NCBI GenBank assembly: GCA_012517575.1
Contig: JAAYUQ010000037.1
Location: forward strand, 1 to 47,619
From: Bacteroidales bacterium
GTDB taxonomy: Bacteria > Bacteroidota > Bacteroidia > Bacteroidales > Paludibacteraceae
Direction: 5' to 3'
Length of the DNA: 47,619 nt
The notes under the pieces were generated by a model, which was given only the letters and a program-made list of their open reading frames with translations, searched no databases and was not told the origin of the DNA. The position numbers were made by a program, and so were the translations under genes. How positions within the stretch are numbered: position 1 is the stretch's first letter; each line of letters begins with the position of its first letter. This document shows, piece after piece, positions 1 through 47,619 of the stretch.

Positions 1-350
1 ATTTTGATCGTTTTCTGAATTTTAAAGTGCTTTACAAAAATATTGTTGGCAAACATCCCCTCTCTTTCCAACTTACGGGCGTTTGGGATTTAAGCTTTTA
101 CAACAAAAGAATTTCCGTTTGTGGTTTTGCCGACTTTTGGCGGGAAGACAACCTCAATTTCACTGATGCTGCCGGTAATAATCTTACTACGCCTTTGACT
201 ACCCGATACGTTTTTATTTCAGAACCGCAATTTTGGTATAACATTACACAGCATCTTTCTGCCGGTTCGGAAATAGAAATAGCAGCCAATTTCTCTTCCG
301 TCTATGGATGGAAAATTTGCCCCACACTGGGAATAAAATGGAATTTCTAA
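1..350 (+). CDS. C-terminal part of an outer-membrane beta-barrel protein (probably DUF5020/Tsx-like)
   Basis: The frame is open from the left edge, so this is the end of a gene starting outside the window. About 115 residues are visible. They alternate hydrophobic and polar residues in beta-strand fashion and end in a terminal aromatic (GIKWNF), the usual outer-membrane barrel signature. The pattern (QFWYNIT..LSAGSEIEIAANF...GWKICPTLGIKWNF) resembles the DUF5020 family of Bacteroidales, thought to be related to Tsx nucleoside channels. That family link is from memory. The barrel call is firmer than the family call. A GTG at 27 is not a credible start because the frame stays open upstream of it. 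Confidence 0.6.
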   Translation, partial: FDRFLNFKVLYKNIVGKHPLSFQLTGVWDLSFYNKRISVCGFADFWREDNLNFTDAAGNNLTTPLTTRYVFISEPQFWYNITQHLSAGSEIEIAANFSSVYGWKICPTLGIKWNF

Positions 351-515
351 AAAACTACCATTCAATGATTTTTATAAAATGAATTTTCTTTGAAATTTTC
401 CGAATTACTTTAGAAAAAAGCATGCCCAAAAATTCATTTCAAATCATTATCTTTGCTGATTCTTATTGCAATAAATCAGAAAGTAAACCGGTACTGAAAA
501 GGAAAGCAGCAAATT

Positions 516-1514
516 TTGATTTCAAAAAAACAGCATTCAGTGAAAAATTTTTTGGCATTCATAGTGATGGCATTTTTTTTGGTGTCCTGCCATCCGGCAA
601 CCCGTAAAACTACCAATGAAGAAAAAGTAATAAATATACCTTCGTTTGACGCAGATTCTGCATTTTCGTTTGTTCAACATCAGGTTGATTTTGGGGCACG
701 GGTGCCAAATACGCCAGCGCATGATGCCTGCGCCAATTTTTTTGTTTCGACGCTGAAAGGTTTTGGCGCGCAAGTTACAACTCAAGAGGCTGACTTGAGA
801 GCTTTTGATGGAACAGTGATTCATGCAGTCAACATCATTGCTTCCTTTCATCCGGAATTGGAAACAAGAATTTTACTTTTTGCTCATTGGGATACCCGTC
901 CGTGGGCTGACAACGATCCAAAACCAGAGAATCGAAAAAAACCTGTTTTGGGAGCAAATGACGGAGCAAGCGGAACAGGAGTTTTACTTGAAATAGCACG
1001 ACAATTAGGCAAACATCCGGCAAGTGTAGGAGTTGATATTATTTTCTTTGACGCTGAAGACTGGGGAACCAATGATACACAAACCACAGATTCAGATAAT
1101 TCTTGGTGCTTGGGAACACAATATTGGGCAAAGCATCCCCACAAGGATGGTTATCATGCTCGCTACGGAATTTTACTGGATATGGTCGGGGCGCCACAGG
1201 CAACTTTTTATCGGGAACAATTTTCAGAATATTATGCAGCTCACATTGTGGACAAAGTCTGGTCTCAAGCGCAAAATCTCGGTTTTGGTCAATTTTTTAT
1301 CAATCAGAAAGGCGGTGGGATTACAGATGATCATGTTTTTGTGAATCAAATGGCAGGAATACCGAGTATTGATATTATTCATTTTGATCCCAATACGAAC
1401 ACAGGTTTCGGAAGTTACTGGCACACTGTTCATGATGACATGAGTAATATCGATAGAAATACGCTTTTCGCCGTAGGAACAACCTTGATGAATGTGATTT
1501 ACAACGAAAAATAA
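516..1514 (+). CDS. Glutaminyl-peptide cyclotransferase-like M28 metalloprotein, lipoprotein
   Basis: This belongs to the M28 zinc-peptidase fold and most resembles type II (animal-like) glutaminyl cyclases, which cyclise N-terminal Gln to pyroglutamate on secreted proteins. The N-terminus is a lipoprotein signal with lipobox LVSC (Cys about residue 25 counted from the TTG at 516), so it should be anchored in the envelope. Likely zinc ligands are visible: Asp149 in GANDG, Glu181/Asp182 in FFDAED, and His303 in YWHTVHDD. The start is uncertain. TTG at 516 has a purine-rich GGAAAG about 10 bases upstream. GTG at 540 gives a tidier signal peptide (MKNFLAFIVMAFF...). The gene ends 3 bases before proB, so the two probably form one transcript. 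An ordinary M28 aminopeptidase is the alternative. Confidence 0.85.
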   Translation: MISKKQHSVKNFLAFIVMAFFLVSCHPATRKTTNEEKVINIPSFDADSAFSFVQHQVDFGARVPNTPAHDACANFFVSTLKGFGAQVTTQEADLRAFDGTVIHAVNIIASFHPELETRILLFAHWDTRPWADNDPKPENRKKPVLGANDGASGTGVLLEIARQLGKHPASVGVDIIFFDAEDWGTNDTQTTDSDNSWCLGTQYWAKHPHKDGYHARYGILLDMVGAPQATFYREQFSEYYAAHIVDKVWSQAQNLGFGQFFINQKGGGITDDHVFVNQMAGIPSIDIIHFDPNTNTGFGSYWHTVHDDMSNIDRNTLFAVGTTLMNVIYNEK

Positions 1515-1517
1515 CTT

Positions 1518-2600
1518 ATGGAATTTCGCTTTAAAAGAATAGCAATAAAAATTGGAAGCAATGTGCTTACCAAATCTGATGGTACACTCGATACAGAAAG
1601 CATGTCGAATTTGACAGATCAGATTGCTAAACTGTATCATCAAGGAATTGAAATTGTAGTCATTTCTTCTGGTGCAGTGGCTTCGGGTCGAAGTATTCTG
1701 GGACTGAATAAGAAAATGGACATTGTTGACCAGCGTCAGTTATATTCCACTGTGGGTCAGGCAAAACTCATCAGCTTGTATTGGGATTTTTTTGCCAAAC
1801 ATCACATCACTATCGGGCAAGTGCTTACCACTAAACAGAATTTCGACAGTCGAAGAAATTATCTGAACCAACGCAACTGTATGCGAGTAATGCTCGAAAA
1901 TAAGGTATTACCTATTGTAAATGAGAACGATGCGGTTTCTGTTTCCGAATTAATGTTTACCGATAACGATGAACTTTCCGGTTTGATAGCTTCCATGATG
2001 GGAATGGAAGCACTTTTCATTCTCAGCAATGTGGATGGAATTTATCGGGGTTCTCCTTCCGATCCGAAAGCTGAAGTTATTCGGGAAATAAAGAGAGGAC
2101 AAGATATTTCCGATTTTATTCAGACTACCAAATCGAGTTTTGGGCGGGGAGGAATGCAGACCAAAGTTTCCATAGCCCAAAAAATAGCCGATCAGGGCAT
2201 TGAAGTATTTATTGCAAATGGTCGAAAGGAAAATATTCTGATTCGATTAATGGATGCTGCCGACGATGTTGTCAGCACGCATTTTATCGGATATAAGGGT
2301 GAAGTTTCGAGCGTAAAGAAATGGATTGCTCACAGTGAGGATTTTGCAAAAGGTGAAATCAGGATAAACACCAATGCAGCAAAAGCGTTGTTGGGTGATA
2401 AAGCCGTCAGTTTACTGCCTGTGGGAGTAACAGAAATCATTGGAAATTTCGAAAAGGACGATATTGTTAGAATTGTTGATGAAAGCGGACAGTCGATAGG
2501 AGTCGGAAAAGTTCGCTACGACAGTAAAAAGGCAAGAGAACTCATAGGAAAAAAAAATCAGAGACCCTTAATTCATTATGATTATCTTTATCTGGAATAA
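1518..2600 (+). CDS. proB: Glutamate 5-kinase (ProB) with PUA domain
   Basis: This cytoplasmic enzyme phosphorylates glutamate to gamma-glutamyl phosphate, the first step of proline synthesis. The amino-acid-kinase domain (about 1-255) shows the family blocks IAIKIGSNVLT, VVISSGAVASG and PIVNENDAVS, plus the GRGGMQTKV stretch. A C-terminal PUA domain (about 270-360) follows. The 360-residue length matches PUA-containing ProB proteins. It starts 3 bases after the glutaminyl-cyclase gene and looks translationally coupled to it. The usual partner proA (glutamyl phosphate reductase) is not adjacent and does not occur in this window. Confidence 0.95.
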   Translation: MEFRFKRIAIKIGSNVLTKSDGTLDTESMSNLTDQIAKLYHQGIEIVVISSGAVASGRSILGLNKKMDIVDQRQLYSTVGQAKLISLYWDFFAKHHITIGQVLTTKQNFDSRRNYLNQRNCMRVMLENKVLPIVNENDAVSVSELMFTDNDELSGLIASMMGMEALFILSNVDGIYRGSPSDPKAEVIREIKRGQDISDFIQTTKSSFGRGGMQTKVSIAQKIADQGIEVFIANGRKENILIRLMDAADDVVSTHFIGYKGEVSSVKKWIAHSEDFAKGEIRINTNAAKALLGDKAVSLLPVGVTEIIGNFEKDDIVRIVDESGQSIGVGKVRYDSKKARELIGKKNQRPLIHYDYLYLE

Positions 2601-2765
2601 GTCGAGAAAATTCTCAAAGTTGATAACTATTTCAAATCCTGTTTATTGCAATAAAATTTCTGCTGATATTCCATTGCATTTTTTCAGGGGAAGTAATTTT
2701 ATGCACGGATTTTGATAGGTGTAAAAAATTAATTTGATTTGGTGAGAAGAAAGCAGGCAACATCT

Positions 2766-5030
2766 ATGCGAAACAAAAGAATAAGGCTGTTGATTGAACT
2801 GATGGTAGTAGTTTTACTGCTAATGGGTTGTAACACAACAAAGTTTGTACCGGAAGGAGAATATTTGTTGGACAAAGTCAACATTAATATCGATACGCGG
2901 GATGTCAAAAAAATCGAATTAAAAGAATATTTGCGTCAAACGCCAAATGCTTCGGTTTTTGGGCTTTTCAGAACCTCGCTTGGAATTTACAGCCTTGCCG
3001 GAAGAGATACTTCCAAATGGGTCAATAAGATGCTTATGCGTATTGGCGAAGAACCGGTGATTTATAATCCTGCCCTGACGGAAATATCCTCACAGCAACT
3101 TCAGCTTTACATGCAAAATAAAGGCTTTTTGAGAGCAAAAGTGGAGCACAAAGTAACGCTTAAGGATAAAAAAGCTGAAGTTGAATACCAAATTTTTTCG
3201 CATCAACCCTACCGTATCCGGAATTATTCTGTGCAGTTGAACTATCCCGAATTACAGGCAATTGCAGCCGACACTTCCCGTTCGCTGATTAGGCAAGGAA
3301 TGCTTTTTGACGTAGATATACTCGATGCCGAACGCGAAAGAATAACTTCACGTTTCCGACAAACAGGCTATTACAACTTCAGTAAGGATTTTCTGGTTTA
3401 TTCGGCCGATAGCATAAAAAATACACATCAGGTGGATTTATCCATGCAATTGAGAGATTATCTCAACAACAAGAATGACTCCCTTTCCCAAATCATATTC
3501 AGAAAATTTTATGTGCGAAATGTTTTTTTTGAAATTAATCCCGCTGAAATCTCTACACCAGATCAAACACAGGAAAAGGATACCGTGTGGTTTCGGAATT
3601 TTGCCATGATTACCCCGCGCAAGCAAATCATCAAAATAGATGCGCTGGTTCAGAACACTTACATTGATCCACAATCTTTGTATAACGATGCAAATATTGA
3701 AAAAACTTACTCGGGACTGAATTCGCTGGGCGCCATAAAGTTTGTTAATATAGGCTTCGAACAAGTTGACACAGGATTGCTCGATTGCCATATCAGTATT
3801 ATTCCGGGAAAGGCGATTTCGCTTTCCGCCGAAGTGGAAGCTACTTACACCGACGGATACTGGGGTGGTGCAACAAATTTGAATTTGGTCAATAGGAATA
3901 TTTTCAAAGGCGCTGAAACGTTATCTCTGCAGGCTCACGGAGCTTATGAACTTCAGGAAAATGTCTGGGCACAGGAATGGGGAGGACAGATTGGGCTGCA
4001 ATTTCCACGCGTAGTGCTGCCTTTTGCTTCTTATGATTTCAAAAGAAGTCTGCGAGCCAACACGGAGTTTTCCGGTTCGTACTATTATCAGTTCCGTCCC
4101 GGCGAATTTCGCACAAGTAATTTGGGAACCGGCATAAAATATCTTCTCAACAGAAGACAATATACCCACATTTTCGATTTGTTTGAAGTCAATTATGTAT
4201 ATTTTCCCGAAATTTTTCAGGCTTTTCGCGATAGTTTTCTTTCAACCGGTATTTTTAATTCCTACAATTACGAAAACCACTTTATCATGCGGATGGGATA
4301 TTCCGGCTCTGCCACCACTTTTAACCCCAACCAACCCTTGCGGAATTATCATACCATGCGTTACAGCATCGAAACGGCAGGAAATATTCTTTACGGTCTG
4401 GATCATTTGTTGGGAAGCCATCCGGCAGAAGATGGAACTTATCGACTGTTCAACATTGCGTATGCGCAGTATTTCAAAACAGAATATAATCTGACTTATC
4501 ATCAAATTTTTGATGATAACAATCGTTTTGTTTATCATGCTGGATTGGGAGTAGCCATTCCTTACGGAAATGCGGATGCAGTTCCATACGAAAAACGCTT
4601 TTTCAGTGGTGGCGCCAACAGTGTAAGAGGTTGGAGTGAAAGTACATTAGGGCCAGGTATTTACAAAAGAATCAATACGCAACGCAGAGATTTCAATCAA
4701 ACCGGCGACATCAAACTCGACATGAATATGGAATATCGCGGAAAATTGTTTTGGTTGCTCGAAAGCGCTGTCTTTATGGATGCAGGCAATATATGGACTA
4801 TTAAGGATTACGATACACAGCAGGGCGGAGTTTTCAAATGGAATTCTTTTATAAATCAGATTGCTGTGGCTTACGGAGTCGGGCTAAGATTTGATTTTTC
4901 CTTCATAGTTGCCCGTCTGGATATTGGAGTAAAACTTTATGATCCGGTACTGAAACGCAGTGACCGCTGGAGAGTTTCGCCACAATGGAATGATGTAGCT
5001 TTTCACATTGCAATTGGATATCCTTTTTGA
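2766..5030 (+). CDS. tamL: TamL-type outer-membrane lipoprotein (Omp85/BamA superfamily)
   Basis: This is a large Omp85-superfamily protein with N-terminal POTRA-like repeats (about 25-330) and a C-terminal 16-strand barrel. The barrel carries the L6-loop hallmark GGANSVRGW. A lipoprotein signal (LLLMGC, Cys about 22) is typical of the Bacteroidota TamL branch, which is thought to work with TamB in outer-membrane biogenesis. I chose ATG at 2766, preceded by purine-rich AGAAAG, because it puts the signal peptide at a normal length. An in-frame TTG at 2739 would add nine residues. TamB is often beside tamL but is absent here. The downstream neighbour rnhB is convergent. Confidence 0.88.
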   Translation: MRNKRIRLLIELMVVVLLLMGCNTTKFVPEGEYLLDKVNINIDTRDVKKIELKEYLRQTPNASVFGLFRTSLGIYSLAGRDTSKWVNKMLMRIGEEPVIYNPALTEISSQQLQLYMQNKGFLRAKVEHKVTLKDKKAEVEYQIFSHQPYRIRNYSVQLNYPELQAIAADTSRSLIRQGMLFDVDILDAERERITSRFRQTGYYNFSKDFLVYSADSIKNTHQVDLSMQLRDYLNNKNDSLSQIIFRKFYVRNVFFEINPAEISTPDQTQEKDTVWFRNFAMITPRKQIIKIDALVQNTYIDPQSLYNDANIEKTYSGLNSLGAIKFVNIGFEQVDTGLLDCHISIIPGKAISLSAEVEATYTDGYWGGATNLNLVNRNIFKGAETLSLQAHGAYELQENVWAQEWGGQIGLQFPRVVLPFASYDFKRSLRANTEFSGSYYYQFRPGEFRTSNLGTGIKYLLNRRQYTHIFDLFEVNYVYFPEIFQAFRDSFLSTGIFNSYNYENHFIMRMGYSGSATTFNPNQPLRNYHTMRYSIETAGNILYGLDHLLGSHPAEDGTYRLFNIAYAQYFKTEYNLTYHQIFDDNNRFVYHAGLGVAIPYGNADAVPYEKRFFSGGANSVRGWSESTLGPGIYKRINTQRRDFNQTGDIKLDMNMEYRGKLFWLLESAVFMDAGNIWTIKDYDTQQGGVFKWNSFINQIAVAYGVGLRFDFSFIVARLDIGVKLYDPVLKRSDRWRVSPQWNDVAFHIAIGYPF

Positions 5031-5064
5031 AAATTATTGTTCCGGTTGGCAAGTCGATTTTTTC

Positions 5065-5685
5065 CTAAAAGGTTTCTTCCAGCAGGCGAAAACTTAATCG
5101 ATGATATACCGAGCAGCCGTATCGACGAATCATTTCCCGATGTTTTGCAGTAGGATATCCTTTGTTCTGTCCCCATTGATATTCCGGAAATTCCTCTCCC
5201 AATTTTTCCATTAGCTCGTCTCTGTGCGTTTTGGCCAATACCGATGCCGCTGCAATGGAGAGATATTTACTGTCGCCTTTTACAATGGTTTGAAACGGAA
5301 TATCGGCATAAGGCTTGAACCGATTTCCATCAACTATAATAAATTGAGGTTGAATTTGCAAAGCTTCAATAGATTTGTGCATAGCCAAAATAGAAGCATT
5401 CAATATATTAATTCTATCTATTTCCCTGTTATCGACTAACGCAACAGACCATGCAACAGCTTCTTTTTCAATTATTTGTCTTAGTTTTTCTCTTACTCGG
5501 GGATGCAATTGTTTGGAATCGTTCAATTGAGGACAGATAAAATCGGGAGGTAAAATGACGGCTGCAGCCATTACTGGACCCGCCAAGCATCCTCTGCCGG
5601 CTTCATCGCAACCACATTCGTACCGAAAAGAAGAAAAGCTTCGGATTAAGTTGGGATATTTTCTATTTACTTTGTCGATTTTCAA
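5065..5685 (-). CDS. rnhB: Ribonuclease HII
   Basis: RNase HII cuts the RNA strand of RNA-DNA hybrids and starts removal of single ribonucleotides from DNA. The signature GCDEAGRGCLAGPV (Asp27/Glu28) and a later IIVDGNRF block carry the acidic metal-binding residues, and the C-terminal half shows the family's KTHRDELM stretch. The length of 206 residues is typical. The start overlaps the end of the upstream cvpA-like gene by 23 bases on the same strand, so the two are probably co-transcribed. The gene is convergent with tamL, with only 34 bases between them. Confidence 0.95.
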   Translation of the reverse strand: MKIDKVNRKYPNLIRSFSSFRYECGCDEAGRGCLAGPVMAAAVILPPDFICPQLNDSKQLHPRVREKLRQIIEKEAVAWSVALVDNREIDRINILNASILAMHKSIEALQIQPQFIIVDGNRFKPYADIPFQTIVKGDSKYLSIAAASVLAKTHRDELMEKLGEEFPEYQWGQNKGYPTAKHREMIRRYGCSVYHRLSFRLLEETF

Positions 5686-6205
5686 TTTTATTTTGCTGAT
5701 TGTTATTCCCTTTATTATCCAATTTCTTGTCCTTCACTTCCTTCCACAGTTCCGGACCTGCTTTCAAAACTACGGAATAAGTCAACGATTCTTCTTTGGT
5801 AGTTTTATTTATAAGGTGAAAACGCTCGTCTATTGCGTCGAAAACATTCAGCAAAATACTAAGAATAAGTAAATATTTCAGCCCTCCGACAATGGCTCCA
5901 AGAAACTTGTTCAGCCCGCCCAGCTGAATAATCGATAAAGTTTTATCAAACAGCTGAGCCAAAAGGAACAAGGCAATGGCCAAAAGAATAAAGCTGAATA
6001 AAAACGCCAATGGTCGAGCCATTTGGGGAGAAAAAGAAGCAACATTTTCAAGCATATTTGCAACAGGTGAATTCAACAGTTTGGCTCCGTATATTCCGAT
6101 AATAATGACGGCAAAAGAAGTCAATTCCTTAACCAGTCCTTTAAACAAACCTTGTATGATACCGAAAAGAACAGGAACCAAAATTACCAAATCCATCGTA
6201 TTCAT
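5663..6205 (-). CDS. CvpA family membrane protein
   Basis: This small inner-membrane protein has four predicted hydrophobic helices: about residues 4-20 (LVILVPVLFGIIQGL), 30-48, 66-88 and 100-125. The opening MNTMDLVILVPVLFGIIQGLFKG matches the CvpA family, named for colicin V production and otherwise of unclear biochemical role. The C-terminal 50 residues are charged and probably cytoplasmic. It overlaps rnhB by 23 bases. A -7-like TAAATTTG lies just upstream on the minus strand, but no good -33 element is visible. Confidence 0.85.
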   Translation of the reverse strand: MNTMDLVILVPVLFGIIQGLFKGLVKELTSFAVIIIGIYGAKLLNSPVANMLENVASFSPQMARPLAFLFSFILLAIALFLLAQLFDKTLSIIQLGGLNKFLGAIVGGLKYLLILSILLNVFDAIDERFHLINKTTKEESLTYSVVLKAGPELWKEVKDKKLDNKGNNNQQNKIENRQSK

Positions 6206-6457
6206 AATTGCACCTTAATTTATTGCAAATTTAAGAAAATAGCTTTCTTATTTTCATATTGATGAAAAATTTTTGTTGAAAAGGTGAAACAGCAAAAGGA
6301 TTTTTTATCTATCTTATTATTAATCAGACATTTATGAAACAATAAGTGTTTATTTGAGAGTTTGGCATGCGTTTTGATTTTAAATATCACACCATGCATG
6401 AGTGCTTTTTTAAAAGAGTGAAGAAATTTGATTTATCAAACTAAAAAACTTACAATT

Positions 6458-7561
6458 ATGAAAACTAAAATTTTGGGTTTGGCAGCATTACTTTTGCTTG
6501 CAACCCAGACGCCGGCACAAAGCACTTTTACTGTTGAAACACGAAATTACGATATAAGCGATAATCTCGATTTACGCGCTGTAGCTTCCATTTTTGCTGA
6601 ATCAACCGACTTGTCTGATTTTGAAATGAGACTGAACGACGCTCGATATCAGATTTCAAACCTCGATTTGAACAACGATGGATGGATTGATTATCTGCGC
6701 GTTGTGGAAACATCGGATAGAAATTTACATCTTGTCGTTATTCAGGCAGTATTGGATAGATATACTTATCAAGACGTAGCATCCATAGTAGTTGAAAAGC
6801 GAAATTCTCCTGAAGTTTATGTTCAAGTAATTGGCGATCCATATATTTTTGGCGTAAATTATATTATAGAACCGGTATTTGTTCGCCGGCCTGTGATTTT
6901 CAATTTCTTCTGGAGCAGAAATTATCGTCCGTGGCATTCGCCCTATTATTGGGGATACTATCCAAAATATTACCGGCCACTCAGACCGGTGGAAGTAAAT
7001 ATTTATCTGGGACACGTGCACCGTATTATACCACGCGATTACAAATTTCATTATCACAACACAGTTAATATCTATTACAAAGATAGTTATATGAGGCTAC
7101 ACCAAACAGTAAGAAGAAATGATTTTGAGCGGACACATCCCGAAAGAAGTTTCAGCAGCAGAAATCAGAATGTTGCAAACAAAGCCGAGTTTAACAATAC
7201 CACCAGAAGAACATCGACTTCTGAACAGGAACGAAGAATTGTCAATCAGGAAAACGGAAGTAGAAGAATAACTACCTCTCCCACCAATTCAGGCTACAAC
7301 AGAAGTGAAAATAATTCTTCAAGGCGAAGTCAAAATACAGGAAGGGTTGAAACACAAAACAGCGAAAGAAAAATTTCAAATTCCGGTCGTTCGGTAGAAA
7401 CGAGAACATCTTCAGGAAATGAAAGAAATTCATCTCGAACCGAAACCCTACGCCGATCGGGAAATTCTACCGTAACTGCACCTCAAAAAACTTCTGAAAA
7501 TAATTCAAGAGGCACACGTTCCACCAACTCAAACTCCGAAAATCGTTCAGGAAGAAGATAA
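6458..7561 (+). CDS. Secreted protein of unknown function with a disordered basic tail
   Basis: I do not recognise a functional family. ATG at 6458 gives a clean signal peptide (MKTKILGLAALLLLATQTPAQS) and is preferred over an in-frame TTG at 6428. Residues 25-130 form an ordered region with DLNNDGWIDYLRVVE, a short EF-hand/FG-GAP-like calcium loop, followed by an HLVVIQAVL segment. Residues 130-220 are rich in Tyr, Trp, Pro, His and Arg. The last roughly 150 residues are almost wholly Ser, Asn, Arg, Thr, Gln and Glu, so probably disordered and basic. Similar proteins are common in Bacteroidales, as far as I recall, without an assigned role. A strong terminator follows. Confidence 0.75.
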   Translation: MKTKILGLAALLLLATQTPAQSTFTVETRNYDISDNLDLRAVASIFAESTDLSDFEMRLNDARYQISNLDLNNDGWIDYLRVVETSDRNLHLVVIQAVLDRYTYQDVASIVVEKRNSPEVYVQVIGDPYIFGVNYIIEPVFVRRPVIFNFFWSRNYRPWHSPYYWGYYPKYYRPLRPVEVNIYLGHVHRIIPRDYKFHYHNTVNIYYKDSYMRLHQTVRRNDFERTHPERSFSSRNQNVANKAEFNNTTRRTSTSEQERRIVNQENGSRRITTSPTNSGYNRSENNSSRRSQNTGRVETQNSERKISNSGRSVETRTSSGNERNSSRTETLRRSGNSTVTAPQKTSENNSRGTRSTNSNSENRSGRR

Positions 7562-7586
7562 AGCATGATTTTTTGATTAAACTTTT

Positions 7587-7637
7587 CAGACCGGCAACTC
7601 AGCAACAAAAAATGCGAATTGGCCGGTCTGATTTTTT
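7587..7637 (+). terminator. Rho-independent terminator after the secreted-protein gene
   Basis: A perfect 9-base stem (CAGACCGGC at 7587-7595 with GCCGGTCTG at 7622-7630) closes a 26-base loop. A run of six T follows at 7632-7637 on the plus strand. In the minus direction no T-run follows the stem, so it serves the plus-strand gene. Confidence 0.8.
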
Positions 7638-7646
7638 GTAAAAGCT

Positions 7647-8711
7647 TCAGGATTTCTCCATGATTTCCATTTGATGACGGATGGACTCTTCGTGAATAGC
7701 AATAAGAACAGTTTTCATGAAGTCACCATCCATTCCCATTTCTATGGCTTGTTGCACGCGATTTTGCAAAATTTCATCATACCGTTGTGTTTGAAGAATT
7801 GGCATGTTGTGTTCCTTTTTGTACCAGCCAATTTCTTCAGCCACTCGCATACGGTGAGCCAGTAATTCGAGCAGATTGTTGTCCAGTTCGTCAATCTGAC
7901 GACGCAAAGCAGAAAGATTTTCGGTTGTTTGCATGGTGTCGCGAATAACCAGTGATTCCAGAATAAATTCAAGCACTTGCGGAGTAATTTGCTGCGCCGC
8001 ATCACTCCAAGCTTTTTCGGGATTGCAATGCGATTCAATCATTAATCCATCGAAATTTAAATCCATAGCCTGCTGCGACAAAGGAGCAATCAGTTCTCGT
8101 TTTCCGCCAATATGGCTCGGATCGCAGAAAATGGGCAAGTCGGGCATTTGACGACGCAATTCAATAGGGATGTGCCATTGTGGTAAATTTCTGTAAATTT
8201 TCTTGTCGTAAGAACTGAAGCCGCGATGAACAGCTGCTATTTTGTGAATTCCGGCATTGTAGATGCGTTCTATCGCTCCAATCCACAACTCCAAATCGGG
8301 ATTCACGGGATTTTTAATAAACACCGGAATATCGACACCTTCCAAAGCATCGGCAATTTCCTGAACAGCAAACGGATTAGCAGTAGTACGCGCACCAATC
8401 CAAAGAATATCGATGTCGTGGGCAAGAGCAGCACGAACATGTTTGGCGTTGGCAACTTCCACTGTTGTGTACAATCCCAATTCCGATTTCACTCTTTTCA
8501 ACCATGGAAGCCCCTTTTCTCCCACTCCTTCAAAACCTCCGGGTTTGGTTCGAGGTTTCCAGATGCCGGCACGATAAATTTTTATTCCGATAGAAGCTAG
8601 TCCACGTGCCGTATCCATAACCTGCTCTTCAGTTTCTGCGCTGCATGGCCCGGCAATTATAATGGGACGTTTGGCTTCAACTCCCGGCAGTAAAATTGAT
8701 TCAAATTTCAT
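7647..8711 (-). CDS. Bifunctional DAHP synthase / chorismate mutase (type II)
   Basis: This fusion enzyme condenses PEP and erythrose 4-phosphate to DAHP and converts chorismate to prephenate. Residues 1-265 are a KDO8P-type (type I-beta) DAHP synthase with GPCSAETEEQ, FIKNPVNPD, CDPSHIGGKRE and ESHCNPEKAWSDA. Residues 270-354 are an AroQ chorismate mutase (LRRQIDELDNNLLELLAHRM..AEEIGWYK). A C-terminal mutase is the arrangement known from Porphyromonas and Prevotella, where the mutase domain also mediates prephenate feedback. It is the third gene of the pheA operon. The prephenate dehydrogenase gene that often follows in Bacteroides is not here. Confidence 0.95.
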   Translation of the reverse strand: MKFESILLPGVEAKRPIIIAGPCSAETEEQVMDTARGLASIGIKIYRAGIWKPRTKPGGFEGVGEKGLPWLKRVKSELGLYTTVEVANAKHVRAALAHDIDILWIGARTTANPFAVQEIADALEGVDIPVFIKNPVNPDLELWIGAIERIYNAGIHKIAAVHRGFSSYDKKIYRNLPQWHIPIELRRQMPDLPIFCDPSHIGGKRELIAPLSQQAMDLNFDGLMIESHCNPEKAWSDAAQQITPQVLEFILESLVIRDTMQTTENLSALRRQIDELDNNLLELLAHRMRVAEEIGWYKKEHNMPILQTQRYDEILQNRVQQAIEMGMDGDFMKTVLIAIHEESIRHQMEIMEKS

Positions 8712-8762
8712 AACTTTTCTTGTTTTAATAAGTTAATAATTTCTTTTCCTAAAAAAATCTTG

Positions 8763-9919
8763 TCATTGTTCTATTCTTTTCACCACTTCTTCTAATGTAG
8801 ATTCGGGACAGCATAATGAAATGCGGACATATCTCTTTCCCTTGTCGCCAAAAATAAATCCGGGTGTAATAAAAACATTTTTTTCCCATACAGAATTTCA
8901 TCAGCCAATGCTCCTGCATCGCGGTAATTGTCAGGGATTTTTCCCCAAACAAAAAGTCCCACCTGTTCGGTATCATAACTGCATTTGAGTAAATCCAAAA
9001 TTTTGAAGGCAATGTTTCTGCGCCGTGCATATACAACGTTCATCTGGTCGTGCCACTCCTTCGGATTTTTCAGGGCTTCGGCTGCTGCCATCATCATCGG
9101 ACGGAACATTCCGGAATCTACATTTGATTTAACTCTCAACACCCACTCCACAAATTGTTGGTTGGAAGCCAGCATGGCAATACGCCAACCGGCCATGTTG
9201 TGCGACTTGCTCATGGAGTTCATTTCGATACAAATATCTTTGGCACCTTCGACTGAAAGAATACTGAGTTTTCGATCGTTCAGAATAAAACTATAGGGAT
9301 TGTCGTTACAAATTATAATATTGTGTTTTTTACCAAAAGCCACCAGTTTTTCAAAAAGTTCTACCGAAGCATTGGCACCGGTCGGCATGTTGGGATAATT
9401 GGTCCACATTAATTTTACGCCATCCAGGTTCATTTTTTCCAGTGCATCGAAATCAGGTTGCCACTGATGTTTTTCATCCAAATCGTAAGGAATAACTTTA
9501 GCTTCGCACAAATGACTGACGGAAGTGTAGGTGGGATAACCGGGATTGGGAACAAGTACGCCATCGCCGGGGTTGAGAAATGCCAGAGAGATGTGTAAAA
9601 TTCCTTCCTTCGACCCTATCAACGGCTGAATTTCGGTATTCGGATTTAGCTCTACACCATACCATTTTTTATACCATTCGGCAAAGCCGTTGCGCAACTC
9701 GGGAATTCCGATATAGCTCTGATAACCATGAACATTGGGCTTATGTGCTTCCTTGCAAAGTGTTTCGATAGTTGCTTCCGAAGGAGGAAGATCCGGACTT
9801 CCGATTCCCAAATTTATCACATCTTTACCGGCAGCTTTCATCTCGTCGATTTCTTTCAGTTTGGTGGAGAAATAATATTCAGAAACATTATTTACTCGTC
9901 TGGCAGGTTCAATTTGCAT
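8763..9919 (-). pseudogene. PLP-dependent aromatic aminotransferase with a C-terminal frameshift
   Basis: This is a class I/II aminotransferase (fold type I). It has YQSYIGIPELRNGFAEWY, NPGYPTYTS, NYPNMPTGA, ICNDNPYSF and the PLP-lysine motif NSMSKSHNMAGWR. It probably transaminates phenylpyruvate or hydroxyphenylpyruvate, as expected between pheA and the DAHP synthase gene. The continuous frame stops at 8792 with an atypical tail (...MFLLHPDLFLATRERD). The next frame gives the expected ending (VFITPGFIFG..KGKRYVRISLCCPE..LEEVVKRIEQ) and stops at 8763. The frames meet at seven A (8878-8884) after GGG. A -1 shift there restores a full protein of about 385 residues. A base-calling error, a real mutation and recoding are all possible. 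Confidence 0.85.
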
Positions 9920-9963
9920 TGTTATAAGTATTAAAATTTTAATTATTTGATTATACGAATTCT

Positions 9964-10797
9964 TTAATTGTCGACATGATATTCTCCCATTATTTGAAAT
10001 TCATCAATTAAAGGGAGCATGGCATCGATAGCTTGCTTGTATCGTGAATAATCATTGAATGTGAGATTGATATAAAATTGATATTCCCATTCTTTCCCTA
10101 TAATCGGCAATGACTGAATTTTGGTAAGATTCATGTGATAAAAAGCCAAAATGGAGAGAACCTGCGAGAGACTGCCCTCTACGTGAGGCAAAGTGAAAAC
10201 CAGAGAAGCTTTGTTTATTTCATCATTTTTTGTCATTTCCAACGCCAATGTCGGTTCGGCAACAATCAGAAAACGGGTAAAATTTCGTTTGTTGGTTTCA
10301 ATGTTTCTTTCCAGAATTTGCAGTCCATATTTTTCAGCGGCAAAAAGGCTGCAGATAGCTGCTCTTTTGTAAATCTGACCATCAACAATTTCTTTTGCAG
10401 ACAGAGCCGTGTCTTCACTTTCTACCGCTTTCAAATGCTTGTGCGATTCCAGAAAATCTTCACATTGCATCAAGGCAATGGGGTGTGAATGAACTTCTTC
10501 AATTTCTTCGAGCTTTTGATGAGGCAAAGCTACCAAATGATGTTCAATGTGCAATTTTTGTTCTCCTACAACAAGACAGCCACTTTCGCGCAAAAGATTG
10601 TGATTTTGCAACAAACTACCGGCGATGGTGTTTTCTATGGCAATAATTCCCAGAAGAGATTTGTCGCCTTCTATAGCTTTAAAAACATCTTTAAATGTTT
10701 CGCAGGGAATAATCTCAATTTCTTCTCCCTTAAAATACTCACGCGCTGCAATTTCGTGAAATGCTCCACTGATACCCTGAATGGCAATTCTTTTCAT
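9964..10797 (-). CDS. pheA: Prephenate dehydratase
   Basis: The enzyme converts prephenate to phenylpyruvate for phenylalanine synthesis. The catalytic domain (about 1-180) has the family TRF motif (NFTRFLIV) and the AIENTIAGSL block. A C-terminal ACT domain (about 195-275) would sense phenylalanine, but its usual ESRP motif reads QSLP (KIQSLPIIG), so effector binding may be altered. ATG at 10797 (MKRIAIQGISGAFH) is the proper start. The longer frame to 10830 runs back through the upstream attenuator hairpin. It is the first gene of the aromatic operon and lies 16 bases after that terminator. Confidence 0.93.
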   Translation of the reverse strand: MKRIAIQGISGAFHEIAAREYFKGEEIEIIPCETFKDVFKAIEGDKSLLGIIAIENTIAGSLLQNHNLLRESGCLVVGEQKLHIEHHLVALPHQKLEEIEEVHSHPIALMQCEDFLESHKHLKAVESEDTALSAKEIVDGQIYKRAAICSLFAAEKYGLQILERNIETNKRNFTRFLIVAEPTLALEMTKNDEINKASLVFTLPHVEGSLSQVLSILAFYHMNLTKIQSLPIIGKEWEYQFYINLTFNDYSRYKQAIDAMLPLIDEFQIMGEYHVDN

Positions 10798-10812
10798 TTT
10801 ATCTGTTTTAAA

Positions 10813-10847
10813 ATAAAAAATCCTGCTCAAGTCAATTGAGCAGGATT
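10813..10847 (-). terminator. Attenuator terminator upstream of pheA
   Basis: Read on the minus strand, AATCCTGCTCAA (10847-10836), the 5-base loop TTGAC and TTGAGCAGGATT (10830-10819) form a perfect 12-base stem. TTTTTTATTT follows directly. It lies between the leader-peptide frame and the pheA start codon, the place expected for a transcription attenuator. No T-run follows in the plus direction, so it acts only on the pheA transcript. Confidence 0.88.
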
Positions 10848-10900
10848 CTATATTGTTTTTAAAAATTTCATTTTTTCATGCCATTTTTTTACATATCATT

Positions 10901-10909
10901 ATCCTGCTC
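10901..10909 (-). promoter_or_regulatory. Antiterminator arm next to the leader stop codon
   Basis: GAGCAGGAT directly follows the leader TAA. It is identical to part of the 3' arm of the attenuator terminator, so it can pair over 9 bases with the terminator's 5' arm (ATCCTGCTC). A ribosome finishing the leader would cover it and allow termination. A ribosome stalled earlier on Phe/Tyr codons would leave it free to pair and block the terminator. Confidence 0.8.
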
Positions 10910-10963
10910 TTACCTTTTAAAGTAAAAGTAAAAATAAAAATATGTAAAGAAACGACTTTTCAT
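10910..10963 (-). CDS. Phe/Tyr-rich attenuator leader peptide
   Basis: This 17-codon frame encodes MKSRFFTYFYFYFYFKR and stops at TAA (10910-10912). Ten of 17 residues are aromatic: six Phe and four Tyr, alternating from residue 8 to 15. It starts 35 bases downstream of a consensus promoter -7 box and ends against the antiterminator arm. This is the standard layout of leader-peptide attenuation, as in enterobacterial pheL. Having both Phe and Tyr codons fits an operon that supplies prephenate for both amino acids. No strong Shine-Dalgarno sequence is visible, which is usual in Bacteroidota. The gene is too short for routine ORF callers. Confidence 0.85.
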   Translation of the reverse strand: MKSRFFTYFYFYFYFKR

Positions 10964-10997
10964 AAAAAATATCTTGAAGCGTTTTTGTTTAACGGTG

Positions 10998-11029
10998 CAA
11001 AAGTAAAAATAATTTTGAGTTAAAACAAA
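10998..11029 (-). promoter_or_regulatory. Promoter of the pheA operon
   Basis: On the minus strand TTTG (11029-11026), a 20-base spacer and TACTTTTG (11005-10998) match the Bacteroidetes primary-sigma promoter (TTTG, 19-21 bases, TAnnTTTG) exactly. Transcription should begin near 10990, giving a short untranslated stretch before the leader-peptide ATG at 10963. Confidence 0.8.
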
Positions 11030-11066
11030 CAAATTGACAAAAAAGTTTCAAAAAATAATGAATTTG

Positions 11067-13694
11067 TTATTTGTTCAGAAAATCATCGAGTAATTTCAGA
11101 GCTTTATTGATGGCAACAGAAAGTCCTGCTGTGTTTTTTCCGCCTGCTGTGGCAAAGAAAGGCTGTCCTCCTCCACCACCCTGAATTTCCTTTGAAATTT
11201 CACGAATTATTTGAGCAGCATTCAACCCTTTGGCAACCAGATCGTCCGAAACGAGCACTGTCAAAGAAGGTTTGCCATCCAAGATGTTGCCTGTGATAAA
11301 AAAGAGTTTTTCGTTCTGAAGATTTTTAATCTGAAACGCCAGGGTTTTTGCCTGTTCTACGGTCAAATTTCCTTCATAGCGAATTATGTGAATTCCGTTT
11401 ATTATTTTCGCTTGAGACATAAGCTGGTCACGGAGTTGAAGCAATTTTTCGTGCTGATATGCGTTGATCTGTTTTTTCAAATCCGTATTCTCTTCCATCA
11501 GCTTTCTCACTGCGCTTATCAAATTACCGGGATTATTCAATATTTCCTTCGTTTCCGAAAGGATATCTTGCTGTTCGTCAATCAACTTTTCTACTGCTTT
11601 ACCCGTTATAGCTTCTATTCGGCGAATTCCTGCTGCAATGGAACTTTCGGAAAGTATTCTTACCATTCCGATTTCTCCCGTAGCTTTTACGTGGGTTCCG
11701 CCGCAAAGTTCTTTTGAACTGCCAAACTGAATCACTCTTACCGTTTCGCCATATTTTTCACCAAACAAAGCCATCGCTCCCATTTCTTTTGCTTTGTTTA
11801 CAGGCACTTCCCTTATTTCGTAAAGCGGAAGATTTTCACGGATTTTCTTATTGGCAAGAGCTTCGACAGCGCGAATTTCTTCTTTGGTCATTTTTTGAAA
11901 GTGGGAAAAATCAAAACGCAGGCTGTCAGGGCCAACATACGATCCTTTTTGTTCCACATGCGCTCCCAAAACCGTTCTCAATGCTTCATGCAGCAAATGT
12001 GTTGCCGAATGATTGCAAGAAGTGGCTTGTCGATTTTCAAGATGAACAACAGCCGTAAAAGTTCCCGTAACCTCTGACGGAAGCTGTTTAACAATATGAA
12101 CCGAAAGGTTGTTTTCTTTTTTTGTGTCAAGAATTTCTATTTTTTCGTTTTCTCTTATCAACCAACCTCTGTCGCCTACCTGACCACCCATCTCGGCATA
12201 GAAAGGCGTAACGGACAAAACAAGCTGGTAAAATTCCTGGTTTTTCTGCTTTATTTTACGATAACGAAGTATGCTCGTCTCGCATGAAGTATAATCGTAA
12301 CCCACAAACTGGCTGTCGCCTTCACGCAAAACAATCCAGTCGCCGGTTTCGACATTGGCTGCATTTCGGGCGCGTTCTTTCTGCTTCTGCATTTCCGCAT
12401 TAAACTCATTCATATTGACTGAAAAATTATTCTCACTCAGAATGAGTTCGGTCAAATCAATGGGAAATCCAAAAGTATCGTACAAAACAAACGCATCGGC
12501 GCCTGAAATTTCCCTTTTATTCGCAACACGGGCTTCCTCCATTTTTCTTTCCAGCAATCGGATACCGGTTTCAAGTGTACGCAAAAAGGATTCCTCTTCC
12601 TCTTTTATCACCTTTTCGATGAGCGATTTTTGACTTATCAATTCGGGATAGGCGCTTCCCATCGTTTGGCACAGCACGTCAATCAATTGATACATAAATG
12701 GAGCATGCAGATGCAGAAAAGTATATCCATATCGAACGGCTCGTCGCAAAATACGCCGAATTACATATCCGGCTTTGATGTTGGAAGGCAGCTGTCCATC
12801 CGCAATAGAAAAGGCAATTGCCCTGATATGATCGGATACGACACGCATGGCAACATCAATTTTTTCGTCCTTCCCATACTCCGTTCCACTGATTTTTCCT
12901 ATTTCACGGATAAGCGGTTGAAAAATATCGGTATCGTAATTGGAAGTTTTTCCCTGAATAACCATGCACAGCCGTTCGAATCCCATTCCCGTATCGATTA
13001 CTTTGGCTGGAAGTTCTTCCAATGTGCCATCGGCTTTTCGGTTGTATTGCATGAAAACATTGTTCCAGAGCTCAATCACCAGTGGATGCCCTTGATTGAT
13101 AAGCGAAAGCCCATCAACTTTTGCACGTTCTTCATCGCTTCGGATGTCAATATGAATTTCGGAACACGGACCGCAAGGACCGGTTTCGCCCATTTCCCAA
13201 AAATTGTCTTTTTTGCTCCCATTGATAATTCTTTCGGCCGGCAGAAATTGCGACCAAATGCCCGCAGCTTCTTTATCTCTTTCGAGCCCTTCGGTTGGAG
13301 AACCCTCAAAAACAGTTACATATAATCTATTTTTGTCAATTTTTAATACTTCAGTAAGGTATTCCCATGCCCATTCGATGGCTTCCTTCTTGAAATAGTC
13401 GCCAAACGACCAGTTGCCAAGCATTTCGAACATGGTGTGATGATAGGTATCATGTCCAACCTCTTCCAAATCGTTGTGTTTTCCACTCACCCGAAGACAT
13501 TTTTGCGAATTGGCGACGCGTGGGTATTTTATGGGATCATTACCCAAAATAATATTTTTAAACTGATTCATACCCGCATTGGTAAACATCAAAGTGGGAT
13601 CATCTTTGATAACCATTGGTGCCGAAGGTACAATTTTGTGTCCTTTCCCTGCGAAGAAATCAAGAAAAGATTGACGAATTTCCTGTGAAGTCAT
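11067..13694 (-). CDS. alaS: Alanyl-tRNA synthetase
   Basis: This class II synthetase charges tRNA-Ala. The N-terminal aminoacylation domain shows [30 protein letters not shown] and the GFERL block of motif 3. The editing domain carries the zinc ligands HSATHLLH and CGGTH. The C-terminal domain ends with the glycine-rich [19 protein letters not shown] segment. The length of 875 residues is normal. A -7-like TATTTTTG lies at 13781-13774 on the minus strand. It sits back to back with the promoter of the M23 peptidase gene. Confidence 0.97.
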
Positions 13695-13769
13695 TTTGTG
13701 AAATTAATTAAATCCATTTCCCTTTGAGTGAATGCAAATTTCACCGAAGGTTAATAATCTCAAATAAAG

Positions 13770-13801
13770 TCTGCAAAAATACGCCAAATTTATTATTTTT
13801 G
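13770..13801 (+). promoter_or_regulatory. Promoter of the M23 peptidase gene
   Basis: TCTG (13770-13773, one mismatch to TTTG), a 20-base spacer and TATTTTTG (13794-13801) fit the Bacteroidetes promoter pattern. The -7 box of the divergent alaS promoter (13774-13781, minus strand) lies inside the same spacer, so the two promoters overlap. Confidence 0.5.
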
Positions 13802-13897
13802 CACTATCATGCTTGATAAAAAGTTGAATTTGTCTCATTTATCTATTCTTTTTTAAAATTTTTTAGCGCCTTTTTTCATATTCCTAAATTGTTTTCT

Positions 13898-14866
13898 ATG
13901 GCAAAGAAAAAATATCATTTCAATCCCGATACTTTAAGTTATGAACCGATAGAAAATTCTTTCTGGTTTAAAGTCCGCCGTTTTTTGCTTCACGCTTTTA
14001 CCGGAATTGCAACAGGGACAGTTTTCTTCTTCATATTGGCCTCCACTGTACAATCTCCTGAAGAAAGAGAATTATATGCAGAAAAAAACAAAATGGAAGC
14101 TCAATACAAGGTGCTCCAGCGTCAGTTCAATGAAGTTCAGGATGTTTTGACCGATTTGGAAGAGCGGGACAACAACTTGTATCGTGTTGTACTTCAAGCT
14201 GAACCAATTCCGTTTACCGTCAGAAAAGCGATTGCATCAAACACCGATTATTACAACCAGCTTTACGACATGACGAATTCCGAAATTGTCGTAACCACAA
14301 CAAAAATGCTAAACACACTGAAAAAGCAAATTTATATTCAATCGCGTTCTTACGACGAATTGGTAAGCCTCACAAAAAACAGGGAAAAAATGTTGCAATG
14401 TCTTCCAGCCATTCAGCCGGTGCTAAACAAAGATTTAAAAAGAATGGCATCAGGTTATGGTTGGCGCATCGATCCTGTTTACCATACGCGGCGTTTTCAT
14501 GAAGGGATGGATTTCGTTGCTCCTACCGGTACCGATATTTATGCTACTGGTGATGGCACTATCGTGAATGCTGGCTGGGAACAGGGGTATGGAAATTGTA
14601 TAGTGATTAATCACGGATTTGGTTACGAAACTTTATATGGTCATTTAAGCGCCATCAAGGTAAGACCTGGTCAAAGTGTTAAACGTGGCGACATTATTGG
14701 GCTCGTAGGCAGTACAGGCAAGTCCACTGCTCCGCATCTACACTACGAAGTACATTACAAAGGTCAGGTTATGAATCCACAAAATTATTATTTCCTCGAC
14801 TTGTCGCCTGAAGAATATGACAGAATGGTACAAATGAGCAATAACTTCGGAGAAGTTCTGGATTAA
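13898..14866 (+). CDS. M23 family peptidoglycan endopeptidase, membrane-anchored
   Basis: This is a LytM-type zinc peptidase expected to cut peptidoglycan cross-bridges or to regulate other hydrolases. One transmembrane segment (about 29-50) is followed by a coiled coil (about 54-95). The C-terminal LytM domain (about 185-295) has the metal and catalytic signatures FHEGMDFVAP and HLHYEVH. I take ATG at 13898 (MAKKKYHF) rather than the in-frame TTG at 13889. In Bacteroidales this gene is commonly the divergent neighbour of alaS. Glutamate racemase follows 29 bases later on the same strand. Confidence 0.9.
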   Translation: MAKKKYHFNPDTLSYEPIENSFWFKVRRFLLHAFTGIATGTVFFFILASTVQSPEERELYAEKNKMEAQYKVLQRQFNEVQDVLTDLEERDNNLYRVVLQAEPIPFTVRKAIASNTDYYNQLYDMTNSEIVVTTTKMLNTLKKQIYIQSRSYDELVSLTKNREKMLQCLPAIQPVLNKDLKRMASGYGWRIDPVYHTRRFHEGMDFVAPTGTDIYATGDGTIVNAGWEQGYGNCIVINHGFGYETLYGHLSAIKVRPGQSVKRGDIIGLVGSTGKSTAPHLHYEVHYKGQVMNPQNYYFLDLSPEEYDRMVQMSNNFGEVLD

Positions 14867-14895
14867 CAAAAAGGTTTTTCAAAAAACATCATAGA

Positions 14896-15777
14896 ATGAG
14901 TGAATTACAAACAAATAAAGACAATTCGTTTCTGAAATTGAAATTACCTTCATCACCCGGCCCGATTGGCATTTTCGATTCGGGATACGGAGGTTTAACC
15001 ATATTGGAGAAAATTCGCCAAAGGCTTCCCGATTACGATTACCTTTATTTGGGCGACAATGCCCGCACTCCTTACGGAACACGTTCTTTTGAAATTGTTT
15101 ATAAATATACGCTGGAATGTGTCGTTCGGTTGTTCGAATTGGGTGCCCATTTGGTGATTTTGGCTTGCAACACAGCTTCGGCCAAAGCATTAAGAACCAT
15201 TCAGCAAAATGATTTGCCTAAGATTGATCCCCGTAGGCGCGTGCTGGGAATTATTCGGCCTACAGTAGAAATAGTTGATAGGCTGACACACAATGGTCAT
15301 GTCGGATTGCTGGCCACTCCGGGAACAGTTCAGTCAAATTCCTACGGACTCGAGATACAAAAATTGTACGGAAATGCCATTACCCTTTCTTCCGAAGCTT
15401 GTCCCATGTGGGTACCGCTCATCGAAAACTTTGAACATAATTCTCCCGGCGCCGATTATTTTTTCAGAAAAAATATACATCATTTATTACAGACCGATCC
15501 GGAGATTGATACAGTCATCTTGGGTTGCACTCATTATACTTTGCTTCAGGATAAAATTAAAAGTATTCTTTCGCCCGAAATCAATATCGTTTCGCAGGGA
15601 GAAATTGTGGCTTCCAGTCTCGACGATTACCTGAACCGACATCCCGAAATCGACGCACTTTGCACTAAAAATGCTTCCTGTCGGTTTCTGACAACCGAAT
15701 CGGTGGAAAAATTTTCGGCTTCTGCTACAATTTTTCTAAACGAACCCGTTCTGGCTGAACATATTGACATCGATTAA
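14896..15777 (+). CDS. murI: Glutamate racemase
   Basis: MurI makes D-glutamate for peptidoglycan by a cofactor-free two-cysteine mechanism. Both catalytic cysteines are present: Cys91 in ILACNTASA and Cys211 in LGCTHYT. The substrate-binding blocks GIFDSGYGGLT and LGDNARTPYG are intact. The length of 293 residues is slightly above the usual 260-270 because of a short N-terminal extension before PIGIFDSG. It follows the M23 peptidase by 29 bases, so the pair is probably one envelope operon. Aspartate racemase is unlikely given the motif set. Confidence 0.94.
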   Translation: MSELQTNKDNSFLKLKLPSSPGPIGIFDSGYGGLTILEKIRQRLPDYDYLYLGDNARTPYGTRSFEIVYKYTLECVVRLFELGAHLVILACNTASAKALRTIQQNDLPKIDPRRRVLGIIRPTVEIVDRLTHNGHVGLLATPGTVQSNSYGLEIQKLYGNAITLSSEACPMWVPLIENFEHNSPGADYFFRKNIHHLLQTDPEIDTVILGCTHYTLLQDKIKSILSPEINIVSQGEIVASSLDDYLNRHPEIDALCTKNASCRFLTTESVEKFSASATIFLNEPVLAEHIDID

Positions 15778-16042
15778 CAGCATTTCTGTTTCAACTCTAT
15801 TAAAGATTTTTCATGGAAGATGAACGATTTGCTGGGAAAACAATAATTTCATTAACCGGAAATTAATTTTTATGCCGATTTTTCTTTTTGAAATTCAATG
15901 ATTTAACTTGTGTTTTAAAACAATGTTTTATAACATAAAAAATTTATCTACAAATTAATAGACTTTTTATACCTTGTCGATTCGATTTTTACAAAGTTAA
16001 AACATAATTTTATAGTATTAATCAATTAAAAATTAATAAGTT

Positions 16043-18202
16043 ATGAAAGTATATCAGCCTAATGAAATAAAGAATATTTCTTTATTGGGAAGTTCTGGGT
16101 CGGGTAAAACCACCCTTGTGGAAGCTATGCTTTTCGAGGGTGGAATCATTAAACGCAGAGGCACCATTGCCAATCAGAACACAGTGTGCGACTATTTTCC
16201 GGTAGAAAAGGAATATGGATATTCCGTATTCCCAACACTGGCACAGATTGAATGGCGTCAACATAAACTTAACATCATTGATTGTCCGGGGTCTGATGAT
16301 TTTATAGGTGCAGTGGTAACATCACTGAAAGTTACTGATATGGGATTGATTGTTGTGGGAGCTCAATACGGTGTGGAAGTTGGAACCAACAACCATTTTT
16401 CTTATGCCGAAAAAAACCATAAACCCGTCATGTTTGTAGTGAATCAATTGGATCACGATAAAGCCGATTATGAACATACTATTGAACAATTAAAAGAAAA
16501 TTTTGGAAACAAAGTCATTCAGTTGCAATATCCATTGCAGACAGGAAGCGGATTTAATTCAGTTATCGATGTGCTGCAAATGAAAATGCTTCGTTTCAAA
16601 GCTGAAGGCGGTGCGCCAGAAGTAACCGAAATTCCCGATTCGGAGAAAGAAAAAGCTCAAAAACTTCACAACAGTCTGATTGAATCTGCAGCAGAATTTG
16701 ATGAAAGTTTAATGGAGAAATTTTTTGAAGAAGGAATATTGTCGGATGAAGAAATTTATAAAGGTTTATATAACGGCGTGCTCGAAAGAGGAATTTTCCC
16801 GGTGATATGCGTTTCTGCTGCCAATGATGCCGGCGTAAGCACTTTAATGGATTATTTGGTGCGTATAGCTCCATCCGTTTCCGACAGCAAACGACCTATA
16901 ACCAAAGATGGAAAAAGTGTAGATCCAAATCCTGATGGACCAACAAGTATTTATGTTTTTAAAACAAACGTTGAGCCGCATATTGGAGAAATTTCTCTGT
17001 TTAAGGTTATGAGTGGAAAATTGAAGGAAGGAGATGATCTTTACAACGTAAACCGCGAAGTGAAAGAAAGAATCAGTCAGATTTTCAGCGTTGCCGGACA
17101 AATTCGCAACAAGGTGGAGGAAGTTTCAGCCGGAGATTTCGGAGCAACGGTAAAATTAAAGGATACCCGTACAGGAAATACTTTGAACGGGAAAGGATGC
17201 GATTACGACTTTGTCGGAGTAGAATATCCCGAACCCAAATATCGCCGGGCTATCAAAGCCAAATCGGAAGCTGATGAAGAAAAATTGAACGAGATACTGA
17301 CGCGGATGCACGAAGAAGATCCCACATGGATTGTTGAACAGTCGAAAGAACTGAAACAAACTATTCTGCATGGTCAGGGAGAATTTCATTTGCGAACCTT
17401 AAAATGGAGAGTAGAAAACAACGACAAAATAGAAATTGAGTTTAAGGAACCAAAAATTCCGTATCGTGAAACCATTACCAAAAAAGCACGAGCTGACTAT
17501 CGTCATAAAAAACAATCAGGCGGCGCCGGCCAGTTTGGTGAAGTTCATTTAATCGTTGAACCTTATTTTGAAGATGTTCCCATTCAGGATGTTTATCGTT
17601 TCAATGGTCAGGAATACAAAATTAGTGTTCGTGATGTTCAGGAAATAAATTTGGAATGGGGAGGAAAGTTGGTATTTGTCAACAGTATTGTTGGCGGCGC
17701 CATTGATGCACGATTTTTACCTGCGATTCTGAAAGGTGTCATGGATCGCATGGAACAAGGCCCGCTAACCGGCTCTTATGCACGCGACGTCCGAGTTATA
17801 GTTTATGACGGGAAAATGCATCCGGTTGATTCCAACGAAATTTCTTTCCGATTAGCGGGACGAAATGCTTTTGCGCAAGCTTTCAAAGAAGCGGGACCAA
17901 AATTGCTGGAACCGGTTTACGATGTGATAGTAATGACTCCATCGGACAGGTTGGGAGATGTGATGAGCGATTTACAGAGCCGTCGTGCCGTTATTATGGG
18001 CATGAACAGTGAAAAAGGGTTTGAGAAACTGCAGGCAAAAATTCCTCTGAAAGAACTGAGTAATTATTCCACTACATTAAGTTCATTAACAGGCGGAAGG
18101 GCTTCGTTCGTTATGAAATTTGCAAGTTACGAACTCGTTCCCATAGAAATTCAGGAAAAATTGCTAAAAGAATACGAGGCTTCCAAAAAAGAAGAAGAAT
18201 AA
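16043..18202 (+). CDS. fusA2: Elongation factor G paralogue (EF-G2) with degenerate GTPase motifs
   Basis: This 719-residue protein has full EF-G architecture: G domain, domain II, domains III to V, and the domain IV core around GGAGQFGEVHLIVEP. The P-loop is present (GSSGSGKTT, 16-24). Other GTPase motifs are altered. The G3 motif DTPGH reads DCPGS (80-84), so the catalytic His is Ser84. G4 NKMD reads NQLD (134-137). Switch I RGITI is not conserved (EYGYSVF). This matches the second EF-G of Bacteroides, reported to support translation without GTPase activity under carbon starvation. That functional transfer is inference. The gene has its own long 265-base upstream region and a terminator. 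Confidence 0.85.
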   Translation: MKVYQPNEIKNISLLGSSGSGKTTLVEAMLFEGGIIKRRGTIANQNTVCDYFPVEKEYGYSVFPTLAQIEWRQHKLNIIDCPGSDDFIGAVVTSLKVTDMGLIVVGAQYGVEVGTNNHFSYAEKNHKPVMFVVNQLDHDKADYEHTIEQLKENFGNKVIQLQYPLQTGSGFNSVIDVLQMKMLRFKAEGGAPEVTEIPDSEKEKAQKLHNSLIESAAEFDESLMEKFFEEGILSDEEIYKGLYNGVLERGIFPVICVSAANDAGVSTLMDYLVRIAPSVSDSKRPITKDGKSVDPNPDGPTSIYVFKTNVEPHIGEISLFKVMSGKLKEGDDLYNVNREVKERISQIFSVAGQIRNKVEEVSAGDFGATVKLKDTRTGNTLNGKGCDYDFVGVEYPEPKYRRAIKAKSEADEEKLNEILTRMHEEDPTWIVEQSKELKQTILHGQGEFHLRTLKWRVENNDKIEIEFKEPKIPYRETITKKARADYRHKKQSGGAGQFGEVHLIVEPYFEDVPIQDVYRFNGQEYKISVRDVQEINLEWGGKLVFVNSIVGGAIDARFLPAILKGVMDRMEQGPLTGSYARDVRVIVYDGKMHPVDSNEISFRLAGRNAFAQAFKEAGPKLLEPVYDVIVMTPSDRLGDVMSDLQSRRAVIMGMNSEKGFEKLQAKIPLKELSNYSTTLSSLTGGRASFVMKFASYELVPIEIQEKLLKEYEASKKEEE

Positions 18203-18223
18203 TTTCAGCTTTGTATTTTTAAG

Positions 18224-18266
18224 AAAAAAAGGGGCAATTTACTTTAAAAGTTGATTGTCCCTTTTT
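18224..18266. terminator. Bidirectional terminator between EF-G2 and fabI
   Basis: AAAAAGGGGCAA and TTGTCCCTTTTT form a 12-base stem with one G-U pair. Its A-run and T-run sides let it work in both directions. It sits between two convergent genes, as expected. Confidence 0.75.
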
Positions 18267-18291
18267 AGTATCAATTTTGAATTTGTTCGTG

Positions 18292-19149
18292 TTAACCGTA
18301 AATAATTTTACCGTCGTCAGTTTGGCTTCCTTCAAAGCTCTTATTGTATTGCTGCAATGCACGATAACTCATGCCCATACTTGAAAAACCTCCATCGTGA
18401 AAGAGGTTTTGCATGGTTACTTTGCGTGTCAGATCGCTGAACATTACCACACAATAGTTGGCACAATCATCTGCGCTGGCGTTACCCAGTGGCGACATAC
18501 GTTCCGAAAAATCCATTAAACTGTCAAATCCCTTTACTCCGCTTCCGGCAGTAGTTGGCGTTGGCGACTGAGAAATAGTGTTGATACGCACATTGTGTTC
18601 TCTTCCGTAAATATATCCAAAGTTTCTGGCTATGGATTCCAGCATGGCTTTTGCATCTGCCATGTCGTTGTATCCATACATAGTTCGATGAGAAGCAATA
18701 TAAGAAAGCGCTATTACAGAACCCCAGTCATTGATGGCATTCATTTTTTTTGCTGTCTGTAGCATTTTGTGAAATGATATGGCCGAAATGTCCAACGTTG
18801 TATGCATCAAATCATAATCCAAATCATCATAAGGCTTTTTTTTCCGAACATTTGGAGACATGCCAATGGAATGGAGTATAAAGTCGATTTTTCCTCCCAA
18901 AATTTCCATCGATTGAGAAAAGACTTGCTCCAAATCGGAAAGATTGGTGGCATCGGCGGGAATAATTTTTGCATTGATTTTTTCCGCCAACTCATTTATG
19001 GTTCCCATACGTATTGCAATAGGTGTATTGGACAAGGTAACAGTAGCACCTTCTTCAACAACGCGTTCAGCAACTTTCCACGCAATCGACATATCGTTCA
19101 GGGCGCCAAAAATAATTCCTCTTTTACCTACTAATAAATTATTACTCAT
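18292..19149 (-). CDS. fabI: Enoyl-ACP reductase (NADH), FabI type
   Basis: FabI carries out the last reduction in each round of fatty-acid elongation and is the triclosan target. The fold is short-chain dehydrogenase with an FabI-specific nucleotide start (GKRGIIFGALNDMSIAW). The active site Y-x6-K is present in YNDMADAKAM. LHSIGMSP and the later GSGVKGF...MSPLGN blocks fit the family. The length is 285 residues. A promoter lies 79 bases upstream. The C-terminal extension (QYNKSFEGSQTDDGKIIYG) is of a type I associate with Bacteroidota FabI proteins. Confidence 0.94.
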   Translation of the reverse strand: MSNNLLVGKRGIIFGALNDMSIAWKVAERVVEEGATVTLSNTPIAIRMGTINELAEKINAKIIPADATNLSDLEQVFSQSMEILGGKIDFILHSIGMSPNVRKKKPYDDLDYDLMHTTLDISAISFHKMLQTAKKMNAINDWGSVIALSYIASHRTMYGYNDMADAKAMLESIARNFGYIYGREHNVRINTISQSPTPTTAGSGVKGFDSLMDFSERMSPLGNASADDCANYCVVMFSDLTRKVTMQNLFHDGGFSSMGMSYRALQQYNKSFEGSQTDDGKIIYG

Positions 19150-19227
19150 AGTTTTTAATTTTAATCATACCGGAAGAATTAAAAATAAACCAGTATAGAC
19201 GGTTGTTAATGATGAATAAATCGAACG

Positions 19228-19259
19228 CAAAGGTAGCTAAATTGTTGCATTTTAGCAAT
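19228..19259 (-). promoter_or_regulatory. Promoter of fabI
   Basis: On the minus strand ATTG (19259-19256), a 20-base spacer and TACCTTTG (19235-19228) match the Bacteroidetes promoter pattern. It is well placed for fabI, which starts at 19149. Confidence 0.6.
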
Positions 19260-20006
19260 TATGATTTTAGCAGTGTACTTAGTTCAATAGCAAATCGTTA
19301 CAAATAAAATGATTTTAAGGTAGATAACACAAATTTAAAATTAGGGGATTGACTGTCAATTAATTGAATTCACATCTTTGCTCCACGATTCTTTCATTGT
19401 TTTCTTCGTCGCGCTGACAGAATATTAGTGGGTTCACTGAAGAATCATAATTCTTACGCTTAATAAAACCACAATTGCCGACATTGTTAATGTAAAAGTT
19501 AAAACAATTGCTCGGCGTGATTGTATTTAAAAATTCTTAAAAAAATAACCTCTGAAAACTCTTGAATTATAATTATTCAATTATTTTTATGCCAGATATC
19601 TTGAAAATTTTTTCTTTTAAATTTTAAAATATGAGTCTGCTTTAAAAAGTCCAAAATACTGAAAATTAATTTTGTAAAAACTATATTCTCAAGTTGATTT
19701 TTTGTTCATTCCCGATAAATAAGACTTATTCAAGTGGATTCAAATATTTAAATTTGAAAAGACTTTTCACCCAAACAATGAGTAAATATCTTTCCAGTAA
19801 AAATTAATTTCAAAAAAATGATGAAACATTTCTTTAAAAATCAAGATATTTTCATAAAAACATTTTAAATTTAAAATTATTATTATCTTTGCCACCCTAA
19901 TATTTTCAAACAAACTAATCATGCTGAAACAATTTAATTTAATAATAACACAATGAGTTTGTTAAGTGTTTCAGACTTTATCTCTTAACAAAAAAATTAA
20001 AGCCCA
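19260..20006. other. AT-rich intergenic region without a recognisable gene
   Basis: About 750 bases between the divergent fabI and M6 protease genes hold no credible ORF, tRNA or known RNA that I can see. A -7-like TATCTTTG occurs at 19884-19891, about 115 bases before the protease start, with no clear -33 partner. Confidence 0.4.
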
Positions 20007-21974
20007 ATGAAGAATTGCTATCTTTCTCTTTTCCTTGTTTCTTTGCTGGCACTGTTGCCATTGACTTTCACTCGTGCCGTTAAAGCTTATCCATTTCCTG
20101 TCCAAATAACTCAACCGGATGGAACTGTGCTGACTATTCGCTTGAATGGCAATGAATTTCATCATATCAAGACAACTACGGATGGTTATTTGGTGAAGCA
20201 AAATGCAAAAGGCTTCTGGACGTATGCGTCGCAGGATGCTGCCGGTAGCATTACACCAAGTGAAGTTATCGCCAGAGATGTTTCAAGTCGTTCGGCACAG
20301 GATATTCAATTTTTGAAAAATCTGAAAAGCTCTTCCAATGTTTCTCTGCAGCGGGTAAAAGCGTCCATACGTCAACTTCAAAAACCACAACTTTCTGTTC
20401 GAAAAAACGCTTTCCCGCTCACAAATTCTCCCCGTTCTCTGGTTATTTTGGTAAATTTTTCAGATAAAAGTTTTGTAATCTCTTCTGCTCAATCGGCTTT
20501 TACCAACCTGCTGAATCAAAGCGGTTACAGTGCCAACGGCGCTACTGGTTCGGCACGCGACTATTTCATGGCAAGTTCTTACGGAAAATTTTCTCCAGAA
20601 TTTGATGTAGTAGGCCCTTACACTTTATCAAAAACAATGCAGACTTACGGAGCCAATGATGCGGATGGATACGATGTGGATCCGGCACGAATGATTGTTG
20701 ATGCCTGTAAGGCAGCCGACAATGCCGGAGTAGATTTTTCGCAATACGATACCGACAAGGATGGACTAATAGACAACATTTTCGTTTATTACGCCGGCTA
20801 CAATGAGGCTGAAGGTGCAGCTGAAAATACAGTATGGCCTCACCGCTGGGTAGTTTATACCAGTGAAGAATCGTCCTCCGATTATACTTATGATGGTACG
20901 GTGGCTTCTGTGACTTTCGATGGCGTTCGGCTGTACGACTACGCCTGCACTTCTGAACTGAAAGGGACTTCGGGTTCAAATATGTGTGGAGTGGGAACTT
21001 TTTGCCATGAATTCGGTCATGTTCTGGGTTTACCCGATTACTACCACACTGCCGAAGACAAAACGACATTAGACTATTGGGACATTATGGATGCCGGCAA
21101 TTACTTGAACGATGGAAGAACGCCTCCTGTTTATTCGGCTTACGACCGTTTTTATTTGGGCTGGCTGACTCCCGAAGAAGCCAATACACCAAGCAACCTG
21201 ACTTTGAAACCCATTTATCAGGGTATGACGCAACCGGCCAACACCAATCAACAAAGCTATTTACTTTCGGCTACTGCGCACAATTTGGTGGGAAATAATC
21301 CTTCTCCAAAAGAGTTTTTTGTACTCGAATATCGTAAAAAGACCGGTTGGGATGCTTACCTCCCTGCTGAAGGAATGCTTATTTGGCACATCGATTACGA
21401 TCAAACGGCTTGGGACAACAATGAACCCAACAACTACACCGGAACTACCCAAACAGCAAGCAGCCACATGAGAGTTTACCTGCAACCTTTGAGCGGCTCC
21501 ACCTCCACTCCCGGAACAGCTTTCACAAGTGGCTCTTTCATCCCAACGACGTGGTCGGGAACAAACATTAACCGGGCTATTACAGAAATTTCCAAAGCTT
21601 CCGATCAGGTTACTTTCAAGTTGATGGGTGGAGAAATTGAAGATCCAAACAAAGCAGTAATAAAACTCGGCGTTGTTCAGTCGCAACTCGTTTTTCCTTC
21701 CACTGCCGTAAATACTGCCGCCGTGAAAGCAATCAACATTAAAACAAACGGAATAACTGGAAATCTGACCGTTACCCTCACCGGCGATCAGGCAGAAATG
21801 TTTACCGTATCGGCTGCCAACATTACCCAAAGTGCAGCCAACAGTGTTAATGGCGCAAATATCTATGTTACTTATCAACCGACGATTTCGGGCGAACACA
21901 CCGCCGTGCTCACCATTTCCGGTGGTGGACTTTCACCGGACAAAGTCATTACCCTAAAAGGAATTGGACATTGA
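20007..21974 (+). CDS. Secreted M6 family (immune-inhibitor-A-like) metalloprotease
   Basis: This is a zinc protease of the M6 family exported by a signal peptide (about 1-28, ending near TRAVKA). The catalytic motif HEFGHVLGLPDYY starts at residue 334 (His334, Glu335, His338). The downstream DYWDIMDAGNY segment supplies the conserved Met-turn region. Asp-rich stretches such as DTDKDGLIDN look like calcium sites. A C-terminal beta-sandwich of about 100 residues (GVVQSQLVFPSTAVNTAAVK...KGIGH) resembles the choice-of-anchor/ASPM-like modules of Bacteroidota. I see no type IX secretion signal. The protein probably digests external protein; the substrate is unknown. Confidence 0.88.
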   Translation: MKNCYLSLFLVSLLALLPLTFTRAVKAYPFPVQITQPDGTVLTIRLNGNEFHHIKTTTDGYLVKQNAKGFWTYASQDAAGSITPSEVIARDVSSRSAQDIQFLKNLKSSSNVSLQRVKASIRQLQKPQLSVRKNAFPLTNSPRSLVILVNFSDKSFVISSAQSAFTNLLNQSGYSANGATGSARDYFMASSYGKFSPEFDVVGPYTLSKTMQTYGANDADGYDVDPARMIVDACKAADNAGVDFSQYDTDKDGLIDNIFVYYAGYNEAEGAAENTVWPHRWVVYTSEESSSDYTYDGTVASVTFDGVRLYDYACTSELKGTSGSNMCGVGTFCHEFGHVLGLPDYYHTAEDKTTLDYWDIMDAGNYLNDGRTPPVYSAYDRFYLGWLTPEEANTPSNLTLKPIYQGMTQPANTNQQSYLLSATAHNLVGNNPSPKEFFVLEYRKKTGWDAYLPAEGMLIWHIDYDQTAWDNNEPNNYTGTTQTASSHMRVYLQPLSGSTSTPGTAFTSGSFIPTTWSGTNINRAITEISKASDQVTFKLMGGEIEDPNKAVIKLGVVQSQLVFPSTAVNTAAVKAINIKTNGITGNLTVTLTGDQAEMFTVSAANITQSAANSVNGANIYVTYQPTISGEHTAVLTISGGGLSPDKVITLKGIGH

Positions 21975-22006
21975 TGCTGTTTTGAAGAAGTTCTGATTTT
22001 TTTGTA

Positions 22007-22042
22007 GAGGAGACGTTTTGAAAGCACGTCTCCTCTTTTTTT
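22007..22042 (+). terminator. Terminator after the M6 protease gene
   Basis: GAGGAGACGT (22007-22016) and ACGTCTCCTC (22026-22035) form a perfect 10-base stem with a 9-base loop. Seven T follow at 22036-22042. The TGTAGAG-GAGACG core resembles the GAGACGTAGC palindromes near 31.4 kb. Confidence 0.9.
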
Positions 22043-22535
22043 AAGCATAATTCCAATTATGTCCGTTCAAACACGCATAAATATAACCTGAAAAATGAAT
22101 TTTCTGTAAACTTTTTAAAATTTTCCAACTATATTTGTTGCTGCATTTTTGCTGTTTAACAATGTTATTGTTGATTTTTCCTTTCAGCATTGCAGAAGAT
22201 TAGTTTTACGGGAAATGAAACACTTTGATTTCTCTACTTGAATGCTTAAAATTTTTTGGGTTTTACGTAATCCTCTGTGGTAAAAAAGGCAACTTTCTCC
22301 CTCACTAACACAAAGATCAAGCGAGAAAGATTAATGAAATGTTTTTAAAAACAAAAGGCAAATTTTCAATTGCTTCGGACTGAAAATTTTTCTATATGAA
22401 ACTAACAAAAAGAAAAACAGAACTTTTAAAAAACTATTCAGCAAGAAATTGATATTTCAGGACTGCAAGATTAGGTACCAACAACGGAAAAATATTAATA
22501 CTTTCGGAATAATTATTGTCCTTAAACAAAAACTT
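22043..22535. other. AT-rich intergenic region before the helicase gene
   Basis: No gene or RNA was recognised in about 490 bases. One TATATTTG (-7-like) is at 22130-22137, about 400 bases from the helicase start and without a good -33 element, so the helicase operon promoter is not located with confidence. Confidence 0.35.
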
Positions 22536-25500
22536 ATGCCAACAAAATTTTTTACCAATCAGGAAAACAATAGTTTACTCAAAAAGTTTGAGGGAGTATT
22601 TGCCAACATAGAAAGTATTCGCCATTTCGACGCATTGGTGGGTTATTTCAGAGCTTCCGGCTATTTCAAAGTGCGCCCGTTCCTCGATAAAATTCCAAAA
22701 ATCAGAATTCTGGTAGGAATCAATGTGGACCAACTCACCAAAAAGTATCACGACAAAGGACAACTTTATATTGAAAATCCGGAGGAAACCAAAGCCGATT
22801 TCCTGAACGAAACCATTAAAAATATTCAGGAAGCCGATTACGATGAAGCTACCGAAAAAGGGATATTGCAATTTATCGATGACTTGGTAAGCGGGAAAAT
22901 TGAACTCCGAGCACATCCCAAAAAGAAAATCCATGCGAAAGTTTATATTTTCCGTCCTGCAAATTTCAATGAATATGCTCCCTGCGAAGTCATTACCGGT
23001 TCGTCGAACCTCACCGATTCAGGATTGGGCACCAACCCTGAATCGAACTATGAGTTCAACGTCAGTTTGCGGGAATATGAAGATGTGAAATTTGCCACCG
23101 ATGAATTTGAAAGACTTTGGGCGGAATCTGTTCCCATTTTGCAAGCGGAAGCGGAACGAATTAAAAACGGTTCGTACATTCGTGATAATTTTACGCCCTT
23201 TGAACTGTACATCAAGATGCTGATTGAATATTTCGGCAAACGTGTCGATTACGACCCCTATAATATCGATTTGCTGCTGCCATCCAAATACATTCGATTG
23301 AAATATCAGTCGGATGCTGCCAATCAGGGCTACGCCATCCTAATGAAACACAACGGATTTATACTTGCCGACGTCGTGGGATTGGGAAAAACCATCGTTG
23401 CCTGCATGATTATTAAAAAGTTCATCTACGAAAACGGTACCCATACAAAGGTTTTAGTTGTTGTTCCTCCCGCCATTGAAGACGGTTGGAGACGTACGGT
23501 TAAGGATTTTGAACTGGAAAATCATTTTGTATTCATTACGAATGGCAGCCTGCATAAAATTAACGATCGAAATAATTACAGTTATCCCAATCCGGAGGAC
23601 ATCGATTTAATTGTGGTGGACGAATCGCATAAGTTCAGGAACGATTCCACCGAAATGTATCAAGCCTTGGAAGAAATTTGCAAAATACCGAGAAAGCGAC
23701 CGGCTGAAAATGGAGATACTCGGAAGAAAGTGATTTTAATCTCGGCAACTCCCTTAAACAATCGTCCGAAGGATATTGAAAATCAACTCTACCTCTTTCA
23801 GGACAGAAGGAACAGTACACTCGAAAGCATCCACAACCTGCAGGAATATTTCAAACCAATTCACAAACAATATGATCAATTGGCTAAAGACTTGTCCGAA
23901 TTAAATCCCAAAGACACTCAGTACATTCAAAAAAGGGAGAAGACGCTCAAAAAACTCAAAAACCTTTTCCAAAAACTGCGTGATGATGTGGTCGAACCGC
24001 TTGTCATCCGCCGAACAAGGAACGATATTGAAAGCAATAAGGAATATTTGGAAGATTTGAAAGCTCAGGGAATTAAATTTCCAAAAGTGGACGACCCTGT
24101 AGCGCTCAATTATACGTTGGATGAAGATCTGAGTGAGTTGTTTTTCGATACGGTTTCGCTCATTGCCGGCATCGACGAATTTGGAAACGAGACGGATGGA
24201 CTGGGTTATTATCGGTATCGTGCCATTGAGTTTTTGGCGAAAGCGGAAGATCGAAAACTGTACGGTAACGTTGAGTCGATATCCGACAGGCTGTCCGCCA
24301 TTATGAAAACACTTTTGGTGAAACGGCTCGAAAGCAGTTTTTATGCTTTCACTCAATCGCTGTCGAGATTTCAGAAAGCCATCGATAACATGCTGGCGAT
24401 GTTCGAAGAGAACCGAATTTTCATCGCTCCCGATTTGGACATCAACGGCTTGCTGGAAGAAGGGTTGAGTTACGATGAGATTGAAAGCAAAATCAACGAC
24501 AAAGGGGGAAATAACAAAGCCTTTTCGAAAGATGATTTCGACAAAACATTCCTTGATCATTTGAAACAGGATAAGGAGAAAGTGGATGAGTTAATCGAAC
24601 GATGGAGCAAAGTAAGGAAAGACCCGAAACTGATTGAATTTACCGATAAGATACAACACGAATTTTTTAAGCCGAATCAAAATATCAGCGGGAAGCTGGT
24701 TGTTTTTTCGGAATCGAAAGAAACCACGCAGCAACTTGCTTCGAAACTCGCCGAGATAACCCCGAAAAAGGTGCTCACAGTGTGTGCGGAGAATCGGAAG
24801 CAGATGGAAGATATCATCCGAGATAATTTTGATGCCAACCTCGAAGAGGATAAATGGCAGAACGACTACGATATCATTGTTACGACCGAAGTGTTGGCGG
24901 AGGGCATCAACCTCCATCGAAGCAACGTCGTCGTCAATTACGATGTGCCTTGGAATTCAACCCGCTTGATGCAGCGCATCGGCCGCGTGAACCGCATTGG
25001 GTCAAGAGCGGATAAGATTTTTGTGTACAATTTTTATCCTTCGGCTCACGGCGATGCTCAAATTCACCTGGTGAACAATGCCCTGCGTAAACTTCAGGCA
25101 TTTCATACCGCTTTTGGCGAAGATAACAAAGTATTTTCCATTCTCGAAGAAAAGGGGGAAGGTGCTCTGTTCGGAAATAAAATTCAAAAGGAGGAGAGCG
25201 AAATTCTGAAATATCTCAACGAGCTGAGAGATTTCAGGAAGAAGCATCCGAAAATCTATGATCAGATGGCAAAAATACCCAATAAGGCGCGTTGTGGGAG
25301 AAAAATTTCGGAGGGCAGGCAACTGACTCTGTTCGAAACCGAAACAGGCGAAATAAATTATCCCCTGCAAGATACTTCGCTCACTTATCTGAAAAGCGAA
25401 AATCATCCCGGCATTTTTTGCCTGATTACTCCGGAAATGAATATCATTGAGCTGAATTTTTTGCAGGCTGTGCAACTGTTCAAGGCTTCCGAAAGTGAAA

Positions 25501-25940
25501 AGGCCATTGTTTTACATGCGTTGCACCATAAGCAAACGCAGGCTGCACTTGCCTATTTCAAATCGGAAAAGAATCAGGAAAATATCCAAACCGTTTCGCG
25601 TCGGAATCTCAGTCCGGCTGAAAACAAAGCCATTACCAATTTAAATGCAATTGTGAAATTAGCTCCTACCGAGCAAAAACAAAATGCTTTGAAGCGTGCT
25701 TTGGACATCATCCGAAAAGGAACCTATGCCTCGAAGGGATTGCCTCAATCCATCAACGATTTTTTTACGGCACATCAAGCAATGTTGCAAGAACCCGACA
25801 AATTCATCGACCAACTCTTTTTGACGGTTCTCGACCGATATAATTTCTCGTCCTTTTCGGAACAGGAATCGCCTTTGGAGCAACCGAATCAAAGGGGAAT
25901 TATCAATCCTCAAATTGTAATCACTGAAAGTTTTAGCTGA
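22536..25940 (+). CDS. PLD-nuclease / SNF2-family helicase fusion
   Basis: This 1134-residue protein pairs a phospholipase-D-type nuclease domain with a superfamily 2 helicase. The PLD module has the HxK signature (His133, Lys135 in HAKVYIF) and GSSNLTDSG (155-163). The helicase has Walker A GLGKT (282-286), DESH in LIVVDESHKFRN, SATPLNN, and motif VI LMQRIGRVNRIG. A long helical insert lies between the RecA lobes. A -7/-33 promoter is not obvious. ATG at 22536 (MPTKFFTNQENN) is preferred over TTG at 22449. It is followed by a GxxExxY gene and an Eco57I-type methylase, so the likely role is DNA translocation and cleavage in phage defence or restriction; that is inference. Confidence 0.85.
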   Translation: MPTKFFTNQENNSLLKKFEGVFANIESIRHFDALVGYFRASGYFKVRPFLDKIPKIRILVGINVDQLTKKYHDKGQLYIENPEETKADFLNETIKNIQEADYDEATEKGILQFIDDLVSGKIELRAHPKKKIHAKVYIFRPANFNEYAPCEVITGSSNLTDSGLGTNPESNYEFNVSLREYEDVKFATDEFERLWAESVPILQAEAERIKNGSYIRDNFTPFELYIKMLIEYFGKRVDYDPYNIDLLLPSKYIRLKYQSDAANQGYAILMKHNGFILADVVGLGKTIVACMIIKKFIYENGTHTKVLVVVPPAIEDGWRRTVKDFELENHFVFITNGSLHKINDRNNYSYPNPEDIDLIVVDESHKFRNDSTEMYQALEEICKIPRKRPAENGDTRKKVILISATPLNNRPKDIENQLYLFQDRRNSTLESIHNLQEYFKPIHKQYDQLAKDLSELNPKDTQYIQKREKTLKKLKNLFQKLRDDVVEPLVIRRTRNDIESNKEYLEDLKAQGIKFPKVDDPVALNYTLDEDLSELFFDTVSLIAGIDEFGNETDGLGYYRYRAIEFLAKAEDRKLYGNVESISDRLSAIMKTLLVKRLESSFYAFTQSLSRFQKAIDNMLAMFEENRIFIAPDLDINGLLEEGLSYDEIESKINDKGGNNKAFSKDDFDKTFLDHLKQDKEKVDELIERWSKVRKDPKLIEFTDKIQHEFFKPNQNISGKLVVFSESKETTQQLASKLAEITPKKVLTVCAENRKQMEDIIRDNFDANLEEDKWQNDYDIIVTTEVLAEGINLHRSNVVVNYDVPWNSTRLMQRIGRVNRIGSRADKIFVYNFYPSAHGDAQIHLVNNALRKLQAFHTAFGEDNKVFSILEEKGEGALFGNKIQKEESEILKYLNELRDFRKKHPKIYDQMAKIPNKARCGRKISEGRQLTLFETETGEINYPLQDTSLTYLKSENHPGIFCLITPEMNIIELNFLQAVQLFKASESEKAIVLHALHHKQTQAALAYFKSEKNQENIQTVSRRNLSPAENKAITNLNAIVKLAPTEQKQNALKRALDIIRKGTYASKGLPQSINDFFTAHQAMLQEPDKFIDQLFLTVLDRYNFSSFSEQESPLEQPNQRGIINPQIVITESFS

Positions 25941-25985
25941 CTTATGATCCCAAATTCGGCAGAATGAATAAAAAAGAAGAATCTT

Positions 25986-26069
25986 ATGGCAAAACAACAA
26001 ACCATTCATGTACAACAAGTTCCAGTTCAGGTGATTTATGAAAACGAAATACAGTCAGAACACGATTAA
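25986..26069 (+). pseudogene. Possible small gene or gene remnant in the defence locus
   Basis: A 27-codon frame (MAKQQTIHVQQVPVQVIYEN...) begins in a style common for small phage-type proteins such as KilA-N proteins, then stops. About 20 bases on, another frame reads KRHEDIDDLHELIFQSALIV before its own stop at about 26161. The two pieces may be remains of one decayed gene, or chance. No function is assigned. Confidence 0.25.
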
Positions 26070-26163
26070 AAGGATTCATAGAAAAGACATGAAGATATTG
26101 ATGATTTGCACGAGTTAATTTTTCAAAGTGCTTTGATTGTTGAAATAGCGATAATTAAATAGA

Positions 26164-26589
26164 ATGGAAAATAATTTAAATGAAATAAATAGCATTACGC
26201 ATCGAATCATTGGCTGTGCCATGCAAGTTCATCGTACTTTGGGAAACGGCTTTCAAGAGGTAATTTACCAAAGAGCTTTAGCCGTTGAAATGTCGATCAA
26301 TAATTTGTCGTTTCAACGGGAAATGGAAATGCCGATTCATTACAGGGGTGAGCAAATAGGAACCCGGAGAGTTGATTTCTTTGTGGAAGATTGCGTGATG
26401 GTTGAACTAAAAGCAGTAGAGAAAATTGAAGATGTACATAAAGCACAAGCCATCAATTATTTGGAAGCCTATAATATTGCTGATGGACTTTTAATTAACT
26501 TTGGTGGATTAAGTCTCGAATTTAAACGTCTTTACAATAAGAAATTGGTAACTCCGATAGCCAATCCTGTAAATAAAAATAATCAATAA
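26164..26589 (+). CDS. GxxExxY family protein
   Basis: This is a 141-residue protein of the GxxExxY family. The defining motif is GNGFQEVIYQRAL. Residues RVDFFVEDCVMVELKA supply the D...ExK pattern of PD-(D/E)xK nuclease folds. The biochemical role of the family is not established. It is frequent in Bacteroidota and is found as a stand-alone gene and within mobile or defence loci. Here it lies between the helicase and the methylase on the same strand, 15 bases before the methylase start, so it is probably part of that transcript. Confidence 0.85.
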   Translation: MENNLNEINSITHRIIGCAMQVHRTLGNGFQEVIYQRALAVEMSINNLSFQREMEMPIHYRGEQIGTRRVDFFVEDCVMVELKAVEKIEDVHKAQAINYLEAYNIADGLLINFGGLSLEFKRLYNKKLVTPIANPVNKNNQ

Positions 26590-26604
26590 AATCGTGTTCA
26601 GACA

Positions 26605-29600
26605 ATGGCAGCTAACAGAACTCAACTTCAAAACGCATTGCACAAACCTTACGACAGACTTTTATTTTCACGTGAAGTATTAAGTCCGGTTTTTGGTTCG
26701 GGATTCTCCATGTTTTCATCGCCGATTCCGGCAACTGTCCTACCGAATAAATCCGAATCGGCCGTGATCGATCAGGTCGGAATTTATGGGAAAATCCGGC
26801 TGGATGACAGCACCGAAATAACCTGCTACGAGGTTTCGCTTCAGCCAAATGTACGCATCGAACAAAGCAAAGTGGCCATTCAGCAATATGTTCGCAAGCT
26901 GCTTACGGCCGGTCAGGCTGCACTCATCAACTTTGTATCTCCTTCGACTAAAAATGTATGGCGTCTTACGCTCGTTGCCAAAGACAGCGTGCTGACCGAA
27001 AGCGGAGTGAAAGAAAAAACAACCAATGCCAAACGATACACTTTTTTGTTAGGCCCTTCGGAAACCTGCAAAACGGCTGCCGAACGTTTTGAACGATTGA
27101 GCGTGGAAAAGGAAATAGGTTTGCAAACCCTGATTGATGCTTTTTCGGTAGAAAAACTCAGCGACGAATTTTTCAAAGAATACACCCTCCACTACCAAAA
27201 CTTTTGCGACTATCTGCAGGAATCAAACTATCGGAAATCGGTCTTTAATATTGCTTTCCCTGCCGATGCCTCCAAAGAGGAAAAAGATAAAGCCAGCAAA
27301 CCGATTCGCGATTTTGTGAAAAAACTGCTGGGACGAATCGTATTTCTTTATTTCGTTCAGAAAAAAGGATGGCTGGGTGCAAGCGATACCGATTATACCG
27401 ACGGCCCGGGCGATTTCATCCGACAACTTTTCGATGAATCGGGAGGCAACGAAACATTCTACTGCAACTGGTTGACGGTTCTTTTCTTCGATACGCTCAA
27501 CAAGCAACGAACAAACGACGATTTTATCCTACCCGATGGAAAAAGGGTGAAAGTCCCATTCCTCAATGGCGGTTTGTTCGACATGGAAGAATTCGATGAC
27601 CAATTTCTCACCTTTCCGGCTGCGCTTTTTCATAACCCCGATTTTGAAGATACCATTCTTACAGAAAAAAATAAAGTACATGCGCGTGGTTTTCTCGACT
27701 TTCTGGATGCCTTCAACTTTACGGTGTACGAAGACAGTCCCGATGATCATACGGTAGCTGTCGATCCCGAAATGTTGGGGCATATCTTCGAGAATCTGCT
27801 GGAGGACAACAAGGACAAAGGCGCTTTTTATACGCCCAAAGAAATCGTTCACTACATGTGTCAGGAAAGCCTGATCGAATATTTGGCTACCGGACTTCAA
27901 AACGATTATATCGTTTATAAGGAGCTGGGGAATGAACAAATCGAGCTTTTTGGAAATGAATTTCGAAAAGGCCAGTTGAGTCTGATCGAACAGCTGGGCG
28001 AAAAAGGACTTGACAGGGACGAAGTGGCATACATGGTAAAACAAAAAGACATCAGTAAACTGACTCCAAAACAGTTGCAGTCGATCGACCAATTGCTCGA
28101 CAACGTGAAAATATGCGATCCGGCTATTGGCTCGGGAGCTTTCCCGATGGGTTTGCTGCACGAAATCCTCAGTCTCAAAGAACTCATTGCCTACGAAACC
28201 GGCAAAGCATGGAATCCCGCCGAAGTCAAACTCAATATCATTCAAAACTCCATTTACGGCGTGGACATCGAGAAAGGTGCGGTGGACATTGCCCGCCTCC
28301 GTTTCTGGCTGAGCTTGGTGATTGATGAGGAAAAACCCAAACCGCTGCCCAACCTCGACTACAAAATTGTGGTGGGCGACAGCCTCATCAGCAAGTTCGA
28401 CGGCGAAATTGTGGAGATTGACTGGGAACGCAAAAGAAGCGTGGGCAAAGCAGATGAGTATGTGAAAAATGTGCAGCGGTTACTGATGGAAGTGGCCGAA
28501 AAGCAAAAGCAGTATTTTAACCCCAACAACAAAAACAAAAAACAACTACAAGCAGAAATTCGTAACCTGAAAATAGAATTACTTATCAACCAACTTTCGT
28601 TCAATCGGTTGGCTTATATAGAAAAAACACCTCAGAAAGGAGGTTTTATGCCGACGGCCGCCGATATTAAATTCAACACCGAACGCGAACTGGAAATTAA
28701 AAAATTCGACCGGCTTATTGCCAAACTCCAACACTTGCTCCAACACCCGGATGAACCTTTCAACCATTTCGACTGGAAACTCGATTTCCCCGAAGTGCTC
28801 AACCCTTATCTCGTCTCCGATGAAAGTCGGCGAGGTTTCGATATCGTAATTGGAAATCCGCCGTACATTAAAGAATATACTAACAGAAATGCATTTGATG
28901 GATTTAGACATTCACCATATTATCAAGGGAAAATGGATATTTGGTATGGATTTGCCTGTAAAATGCTTGACCTATTAAAACCAAAGGGAATTGAATGCTT
29001 TATAGCTCAAAATAACTGGATTACAAGTGCAGGTGCTTCAGTTTTAAGGAACAAAGTGCTAAGTGAAAGTGAAATAAGACTTTTTACGGATTTTGGGAAT
29101 TATAAAGTTTTCAAAACTGCCGGTATTCAAACAATGATTTACATTCTTCAAAAATCAACCCCACATCCAGAATATGATATAAAGTATTCTGTCTTACGAA
29201 ATGATAAAATTAGCACAAATCAACTTGTTGACTTTCTGGATTTTACGATTACTAATAATTTCTCAGAAAAATTCTTTTTCAAGTTAAATCCAAACACTGT
29301 TAAAGACAAACCATTTACTTTCAATAACAATATCTCCTCAAATGTGCTTGAAAAAATAATGAGTAAAGGAAATTTTTATTTGACTGAATTGGAAGTGGCT
29401 AATGGTATTCATCCTCACTTCGATTTTGTAAATAAAAAGATCGTAGAAAGTTCTAATGGAGAGTTTAAAAATGGTGAGGGTATTTTTTGTTTGTCTGATT
29501 TAGAAAAAATAAATTTAAATTTATCTATTGAGGAAGAGAAATTAGTTAAACCCTATTATACAACTGTTGAATTGGACAGATACTATGCCAACCCAAAGAA

Positions 29601-30210
29601 TAAACTTTGGATAATCTATACCGGATCGGAATTTAAAAATCCAAAATCTATGGAGCACTATCCAAATTTAAAAAGACATTTAGACAGGTTTAAAGATGTG
29701 ATTACATCGGATAATAAACCTTATGGACTTCACAGAGCAAGAGAAGAACGATTTTTTAAAGGGGAATCAATCATTGCTCAGCGCAAATGCCCTGGCAGAC
29801 CTTCATTTACCTATACTGACTTTGACTGCTACGTTTCAGCAACATTCTATGTAATTCAAACAAGTCGTATCAATATGAAGTATTTAACAGGATTACTCAA
29901 TTCTAAATTAATTGAATACTGGTTACGAAATAAGGGGAAAATGCAAGGAAACAATTTTCAAATCGATAAAGAGCCATTATTGGCTATACCTTTTATTAAG
30001 CCAAATGAAAAAATCACAAGGGAAATTGAGAAATTGGTAAGTAGTATTATCGAAAACAAATCAGAAAATAAGGATACTGCTGACTTAGAACAGCAAATAG
30101 ACAACCTTGTTTACCGTCTTTACGAGCTTACGTATGAGGAAGTAAAAATAATAGATCCGGGATTCCCTTTGAGTAAAAAAGAATACGAAAACATTCAATT
30201 GGACAACTAA
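26605..30210 (+). CDS. Eco57I-type N6-adenine DNA methyltransferase with target-recognition domain
   Basis: This 1201-residue class I N6-adenine methylase has SAM-binding motif I DPAIGSGAFPMG (505-516) and catalytic motif IV NPPY (751-754). Residues about 40-200 form an N-terminal domain (GKIRLDDSTEITCYEVSLQ...) resembling the nuclease-like domain of type IIG enzymes. No clean PD-(D/E)xK is visible (EVS where ExK is expected), so it may be inactive. Residues about 755-1150 are the target-recognition region with TRD-like repeats, followed by a coiled coil. From base 28861 the GC content falls sharply. The enzyme probably modifies host DNA for the PLD-helicase encoded upstream, like a split type ISP system. 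That pairing is inference. Confidence 0.87.
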   Translation: MAANRTQLQNALHKPYDRLLFSREVLSPVFGSGFSMFSSPIPATVLPNKSESAVIDQVGIYGKIRLDDSTEITCYEVSLQPNVRIEQSKVAIQQYVRKLLTAGQAALINFVSPSTKNVWRLTLVAKDSVLTESGVKEKTTNAKRYTFLLGPSETCKTAAERFERLSVEKEIGLQTLIDAFSVEKLSDEFFKEYTLHYQNFCDYLQESNYRKSVFNIAFPADASKEEKDKASKPIRDFVKKLLGRIVFLYFVQKKGWLGASDTDYTDGPGDFIRQLFDESGGNETFYCNWLTVLFFDTLNKQRTNDDFILPDGKRVKVPFLNGGLFDMEEFDDQFLTFPAALFHNPDFEDTILTEKNKVHARGFLDFLDAFNFTVYEDSPDDHTVAVDPEMLGHIFENLLEDNKDKGAFYTPKEIVHYMCQESLIEYLATGLQNDYIVYKELGNEQIELFGNEFRKGQLSLIEQLGEKGLDRDEVAYMVKQKDISKLTPKQLQSIDQLLDNVKICDPAIGSGAFPMGLLHEILSLKELIAYETGKAWNPAEVKLNIIQNSIYGVDIEKGAVDIARLRFWLSLVIDEEKPKPLPNLDYKIVVGDSLISKFDGEIVEIDWERKRSVGKADEYVKNVQRLLMEVAEKQKQYFNPNNKNKKQLQAEIRNLKIELLINQLSFNRLAYIEKTPQKGGFMPTAADIKFNTERELEIKKFDRLIAKLQHLLQHPDEPFNHFDWKLDFPEVLNPYLVSDESRRGFDIVIGNPPYIKEYTNRNAFDGFRHSPYYQGKMDIWYGFACKMLDLLKPKGIECFIAQNNWITSAGASVLRNKVLSESEIRLFTDFGNYKVFKTAGIQTMIYILQKSTPHPEYDIKYSVLRNDKISTNQLVDFLDFTITNNFSEKFFFKLNPNTVKDKPFTFNNNISSNVLEKIMSKGNFYLTELEVANGIHPHFDFVNKKIVESSNGEFKNGEGIFCLSDLEKINLNLSIEEEKLVKPYYTTVELDRYYANPKNKLWIIYTGSEFKNPKSMEHYPNLKRHLDRFKDVITSDNKPYGLHRAREERFFKGESIIAQRKCPGRPSFTYTDFDCYVSATFYVIQTSRINMKYLTGLLNSKLIEYWLRNKGKMQGNNFQIDKEPLLAIPFIKPNEKITREIEKLVSSIIENKSENKDTADLEQQIDNLVYRLYELTYEEVKIIDPGFPLSKKEYENIQLDN

Positions 30211-30516
30211 TCCTCAGTGTTAAAGAAAAAACACATTTTCAACACCGAAAACACAAAGACACACGGAGAAAAAAATCTCTGTGCTTCTCCGAGAGTCCCA
30301 TTGTGGTGAAGGAAAAAACCTCTCAACACCGAGAACACAGAGAAAAAACCATATTTGCACCCTTTAACCCTGCCCCTCAAAACAATAGCTTGCTCCTCTC
30401 ATTCTTAAAAATTTTTTAAAAAATGTTGGCAGGATAACAATTCTTTTCTATTTTTGCAAAAACAAGGTCTTTTCAGGCTTCAATATTTCGGGGTATTTTT
30501 CCCTCCAAGTGAAGAA
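30211..30516. repeat. Degenerate ACACCGAGAACACAGAG-type repeats, no gene
   Basis: Between the methylase stop and the hairpin array lie imperfect copies of an AACACCGAAAACACAAAG / AACACCGAGAACACAGAG motif (about 30240-30345). Between them is CACACGGAGA..TCTCTGTG, a short inverted pair. Sequences of this kind occur as dispersed noncoding repeats in environmental Bacteroidota. I see no ORF here. Confidence 0.4.
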
Positions 30517-30735
30517 TGCTTTCCCGAAGTTGTCGGAATGTTTCCCGAAAGTGTCGGATGCTTTCCCCGAGATGCCGGGAACTTTCCCGTAGTTACCGGG
30601 AGCTTCCCCGATGTTGCCGGGGACTTCCCCGGAGATGTCGGGTGCTTTCCCGAAGTTGTCGGGTGCTTTCCCGATGTTGTCGGAACGTTTCCCGAAGTTG
30701 TCGGATGCTTTCCCGAAGTTGTCGGGTGGTTCCCC
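30517..30735. repeat. Array of ten 21-base units with alternating complementary arms
   Basis: Ten full units and one partial run head to tail without spacers. Their shared core is TTTCCCGAAGTTGTCGG. In six of ten units CCCGA and TCGG(G/A) are kept exactly, five bases apart. The junction between units (TCGG(G/A)-N6-CCCGA) is also complementary, so each arm can pair to the left or to the right. The unit length is a multiple of three and contains no stop in several frames, so long repetitive frames appear on both strands: plus strand FPEVVGC repeats (30454-30744), minus strand DNFGKAP repeats (30448-30822) and HPTTSGK repeats (30480-30737). Whether any is translated is unknown. Confidence 0.8.
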
Positions 30736-30850
30736 ATACGTTGAAGACAGATTGTTGAAACCGAGCGATCCGTTTTTATTAAACCAATGAAAGAATAAAG
30801 GCAGGGACAAACTTCCGGCCATTACAACAATAGTTTAACCTTAAAATTTT

Positions 30851-31177
30851 ATGATTATGGCAAAAGTCAAAGCAAGTTACGCCGAACAAATTTCGCAGGC
30901 AGACATTATGCTTCAGGCATTGAAAAGCAATGTGGACAAGCTGTCGAAACGTGGCATCGATCAACCGTTTGTTGACGAAATGGAATCGATGGCCAAACAG
31001 GTAAAAGTGCTCAATGAAGAGCAGGAAAAGTTAAAAGCAGATTTGAAGAGCAAGACGGAGTCGTTGAATGCTCTCATGGACGGTCTGGCCGGGAAATACA
31101 GCGAAGCCAAAAAACTTGTAAAGCTTGAAATTCCGCAATCGCAATGGAAAGAGTTTGGTATCAATGACAAGCGATAA
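30851..31177 (+). CDS. Small helical coiled-coil protein, unknown function
   Basis: I do not recognise the family. The protein is 108 residues (106 if ATG at 30857, MAKVKASYAEQ, is used). It is almost wholly predicted alpha-helix with a heptad-like stretch from about residue 40 to 85 (MAKQVKVLNEEQEKLKADLKSK) and no signal peptide or membrane segment. It sits between the hairpin array and a pair of duplicated repeats, with no operon partner. Base composition is normal for the window and codon use is regular, so it is likely a real gene. Confidence 0.6.
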   Translation: MIMAKVKASYAEQISQADIMLQALKSNVDKLSKRGIDQPFVDEMESMAKQVKVLNEEQEKLKADLKSKTESLNALMDGLAGKYSEAKKLVKLEIPQSQWKEFGINDKR

Positions 31178-31282
31178 GCGGTTCGTTGTCAAAAAGAACA
31201 GGTCTCCGTTGCCAGTGAAAACCCCGAAATTTTCAATCATGGCCACAGGCAACGGAAAAACCATACTTTTTCCAATTGAATT

Positions 31283-31493
31283 TACATTTCATTCCATCAT
31301 TTCAACAACATTTTCCCGCATTTTGTAGAGACGTAGCATGTTGCAACGCAATTAAATGGAAAAATAACCGTACCATTCCCCATTTGTTTTACGCGTTCCA
31401 TTCCGTCATTGCCAAAAACATTTCAGGTGTTTTGTAGAGACGTAGCATGGCTACGTCTCAAACCTGTTACAACACAATTCGATGGGAAAGAAT
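31283..31493. repeat. Imperfect tandem duplication carrying GAGACGTAGC palindromes
   Basis: Two copies of roughly 85-105 bases share a TTCATTCCATCATT-like left part, a TTTTGTAGAGACGTAGCATG core (31321-31340 and 31430-31449) and a TTRCAACRCAATT..ATGG right part. In the second copy GAGACGTAGC (31437-31446) and GCTACGTCTC (31450-31459) form a perfect 10-base hairpin with loop ATG. In the first copy the right arm is lost (TTGCAACGC). The core is a known type of dispersed palindromic repeat in Bacteroidota. No gene lies in this stretch. Confidence 0.65.
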
Positions 31494-31502
31494 TGCTAAA
31501 AA

Positions 31503-32315
31503 TCAAATCCCTTTCACCAGCTCTTTCATTATCAGTGTCATAAGTGGCTGAACCGAATCTCCAATTTTTTGAACTTCTTCGTGCGTAACTTCCACAATTT
31601 TACCCGGCACGCCCAAATCTGTAATAATAGAAATACCGAAACACTTCATGCCGGCATGATTGGCCACAATTACTTCGGGAACTGTGCTCATGCCAACAGC
31701 ATCGCCACCAATTGCACGGAAATAGCGATATTCGGCAGGCGTTTCAAAAGTAGGACCACTGGTGCCCACATAAACGCCTTCTACCACTTTAATGTGATTC
31801 CGTTCGGCAATCTGTTTTGCTTTCGCAATAAAATCCTTACAGTAAGCCTCACTCATGTCGGGAAAACGCGGCCCGAGCTCATCAAAATTTTTTCCTCGTA
31901 GCGGATGTTCAGGAAACAGATTGATATGGTCAGTAATAATCATTAAATCTCCAATCTCGAAATCGGGATGCATGCCTCCCGCAGCGTTGGAAACAAGCAA
32001 ATTTCTGATACCCAGCGCATTCATTACTCTTACGGGAAAAGTTACGGCTTTCATATCGTACCCTTCGTAGAAATGAAAACGTCCCTGCATGGCCAACACT
32101 TCTACTCCTCCGAGTTTTCCAAGTATCAGCTTGCCTTTGTGTCCCTCAACGGTAGAAACCGGGAAATTGGGGATAGTTTCGTATGGAATTTCCATTTCAA
32201 TATCCATTTGGGTTACAAGATTTCCCAAACCGGTTCCCAAAATAATTCCCGTTTTTGGTCGTATTGGCATCTTAGCCAACAAAAAATTAGCGGTTTCTTG
32301 AATTTTCTCTAACAT
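31503..32315 (-). CDS. punA: Purine-nucleoside phosphorylase
   Basis: This trimeric-type PNP cleaves inosine and guanosine with phosphate. Blocks typical of the family are GIILGTGLGNLV, LVSNAAGGMHPDFEIGDLMIITDHINL, YVGTSGPTFETPAEYR (purine-binding glutamate) and DAVGMSTVPEVI. The length of 270 residues is normal. Its start codon lies inside the end of lpxK (29-base overlap on the same strand), so the two genes are translationally linked. This is an odd functional pairing but the sequences are clear. Confidence 0.95.
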   Translation of the reverse strand: MLEKIQETANFLLAKMPIRPKTGIILGTGLGNLVTQMDIEMEIPYETIPNFPVSTVEGHKGKLILGKLGGVEVLAMQGRFHFYEGYDMKAVTFPVRVMNALGIRNLLVSNAAGGMHPDFEIGDLMIITDHINLFPEHPLRGKNFDELGPRFPDMSEAYCKDFIAKAKQIAERNHIKVVEGVYVGTSGPTFETPAEYRYFRAIGGDAVGMSTVPEVIVANHAGMKCFGISIITDLGVPGKIVEVTHEEVQKIGDSVQPLMTLIMKELVKGI

Positions 32316-33417
32316 AGTCTTTAAGTTTTTGAATGAATAATGATTCTTGATCGAATAAAAATTTTACCTCCACTGGCAAGGCAAATATCTTTGGCTTAAG
32401 CATTTCGGGCAAATAATTATTGGAATAAAGACGCGCTGCATCTTTTTCCGTAACAATAATAATTTTATTTTCTGTTGGGAGTGTTTCCCATTCTTGTTCG
32501 ATAAGCTGAAAATCTTTTTTTGTAAAGTTGTGATGATCGCGAAATGAGAGTTCTTTCAATGTAGAAACATAATTTTTCAGAAAGTCCTTCATTGATTGGG
32601 AAGAAGCAATGGCGGTAACCAACAGAACGGCCGGATTATTCTCTCTTAATTTGCTCAACGTCCAACCTTCGGAAGCAAATTCGGGAAAAATCGGCATCGG
32701 ATCGAGATACCGAAAAGTTGAAAAAAATACTTGCTGATAAGGTAAAGGCTGCAGTTCCATTTCAATTATGCGCTTGTCGATGGGCTTTAAGTTTTCGGGG
32801 CATTTGGTAACCACAATCAGGTTGGCACGATGACTGCCTTCCTTACTTTCACGTAAACTGCCAGCCGGCAGAAAAAAATCGGCAGGGTACAGATTTGAAT
32901 AATCAGTGAGCAAAACAGAAAATCCCGGCAGCAGAAAGCGATGTTGAAAAGCATCGTCCAGTACGATCAGTTGCAAATCGGGAAAAAGTCTCAACAATCG
33001 TTTTACTCCCTCTACCCTTTTTTCGTGCACTGCCACGATGACTTTGGGAAATTTCCGAAAAATTTGAAATGGTTCGTCTCCAATGTTAGCAGCGGAAGCC
33101 TTTTCGTCAGCCAGCACAAATCCTTTTGTTTTTCTTTTGTATCCGCGGCTTAGAAAAGCAGTTTTCCATTCTTCCTGCAAATGCGACAAAACAAATTCTG
33201 CATGGGGGGTTTTTCCCGTACCTCCAACAGCCAAATTACCTATAACAATAGTCGGTATATCGAAGCCGACGGAATGAAAAATATTTTCGTCGAAAAGCCA
33301 GTTGCGAATATCGACAATCAATCCGTAAAGAAGGGACAGCGGATAAAGAACAATATGTTTCAGGTCTTTTTTCAATTTGGGATTGTTTTTTGAAAAAGAA
33401 GAGAGCAAAGATACCAT
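32287..33417 (-). CDS. lpxK: Tetraacyldisaccharide 4'-kinase
   Basis: LpxK adds the 4'-phosphate in lipid A synthesis at the inner membrane. The P-loop is GNLAVGGTGKTP. The N-terminal hydrophobic helix (LKHIVLYPLSLLYGLIVDIRNWLF) fits membrane attachment, and VLDDAFQHRFL carries the conserved DDxxQH catalytic motif. ATG at 33417 (MVSLLSSF) is preferred; an in-frame TTG at 33435 adds six residues. The last 29 bases overlap punA. The gene indicates a Gram-negative outer membrane with lipid A. Confidence 0.94.
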   Translation of the reverse strand: MVSLLSSFSKNNPKLKKDLKHIVLYPLSLLYGLIVDIRNWLFDENIFHSVGFDIPTIVIGNLAVGGTGKTPHAEFVLSHLQEEWKTAFLSRGYKRKTKGFVLADEKASAANIGDEPFQIFRKFPKVIVAVHEKRVEGVKRLLRLFPDLQLIVLDDAFQHRFLLPGFSVLLTDYSNLYPADFFLPAGSLRESKEGSHRANLIVVTKCPENLKPIDKRIIEMELQPLPYQQVFFSTFRYLDPMPIFPEFASEGWTLSKLRENNPAVLLVTAIASSQSMKDFLKNYVSTLKELSFRDHHNFTKKDFQLIEQEWETLPTENKIIIVTEKDAARLYSNNYLPEMLKPKIFALPVEVKFLFDQESLFIQKLKDYVRENSRNR

Positions 33418-33541
33418 TTTTCTGATTTGAAACAAACTGAAACTTACAAATCATTCAACAAGGAAAAAAGAAGAAGAAACACGAAAACGGGAAAGGTAAA
33501 AAAACGCTGAATATTGCTGATAATAAAATTTTAGTGTACCT

Positions 33542-33763
33542 TCAGGGAACAGGATCGTAGCCGCTGCCTCCCCAAGGATGGCAACGACTTATGCGTTTCA
33601 CTGAAAGCCAACCGCCTTTGAAAACGCCATATTTTTTTACCGCATCGATGGTATATTGCGAACAGGTGGGCGTGTACCGGCAACTTGGCGGGAAAAGCGG
33701 AGAAATACTGTACCGGTAAAAATAGACCGGCAGCAATACCAACCATCGAAAGAATTTTTTCAT
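33542..33763 (-). CDS. yidD: Membrane protein insertion efficiency factor YidD
   Basis: YidD is a small membrane-associated protein assisting YidC-dependent insertion. The family signature is complete: [31 protein letters not shown], then [24 protein letters not shown]. The 73-residue length is typical. The ATG overlaps the stop of rnpA by four bases (ATGA), so they are coupled. The rnpA-yidD pairing is widespread in bacteria. Confidence 0.96.
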
Positions 33764-34152
33764 TGCTCAGAAGCTATTTTTTTCAACTGATCCAAAATCT
33801 GTTTCATTTTGTCGTTCAGTTCATGGAAGTTTAGTTCCTTATCTGCAACATAAACAAATGCAACTTGCATTTGCAGATTTCCGGAAATAACAACATTACA
33901 AAGTTCGTTTTTGTTCAAACGATAAGCTTCGCGTATTAAGCGTTTAATACGGTTACGATGAACAGCTTTTTTAAACTTTTTTTTGGGAACAGAAATCAAA
34001 ACTTCAAGCTCGGAAGGATTTTCAGAAGAAATAAAATAAACCGTTCGCAAAGGATAAACCAGAAAAGCTTTTCCATCCGTGAACAGACGATCTATTTTAA
34101 TGTTGCTGTTCAATCGTTCGGATTTGGGAAATAAGAATCTTGTTCTGTTCAT
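33760..34152 (-). CDS. rnpA: Ribonuclease P protein component
   Basis: RnpA is the protein subunit of the RNase P ribozyme, which matures the 5' end of tRNAs. The signature [21 protein letters not shown] is present. The length of 130 residues fits the family. It overlaps yidD by four bases. Upstream, in the 79-base gap after hemD, a -7-like TACTTTTG (34179-34172, minus strand) may give a separate start, but no -33 is clear. The rpmH gene, often adjacent in other phyla, is not here. Confidence 0.94.
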
Positions 34153-34231
34153 TTACACAAAAAAATTATCCCAAAAGTAACGAAAAAAATTTCATTTACT
34201 TTCGGGATAAGTATTTTAAAAACAAATTCTT

Positions 34232-35005
34232 TTATTTTTCGATTTTTTTGTTGTTTGTTTCCTTTTTGGCATTTTCTTTCAAAAAATGTTCCAACGCCAT
34301 TGTCATAGATGGCAAACCCGGCTGCGGAGCTTCGAGATCAAGTCTCAAACCCGCATCATGTACAGCTTGTGCTGTAGTTTTTCCGAAACATCCGATTTGA
34401 ATATCACCCTGTACAAAATTGGGGAAATTTTTGAACAGGGAAGCAACACCCACCGGACTGAAAAATATTATCATGTCGTAATTCAACTCTTCTCCTTCAA
34501 AATCGTTGCTGACCGTTCTATACATCACAGCTTTATCGTATTGAATTTTGGCTTCATTCAAAATCGTCGTAATTTCTTCGTTCTGAACATCAGAAGTTAT
34601 CAGCAGATATTTTTCATCTGGATGCTTCTTCAAAAGAGGAATCATATCGGTCATTTTGCCAGTCGGACTGAAAAAAACTTTACGTTTCCTATATTGGATA
34701 TAACGTTGTAAATACAAAGCCACCGTTTCCGAAACACAAAAATATTTCATGTCTTCCGGTACGGTAATACGCATTTCTTCACACAGCCTAAAAAAATGAT
34801 CTATTCCATGACGAGCATTAAAAATAATAGCGGTGTGATCCAAAATGGATACACGCTGCGTTCTGAATTCTTTTGCCGAAAGAGGTTCTACCTTGATAAA
34901 AGGTCTGAAATCAATTTTGACATTATATTTCTGACTGATATCGTAGTAAGGCGATTTTTCGCTGGAAGGCTGTGGCTGAGATACAAGTATTCTTTTTATT
35001 TTCAA
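34232..35005 (-). CDS. hemD: Uroporphyrinogen-III synthase family protein
   Basis: This HemD-type protein (257 residues, two-domain fold) closes and rearranges hydroxymethylbilane to uroporphyrinogen III. Sequence conservation in the family is low. Useful marks are ILVSQPQP at the start, IIFNARHGIDHFF, YFCVSETVALYL, IIFFSPVGVASLF and CFGKTTAQAVHDAGL. The order DUF4271-hemD-rnpA-yidD is usual in Bacteroidales and supports the call. Whether it works in haem synthesis here is inference, because no other haem genes lie in the window. Confidence 0.85.
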   Translation of the reverse strand: MKIKRILVSQPQPSSEKSPYYDISQKYNVKIDFRPFIKVEPLSAKEFRTQRVSILDHTAIIFNARHGIDHFFRLCEEMRITVPEDMKYFCVSETVALYLQRYIQYRKRKVFFSPTGKMTDMIPLLKKHPDEKYLLITSDVQNEEITTILNEAKIQYDKAVMYRTVSNDFEGEELNYDMIIFFSPVGVASLFKNFPNFVQGDIQIGCFGKTTAQAVHDAGLRLDLEAPQPGLPSMTMALEHFLKENAKKETNNKKIEK

Positions 35006-35032
35006 TGCTTTAACTTTTTAAGATTGAACTTT

Positions 35033-35875
35033 TTAGATTATCCATTGATAAGCTTTTATGAGTAAAATCAATGGCAAAATTTCCAGGGTGCAAAGGTACA
35101 AAAAAATGTAAAAAAAAGCCACAAATTTAGTTGAAAAAATCTGAAAAAATTTAATTATAAGCCCCACAAAGACAACAATAAACAAAAAAATTGTAACTAT
35201 ACTTGACCAATTACTTGAATTAGGCAAATAAACCTGAAGTGTCAATAAAGGAAACAATATAATTGTCAACAGGAAAAACAATCTGAAATAACTGAATTTT
35301 GCCAATTTAAAAGTGGATTTATCAAAAAAGACAAAACCTATCAGCTTGATAGTCAACCATTTAAAAACAAAAAAGGCAGCTGTTATAACGAGAAAATATC
35401 CATAGGATTGCAATTCAAAAGTTTCAGGCGGCTGATAAAAAAACGAGAAGGCATACAGGCTCAACACTCCCAACGAAAAAAGAACCATGGAAAGAGGCGC
35501 AACATTGAACTGTTCTTCATTCATGTTGCGTCCACGTTCATAACTTTTCAAAAAAGACTGTACGGTATCCTTAATAAAAGTAGGATAACGGATAAGAAAA
35601 AAAATCAGCAAAAAGAATAATCCCAACAGCAAAAAAAATAGCCATCCCTGATTTGCCGGAGTTGAAGGATGCTGAATTCCCTGAAAACCTTGAAAAGGAA
35701 CCTGAACCGGAGAAATAGTATCGAAATGAATCAGAGAATCGGTATGAGAGGTATCAACAGGAATACCTGAAACTTTAAAAACTGAAGATGTTGGGGCAAG
35801 TGTTTTTACCGAATCAGTATCAGTAGATAATGCTGAAACAGTATTAACAATATGTGTTGTATCAAGTTGAAACAT
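35033..35875 (-). CDS. DUF4271 membrane protein
   Basis: This is a 280-residue membrane protein of unknown function in the DUF4271 family of Bacteroidota. A soluble N-terminal stretch (about 1-75, Ser/Thr/Asp-rich) is followed by about six to seven hydrophobic helices, starting with WLFFLLLGLFFLLIFFLI. It lies 27 bases before hemD and 16 bases after the LOG-family gene on the same strand, so it is in the middle of an operon. The family is normally found upstream of hemD, which supports the identification. Confidence 0.85.
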   Translation of the reverse strand: MFQLDTTHIVNTVSALSTDTDSVKTLAPTSSVFKVSGIPVDTSHTDSLIHFDTISPVQVPFQGFQGIQHPSTPANQGWLFFLLLGLFFLLIFFLIRYPTFIKDTVQSFLKSYERGRNMNEEQFNVAPLSMVLFSLGVLSLYAFSFFYQPPETFELQSYGYFLVITAAFFVFKWLTIKLIGFVFFDKSTFKLAKFSYFRLFFLLTIILFPLLTLQVYLPNSSNWSSIVTIFLFIVVFVGLIIKFFQIFSTKFVAFFYIFLYLCTLEILPLILLIKAYQWII

Positions 35876-35891
35876 AAAAAATTTAAAAAAG

Positions 35892-36470
35892 TTACATCAC
35901 AGCCCATCGGCGATCAGCAGAATTCCACTGCAAAGCAGTAGTAATGGCTTCAACTACCTTATCCGAACGATCTACAACTTGCCACATAGATTGATGCTCG
36001 GGGCGCATAAAATTTTCTGAAACAGCTTTTTTCAACATTAACAACAATTCATCAAAATATCCTTCAATATTTAAAATTACAATCGGTTTAGTAAAAATAC
36101 CCAGTTTTTTCCATGTAATTATTTCCATCAATTCTTCCATCGTTCCACAACCACCCGGCAACGCAACTACGGCATCAGCCATTTGAGCAAGCATGGCTTT
36201 CCTTTCGTGCATGGTGTCAACCAATATCAATTCCGACAGGCCATTGTGATTCCATTCTTCTTCACACATGAAGCGGGGAATAACTCCAATAATTTTCCCA
36301 CCCGATTGCAATGTGCTTTCGGCCAACTGTCCCATCAATCCTCGTGAACCGCCACCATAAGCAATCTGATAACCCGCCGCAACCAAATTTTTGGCAAGTT
36401 CATCGGTTGCCAAAAAGAAACTTTTCCTTATTAGTTCGCTGGAAGCGCAATAAATGCAAACTGTTTTCAT
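35892..36470 (-). CDS. LOG family protein (TIGR00730 Rossmann-fold)
   Basis: This belongs to the LOG family, whose characterised members are cytokinin-riboside 5'-monophosphate phosphoribohydrolases that release a base from nucleotide monophosphates. Both motifs are present: YGGGSRGLMG and LPGGCGTMEELME. ATG at 36470 (MKTVCIYCASSE) is preferred; an in-frame upstream ATG at 36485 adds five residues. In bacteria the natural substrate is usually unknown. It heads the DUF4271-hemD-rnpA-yidD gene string. A -7-like TATTTTTG lies at 36581-36574 on the minus strand. Confidence 0.9.
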   Translation of the reverse strand: MKTVCIYCASSELIRKSFFLATDELAKNLVAAGYQIAYGGGSRGLMGQLAESTLQSGGKIIGVIPRFMCEEEWNHNGLSELILVDTMHERKAMLAQMADAVVALPGGCGTMEELMEIITWKKLGIFTKPIVILNIEGYFDELLLMLKKAVSENFMRPEHQSMWQVVDRSDKVVEAITTALQWNSADRRWAVM

Positions 36471-36485
36471 GTTGTTTAAAATCAA

Positions 36486-37485
36486 ATTGGCTCTTCACAA
36501 AAATTATTTCAGCGTAAGACGCATTAATTATCTAAAAAATATTGCTTAAAAAAGGAAATATCTGTTTTTCATGCAAAAATACGGTTTTCTTTTCATTTAT
36601 CGGATTAATATCTGCCAAATTCAATGGTTTTATCAAATTTTCCGGCTGGCATTGACCGTAGTGCACATCGGTACATAAACATTGATACAGGAAAATTTGA
36701 AATTAGTAATTCCCGAAAAATTCATTAAATTATTTTGCTAAATAATCAAGTAATTGTATTTAAAGTTTCCACATCCTTTTGTAAATAAATTCTTTTCTTA
36801 GAAACGATTACAAAAACAGAACAATCATTTAAATTCATTCAAGTAGTTTGTTTAATGACCAGTTTTGAAAATGCTATCTTTTTGAACTTCAAAATTCACT
36901 GATCTCAACCTCAACAATTTTCTGTTCACGGGACCAAGTAATCAATTTCTAATTTTTTTTCAACTACTTGAAAACCAAACAATCAAAACTCATGCATCCA
37001 AACTCAAACATACAATTTGTGATGATTCATTATTCTACTTATCAGATAAGGAAAAACTTTTCGACAGACTTTAATTTCTAATTATCAACAAAATAAAGAA
37101 AATTCAGATTGTTTTTCATTTCTGTGCAGAAAAAACTCAAAAAGACATTAAACTCTTCTTTAAAAATAAAGTCAAAAACAAAGAAAAATTGAATCCATAT
37201 AAAATTGTGCTCAATTAATTTAGACTTACAATTTAGCGTAAAAATTGAGCAAATTCTTTTTATTTCTAACTTAAAATGAAGATTTTATACAAGGAAAAAC
37301 AATTATAAATAATTAAAGAAATATTTCTTTAATTTCTTTTATTTGTAAAAGATTATCCTCATATTTGCACAAAAAATAAAAGCTCAAGGCATTCTATATA
37401 AAACAAAGTAAATCAATTTTTTACGAAATAGAGAGCTAAAATTTTTACATAAATTGAACAATGAATATTAAACTATCATAGAAGA
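36486..37485. other. 1 kb AT-rich region with no recognisable gene
   Basis: Between the divergent LOG-family and carboxyltransferase genes I found no plausible ORF, tRNA or known RNA. The sequence is strongly AT-rich. The one clear structure is a 24-base perfect palindrome at 37311-37334. A -7-like CATATTTG lies at 37360-37367. Confidence 0.4.
37311..37334. promoter_or_regulatory. 24-base perfect palindrome upstream of the carboxyltransferase gene
   Basis: The sequence is symmetric about 37322/37323, with core GAAATATTTC and arms AATTAAA / TTTAATT. It lies about 25 bases upstream of the -7-like CATATTTG (37360-37367), near where an operator or activator site would sit. The AT-rich setting makes chance symmetry more likely than usual. 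Confidence 0.35.
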
Positions 37486-39255
37486 ATGAAAGAAATTAAA
37501 TTTAGTTTGGTCTACCGGGATATGTGGCAATCCTCCGGAAAATATGTTCCCAGAAAAGATCAACTTGCAAAAGTTGCTCCGGCCATTATCGATATGGGTT
37601 GTTTTGCAAGAGTAGAAACCAATGGCGGAGCGTCGGAGCAAGTATGCCTGCTGTATGGAGAAAACCCCAATGAAATGGTCCGAACTTTTACAAAACCTTT
37701 TAACGAAGCCGGCATACAAACCCACATGCTGGACAGAGGTTTGAACGGTTTGCGCATGAATCCAGTTCCCGCCGATATAAGACAGTTGATGTACAAAGTA
37801 AAAAAATCACAAGGTGTGGATATTACCCGCATTTTTTGCGGGCTGAACGACGTCAGAAATATTATTCCATCCATTGGATGGGCAAAAAAAGCAGGGATGA
37901 TACCGCAAGCAACGCTATGTATCACTTATTCGGAAATTCATACGGCCGAATATTATATCAACATTGCAGAACAACTGATTGCTGCCGGTGCAAGTGAAAT
38001 CTGTCTGAAAGATATGGCGGGAATTGGTCGGCCTGCTACCATAGGGAAAATCGTTCATGCCATTAAAACTTCTCATCCCGAAATTCCGGTTCAGTATCAC
38101 GGGCATTCAGGTCCTGGTTTTTCTGTTGCCTCCATGTTGGAAGCCGCCAAAGCAGGTGTCGATTATCTGGATGTGGCAATGGAACCGCTTTCGTGGGGAA
38201 TGTCTCATCCCGATGTCATAACCATTCAGGCTATGCTAAAGGATGCCGGATTCAAAGTACCCGACATCAACATGAAAGCTTACATGGAAGTTAGACGGCT
38301 TACACAAAGCTTTATTGATGAATTTCTTGGTTACTTTATTGACGAACGAAACCGGTTCATGACTTCGCTGCTGGTAGATTGCGGATTGCCTGGTGGTATG
38401 ATGGGATCATTAATGGCCGACTTGAAAGGCGTTCATGCGGGAATAAATTCCTATTTGAAAGAACACAACAAAAAAGAATTGAGTCTCGACGAATTACTGG
38501 TCATGCTTTTTGAAGAAGTGAAATACATTTGGCCGAAATTGGGAAATCCTCCGCTGGTTACTCCTTTCAGCCAATATGTAAAGAATATTGCTCTAATGAA
38601 TATCCTTTCACTCATCAAGGGACAACCTCGATGGAGTGTAATCGATAAAAATGCTTGGGATATGATTCTGGGGAAAGCCGGTAAACTTCCGGGAAAATTG
38701 GATGATGAAATCATTGCTCTGGCAAAAAAACACAATTACGAGTTTTACGATGGAAATCCACAAGACAATTATCCCGACGAATTACCACGTTTCATTAAGG
38801 AAATGGAAGAAAAAGAATGGGACAGAGGAAAAGATGATGAGGAACTTTTTGAATTTGCCATGCATGAAAGACAATATCGAGATTACAAATCGGGAGATGC
38901 CAAGAAACGTTTTGAAGTCGAGCTGGAAAATGCTATCAAAGAAAAATTGAACAAACAAAGTATTGAACTTCCCGATTTGCGGGCATTGATGCATCCCAAT
39001 GCAGAACCTGTAATAGCTCCGGCTACCGGCCGTGTACTATGGGAATTGGATTTTATTGACCATTCAATGGAACCTGTAAATGAAAAAATCGTTCACGAGG
39101 GTGAAATCATCTGCACAATTCAAACCAGCTACGGATGGGAACCAATCAGGAGTTTTTGTGATGGAAGAATTGTAAGCGTTGAGAAAAAACAGGGAGAGAT
39201 AGTAAGAAAAGGTCAATCGCTAGCTTACATTGAAATCAGCGCAAAAAAAGAATAG
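37486..39255 (+). CDS. Pyruvate carboxylase/oxaloacetate decarboxylase-type carboxyltransferase lacking the biotin lysine
   Basis: This 589-residue protein has an alpha/beta-barrel carboxyltransferase domain (1-300), a conserved middle part and a C-terminal barrel-sandwich (biotinyl/lipoyl-like) domain (about 515-589). Metal-site residues look intact: Asp12 in LVYRDMWQS, the lysine of EICLKDMAG (Lys175), and His205/His207 in QYHGHSGPG. The biotin-carrier motif (A/E)MKM is absent: the aligned stretch is QTSYGWEP (546-553) with Tyr549 where the biotinyl lysine should be. It may therefore use a separate biotin carrier or do a different reaction. No carrier or membrane decarboxylase subunit is encoded nearby. 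The substrate (pyruvate/oxaloacetate or methylmalonyl-CoA type) is not settled. Confidence 0.85.
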   Translation: MKEIKFSLVYRDMWQSSGKYVPRKDQLAKVAPAIIDMGCFARVETNGGASEQVCLLYGENPNEMVRTFTKPFNEAGIQTHMLDRGLNGLRMNPVPADIRQLMYKVKKSQGVDITRIFCGLNDVRNIIPSIGWAKKAGMIPQATLCITYSEIHTAEYYINIAEQLIAAGASEICLKDMAGIGRPATIGKIVHAIKTSHPEIPVQYHGHSGPGFSVASMLEAAKAGVDYLDVAMEPLSWGMSHPDVITIQAMLKDAGFKVPDINMKAYMEVRRLTQSFIDEFLGYFIDERNRFMTSLLVDCGLPGGMMGSLMADLKGVHAGINSYLKEHNKKELSLDELLVMLFEEVKYIWPKLGNPPLVTPFSQYVKNIALMNILSLIKGQPRWSVIDKNAWDMILGKAGKLPGKLDDEIIALAKKHNYEFYDGNPQDNYPDELPRFIKEMEEKEWDRGKDDEELFEFAMHERQYRDYKSGDAKKRFEVELENAIKEKLNKQSIELPDLRALMHPNAEPVIAPATGRVLWELDFIDHSMEPVNEKIVHEGEIICTIQTSYGWEPIRSFCDGRIVSVEKKQGEIVRKGQSLAYIEISAKKE

Positions 39256-39321
39256 TACAGGTTCATAACCAGTGAAAGTTATTTTACTGTTCATTTCTTA
39301 ATTTTTGGTACAATTTTTAGA

Positions 39322-39353
39322 ACAAGGGGGATTTTATCTCTCTTGTTTTGTTT
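39322..39353 (+). terminator. Terminator after the carboxyltransferase gene
   Basis: ACAAGGGGG (39322-39330) pairs with CTCTCTTGT (39338-39346), with two G-U pairs and a 7-base loop. TTTGTTT follows. It is 67 bases after the stop and 42 bases before the stop of the convergent ABC gene. Confidence 0.7.
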
Positions 39354-39394
39354 AGCCAAATCGAGGATAAGACAGGTTTTCTATCTGAGTGGAA

Positions 39395-40831
39395 TCAGAG
39401 CAACATAAAATGTTCGATGTTTGCAGGAATTTCTTCTTTTTGATGGGTTACGAAAATCAATGTTTTATCGTTTTGCGAACAGTAAGAAATAATAATCTGC
39501 ATACAGCGGCTTTTGTTTTCATCATCCAAACCGTGGAATGGTTCATCGAGAATGAGCAGTTCCGGATTTTTAACCAAAGCTCTGGCAAAAAGCACCAACC
39601 GTTGCTCACCGGAAGATATATTTAAAAACGAACGGTCTTTGAGATGTCCAATTTGAAGTAATCGCAGTAGATACTCGGCAATATTGATTTGTTCTTCACT
39701 GCATTGCCGAAATAAACCAATCGTATCAAAAAAACCTGAAGTAATTACCTTTAAACAACTTACATTTTGTCTGTAATATAGATGCATTTCAGAAGACGTA
39801 AAACCGATCCGTTTTTTTATGTCCCAAATACTTTCCCCTGTGCCGCGCCTTCTGCCAAACAATCGCAAATCCTTGCTATACGCTTGTGGATGATCTGCAA
39901 AAATATAGCTCAATAATGTTGATTTACCCGAACCATTCGGGCCCAGTAAAGCCCATTTTTCTCCTTTTGCGATATGCCAATTGATGTGGCTGTTGATGAT
40001 TCGATTTCCGTATGATATCTCTATATCGTTCATGTTTACTACTTCTTCACTGCCATCAGAAAGCGAAGCGGGAAAAATTTGCCAGTCAACAGTTAACGGT
40101 TTTTTCATTAGTGATGGAGGTTCATCTGAAAATGATGAAATACTGCCTGAATAAGCAATTTTCCCATTTTCAAGTTGTAAAATATGCGAAGTACATGCGG
40201 GCATTTCTTTTCGAGAGGGAACTATAAAAATCAGTTGAAGTTTCCCGTTTGCCAGTGTATAAAAAAACTCATCCAACTGATGGCGAGAAGTTTCATCTAA
40301 GCCACTGAAAGGATGATCCAAAACGAGTAAACGCGGCTTGTCCTTCAACGCTTTTGCTATCAGCAATTTTCGTAATTCTCCGCTGGAAAGTTGCAACAAC
40401 CTCCGATCCCAAATTTTTTCAATATTTAGCGTTTCAAAAACAGACTTTAATTGCAATCGAATATTTTCGGGAAATAAATCGGAAACAAGAGGAGATAACT
40501 CGTTTTCGGCACTGTTGAATCTTTGTTGATAGTAACTTCCCTTAAAATCGGCAACAGAAAAAATAGAATTGAAAGAAATAATTTTGATTGATTTTTTTGG
40601 AGACAGGCTGTCGTTTCCACAATCTACTTCACGTGAAAATGAATAAGTTATCTTTCCTTGACTAAGATTATATTCTCCTCCAATAACTTTTGCAAGAAAA
40701 CTTTTTCCACTTCCATTTTTTCCAACGATACTCCAAATTTCTCCTTCGTTCATTTGCCAATTGAGTGGAGCACGAAAGGGAGTAGCATAAATTAATGGTT
40801 CAACATCTTGCAAACTTATGAATGGTTTCAT
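39395..40831 (-). CDS. Twin ATP-binding cassette protein, ModF/PhrA-like
   Basis: This single chain contains two ABC ATPase domains and no transmembrane part. Domain 1 (about 1-225) has Walker A GKNGSGKS and signature LSSGELRKLLIA. Its Walker B reads LLVLDHP, with His in place of the catalytic Glu. Domain 2 (about 245-478) is canonical: GPNGSGKST, ISSGEQRLVLFARAL, LLILDEP. The architecture and length (478) match ModF (PhrA), a cytoplasmic ATPase linked to molybdate transport genes, but no molybdate genes are nearby here. A -7-like TAATTTTG lies at 40858-40851 on the minus strand. Confidence 0.8.
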   Translation of the reverse strand: MKPFISLQDVEPLIYATPFRAPLNWQMNEGEIWSIVGKNGSGKSFLAKVIGGEYNLSQGKITYSFSREVDCGNDSLSPKKSIKIISFNSIFSVADFKGSYYQQRFNSAENELSPLVSDLFPENIRLQLKSVFETLNIEKIWDRRLLQLSSGELRKLLIAKALKDKPRLLVLDHPFSGLDETSRHQLDEFFYTLANGKLQLIFIVPSRKEMPACTSHILQLENGKIAYSGSISSFSDEPPSLMKKPLTVDWQIFPASLSDGSEEVVNMNDIEISYGNRIINSHINWHIAKGEKWALLGPNGSGKSTLLSYIFADHPQAYSKDLRLFGRRRGTGESIWDIKKRIGFTSSEMHLYYRQNVSCLKVITSGFFDTIGLFRQCSEEQINIAEYLLRLLQIGHLKDRSFLNISSGEQRLVLFARALVKNPELLILDEPFHGLDDENKSRCMQIIISYCSQNDKTLIFVTHQKEEIPANIEHFMLL

Positions 40832-40909
40832 AAAACCAATTTTTAAACTGCAAAATTAGTATTTTCACTGCAACCCGGAAAAAATTTTCAGCAGCGGAAC
40901 TCAATTTTT

Positions 40910-42982
40910 TTAAAAATTGCAACGCAGTAAAAATTTCACATCTGTTATTTTATTACCAAAAATTTTCTCCTTGCCGCTGCCAATTTCTTCACGATCGTCG
41001 GCATATACGGTTTGAGCTATTTTAAACCAAAGTGAAAACTGCCGGTTGAGTTCATATTTCAAATTGAGATAATAACGACTGCCTGCTCCATAATACATCG
41101 GAATAGAAAAAGCATATAAAACATCTTTTTCGTAGGCATACAAGCGGTTTTCGTAGGCAACCGCATCAAAAAACTGGTATCTGAAATCTATCTTGAGTGG
41201 TAAAAATGCGAATGCGTAAGTCAAATCCTGATAGGCAGTCAATCCGTAGGTATAACCGGCTTTTTTACCTTTTTGTACCATATTTCCTTCTGCAACTGTT
41301 TTGAAACTGAAATTTTCATAAGAATAACTCAACTGATAACGCAAAGAATTTTTCTTAACTATTTCTATAACAGGCATAATTGAACTGTCCTGCAAAATGT
41401 TGCCCGGTTTATTGCTGTGTCTGAATCGCCAATACATTGACAACCGGCGACTGGCAGCAAAATCGGTCTGAAAAAGATAATCCTTTCCCACCGAAGGCGC
41501 ATCAATGCCATATTTTGGCCATTGGAAACGATAACTGTCGGCGTAGGCAGAAATTTTCCATTTTTTTACCGGATTTATTTCGGCTCCAACATACAAACCA
41601 CTTTCATTGTTTATGCGAGAAGTTTCGGAAAGCGCGGAAGCATAAAAAGTATCATAATCGGGAGAATAATATCGGTAAACAGCCACCAGATTGACAAGAG
41701 AAATGGGCGACAAAGTGAATCCGTTCAAAAAAGCCGGATGAAAATTATTTGTTACAGCCGCTTCACCGAAAAAGTTCATCTTCTGCCAGTGGATACGGTA
41801 ATTCCAACCTGCTGTATTTTGATTTTTTCCTGAAAAATAAAAATGGTTGTAAGTTGTCTTTTCAGGAACAAGCGCTCGATCAAAAATCGTGTGAACAAAG
41901 GTAAATCCGGTTTGCAGCCAAAGCAATCGCCACGAAATATTTCCACCTGCTACCTGCTGACGAATGGTATGTTTTTTAATTAATTCATTTTCGGTACGAT
42001 GATACCCTGTTTTATAAATACTCGAAAAAAAACCTCCGGCTGTGTCGGCGTCTATCATCTTGTTGGAATAAAAAAAGGAAGTTTCCCAATTCTCGGTTAA
42101 CTGGATTGTTGCTCCGCCTCCTCTGAAATAATTATATTCGTCCGTCGAACTGAATTTTTTCAATCCCTCATTTCGGGATACTACATTGAGGACATAAGAA
42201 GATTTTCCCATGCTGAAATCTGACTTCATAACCAAACCCTGACCAAAATTGGCTCTAAAATCACCCAAAACAATGGTTTTGAAAATTCCGAACCGATTCA
42301 TTTGAAGATAGCCCGAATAGGAATCATAACCTTTGTGTGCGGAACCAAAAAAAGATTCACCGGCATCTTTTTCACAAGTTAATCCGGCCAAAATCCTGTC
42401 CTTAAAATGAAAACGATATTTGGCAGAATGGTACCATGGAGAACCAAGATAATTTTTTCCCCTACTGATTGAATCTTCCACTGTAGAAACAATCATTCGA
42501 TATCCTTGTCTGGTTTCCACATCTCGGTTGAACATCAGGTACAATTCATTTTTCCCGTAATTCAATACATCATAGCAATATATTTTGTCCGGAGTAGTTT
42601 TTCCCTTTCTTACCACTACAAAAGGCAGCATTCGTCTGATATCCGTCATGTCGAGCCCCTCTACCAGCTGAAGTTCATAAATATTTTCCATCGGCCCGTA
42701 TTGATAAAGATAAGCAAGAATATTTTCCACCTGTATGTCCGAAAGAAAAAGCATTTTACTTAATTCTTCTCTCGAAGTTTGATTCAGATTGATGGGATTT
42801 TCAGCGAGAAATTGCAATTCCTCGTAGAACGTTTGATAATCGGGGACTTGTTCCGATTCTTCAGACCATTGTTCAAAAATATCGGCTATTGTCTGATCGA
42901 TAGTTGTGGACGCATCTTGTGCATGGGCTGCATTTAAGGTAAGGAGAAGCAAACAGCATACAACTATGGCAAAGCGATTCAT
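40910..42982 (-). CDS. Helix-hairpin-helix protein with outer-membrane beta-barrel
   Basis: A signal peptide (MNRFAIVVCCLLLLTLNAAHAQ) is followed by two ComEA-like helix-hairpin-helix motifs (about 60-150: NLNQTSREELSKMLFLSDIQVENIL and YELQLVEGLDMTDIRRML). A long C-terminal region of alternating aromatic beta-strands ends in a terminal aromatic (CNF), as in outer-membrane barrels. The start is ATG at 42982; the frame to 43072 extends into the upstream gene. The length is 690 residues. It lies 23 bases after the PorV-like gene on the same strand. Such proteins are widespread in Bacteroidota without a known role. DNA binding at the cell surface is a guess from the HhH motifs. Confidence 0.72.
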   Translation of the reverse strand: MNRFAIVVCCLLLLTLNAAHAQDASTTIDQTIADIFEQWSEESEQVPDYQTFYEELQFLAENPINLNQTSREELSKMLFLSDIQVENILAYLYQYGPMENIYELQLVEGLDMTDIRRMLPFVVVRKGKTTPDKIYCYDVLNYGKNELYLMFNRDVETRQGYRMIVSTVEDSISRGKNYLGSPWYHSAKYRFHFKDRILAGLTCEKDAGESFFGSAHKGYDSYSGYLQMNRFGIFKTIVLGDFRANFGQGLVMKSDFSMGKSSYVLNVVSRNEGLKKFSSTDEYNYFRGGGATIQLTENWETSFFYSNKMIDADTAGGFFSSIYKTGYHRTENELIKKHTIRQQVAGGNISWRLLWLQTGFTFVHTIFDRALVPEKTTYNHFYFSGKNQNTAGWNYRIHWQKMNFFGEAAVTNNFHPAFLNGFTLSPISLVNLVAVYRYYSPDYDTFYASALSETSRINNESGLYVGAEINPVKKWKISAYADSYRFQWPKYGIDAPSVGKDYLFQTDFAASRRLSMYWRFRHSNKPGNILQDSSIMPVIEIVKKNSLRYQLSYSYENFSFKTVAEGNMVQKGKKAGYTYGLTAYQDLTYAFAFLPLKIDFRYQFFDAVAYENRLYAYEKDVLYAFSIPMYYGAGSRYYLNLKYELNRQFSLWFKIAQTVYADDREEIGSGKEKIFGNKITDVKFLLRCNF

Positions 42983-43005
42983 GATAAAAACGGGAATTTT
43001 AAAAA

Positions 43006-43824
43006 TTATCGAGAAAAAACATATCGAAGTCCGGCAAAAGAATTTACCCCCAGCAAAGGGTGCAATTCGCAATTAATATTCAGCACAAAATGATTCCAAC
43101 ACATCCCACATCCTACACACGGGACAAGATAACCTGCGTTGTAAGCTCCCAACTTTAGCGAAATTTGCTGCAGTATTTGATATTCAAAACCTGTAGCCAA
43201 ACGATAATTACTGCTGATTTCCCTGTCAATTTGAGTCAGCCAAACCAACTCGGGAGAAAAATAATATTCGGTACCCAAACTAAAAATGGAAGAAATTCTT
43301 TTTTGTGTAAAATCTGTTTTTATGTTGGTCTGAAAAGGATTGAAAGTACTGAAACCCAAGCTGAATATAGAAGAAAATCGATAGGACAATCCTATTTGGG
43401 GCAACAAAGCTCCGCGATAAGAATTGGATGCAGAAAAATATGCCATGTAATAATTGAACCGTACGCCCAATGCAAATTTATCAGAGAAGTTTCTTCCGAA
43501 ACCCATACCTGCCATCATTTCGTGGTACAATGAATAGCCAAAATAAGAAAAGGAAAAATCAGCATTCACGGCGTTGGTACTCAAAAGAGTTTGAAAGCTG
43601 TTGGTGGACAATTCGGAAAGTGCAAAGCGGTTTTCATGTTGAATTCCAATTTCACTGAACTCGGCATAGCCCAACATGGCCGGATTTTGAAATTCGGTTC
43701 TAACGCCGGTATTGGCTACGGAAGTACCCGCAATGGAAGAAGAAACCGGCAGAACTGAAGAAATCTGAGAAAAAACTTGTGATGCTGTGCTTGCAATCAA
43801 TAACAGACAAAGCATTTTCTTCAT
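43006..43824 (-). CDS. PorV/PorQ-like outer-membrane barrel protein
   Basis: This 272-residue protein has a signal peptide (MKKMLCLLLIASTASQVFSQ). The SIAGTSVANTGVRTEFQNPAMLGY start is typical of the PorV/PorQ and FadL-like barrel families of Bacteroidota. It continues with amphipathic beta-strands and ends in a terminal Arg after YVFS. The late segment CVGCGMCWNH contains three cysteines in CxxCxxC spacing. This is unusual for a barrel loop and could bind metal or form disulphides. It precedes the HhH-barrel gene by 23 bases, so the two are probably co-expressed. Confidence 0.65.
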   Translation of the reverse strand: MKKMLCLLLIASTASQVFSQISSVLPVSSSIAGTSVANTGVRTEFQNPAMLGYAEFSEIGIQHENRFALSELSTNSFQTLLSTNAVNADFSFSYFGYSLYHEMMAGMGFGRNFSDKFALGVRFNYYMAYFSASNSYRGALLPQIGLSYRFSSIFSLGFSTFNPFQTNIKTDFTQKRISSIFSLGTEYYFSPELVWLTQIDREISSNYRLATGFEYQILQQISLKLGAYNAGYLVPCVGCGMCWNHFVLNINCELHPLLGVNSFAGLRYVFSR

Positions 43825-44105
43825 GCAACGAAAGACTTAAGATTTCAAATGGGAGAATTTGCAAAAAATTCGATTCCAAATATAAATAATATTTTTTAAT
43901 GTTTGATTGTGTATTTATTAAAGTTTAAAAAAATTTGTTCTATAATTTTTTTATTTAGGATATGAATAAATAATTTTCTCTATTTATATAAGATTTTCAA
44001 CTATTTTTAATAAGCTATTCATCTGTTTTATCCTGTCGATGAATTTTTTAATTTATGTTTCATTGGGTTCAAGATAGAGTTTATTTGAAAAAATTATCTG
44101 ATTTT

Positions 44106-44136
44106 TTTGTAATTTTAATATTAATTCGTAGTTTTG
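44106..44136 (+). promoter_or_regulatory. Promoter of the OmpA-family gene
   Basis: TTTG (44106-44109), a 19-base spacer and TAGTTTTG (44129-44136) match the Bacteroidetes promoter consensus. Transcription would start near 44143, about 87 bases before the ATG at 44230. Confidence 0.75.
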
Positions 44137-44229
44137 CATAATTTATTCTTAATCTGTCAGAAATACAATTACTTCGCGATATTAAGTTCAAAAGTAATAT
44201 GGATTTTTAACAATTTCAATCTTATTGCT

Positions 44230-45615
44230 ATGAAAAGATTTATTATTGTCTGTTTGCTCTTGTCAAGTACCGTTTCATCCTTTGGACAGTCAAAGGACTA
44301 CAAACGCTGGTCACTGACAATCGATGGAGGAATAAATTATTTTGATGGAGATAACAATCAAAATTACAATGATGTTTTTCCAAATTCCATAGCCAAATTA
44401 AGTTGGGGACTTTCAACCGAACTTACACTTACCCCTTTTTGGGGCATTGGAACTGAATTTTTTTATCTTCCCGTTTCTGCAGAGGATGCTGCCAAAAAAT
44501 TCAACGCAGATGTATTTCATTTCACGCCTTACCTTTCGTTGAATTTGCTTAATTTATGTAATGAGAATAACCATTCCAAATGGAATATTTATGCTACTGC
44601 AGGAGCAGGAGTTGCCTACTACAATTCGACATTGTATAAAAATGGCGTTGAGTTTGACAAAGTAAGGGATGGATGGGCTGCAGTTTTTCCAGTAGGAGGT
44701 TTGATAGAGTATAATATCTCGTCACTACTTGCTATAGGTGCAAAAGTTCAGTATCGTTTGCAAAACAAAGATAACTTTGAAGGTACCAACTTGAAAGAAG
44801 AAGCCGGAGGATATAACTTTAAAGGCGTTACCAACGACAATATAGCACTAACAGCTCTTTCGTTACGTTGGAAAATTGGAGCAAAAAATAAAAATCATAT
44901 CCGAAACAACGAAACAAGAATTACTTTAGGAGATGTTTTCACTTTAGCAAATCGTGCAAACACCAAAACAGATTCGCTGGCTCAAGAACTGGATAAGTTG
45001 AAATTGAGTTTGCAACCGGGACCGGACGATGATGGTGATGGTGTCCCCAATAGTAGAGATTGGGAACCCAATACACCAAAAGGACTTTACATCGATTATA
45101 ACGGTAGGGGTATTCCTGAAATAAAAGTAATTCCGGAAACAAAAGAAATCTACCCTAAAGATATTCAATATATGAGGGCTTCGACAAAAGATGAAGATAA
45201 AGATGGAGTACCCGACAATCGAGACAAAGAGCCCAATTCGCCCAAAAATCAATGTGTCGATTTTTGGGGTAGAAGTATAACACAAGATAAACCATGCGCT
45301 TTTGCTTCCGTGTATTTCGACTTTGACAAAACAAACCTGGATGAAGAAGCATTAATAGAAATTGAAAAACTAGTAGAAAAATTAAGTTCCGATCCGACCT
45401 TATTGGTAGAAATTAGAGGATATACCGATAATGTGGGAAGTAACAAATACAACAGAAGATTAAGTCAGGAACGTTCCAATCGCGTGAAAGCGGAATTGGT
45501 TTTCACTCATAACATTGATCCGCAGAGAATTATTTCCAACGGGATGGGGAAAATTCCTCAACCTCCTACAGCTTATAGGATGAATAGAAGATGTGATTTT
45601 ATTTTGAGTAAATAA
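44230..45615 (+). CDS. OmpA family outer-membrane protein with TSP3 repeats
   Basis: The signal peptide (MKRFIIVCLLLSSTVSSFGQ) precedes an eight-strand-type barrel (about 25-225). Two thrombospondin type-3 calcium repeats follow (DDDGDGVPNSRDWEPNTPKG and KDEDKDGVPDNRDKEPNSPK). The C-terminal OmpA peptidoglycan-binding domain has VYFDFDKTNLDEEA, EIRGYTDNVGSNKYN and LSQERSNRVKAEL. The length is 461 residues from ATG 44230. It probably links the outer membrane to peptidoglycan. A strong consensus promoter lies upstream and a two-way terminator downstream. Confidence 0.93.
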   Translation: MKRFIIVCLLLSSTVSSFGQSKDYKRWSLTIDGGINYFDGDNNQNYNDVFPNSIAKLSWGLSTELTLTPFWGIGTEFFYLPVSAEDAAKKFNADVFHFTPYLSLNLLNLCNENNHSKWNIYATAGAGVAYYNSTLYKNGVEFDKVRDGWAAVFPVGGLIEYNISSLLAIGAKVQYRLQNKDNFEGTNLKEEAGGYNFKGVTNDNIALTALSLRWKIGAKNKNHIRNNETRITLGDVFTLANRANTKTDSLAQELDKLKLSLQPGPDDDGDGVPNSRDWEPNTPKGLYIDYNGRGIPEIKVIPETKEIYPKDIQYMRASTKDEDKDGVPDNRDKEPNSPKNQCVDFWGRSITQDKPCAFASVYFDFDKTNLDEEALIEIEKLVEKLSSDPTLLVEIRGYTDNVGSNKYNRRLSQERSNRVKAELVFTHNIDPQRIISNGMGKIPQPPTAYRMNRRCDFILSK

Positions 45616-45691
45616 TTGCTTGAAATTTTTTCACGCCTCAAGGCTTCTGATAATCTATAGAAATTTCCGACATTCTCAATCTGAAAAAACA

Positions 45692-45728
45692 AAATAGGAT
45701 ATATCAAAAGCTTTGGTACATCCTATTT
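45692..45728. terminator. Bidirectional terminator between the OmpA-family gene and spt
   Basis: AAATAGGAT and ATCCTATTT (9 bases), one A/C mismatch, then TATCAAA and TTTGGTA (7 bases, one G-U) form a 17-position hairpin with loop AGC. A- and T-rich sides suit both convergent genes. Confidence 0.72.
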
Positions 45729-45757
45729 ACAATTTCTTGAAAAAAACTTCCTTTTAA

Positions 45758-46945
45758 TTACTCAATAATTCCTAATTTTCGTGCAACTCTTGTAATCTTT
45801 TCTATCGATTCATCAATTTGTTCAAAAGTGTGGGTAGCCATCAACGAATATCTGATCAGTGTATCTTCAGAGGGAACAGCTGGCGAAACAACCGGATTCA
45901 CAAAAACTCCTTCTTCCAGTAATAAACTGGTCAGTTGAAAGGTCTTCACATTATCACGCACATACAAAGGTATAATGGGTGATTCGGTTGGGCCAATCTC
46001 AAAACCTGCCTTCATAAATCCTTCTTTTGCACGGGCTGTATTTTTCCACAGTGTTTCTTTTCTCCACGGTTCTTCTTCCAATACATCCAAAGCTGCCAGC
46101 ACACATCCAGCAGAAGCAGGCGTAATGGATGCACTGAATATTAGCGTTCTGGAATTATGTTTCAAATAGTTGATAATATTGTTGTCTGAAGCAATAAAAC
46201 CACCAATGGTCCCCAGCGATTTACTGAAAGTTCCCATAATTAGATCTACATCATTGGTGTGTTCGTAATGCTCGCAAATACCTGCTCCGGTTTTTCCGAA
46301 AACGCCCAACGTATGTGCTTCATCCACATAAATGGAAGCATTGTACTTTTTTGAAAGTTCTACAATTTCAGGTAATTTAGCAATGTCGCCTTCCATACTG
46401 AAAACGCCATCCACTACAATCACCTTTATTCGATCATAATCACAACGTTTAAGTACATCTTCCAGCGAGTTCATATCGTTATGACGGAACTTAAACTGTT
46501 TTGCAAACGAAAGACGCTTTCCTTCAATAATAGAAGCGTGATCCCGTTCGTCAAAAATAAGATAATCGTTTCTTCCTGTCAAACAGGGAATTACACCGGA
46601 ATTTACCGAAAAACCGGTGGAATATACCAAAGCAGCATCTTTATGAACAAACTTTGCCAGACGATTTTCCAATTCAATATGAATGTCCAGCGTCCCATTC
46701 AAAAAGCGTGAACCGGCGCAACCCGTTCCGTATCTTTCAATTGCCCTGATGGCTGCTTCTTTCAGTTTCGGGTGATTGGTAAGTCCCAGATAACTGTTGG
46801 AACCAAACATTAATACAGGTTTTCCGTTTATGGTAACAACTGTATCCTGTTCTGACTCGATAGGACGAAAATAAGGATAAATACCCAGCGATTTTATTTT
46901 CTGAGGTTCATCATACTCCCCCATTACTGTACTTAACAAGCTCAT
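45758..46945 (-). CDS. spt: Serine palmitoyltransferase
   Basis: This PLP-dependent alpha-oxoamine synthase condenses serine with a long-chain acyl-CoA or acyl-ACP, the first step of Bacteroidota sphingolipid synthesis. The PLP lysine is Lys242 in GTFSKSLGTIGGF. His136 in RDHASII and Asp208/His211 in VDEAHTLG position the cofactor. The closeness to Bacteroides Spt (GSNSYLGLT, GSGCAGSRFLNGTLD-like and SPIIPLYVRDN blocks) favours Spt over 2-amino-3-ketobutyrate-CoA ligase or AONS. A -7-like TATCTTTG lies at 46987-46980 on the minus strand. Confidence 0.9.
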   Translation of the reverse strand: MSLLSTVMGEYDEPQKIKSLGIYPYFRPIESEQDTVVTINGKPVLMFGSNSYLGLTNHPKLKEAAIRAIERYGTGCAGSRFLNGTLDIHIELENRLAKFVHKDAALVYSTGFSVNSGVIPCLTGRNDYLIFDERDHASIIEGKRLSFAKQFKFRHNDMNSLEDVLKRCDYDRIKVIVVDGVFSMEGDIAKLPEIVELSKKYNASIYVDEAHTLGVFGKTGAGICEHYEHTNDVDLIMGTFSKSLGTIGGFIASDNNIINYLKHNSRTLIFSASITPASAGCVLAALDVLEEEPWRKETLWKNTARAKEGFMKAGFEIGPTESPIIPLYVRDNVKTFQLTSLLLEEGVFVNPVVSPAVPSEDTLIRYSLMATHTFEQIDESIEKITRVARKLGIIE

Positions 46946-47230
46946 AAGTTTACGTTTATATTTTTATTAAAAAACGGCACAAAGATACATCTTTTTGATT
47001 AATAATTAATGCTTTTTAAATACAGAAAATTTTATTATCCACTCAGGGCTAACAAAATCAATCTAAAAAAGGGAAAAACATTGCAACAAAAAATTTTGCG
47101 AACAGCAAAATTCAATCAAAAAATCCTGCCAAATATCCATAAATATTCGGAAATTATTTACTTTTGTGGTTGAGGTGAAATTTTGTATGAAGTATTCAGA
47201 AATACTCTTAAAAATTACAATTAGCAACAC

Positions 47231-47619
47231 ATGAAATTTAAAACAATTCTTATGGCAATAGCCGTTATTGGCGCAGGGTGTGCCGAAAAGGAAAATAATT
47301 CCGTAATCGGGAAACAAATTCCCAAAATTGAAAATGGACGCATGACGCCTGAAGTTTTGTGGTCTTTCGGAAGAGTGGGTGGTGTTCAGATTTCTCCTGA
47401 TCGAACCAAAATACTTTACAGCGTTACATATTACAGTATTCCTGAAAACAAGGGAAATACGGAACTTTTCATTATGAACGTCGATGGTACAAACAAGCAT
47501 CAAATAACCCACACCGCCACAAAAGAAGCCGAAGCCCGATGGATGAATGATGGCGAACACAGTGCTTTCCTTTCTTCTGAAAGGGGAAGCAATCAGTTAT
47601 GGACAATGAAAATCGATGG
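47231..47619 (+). CDS. N-terminus of an S9-family (prolyl-oligopeptidase/DPP-like) peptidase lipoprotein, cut by the window edge
   Basis: The frame starts at ATG 47231 and is open to the right edge (about 129 codons). The first residues form a lipoprotein signal (MKFKTILMAIAVIGAGC, Cys17). The next part reads GRMTPEVLWSFGRVGGVQISPD, then beta-propeller-like strands (LFIMNVDGTNKHQIT, EARWMNDGEHSAFLSS). This is the start of the propeller of S9 exopeptidases such as bacterial dipeptidyl peptidases of the DPP5 type. The catalytic domain lies outside the window. A -7-like TACTTTTG is at 47159-47166. Confidence 0.75.
   Translation, partial: MKFKTILMAIAVIGAGCAEKENNSVIGKQIPKIENGRMTPEVLWSFGRVGGVQISPDRTKILYSVTYYSIPENKGNTELFIMNVDGTNKHQITHTATKEAEARWMNDGEHSAFLSSERGSNQLWTMKID

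Follow-up and report, generated by a model that had tools for sequence, protein, structure and literature searches.

The window, that is, the whole 47,619-nt stretch of Bacteroidales DNA analysed here, carries on its minus strand a presumed operon of three genes, led by pheA and followed by an aminotransferase gene and a gene for a DAHP synthase fused to chorismate mutase (Table 1). The last enzyme serves Phe and Tyr synthesis alike. The gene preceding pheA on the same strand, alaS, ends at position 11067, ~37 nt before a promoter-like site. Between this site and pheA lie a short open reading frame (ORF) and an intrinsic terminator, which the initial annotation had described as the parts of a complete leader-peptide attenuator.

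Table 1. Features of the pheA leader and operon (positions in the window).
Feature	Position	Strand	Details	Basis
Promoter-like site, Bacteroidota type	10998..11029	minus	TTTG (11029-11026), 20-nt spacer, TACTTTTG (11005-10998)	sequence
Leader-peptide ORF, MKSRFFTYFYFYFYFKR	10910..10963	minus	ATG 10963, stop TAA 10912-10910	sequence
Control codons (codons 5-15 of the leader)	10919..10951	minus	same RNA as arm 1	folds
Arm 2, GAGCAGGAT, antiterminator 5' half	10901..10909	minus	immediately 3' of the leader stop	
Intrinsic terminator hairpin	10819..10847	minus	arm 3 10847-10836, arm 4 10830-10819, then T-run	
pheA, prephenate dehydratase	9964..10797	minus	ATG 10797; Pfam PF00800, E 6.7e-55	
Class I/II aminotransferase, second gene of the presumed operon	8792..9919	minus	Pfam PF00155	
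DAHP synthase fused to chorismate mutase, third gene	7647..8711	minus	Pfam PF00793 + PF01817	

Architecture of the pheA leader

The promoter consensus of Bacteroidota is TTTG / TAnnTTTG, and the site upstream of the leader ORF agrees with it, in line with the consensus promoter of the initial annotation; a sigma-70 promoter scan around the leader remained at chance level (2 found vs 1.7 expected). The 17 codons of the leader ORF include six for Phe and four for Tyr, and both the coordinates and the codon counts first given for this frame proved right. Longer frames with upstream TTG starts (L002/L003) were rejected because they cross the promoter-like site. The arm placed directly past the stop is complementary to part of the terminator 5' arm at 9/9 positions (duplex -14.3 kcal/mol), as proposed, and is identical at 9/9 positions to part of the 3' arm. 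The terminator itself, AATCCTGCTCAA-TTGAC-TTGAGCAGGATT, has the perfect 12-bp stem and T-run originally noted (hairpin -19.3 kcal/mol). An intrinsic terminator between the leader ORF and the first structural gene, one of the features by which attenuators are recognized, is therefore present at this locus. A strict scan found no terminator for alaS before pheA other than this hairpin, which may thus end alaS transcripts too.

In this AT-rich genome, Phe/Tyr runs of six codons are common enough (18 matches vs 51 for the reversed control pattern) that such a run alone proves nothing. The pheA leader is the only 8-codon run among these 18 matches, within which lengths were compared, and it accounts for three overlapping matches. 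Terminator-like sites in the 301-base region number two (one hairpin, seen on both strands) vs 0.0 expected, and the fold of the leader RNA has a z of -6.55 vs dinucleotide shuffles. The combination of parts, together with the conservation described below, is far beyond chance.

The leader RNA was folded in its alternative states, as had initially been suggested, with ~11 nt past the A-site codon assumed to be covered by the ribosome. With the ribosome at the first Tyr codon, the RNA through arm 3 folds into a 9-bp antiterminator, and with the ribosome stalled at the last Phe codon a 7-bp antiterminator forms in the same length of RNA. A ribosome placed at the stop covers arm 2, which leaves arms 3 and 4 to fold into the terminator. 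If the ribosome is absent, arm 1 pairs with arm 2 and beyond, and with arm 2 occupied in this 1:2 helix the terminator again forms. Once arm 4 is included, the terminator is favoured in every fold of the window RNA; the antiterminator would therefore have to act during transcription, as in classical attenuation.

Conservation of the leader and co-change of its arms

PheA loci were taken from the genomes of 61 relatives (36 with a match, 30 loci obtained), from contigs of named genomes (39 loci) and from 247 Bacteroidales genomes, 111 of which have a prephenate dehydratase domain. The domain was unmatched in the other 136/247 genomes, pointing to Phe auxotrophy in many of them or to another route. 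With the phylum sample excluded, 168 of 172 upstreams qualified, with a minimum of 200 nt and a PheA of >150 aa, and from these 108 representatives with <75% PheA identity were retained. The conservation check proposed at the outset bore out the leader. A Phe/Tyr run, counted at a score of 10 or more, is present in 99/108 of these diverged upstreams, compared to 3.9% of dinucleotide shuffles, 7/108 reverse complements and 0/108 with a different T-rich codon set; nine of the 108 lack it. An in-frame ATG is found in 96/99 leaders, and 95/99 have at least two Tyr within the last ten codons of the run. When windows were selected on Phe only, Tyr made up 41.7% of the remaining positions vs 4.9% in shuffles; when selected on Tyr only, Phe made up 50.6% of the other positions vs 10.9%. 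Judging from these counts, both residues are under selection in the leaders. A second mark of attenuators, a short ORF with codons for the product of the operon, is thus present at the locus and predicted to be translated. The promoter element is conserved as well: in 70/94 leaders a TAnnTTTG lies no more than 110 nt ahead of the leader ATG (7.7% when shuffled), most commonly ~28 nt before it.

A recognised terminator follows the run in 93/99 leaders and is missing from six. We defined an arm 2 match as a word of at least 6 nt, at most 30 nt past the run, that is complementary to the 5' arm of the same terminator. Such a match to the leader's own terminator exists in 69/93 leaders vs 4.2% when shuffled (24/93 are without one), and in 67 of these 69 it starts 6-17 nt past the last Phe/Tyr codon. 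When terminators were swapped between species, 5000 swaps gave a mean of 19.6 and a maximum of 34 matches, far fewer than the 69 with the leaders' own. The arm sequences vary between species, for example GAGCAGGA, CGAGGCT, GACCGGGA and AAGGTGAGGC, and the terminator changes along with them. Alternative pairing with the terminator 5' arm, a further defining feature of attenuators, has thus been kept by co-change. At least four of the nine arm-2 nucleotides are paired back to the codon run in 76/93 leaders. Antiterminators average 10.0 pairs vs 5.5 with a shuffled arm 2, and the finding of at least five pairs in 91/93 is uninformative because of this background. In computed folds the terminator is stronger than the antiterminator in only 44/93, a comparison that mixes lengths and is likewise uninformative.

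Tyr codons and operon content

The relation of Tyr codons to operon content was examined at 92 leader loci with at least 4.2 kb of readable downstream sequence, in a test that began post hoc. A locus was called shared when the same strand carries a DAHP synthase, aminotransferase or tyrA homologue downstream of pheA, and pheA-alone when it carries none of these. Leaders without Tyr occur at 0/86 shared loci vs 5/6 pheA-alone loci (L013; L126, L134; L152, L166). The sixth pheA-alone leader (L105) has one Tyr codon, and two shared-locus leaders (L097, L100) have just one each. Among loci at <75% PheA identity, 3/4 pheA-alone leaders are Tyr-less vs 0/71 at shared loci (Fisher 6e-5). A PheA tree of 103 rows has three changes in the Tyr-less state and four in the alone state; the three Tyr losses fall in three lineages, each with separation of pheA. 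Independent contrasts on this tree (n=4) gave three that agree, none that oppose and one tie (sign test p 0.25). Two of the pheA-alone loci, L152 and L166, have ilvD-, ilvB- and ilvN-like ORFs (by eye) beginning ~190-210 nt after pheA.

A forward test was made on unused genomes, with classes fixed before the upstream DNA was examined and the alone class set by DAHP synthase only. It drew on 57 genomes among the matches listed, of which 46 were not classed as alone and nine of these were taken for family spread. All nine shared loci have Phe/Tyr leaders. The ten alone loci include two recognisable leaders, both Tyr-less and from a family already represented: that of L303 scored 12, and that of L302, whose contig stops ~2.6 kb past pheA, scored 9.0, below the cut-off of 10, and was accepted by eye on its arm and terminator. 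The other eight have no clear leader (L298 is borderline with one Tyr, the remaining seven have none). The class of G600 and G603 is less sure since their contigs stop ~2-3 kb past pheA. One further locus (G634/L304), whose contig stops shortly past pheA, had been flagged as uncertain beforehand and was excluded from the count; its leader carries Tyr. The forward test thus agreed with the proposed link between Tyr and operon content, on thin numbers. At three loci of family f69 (L299, L300 and L301), pheA is distant from DAHP synthase and has no recognisable Phe/Tyr leader; attenuation seems to have been lost there or never gained.

The share of Tyr codons is only weakly related to the presence of tyrA in the operon (p 0.026 for 38 loci, 0.050 for 70 loci), and this relation was dropped as support. 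A tyrA-like gene lies elsewhere in the window's genome (L222:1237-2010), with all prephenate-dehydrogenase models below their curated cut-offs and no Phe/Tyr leader before it by eye. With the genome 89% complete, the assembly may lack a further tyrA.

These data bear on the most serious alternative, namely that only the charging of tRNA-Phe is sensed and that the Tyr codons UAC and UAU are kept to build arm 1 of the 1:2 helix. The folds are in line with such a role: UAC codons pair with GUA past the run in the window RNA, and leaders with permuted codons show less arm 1:2 pairing than the real ones (median z -1.74, n=93; z <0 in 74/93). However, the order of Phe and Tyr differs from species to species, yet Tyr is missing where pheA stands alone (5/6 loci vs 0/86 shared loci), and the Tyr-less leaders at those loci still have terminators. 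We therefore regard a leader that senses Phe alone as unlikely. The pattern supports functional Tyr codons and a leader that would sense both amino acids, as the initial annotation had expected from the mixed codons, with few independent events on which to judge.

Proposed mechanism, known leaders and distribution

In the proposed mechanism, RNA polymerase would initiate shortly upstream and a ribosome would start the leader peptide. A shortage of Phe- or Tyr-tRNA would stall the ribosome within the Phe/Tyr codons and leave arm 2 free to pair with arm 3 before arm 4 is made, and transcription would read through to pheA and the shared Phe/Tyr genes. With an ample supply of both charged tRNAs, the ribosome would reach the stop codon and mask arm 2, so that arms 3 and 4 form the terminator. 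In an untranslated leader the codon run would pair with arm 2, and termination would again result. Sequence and comparison establish which parts are present, that they are conserved, that arm and terminator change together and that Tyr codons go with operon content; stalling, masking, the kinetics and the change in expression are what we infer from these findings. The pheA leader is real and conserved, and very probably a functional attenuator. Comparison strongly supports classical ribosome-mediated attenuation, in line with the translation-coupled mechanism first suggested for this locus, and we consider it highly likely that the leader is a ribosome-mediated transcription attenuator responding to the charging of both tRNA-Phe and tRNA-Tyr.

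Other ways of placing a switch here fare poorly. A nascent peptide that arrests the ribosome by recognition of a ligand, as TnaC does, would also put a conserved short leader peptide ahead of the switch. Over the 99 leaders, however, no position is fixed beyond its Phe-or-Tyr identity, and both peptide length and the residues that follow the run vary, making arrest of this kind very improbable. An ordinary alaS terminator next to a chance T-rich ORF would fit the position of alaS, the lack of another terminator in the strict scan and the commonness of six-codon runs in this genome, but the promoter-like site separates alaS from the hairpin and the run, arm 2 and terminator are conserved across diverged pheA upstreams; we give this reading almost no weight. 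A T-box or protein-mediated antitermination, which likewise places a terminator before a biosynthetic operon, is just as hard to credit given a conserved leader ORF that neither would predict and the lack of a T-box match at gathering in the window or among those listed in a relaxed scan of 10780-11060.

No Rfam family matches at gathering in the window, nor at 16 related loci save for one tRNA in L036, and near-matches in the relaxed scan of 10780-11060 were far below gathering scores and taken as chance. The pheL/pheA attenuator of enteric bacteria (RF01859, Phe_leader) scores 20.5 bits at the pheA leader (E 0.32, vs a gathering score of 55). It has in common with the Bacteroidales leader a product-rich leader peptide, a four-arm switch and a terminator before pheA. 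The two RNAs are not homologous, and the sensor codons of pheL are for Phe alone, in contrast to the Phe and Tyr codons found here. The Bacteroidales operon also carries genes for the aminotransferase and the DAHP synthase/chorismate mutase, and often tyrA. The thr and ilvGMEDA leaders of E. coli each carry, in one leader, codons for at least two end products of the operon. They are likewise multivalent, for other amino acids and in another phylum; among the relatives of the pheA leader, codon content tracks operon content. The Leu/phe leader of Lactococcus lactis (RF01743), also named for two amino acids and listed as a cis-regulatory RNA in Table 1 of PMC2864571, has no match in the window.

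The same table lists Bacteroid-trp (RF01692) as a cis-regulatory RNA of Bacteroidetes. This model has no match at gathering in the window and none among those listed in the relaxed scan of 10780-11060. It matches in 9/41 genomes at E <=0.001, four of them above the cut-off of 49; the window's own genome has one match, on another contig and below the cut-off (G000:C156:32983-33123, 43.3 bits). An above-cut-off match in a genus mate (L252, G002:C7) encodes MKTNSIINKFWWWRLRIFRS, followed by a stop, before a trpB-like gene (by eye), and the same type of leader, MKTNSIINKFWWWRLRIFRS, occurs at L249. Bacteroid-trp is linked to another amino acid. By eye, its post-codon arm at L252, TCGTGAG, is complementary to the loop and 3' arm of its terminator, and not to the 5' arm as in the pheA leader. 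At L006 (G024:C36:1-2303), a minus-strand pheA with its Phe/Tyr leader diverges from a plus-strand pair consisting of a 176-aa ORF (1155-1685) and a trpB-like gene from 1682 (by eye). A Bacteroid-trp match above the cut-off (C36:1080-1197, plus strand) lies in between, giving two divergent attenuators.

Within the phylum, a 2021 study of Flavobacterium psychrophilum described a structured 5' element before pheA that is kept in Flavobacteriaceae and has no Rfam match, as well as clues to leader-peptide attenuation ahead of amino-acid operons (PMC9723704). In the accessible text of that report the element is given without a leader sequence, a Phe/Tyr reading or a link to Bacteroidales. Short ORFs resembling leader peptides have been noted in Bacteroides 5' UTRs (PMC7366714). 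The initial claim of novelty thus holds in part: no description of a Phe/Tyr leader in Bacteroidota was found in the open-licence literature (Lopatovskaya et al. 2010 may cover part), and the Flavobacteriaceae element and Bacteroid-trp precede it. The mechanism is known; what is new is its bivalent Phe/Tyr member, a 5' element of pheA and a Trp counterpart being already published.

The class and phylum samples, drawn from the matches listed, are non-random, so that their counts are not rates. Among these matches, 5/13 loci of the class outside Bacteroidales score at least 10 (L202, L203, L204, L209 and L210), as does 1/37 loci of the phylum outside the class (L215); by eye, all six have a terminator 3' of the run. 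L204, L209 and L210, from one genus, have FYFSN[NS]FYFFF runs followed by terminators. At L215 (1-1801), a run YYTGFGFYYFY is followed by GCCGGGA and a hairpin, ATCCCGAC..GTCGGGAT, with a T-run before pheA; from this locus, the switch may be older than the class. A narrow fixed-pattern search of the 247 genomes gave eight matches, four of them before pheA (G000, G020, G092 and G240). The other four were rejected as second sites of the switch: three run on through long open frames, that at L245 is open for 34 codons, and no terminator was seen by eye within 120 nt of any of them. We think it likely that the leader belongs to an ancient family of bivalent attenuators for which Rfam has no model, one that is common throughout Bacteroidales and extends to some other Bacteroidia and to at least one lineage outside that class. 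In this family the Phe/Tyr codon mix would be an evolving read-out of the operon product, with both codons where genes are shared, Phe alone or nearly so where pheA has separated, and often no leader in the strays.

The leader would provide a concrete regulator for the Phe/Tyr operon of gut and environmental bacteria, which is predicted to open when either amino acid runs short. Lineages in which pheA stands alone and the leader naturally lacks Tyr codons could serve as controls in tests of bivalent sensing. Attenuation requires a ribosome close behind RNA polymerase, and a conserved attenuator therefore makes coupling in Bacteroidota directly testable. If the proposed mechanism is true, the spread of the attenuator would imply that ribosomes keep up with RNA polymerase in this phylum.
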